DNA from: a bacterium
GTDB taxonomy: Bacteria > UBP18 > UBA7526
DNA length: 7,419 bases
Assembly (NCBI GenBank): GCA_030615855.1
Contig: JAUWYL010000035.1
Location: 1 to 7,419, forward strand
Direction: 5' to 3'
Shown: one piece after another, positions 1 to 7,419 of the stretch
Layout of the letters: each line of letters starts with the position of its first letter
Position numbering within the stretch: the first letter of the stretch is position 1
The notes under the pieces: model-generated
The model's database searches: none
What the model saw: the letters and a program-made list of their open reading frames with translations, nothing else
What the model was told of the DNA's origin: nothing
Position numbers and translations under genes: made by a program

Positions 1-822
1 TGGAGGGTGGGACCCCCCTGGTACCAGCCCTTTGCTGACATCTTGAAGCTCTTAAGTAAAGAGACCATATTACCAGAAGGGAGCAGGAGAACCGGTTTCT
101 TAGTCGCACCCTTAATTGGGCTGACTGGTGCAATCCTGGTCTCTACTATGCTCTGGAGATTGAACCTTGCTCCTGAAGTGACCTTCATTGGAGATCTGAT
201 CGTAGTTCTCTACCTCCTCATCCTCCCTTCTTTGGCGGTAATCATCGGCGGCTCTGCCTCTGCCAACCCTTTAGGGGCTACCGGGGCCAGCCGAGAGATG
301 AAATTGGTCCTGGCCTATGAGCTACCTTTCTTGATCGCTATGTTCACTGCCGTGGTAAGTGCAGGGGGGAGCATTAAGATTGGAGAGATCCTAAATTATC
401 AAGCGGCTAACGGTCTTATCTTGGGCAGTCTCTCCGGGGCAATGGCCTTTATCGTCTCTTTACTCTGCATTCAGGCGAAGTTGACCTTCATTCCCTTTGA
501 CATCCCGGAGGCAGAGACGGAGATCATGGCTGGCCCACATATCGAATACTCTGGGCCGGCCTTGGCAGCCTTCAAGTTGACCCGGGCCATGATGCTCTTC
601 GTCCTACCCGTCTTTCTCATCACCATCTTCTGGAGAGGACTCTCCTTTTCGGGAATGAATGCCCTATGGACTATTCTCAAGTATCTCGCTATTTTAGTTA
701 TTATTATTTTAATAAAGAATACCAATCCCCGCGTAAGGATCGACCAAGCTCTGAAATTTTTCTGGTTCCCGGTAACAGGATTGGCTATTCTGGGGATGAT
801 TCTGGCCCTTTTTGGAAAATAA
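1..822 (+). CDS. mbhM: NuoH/MbhM-like membrane anchor subunit of group 4 [NiFe] hydrogenase (5'-truncated by the window edge)
   Basis: This is the membrane subunit that docks the hydrogenase peripheral arm and links electron transfer to ion pumping (complex I NuoH/ND1, MbhM, HyfC family). The reading frame is open from base 1 (W-R-V-G-P-P-W-Y-Q-P-F-A-D), and the family motif RVGPPWxQPxxD normally lies after TM1. The GTG at 7 is therefore an internal valine and the true start is upstream. Visible signatures are GSASANPLGATGASRE (about 250-300), YELPF with the conserved glutamate of the quinone/E-channel region (316-330), PFDIPEAETE (493-522), EYSG (546-557), and the C-terminal NPRVRIDQALKFFW, which is typical of hydrogenase rather than Nuo versions. 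About seven hydrophobic segments remain. The stop is followed 18 bases later by the CbiM-like gene. The family call is secure. The choice of Mbh over Hyf/Ech naming is inferred from the Mrp-type genes downstream. Confidence 0.93.
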   Translation, partial: WRVGPPWYQPFADILKLLSKETILPEGSRRTGFLVAPLIGLTGAILVSTMLWRLNLAPEVTFIGDLIVVLYLLILPSLAVIIGGSASANPLGATGASREMKLVLAYELPFLIAMFTAVVSAGGSIKIGEILNYQAANGLILGSLSGAMAFIVSLLCIQAKLTFIPFDIPEAETEIMAGPHIEYSGPALAAFKLTRAMMLFVLPVFLITIFWRGLSFSGMNALWTILKYLAILVIIILIKNTNPRVRIDQALKFFWFPVTGLAILGMILALFGK

Positions 823-824
823 AC

Positions 825-836
825 TAAGGAGGAGGA
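825..836 (+). promoter_or_regulatory. Strong Shine-Dalgarno for cbiM-like gene
   Basis: The purine tract taaggaggagga contains AAGGAGG and sits about 5-8 bases before the ATG at 841. It is one of the two strongest ribosome binding sites in the window. Only 18 bases separate the preceding stop from this start, so no room exists for a separate leader or riboswitch. This suggests translation from a shared transcript with the NuoH-like gene. Confidence 0.75.
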
Positions 837-840
837 GAAG

Positions 841-1578
841 ATGCATATTCCAGATGGGTTTCTATCGAGAAATATCTGCGGAGCAATGGGAATGGTTGCT
901 CTGGCAGTGATTAGCTATTGTATCCGAAGGGCTCGGGCAATGCTCTTTGAGAAAGTAAAGGTTCTAAAGACAAAATTAGTTACTGCCCAAGGGCCGGGCG
1001 TGGGAAAATACTCTACTAAGAGTATCTTGAGCGCTCTGGGCAGAAAGAAGGCATCCTTGATGGGAGTAGTGGGAGGATTTGTCTTCGCCGCTCAGATGCT
1101 CAACTTTCCTGTCAAGTATGGAACGAGTGGCCATCTGGTAGGTGGAGTACTAGCCGCTATTTTATTGGGGCCTTTTGAGGCAGCGATAGTAATGACCATC
1201 ATTTTGGCCGTTCAGGCCTTCCTCTTCGCAGATGGTGGGATCTTCGCCTTAGGGGCAAACATATTCAATATGGGAATCCTTGCTACCGTGGGAGGATACT
1301 ATCTTTATTATTTCCTAAAGAAAATTCTGTCTGGAAAGAGAGGGATGCTATTTTCTGCCTTTATTGCTGCCTGGCTCTCTGTGGTATCAGCTTCCATTGC
1401 CTGCTCTTTTGAGTTAGGATTTAGCAGGACCTATCCCTTATCCCGAACCTTGCCCGCTATGGTCAATCTCCATATCTTGATCGGCCTCTGCGAGGCCTTG
1501 ATTACCGTTGGAATATTAACTCTCCTCTTAAAAGTTAAGCCGGAACTACTCAAAGAGGAGGTGGGAGATGAGACTTAA
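841..1578 (+). CDS. cbiM: CbiM/NikM-type substrate-specific membrane component of an ECF nickel/cobalt transporter
   Basis: Integral membrane protein (245 aa) that binds Ni2+ or Co2+ for uptake. The N-terminus MHIPDGFLS is the hallmark of the family: in NikM2 the amino terminus and His2 are metal ligands. Other family motifs are FAAQMLNFPV (82-91), GTSGHLVGG with His98, a second metal ligand by homology (94-102), QAFLFADGGIFALGANIFNMG (125-145, split by family-variable residues) and HILIGLCEALIT near the C-terminus. About six to seven membrane segments are apparent. The loop after TM1 (about residues 30-71, with many Lys/Arg) looks roughly 25 residues longer than I expect for CbiM. It overlaps the next gene by 11 bases. 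Metal specificity cannot be read from sequence. Nickel is inferred because the neighbours encode a [NiFe] enzyme, and cobalt for cobalamin synthesis is the alternative. No CbiQ or CbiO gene is seen here. Confidence 0.95.
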   Translation: MHIPDGFLSRNICGAMGMVALAVISYCIRRARAMLFEKVKVLKTKLVTAQGPGVGKYSTKSILSALGRKKASLMGVVGGFVFAAQMLNFPVKYGTSGHLVGGVLAAILLGPFEAAIVMTIILAVQAFLFADGGIFALGANIFNMGILATVGGYYLYYFLKKILSGKRGMLFSAFIAAWLSVVSASIACSFELGFSRTYPLSRTLPAMVNLHILIGLCEALITVGILTLLLKVKPELLKEEVGDET

Positions 1579-1855
1579 GTGGTATCATCTGGGGTTGATT
1601 ATCTCTTTACTTTTAGCCGGGTTTCTATCTCCCTTTGCTTCCTCTCTTCCCGATGGCCTGGAAAAGGTGGCAGAGGATTTGGGTTTTATAGAAAAGGGGA
1701 AGGTTATCCTCTCCTCACCCCTGGCTGACTATCTCTTTCCCGGAATAGAGAGTGAGAGATTAGCTACCTCCTTAGCCGGAATAATCGGGGTATTATTAGT
1801 GTCTGGTTTGGCCTGGAAATTGGAGAGACTTCTTATTAAGGGAATAAAGGAATGA
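1568..1855 (+). CDS. PDGLE-domain small membrane protein, CbiN/NikN-like partner of CbiM
   Basis: Small protein of 95 aa with two transmembrane segments (about residues 7-24 and 67-84) flanking an extracytoplasmic loop. The loop starts SSLPDGLEKVAEDLGF (PDGLE at 28-32) and ends with PLADYLFPG (51-59), the pattern of the PDGLE domain found as a separate protein or fused to the C-terminus of NikM/CbiM. Such two-helix proteins act as accessory components in metal loading of the M component. The start at 1568 overlaps the cbiM stop by 11 bases and has a GGAGGTG Shine-Dalgarno (1557-1563) inside the cbiM coding end, so translational coupling is likely. The protein ends directly after a basic helix (KLERLLIKGIKE). 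No energising components follow: the next 245 bases are non-coding and then hydrogenase genes resume. Confidence 0.9.
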   Translation: MRLKWYHLGLIISLLLAGFLSPFASSLPDGLEKVAEDLGFIEKGKVILSSPLADYLFPGIESERLATSLAGIIGVLLVSGLAWKLERLLIKGIKE

Positions 1856-1914
1856 ATCCCGCCCCTCTTTCCTTAAACCGACAAAATAATTCTATAGAAA
1901 GTTCAAATATCTTT

Positions 1915-1952
1915 CTCGAGGTATCGGAATTTGAATAAATTCCGATACCGAG
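1915..1952. repeat. Perfect 13-bp inverted repeat with extended stem (hairpin 1)
   Basis: The arm GGTATCGGAATTT (1920-1932) is the exact reverse complement of AAATTCCGATACC (1937-1949), with a 4-base loop GAAT. With a two-base bulge the stem can extend through CTCG (1915-1918) pairing with CGAG (1949-1952), in which case the first G-C pair of the inner stem is rearranged. No U-tract follows on either strand, so it is not a standard terminator. It could be a dispersed palindromic (REP/MITE-like) unit, an operator, or an mRNA stabilising stem. Confidence 0.8.
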
Positions 1953-1963
1953 GATTAGAAGGT

Positions 1964-1991
1964 CTGGGGGAAAGAATCTGCTTACTCCCAG
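1964..1991. repeat. Imperfect 7-bp inverted repeat (hairpin 2)
   Basis: CTGGGGG (1964-1970) pairs with CTCCCAG (1985-1991) with one G-U pair across a 14-base loop. It is weak on its own, but it lies between two perfect palindromes and may be part of the same structured unit. Confidence 0.4.
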
Positions 1992-2000
1992 GGGGTGACA

Positions 2001-2035
2001 GGGAATTTTTCCGAACTATTGCAGGAAAAATTCCC
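2001..2035. repeat. Perfect 12-bp inverted repeat (hairpin 3)
   Basis: GGGAATTTTTCC (2001-2012) is the exact reverse complement of GGAAAAATTCCC (2024-2035), with an 11-base loop. The stem has no trailing T-run and ends about 65 bases before the small-subunit start. It fits a repeat element or a regulatory stem in the leader of the catalytic genes. Confidence 0.8.
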
Positions 2036-2040
2036 GCCAG

Positions 2041-2079
2041 AGGGGCAAAGCCCCTATGGAAGTATTCCCGAAGGGGATA
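2041..2079. repeat. Two adjoining short hairpins upstream of the small-subunit gene (hairpins 4 and 5)
   Basis: AGGGGC (2041-2046) pairs exactly with GCCCCT (2050-2055) over a 3-base loop. Immediately after, TATTCCC (2063-2069) pairs with GGGGATA (2073-2079) with one G-U pair over a GAA loop. Both are compact and sit just before the ribosome binding site at 2088-2094. If they form in RNA they could insulate or expose that site. They could equally be the distal part of a dispersed palindromic repeat. Confidence 0.55.
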
Positions 2080-2087
2080 TCTTGGGC

Positions 2088-2094
2088 AAGGAGG
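2088..2094 (+). promoter_or_regulatory. Shine-Dalgarno AAGGAGG that fixes the small-subunit start
   Basis: AAGGAGG lies 6 bases before the ATG at 2101, an ideal spacing. By contrast, the in-frame ATG at 2056 is preceded by the AGGGGC/GCCCCT hairpin and no ribosome binding site. This supports 2101 as the true start. Confidence 0.8.
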
Positions 2095-2100
2095 GGCGGG

Positions 2101-2517
2101 ATGAAACTAAAGGATTGGGCCTTTAAAAAATCCCCCTGGATATTCCATCTCGGCGCCGGCTCCTGTAACAACTGCGACATCGAGCTTTTAGACTGTATCA
2201 CACCGAAGTTCGATGTGGAGAGGTTTGGAATTCTACTGGTGGGTAGCCCGAGACATGCCGATTGCCTGGTAATCACTGGAATTGTCACCAAGAAGGTTCT
2301 CCCCAGACTCAAGAGAGTCTATAAGCAGACCCCAGATCCAAAGATAGTTATCGCTGTGGGTGCTTGTGCCTGTTCTGGGGGAATCTTTCGGGATGGTTAC
2401 AATATGGCGGGACCAGTGGATAGGGTTATTCCCGTAGATGTCTATATCCCGGGTTGCCCTCCCAAGCCAGAGGCCATTATCTCAGGAATAGTTAAGGCTT
2501 TGGGGGACATGAAATGA
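2101..2517 (+). CDS. mbhJ: [NiFe] hydrogenase small subunit, MbhJ/NuoB-like (proximal [4Fe-4S] cluster)
   Basis: The 138-aa electron-transfer subunit next to the NiFe site, on the cytoplasmic face. It carries a single [4Fe-4S] cluster, as in group 4 hydrogenases and NuoB. The likely ligands are all present: Cys22 and Cys25 (AGSCNNCDIE), Cys89 (VGACACSGGIF) and Cys119 (IPGCPPKPE). Other family marks are SPW at the N-terminus, FDVERFGILLVGSPRHADCLVITG (about 37-60, conserved in pieces) and PVDVYIPG. The length fits group 4 small subunits, which lack the extra clusters of group 1 enzymes. Starting at 2056 would add 15 residues encoded by the hairpin region that look unrelated to the family, so I chose 2101 with its AAGGAGG site. 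Cys32, Cys55 and Cys91 are extra cysteines. Its stop overlaps the next start (ATGA), indicating translational coupling with the 30-kDa subunit. Confidence 0.95.
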   Translation: MKLKDWAFKKSPWIFHLGAGSCNNCDIELLDCITPKFDVERFGILLVGSPRHADCLVITGIVTKKVLPRLKRVYKQTPDPKIVIAVGACACSGGIFRDGYNMAGPVDRVIPVDVYIPGCPPKPEAIISGIVKALGDMK

Positions 2518-2945
2518 AAGAGGATGTAGTCAAAGAGATTAAGAAAAAGTTTTCTGAAGGAATAAAAGATTTTCAAGAGAAATCAAAGAAGAGGGTATAC
2601 TTTACCATTGATAAGAAGGATCTCTTAGGGGTGATAGAATATCTCTTTAATAATCTTGAAGCACGTTTTATCACCGAGACTGGTCTAGATACTCGAGCAG
2701 GAATAGAGATTTTGTATCACTTCTCCTTTGATGAATTAGATAAGATAGTTACTATTCGTACTCTGTTAGATCGGAAGAAACCAGAAGTAGAATCTGTCGT
2801 TTCCATTATCAAAGGCGCAGAGTGGATTGAAAGGGAAATATACGATATCCTGGGAGTGAGGTTCAAGAATCATCCCAACCTGAAGAGGTTCATCCTGGCC
2901 GAGGATTGGCCCAAGGGAAAGTATCCTTATCGGAAGGTGAAATAG
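2514..2945 (+). CDS. mbhK: Hydrogenase 30-kDa-type subunit, MbhK/NuoC-like
   Basis: A 143-aa soluble protein of the complex I 30-kDa family, which packs against the large subunit and has no cofactor. The diagnostic C-terminal block is present: EWIEREIYDILGVRF (103-117) then NHPNLKRFIL (119-128) and EDWPKGKYPYRK (130-141), matching the family pattern ERExYDxxGxxFxxHPxLxR...DDWP...P.RK. The N-terminal 30 residues are very lysine-rich and charged, and probably helical. It is compact relative to NuoC of respiratory complex I, as expected for Mbh/Ech-type enzymes. Start and stop are tightly packed: ATGA overlap with the small-subunit gene upstream, and the large-subunit ATG follows its stop directly. 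The ribosome binding site is weak (GGGGG at 2502-2506), so translation probably depends on coupling to the upstream gene. Confidence 0.92.
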   Translation: MKEDVVKEIKKKFSEGIKDFQEKSKKRVYFTIDKKDLLGVIEYLFNNLEARFITETGLDTRAGIEILYHFSFDELDKIVTIRTLLDRKKPEVESVVSIIKGAEWIEREIYDILGVRFKNHPNLKRFILAEDWPKGKYPYRKVK

Positions 2946-4148
2946 ATGGCAGAGAAGAAAAGGACCATAATTCCTATCGGTCCCTACCATCCCCTGCAAG
3001 AGGAGCCAGAGTTCTTCCTCCTGGGAGTAGAAGGGGAGAAGGTAGTGGACATCGAATGGAAGACAGGATATAACCATCGGGGGATAGAGAGGATAGCTGA
3101 GACCAAGTCCTATGACCAGGTTACTTTCCTGGTGGAGAGGGTCTGCGGAATCTGTTCTACCTCTCACCCCATAGCCTACTGCAATGCCATGGAGGATTTG
3201 GCGGGTATCGAGATCCCGGAGAGGGCAAAGTATATCCGGAGCATTATTGCTGAACTGGAGAGGATCCATAGCCATCTCCTCTGGGTGGGATTGGCCGGAC
3301 ACTTCTTAGGTTACAATACGGTCTGGATGTGGTCCTGGAAGTATCGGGAACCGGTCCTGGATATCATGGAGGCCATAAGCGGTAACCGGCAGAACTATGC
3401 CATGCTGAAGATAGGAGGGGTGAGGAGGGACATCGAGGAGAGTGACATCCCAAAGATTCTAAAGATGGTGGAAAAGCTAGTTCCTAACTTAGATCTCTTG
3501 ACTGGTGCGATAACCGATGATCCAGTACTCCATGTTCGATTGAAGGGAGTAGGAATTCTGACCAAAGAGGAGGCCCGGAACTATGGGGCAACCGGACCCA
3601 CTGCCCGGGCAAGTGGACTTCCCTTTGATGCGCGCCGGGATTCTCCCTACGCTGCCTATGATTTAGTGGACTGGAAGGTCATTACCCGCCAGGAGGGGGA
3701 TGTCTTCGCCAAGGTAGTGGTAAGATTACTGGAGATGTACGAGTCGGTGAAGATCATCAAAGAGTGCCTGATGAGATTGAGAAAGGTAAAGACAGAAATC
3801 GCCATTAAGGTGGAGGAGATTCCTCCTGGAGAGGGGATCGGCCATCCCGAAGCACCCCGGGGAGAGGTATTTCACTATATCCGCTCAGACGGAACCAATC
3901 GGCCAGTGCGGCATAAGATAAGGGCGCCCAGTTTTTGTAATGTCCCCACCTTCCGGGCCACGGTCATAGGAGAGACGATATCCGATGCCACCATAATATT
4001 GGCTGCAGTAGACCCCTGCTATTGCTGTACCGAGAGGATGGCGGTGGTGGATAAGAGAACGGGAAAGAAGGAAATGAATGGTTTCGATCTCATTAGGCTA
4101 TCTCAAGAGAAGACTAAGGATTTGAGAAGAAAGATGTTGGGGAAATGA
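2946..4148 (+). CDS. mbhL: [NiFe] hydrogenase large (catalytic) subunit, group 4, MbhL/NuoD-like
   Basis: The 400-aa catalytic subunit that holds the Ni-Fe(CN)2CO site and interconverts H+ and H2. All four nickel-ligand cysteines are present: the N-terminal motif ERVCGICSTSH (Cys67, Cys70, His74) and the C-terminal motif DPCYCCTER (Cys358, Cys361). This separates it from NuoD of complex I and from Mbx/Mbs-type relatives, where these cysteines are partly or fully lost. The N-terminus IPIGPYHPLQEEP and GYNHRGIE (41-48) are family-typical, and the GATGPTARASG block lies near residues 214-224. The 36 residues after Arg364 (MAVVDKR...) resemble the C-terminal tail of HycE-type subunits, which is removed by a maturation endopeptidase; cleavage after Arg364 is inferred, not seen. 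Cys360 between the two ligands is an extra cysteine where serine is common. It has an AAGGTGA ribosome site (2934-2940) and a 4-base overlap with the next gene. Confidence 0.96.
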   Translation: MAEKKRTIIPIGPYHPLQEEPEFFLLGVEGEKVVDIEWKTGYNHRGIERIAETKSYDQVTFLVERVCGICSTSHPIAYCNAMEDLAGIEIPERAKYIRSIIAELERIHSHLLWVGLAGHFLGYNTVWMWSWKYREPVLDIMEAISGNRQNYAMLKIGGVRRDIEESDIPKILKMVEKLVPNLDLLTGAITDDPVLHVRLKGVGILTKEEARNYGATGPTARASGLPFDARRDSPYAAYDLVDWKVITRQEGDVFAKVVVRLLEMYESVKIIKECLMRLRKVKTEIAIKVEEIPPGEGIGHPEAPRGEVFHYIRSDGTNRPVRHKIRAPSFCNVPTFRATVIGETISDATIILAAVDPCYCCTERMAVVDKRTGKKEMNGFDLIRLSQEKTKDLRRKMLGK

Positions 4149-5950
4149 ACGCGCTCCTTTATCCTATAGTTTTACCTTTGGTAGCTGGTACTATATCTTT
4201 TATCATCCCTAAAAAGCGAAAAGCTTATCTTTACCTGTTAGCCTTTGCCACATCCTTAGCCACCCTTCTGGTGGCTATTTATCTATTCATGAATCGACCA
4301 TTATCCTGGCAACTGAATGACTTCACCATTTTAAGGGTGGACAGTCTTTCCAGCTTCATACTGCTGGCCATCGCTCTCTTTGGTTTCCTCATCATCCTCT
4401 ATTCCCTTCGCTATATGGGAGAGAAGCAGGGATTAAAAGTATATTATGCTAATCTATTATGGACCATTGGAGCGGCCTGCGGAGTAGTCCTATCAAATAA
4501 TCTGATTCTTTTCTTAACATTTTGGGGATTCTTGGGGATTACTCTATATCTTCTCATAAATCTTGGGGGGGAAGAAGCGGCTTATGCCGCGAAGAAGACC
4601 TTCATTATTATTGGCGGCTCAGACGCTTTAATACTCCTGGGCATAGCAATCATCTGGCAACTTACCGGGTCTTTCCAGATGGACGGAATAAGTATATCTT
4701 TAAATGGAGGATTGCCCCTCCTGGCCTATCTCTCTTTGGCCATAGGGGCCTTTGCCAAGGCAGGGGCCATGCCCTTTCACACCTGGATTCCTGATATGGC
4801 CGAGAGCGCACCGGTCTCAGTCACCGCATTCCTGCCGGCATCATTGGATAAGTTGTTGGGTATCTATCTCTTGGCCAGGATCTCATTAAATCTCTTTATA
4901 ATGAATAAGGCCCTGGGTTTGGTTTTATTAATAGTTGGGGCAGTAACCATTATTGCTGCAGTGATGATGGCCTTGATCCAGCACGACTTGAAGAGACTCC
5001 TCTCTTACCATGCAGTATCCCAAGTGGGTTATATGGTTTTAGGTATTGGAACAGGCAACCCGATAGGCATTGCTGGTGGTTTATTCCACATGTTGAATCA
5101 TGCTATCTATAAAGGCTGTCTTTTCTTATGTGGTGGCGGCGTAGAACATCAAACAAGAACCTCGAACCTAAATAAATTGGGTGGATTAGCCAAGGCCATG
5201 CCCATTACCTTCGTTACCTGCCTAATAGCCGCCCTATCCATATCTGGCATTCCTCCCTTCAATGGCTTCGTCTCCAAGTGGATGGTCTATCAGGGTGTGA
5301 TTGAACTTGGGAAGACTGGGGATAGACTATGGGTTATATGGCTAATAGCCGCTATGTTTGGTTCTGCCTTGACTTTAGCCAGCTTTATGAAGTTAATTCA
5401 CGCTATATTCTTAGGCCAACGAGCTAAAGAATTAGCAGGCAAACGAATCACTGAAGTCCCCTGGACCATGTGGCTTCCTATGGTGATTTTAGCTGGTCTC
5501 TGCATTCTTTTTGGGGTATTCGCTATATCAGTGCCCCTAAGACATTTTATCCTTCCTGCGGTAGAAGGCGTCTCATTCTTAGGGTTCTGGTCACCAGCCT
5601 TAGCCACCCTTTTGATCATCATAGGCATCATAATTGGGCTCATTCTTTATGGTATAAGTAACTTGAGACTGAATTTAAGGAGGGACACCAGTTTTATCGG
5701 AGGGGAAGTAATCCCTGATGAATATCGAGTTAGCGGGGTTGATTTCTATAATACGGTAAAGGAACTTTCACCCCTCAAAGGGATCTACAAAAAGGCAGAA
5801 GATAAATTCTTCGATATCTATGACCAAGGCAAAAGACTCACCCTCTTCTTTACCCGTCGACTTCAACATTTACATAGTGGGATACTTCCCACATATTTGG
5901 TCTGGTGCTTAGTGGGAATGCTCGTCCTATTCTTCGTTTTAATGAGGTAA
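4145..5950 (+). CDS. NuoL-type antiporter-like membrane subunit (proton_antipo_M), atypical TM5/TM8
   Basis: A 601-aa polytopic protein (about 14 or more membrane segments) of the NuoL/NuoM/MrpA/MrpD family, expected to form an ion channel in the membrane arm. Recognisable elements are KAGAMPFHTWIPDMAESAPVSV (TM7 Lys205 and following, conserved in pieces), HDLKRLLSYHAVSQVGYM (280-297), the LFHMLNHAIYKG helix with His315, His319 and Lys323, and SGIPPFNGFVSKW with Lys378 (TM12 lysine). Two positions differ from the usual pattern: where FxxWE carries the TM5 glutamate this protein has TFWGFLG (Gly128), and the TM8 segment usually read HAxxMVxAG is LPASLDKLLG (230-239). Asp160 in TM6 is an added buried acid. 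The C-terminal 90 residues form a charged, probably amphipathic stretch (GVDFYNTVKEL, FFDIYDQGKRL) and a last membrane helix starting LPTYLVW. The ATGA overlap places it directly after the catalytic subunit. It is not a plain MrpD; HyfB/NuoL-like is the best family label. Confidence 0.9.
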   Translation: MNALLYPIVLPLVAGTISFIIPKKRKAYLYLLAFATSLATLLVAIYLFMNRPLSWQLNDFTILRVDSLSSFILLAIALFGFLIILYSLRYMGEKQGLKVYYANLLWTIGAACGVVLSNNLILFLTFWGFLGITLYLLINLGGEEAAYAAKKTFIIIGGSDALILLGIAIIWQLTGSFQMDGISISLNGGLPLLAYLSLAIGAFAKAGAMPFHTWIPDMAESAPVSVTAFLPASLDKLLGIYLLARISLNLFIMNKALGLVLLIVGAVTIIAAVMMALIQHDLKRLLSYHAVSQVGYMVLGIGTGNPIGIAGGLFHMLNHAIYKGCLFLCGGGVEHQTRTSNLNKLGGLAKAMPITFVTCLIAALSISGIPPFNGFVSKWMVYQGVIELGKTGDRLWVIWLIAAMFGSALTLASFMKLIHAIFLGQRAKELAGKRITEVPWTMWLPMVILAGLCILFGVFAISVPLRHFILPAVEGVSFLGFWSPALATLLIIIGIIIGLILYGISNLRLNLRRDTSFIGGEVIPDEYRVSGVDFYNTVKELSPLKGIYKKAEDKFFDIYDQGKRLTLFFTRRLQHLHSGILPTYLVWCLVGMLVLFFVLMR

Positions 5951-5954
5951 CTAA

Positions 5955-6479
5955 ATGCTTGAACTGTATATCCTTTCATTGCTCATGATTATAGGTGCCA
6001 TAATTGCCGTAGAGATTAAGGATCTATTATCCTCAGTCATTGCTGTAGGTGCCGTGGGATTAGTGCTATCAGTTACCTTCCTTATATTAAAGGCGCCAGA
6101 TTTAGCCATTACTCAGTTAGTAGTAGAGCTTTTATGTCTAATTATTTTGATTCAGGCAACAATTAAGAGAGGTATTCCGCGGGTTATAAGCAGACAGAGT
6201 TTTCTTACTATATTTGTGACCTTAACCTTTATTGGTCTATTTTTAGCATTTGCTTATTCTTCCTTAAGAGACCTACCCCAGTTTGGCCATCCCATAATGA
6301 GGGTGGCTAACCATTACTTAGAAGAGGGCTTAAATAAAACCGGAGCAACCAATCTGGTGGCTTCAGTGATCTTAGATTTTCGTGCTTATGACACCTTGGG
6401 TGAGGCAACAGTACTCTTTACCGCAGTGATTGGAGTCCTGGCAGTTTTGAGAAAAATCGGAAGGAAGAAAACCCCATGA
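5955..6479 (+). CDS. Fused MbhD-MbhE protein (DUF4040 plus MrpA C-terminal-like domain)
   Basis: A 174-aa membrane protein with two domains that are separate genes (mbhD, mbhE) in Pyrococcus and form the C-terminal part of MrpA in Mrp antiporters. The N-terminal half contains the DUF4040 signature LKAPDLAITQLVVELL (45-60) with Glu58, the acid that corresponds to a conserved MrpA residue involved in ion transfer. The C-terminal half has GATNLVASVILDFRAYDTLGEATVLFTA (130-157, conserved in pieces), with DFRAYDTLGE the classic MbhE/MrpA motif (Asp141, Asp146, Glu150). About five hydrophobic segments are apparent, joined by a loop around 103-128. The gene begins 4 bases after the NuoL-like stop with a GAGGT ribosome site (5944-5948) and overlaps the mnhB start by ATGA. 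It probably lies at the sodium/proton path between hydrogenase and Mrp-like modules. Confidence 0.92.
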   Translation: MLELYILSLLMIIGAIIAVEIKDLLSSVIAVGAVGLVLSVTFLILKAPDLAITQLVVELLCLIILIQATIKRGIPRVISRQSFLTIFVTLTFIGLFLAFAYSSLRDLPQFGHPIMRVANHYLEEGLNKTGATNLVASVILDFRAYDTLGEATVLFTAVIGVLAVLRKIGRKKTP

Positions 6480-6943
6480 GACAAAAAAATCTGCGTAATC
6501 AGCGATCAGGAATGACACTAATTGTAAAGACAATTACCCGTCTAACCATCGGACTAATTCTTTTGTTCGGCATCTATATCGTCCTGCACGGACATATTAC
6601 ACCCGGGGGTGGCTTTGCTGGAGGAGTAATTATCGCTTTATCCTTTATTCATCTGATGCTTGCTTTTGGAAAGGATCTGGCTCTGAAGAAGTTAAGCGAG
6701 GTTCAGGCTTCTTTCTTTGAGAGCCTGGGTGCCATTATGTTTTTGACTATTGCTATTCTGGGTTTTGTGGGTGGATACTTCTTCCTCAATTTCTTCTCAG
6801 ATAAAGGAGAGCCCTTTAGACTCTTTAGCGCCGGGATTATTCCTTTATGTAATGTCGCCATATGTTTTAAGGTGGGAGCGGGATTATTTGCCATCTTTGC
6901 AGCTCTGGTCTTCCTAAAGATAGGTTCAGGAGAGGAGAAATGA
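6476..6943 (+). CDS. mnhB: MnhB/MrpB-family subunit (MbhF equivalent)
   Basis: A 155-aa membrane protein with four likely helices, belonging to the MnhB (MrpB) domain family of Na+/H+ antiporters and Mbh hydrogenases. The defining motif HGHITPGGGFAGG is at residues 38-50 (family LxGHxxPGGGFxGG), and the C-terminal SAGIIPLCNVAICFKVGAGLF (118-138, conserved in pieces) is also standard. The start at 6476 overlaps the preceding stop (ATGA) and has GGAAGGAAG (6459-6467) 8 bases upstream. This adds a charged 12-residue leader before the first helix. The alternative ATG at 6512 has only an adjacent AGGA with no spacing, so I keep 6476. It stabilises the Mrp-like module in which Na+ translocation is believed to occur. 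Confidence 0.93.
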   Translation: MRQKNLRNQRSGMTLIVKTITRLTIGLILLFGIYIVLHGHITPGGGFAGGVIIALSFIHLMLAFGKDLALKKLSEVQASFFESLGAIMFLTIAILGFVGGYFFLNFFSDKGEPFRLFSAGIIPLCNVAICFKVGAGLFAIFAALVFLKIGSGEEK

Positions 6944-7278
6944 TAATCTACTTCATGTGCCTGATTCTTTTCTGTGTTGGTCTATACGCTATTTTGGTAA
7001 AGAGGAACCTCATTAAGATTATCATTGGCATAATAATAACCGAATATGCAGTTAACTTATTCTTTATCTTAGTTGCCTACCGCTCGAAAGGTCGGGCACC
7101 GATATTAGCACCAGATCAGATAGTCAAGAATATGGTCGATCCCCTGCCTCAAGCGCTGGTCTTAACTGCCATTGTTATCGGCCTGGCCGTGACTGCCTTG
7201 ATAGTCTCCATTGCGGTAAGAGTCTATGAAAAATATGGTACTTTTGATATTACCAAAATTAGGAGATTAAAAGGATGA
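6940..7278 (+). CDS. mnhC: MnhC/NuoK-family subunit (MbhG equivalent)
   Basis: A 112-aa protein with three transmembrane helices, homologous to NuoK and to MrpC/MbhG. Signatures are GLYAILVKRNLIKIIIG (14-30), YAVNLFFILVAYR in TM2, and the MrpC-specific DPLPQALVLTAIVIGLAVTA segment in TM3 that separates it from NuoK (whose TM3 glutamate is absent here). A single membrane acid, Glu35 in IITEYAVNL, is three residues beyond where NuoK has its TM2 glutamate. GGAGAGGAG (6929-6937) is a good ribosome site, and the start overlaps the mnhB stop by ATGA. The protein sits between the DE/B part and the antiporter subunit that follows. Confidence 0.93.
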   Translation: MIIYFMCLILFCVGLYAILVKRNLIKIIIGIIITEYAVNLFFILVAYRSKGRAPILAPDQIVKNMVDPLPQALVLTAIVIGLAVTALIVSIAVRVYEKYGTFDITKIRRLKG

Positions 7279-7419
7279 ACCTATTGCCCCTCTTCGTGGC
7301 TATACCATTGGGTACTGCATTTCTGGTCTCTCTTTTTGGAAAAAGAGTAAAGAATTTTTCTGATTCTTTATCCAATTTAGCCACCCTTTCCTTACTTCTC
7401 CTTTCTTTATTTTCCATAT
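7275..7419 (+). CDS. MrpD/NuoM-type antiporter subunit, N-terminal fragment (cut by the window end; MbhH equivalent)
   Basis: Only the first 48 codons are visible: an N-terminal hydrophobic helix (NLLPLFVAIPLGTAFLVSLF), a short basic turn (GKRVKNFSD) and the start of a second helix rich in Leu/Ser. This is the usual beginning of MrpD/MbhH/NuoM/N subunits, and the position directly after mnhC is where mrpD/mbhH stands in Mrp and Mbh operons. The start overlaps the mnhC stop (ATGA) with AGGAG (7261-7265) upstream. The identity rests mainly on context because the diagnostic central helices lie beyond the window. If confirmed, the complex would have two antiporter-type subunits together with the NuoL-like protein. 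Confidence 0.75.
   Translation, partial: MNLLPLFVAIPLGTAFLVSLFGKRVKNFSDSLSNLATLSLLLLSLFSI

Follow-up and report, generated by a model that had tools for sequence, protein, structure and literature searches.

An insert-bearing CbiM–PDGLE pair within a group 4 hydrogenase operon, a candidate nickel uptake system free of the ECF module

Introduction

Among the described metal transporters, the closest to the gene pair reported here are NikMNQO and CbiMNQO. Their S components carry an extra N-terminal helix (PMC6828968). In the vitamin transporters, helix 1 of FolT contributes to the docking surface for EcfT (PMC4820897). The small partner proteins have been linked to different metals, those of the NikN type to nickel, CbiN to cobalt (Zhang et al. 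2009; PMC2667541). In cells, cobalt is transported by CbiM and CbiN alone (PMC7689651), some S components are described as transporting without an ECF module in a passage of PMC4820897 that cites Kirsch and Eitinger 2014, and BtuM is a solitary S component restricted, but for one exception, to organisms without an ECF module (PMC6072759). On the side of the enzyme, the nearest systems are Mbh of Pyrococcus furiosus (6cfw) and the bacterial Mrp-linked Mbh enzymes, which are classed as group 4g (PMC8542988).

The locus described here joins both themes. Its operon shares with Mbh and the bacterial 4g enzymes the large and small subunits, the anchor, MbhDE, the Mnh-type modules and the hyp genes, and differs from them by a cbiM–PDGLE pair between anchor and small subunit and by beta/gamma-type genes upstream. 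Its anchor gene precedes that of the small subunit, a further difference from Mbh that it shares with other bacterial operons. Like NikMNQO and CbiMNQO, the pair has a predicted S component fold (4m5b), a Met1-His2 start and an N-type partner encoded alongside; unlike them, it lies inside a hydrogenase operon, its CbiM bears an insert of about 30 residues between TM1 and TM2, and its genome has neither a detected T component nor a recognised dedicated ATPase. In this last respect it resembles the solitary BtuM and BioY (PMC6072759), S components of genomes without a T component for which motor-less transport has been proposed. It differs from them in its putative metal, rather than vitamin, substrate, and in a second small membrane protein, PDGLE; its own transport is a prediction.

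Results

The locus and its assembly

The window, 7,419 bases long, is the whole of contig C28 of the MAG G000 (1.375 Mb in 45 contigs, 93.6% complete). All its features lie on the plus strand, in the Pfam order nuoH, cbiM, PDGLE, nuoB, nuoC, nuoD, nuoL-like, mbhDE, mnhB and mnhC. A nuoH/mbhM-like membrane anchor gene (1..822; PF00146, E 5e-56), the 5′ end of which is on contig C22, precedes the gene of a 245-aa CbiM/NikM S component of the insert type (841..1578; PF01891, E 6e-57) and that of a 95-aa PDGLE protein (1568..1855; PF13190, E 9e-20), a NikN-like partner by alignment with no CbiN match. After a copy of a dispersed structured repeat (1914..2088), the hydrogenase genes resume with a nuoB/mbhJ-like small subunit (2101..2517; PF01058, E 5e-34), a nuoC/mbhK-like subunit (2514..2945; PF00329), a nuoD/mbhL-like [NiFe] large subunit (2946..4148; PF00346, PF00374) and a nuoL/mbhH-like antiporter subunit (4145..5950; PF00361), followed by an Mrp module composed of an mbhDE fusion with mnhB-like and mnhC-like genes (5955..7278; PF13244, PF20501, PF04039, PF00420) and by the 5′ end of an mnhD-like gene (7275..7419).

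The original prediction had placed cbiM and a PDGLE gene within a group 4 hydrogenase locus, between nuoH and nuoB, on the same strand and 18 bases after the anchor gene, and these points are borne out by PF01891, PF13190, the MHIPDGFL start and the GTSGH motif. The nuoH stop codon lies at 820-822 and the cbiM ATG at 841, the 18-base gap holds a Shine-Dalgarno-like AGGAGGAGG, and the last 11 bases of cbiM are shared with PDGLE. From the shared strand and the short gap, co-transcription of cbiM with the operon is plausible, and the pair would be co-expressed with the hydrogenase. A scan of positions 600-2300 for promoters and terminators gave no excess over shuffled sequences, and an Rfam scan of the window gave no NiCo, cobalamin or other RNA at E<=1. 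A single CbiM gene was found in G000. The GC contents of cbiM (0.47) and PDGLE (0.44) fall among those of the rest of the operon (0.38-0.51), and so give no sign of recent foreign DNA.

At each end the window is identical to the end of another contig over exactly 141 bases, the first 141 bases being shared with C22 and the last 141 with C40, and it is therefore no orphan. Identity over 141 bases is also found in 19 other pairs of G000 contig ends, which would fit an assembly graph with k=141. Judged from contig sequence rather than reads, the C22–window–C40 joins look sound. Leading into the window, C22 carries sulfhydrogenase-like beta and gamma (FAD/NAD type) genes, a TPR protein, a ferredoxin-type protein and nuoH, while C40 continues with mnhD, mnhE, a 150-aa ORF, mnhG, a ferredoxin-type protein, a maturation protease, hypA, hypF, hypD and hypE. 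The NiFe maturation gene hypD, in continuation of the same operon, was called by family search, and the remaining names on C22 and C40 come from similarity and sequence reading. Sulfhydrogenase-like gamma genes upstream of the ferredoxin–nuoH end were seen in three genomes (L300, on C22 of G000, L122 and L160), with a beta gene in addition on C22; it is uncommon for diaphorase-like parts to be combined in this way with those of a membrane hydrogenase.

The hydrogenase and its ordinary gene order

The group 4 (Mbh-type) features are all present: a small subunit, a NuoH-like anchor, antiporter modules and a large subunit whose two CxxC motifs are found at residues 67-70 and within 358-361. Among solved structures, this large subunit is closest to P. 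furiosus MbhL (6cfw). We regard the enzyme as group 4, 4g-like and Mrp-linked, the subgroup (4g versus 4d) being named by resemblance. Its nuoB most likely starts at 2101 and not at 2056, since relatives start there; the in-frame ATG at 2056 falls inside the repeat.

The comparison took in 27 related operons that show both nuoH and nuoB, with large-subunit identities of 59-75%; G005, a member of the family of G000, and G098 (locus L035) are among them. In all 27, nuoB follows nuoH within about 100 bases with no CbiM between them; in G005, nuoB starts one base past the nuoH stop. The order M before J-K-L, also found in the window, is therefore the normal bacterial one, and its reading as the mark of a lineage is rejected: it is the cbiM–PDGLE pair that is an addition in the lineage of G000. 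The order nuoH-like/cbiM–PDGLE/nuoB-like was itself seen in G000 only, a single MAG, and in none of the 27 related operons. Confinement to one assembly and a misjoin had both been named beforehand as grounds against the arrangement; the former is what we see, whereas the contig ends connect cleanly, with no sign of the latter. The phylum of G000 has six genomes in our set, and CbiM is absent from two of the same genus (75 and 83% complete) and from three other family members; among these five relatives, G005 alone shows the hydrogenase. Among the best 80 CbiM loci from 84,980 species genomes, L035 is the only one with this hydrogenase nearby, and there an ordinary hypA-nikR-cbiM-PDGLE-cbiQ-cbiO-hypF set lies downstream of the related hydrogenase.

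A CbiM with an insert between TM1 and TM2

PF01891 covers residues 2-236 of the window CbiM, with GTSGH at residues 94-98, and the metal-site residues are invariant across 40 CbiM. The predicted model (mean pLDDT 91, pTM 0.86) matches NikM2 (4m5b, Z 30.8, rmsd 1.3 over 200 residues; 4m58, Z 30.2) and the CbiM of CbiMQO (5x3x, Z 23.2), and most vitamin S components align to it from residue ~60-66 on, which agrees with the additional helix that metal S components have at the N-terminus.

The insert lies at about residues 36-66 and brings the TM1-TM2 stretch of the window CbiM to 50 residues; this stretch measures 45-51 residues in four of 106 CbiM versus 15-21 in the other 102. A profile built from these four, namely the window, L033 and L082 (Patescibacteria) and L026 (G061), was run on 386 genomes across the domain, and among the 97 with CbiM it matched from residue 1 only in G000, G061, G206 and G337, the last three being one family. 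In a sample of Patescibacteria, the phylum of L033, CbiM was found in 8 of 379 genomes, and all seven full-length proteins match the profile from residue 1. The insert-type proteins thus number twelve: that of the window, those of three genomes of the G061 family and those of eight Patescibacteria loci. All twelve fall on one side of one branch in a tree of 114 CbiM built after removal of sparse columns, with a support of only 32, so that a single origin is neither shown nor excluded. In the model, the insert has low confidence (block means 58-63) and stands just before the helix corresponding to FolT helix 1. Speculatively, it may reflect release from EcfT docking, and we hypothesise a link between the insert and the loss of the T component.

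The missing motor

The original prediction had assumed an ordinary transporter. From the features of a group I ECF system, this genome has the S component with the MHxPDG start and metal-site histidines and the N-type partner, and a search with PF02361 (CbiQ/EcfT family) found no T component in its 93.6% complete assembly; an S-component fold in a genome where no T component is found is the trait of a solitary S component. The same search was positive in 10 of 14 control genomes. PF02361 is absent from four of four insert-type genomes (G000; G061, 99% complete; and two without a completeness figure, G099 of 0.6 Mb and G388 of 1.0 Mb) and present in 10 of 10 ordinary-CbiM genomes of the search that covered the last three. 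Neither cbiQ nor cbiO was seen at any of the 12 insert-type loci, eight of the genomes being checked around the pair only, and the insert-type lineages are not all independent. Ten ordinary CbiM loci have no cbiQ within 3 kb either, and those searched genome-wide have one elsewhere; local absence alone therefore proves little. A cbiM–PDGLE pair of ordinary length without cbiQ within 3 kb was also seen in Planctomycetota (L053, L054, L055, L058, L070, L079, L087); in those of their genomes that were searched, CbiQ is encoded elsewhere.

As for the ATPase, no ABC protein of G000 passes the TIGR01166 cut-off, under which the true CbiO of G098 also fall. The best CbiO-like ABC ATPase of G000 scores 147 bits, versus 203 and 194 for the two CbiO of G098, and by sequence reading it adjoins an ABC permease and a MoeA-like protein.

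Nickel genes around insert-type pairs

Nickel-gene clusters (larB-larC, sulfhydrogenase-type hydrogenase genes, hypF) lie in or near 7 of the 11 other insert-type pairs. In the small-genome family of G061, cbiM–PDGLE without cbiQ stands directly before larB-larC (L026, L202 and L203, of G061, G337 and G206), with a PF01969 nickel insertion protein and PF00731 confirmed at L026. In L082, L204 and L207, the pair follows sulfhydrogenase-type beta-gamma genes; L082 and L204 also have a small subunit further along, to which L204 adds a [NiFe] large subunit. L033 has a divergent hypF 3.4 kb from the pair. No nickel gene is close to the pair in four Patescibacteria loci (L205, L206, L208, L209). The open-access literature yielded no report of a link between cbiM and hydrogenases in Patescibacteria.

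This context, together with L035, speaks for the predicted nickel rather than cobalt, to the extent that gene neighbours can tell, and we infer that nickel is the substrate. PDGLE itself we take to correspond to NikN.

A structured repeat before nuoB

The repeat of ~173 bp at 1914-2088 has six other copies in G000 at 77-89% identity (C30:55032-55203, C7:13685-13845, C45:23883-24044, C45:24896-25049, C35:127879-128040 and C18:3644-3806). RNAalifold gives 49 pairs over the seven copies, ten of them with compensatory changes, and one arm of the repeat is swapped in other copies for unrelated self-complementary sequence. One copy is located within an O-antigen-ligase-like ORF whose reading frame continues across it, and a second makes up the 3′ end of an RND-efflux ORF; the repeat may resemble palindromic elements that enter genes in frame. 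The element is bracketed by a 15-nt inverted repeat (93%; 1856-1870 and 2088-2102), which spans the nuoB start codon together with its Shine-Dalgarno region and could hide the nuoB start.

Discussion

We consider that the cbiM–PDGLE pair is probably an ECF-module-free nickel uptake system, NikM/NikN-like, that serves the nickel enzyme encoded around it, the transport and its motor-free character being read from gene content. Starting from an ancestral operon gamma-ferredoxin-nuoH-nuoB-C-D-L-Mrp-hyp, cbiM–PDGLE would have been inserted between nuoH and nuoB, so that the pair would be made together with the hydrogenase and nickel entry would rise with demand. The N-terminal Met-His and the GTSGH histidine would bind Ni2+ at the outer face, with PDGLE helping its loading, and CbiM would admit the ion by spontaneous reorientation, without an ECF motor, its entry being pulled by trapping in HypA and apo-hydrogenase. 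Entry through CbiM–PDGLE alone is favoured because CbiM and CbiN suffice for cobalt transport, some S components work module-free and BtuM is solitary.

The pair could instead belong to an ordinary NikMNQO with Q and O encoded elsewhere, on missing contigs or with a T component too divergent for PF02361. An assembly of 45 contigs that is 93.6% complete leaves room for such a gene in its missing part, T-like proteins without similarity to NikQ do lie beside nikO in six organisms (Zhang et al. 2009; PMC2667541), and G000 has ABC ATPases resembling CbiO, the best at 147 bits. Yet this last protein scores under the CbiO of G098 and sits beside a permease and a MoeA-like protein, four insert-type genomes, one of them 99% complete, are without a T component, and cbiQ/cbiO were seen at 0 of 12 insert-type loci, which makes Q and O elsewhere unlikely. 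Still less probable is import of cobalt, or of both metals, by a pair that sits in the hydrogenase operon incidentally: CbiM and NikM share a metal site and are indistinguishable by conserved residues, and NCBIfam labels both proteins cobalt transporters, but insert-type relatives recur in nickel-gene clusters, the partner is PDGLE and not CbiN, and no cobalamin riboswitch was found in the window.

The repeat directly downstream of the pair bears on two further readings. Together with the missing QO, it could mean that cbiM–PDGLE is a decaying, non-functional remnant, or was dropped in by the element; this is very improbable given that both frames are intact, the metal-site residues are invariant across 40 CbiM, the predicted NikM fold is confident, the Shine-Dalgarno is good and distant genomes again show the pair intact without QO. 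Lying exactly between the pair and nuoB, in a junction known from one assembly, the repeat could also have produced a chimera, which we consider the remotest of these readings: its longest exact match to other copies is 37 bases, far under the 141-base overlap, and the left junction, nuoH–cbiM, has no repeat.

Returning to the module-free nickel pair, its parts are known, and what would be new is the natural occurrence of a nickel pair that bears an insert, has no motor and is tied to nickel-gene clusters, of which no example was found in the open-access papers searched. Whether insert-type CbiM–PDGLE constitutes a nickel transporter in its own right, by nature free of the ECF module and belonging to small-genome bacteria (Patescibacteria, the G061 family and the lineage of G000), which recurs in different nickel-enzyme clusters (lar genes and [NiFe]-hydrogenases of group 4 and of the sulfhydrogenase type), is in our view an evenly balanced matter. 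The question at stake is whether metal ECF S components function motor-less in nature, beyond laboratory subsets, and the absence of a T component, an insert preceding the helix presumed to dock to it, and neighbouring nickel-enzyme genes together define a directly testable group. The finding suggests a route of nickel entry for Patescibacteria with [NiFe]-hydrogenases, and looks like a stripped-down way to supply nickel to an enzyme.
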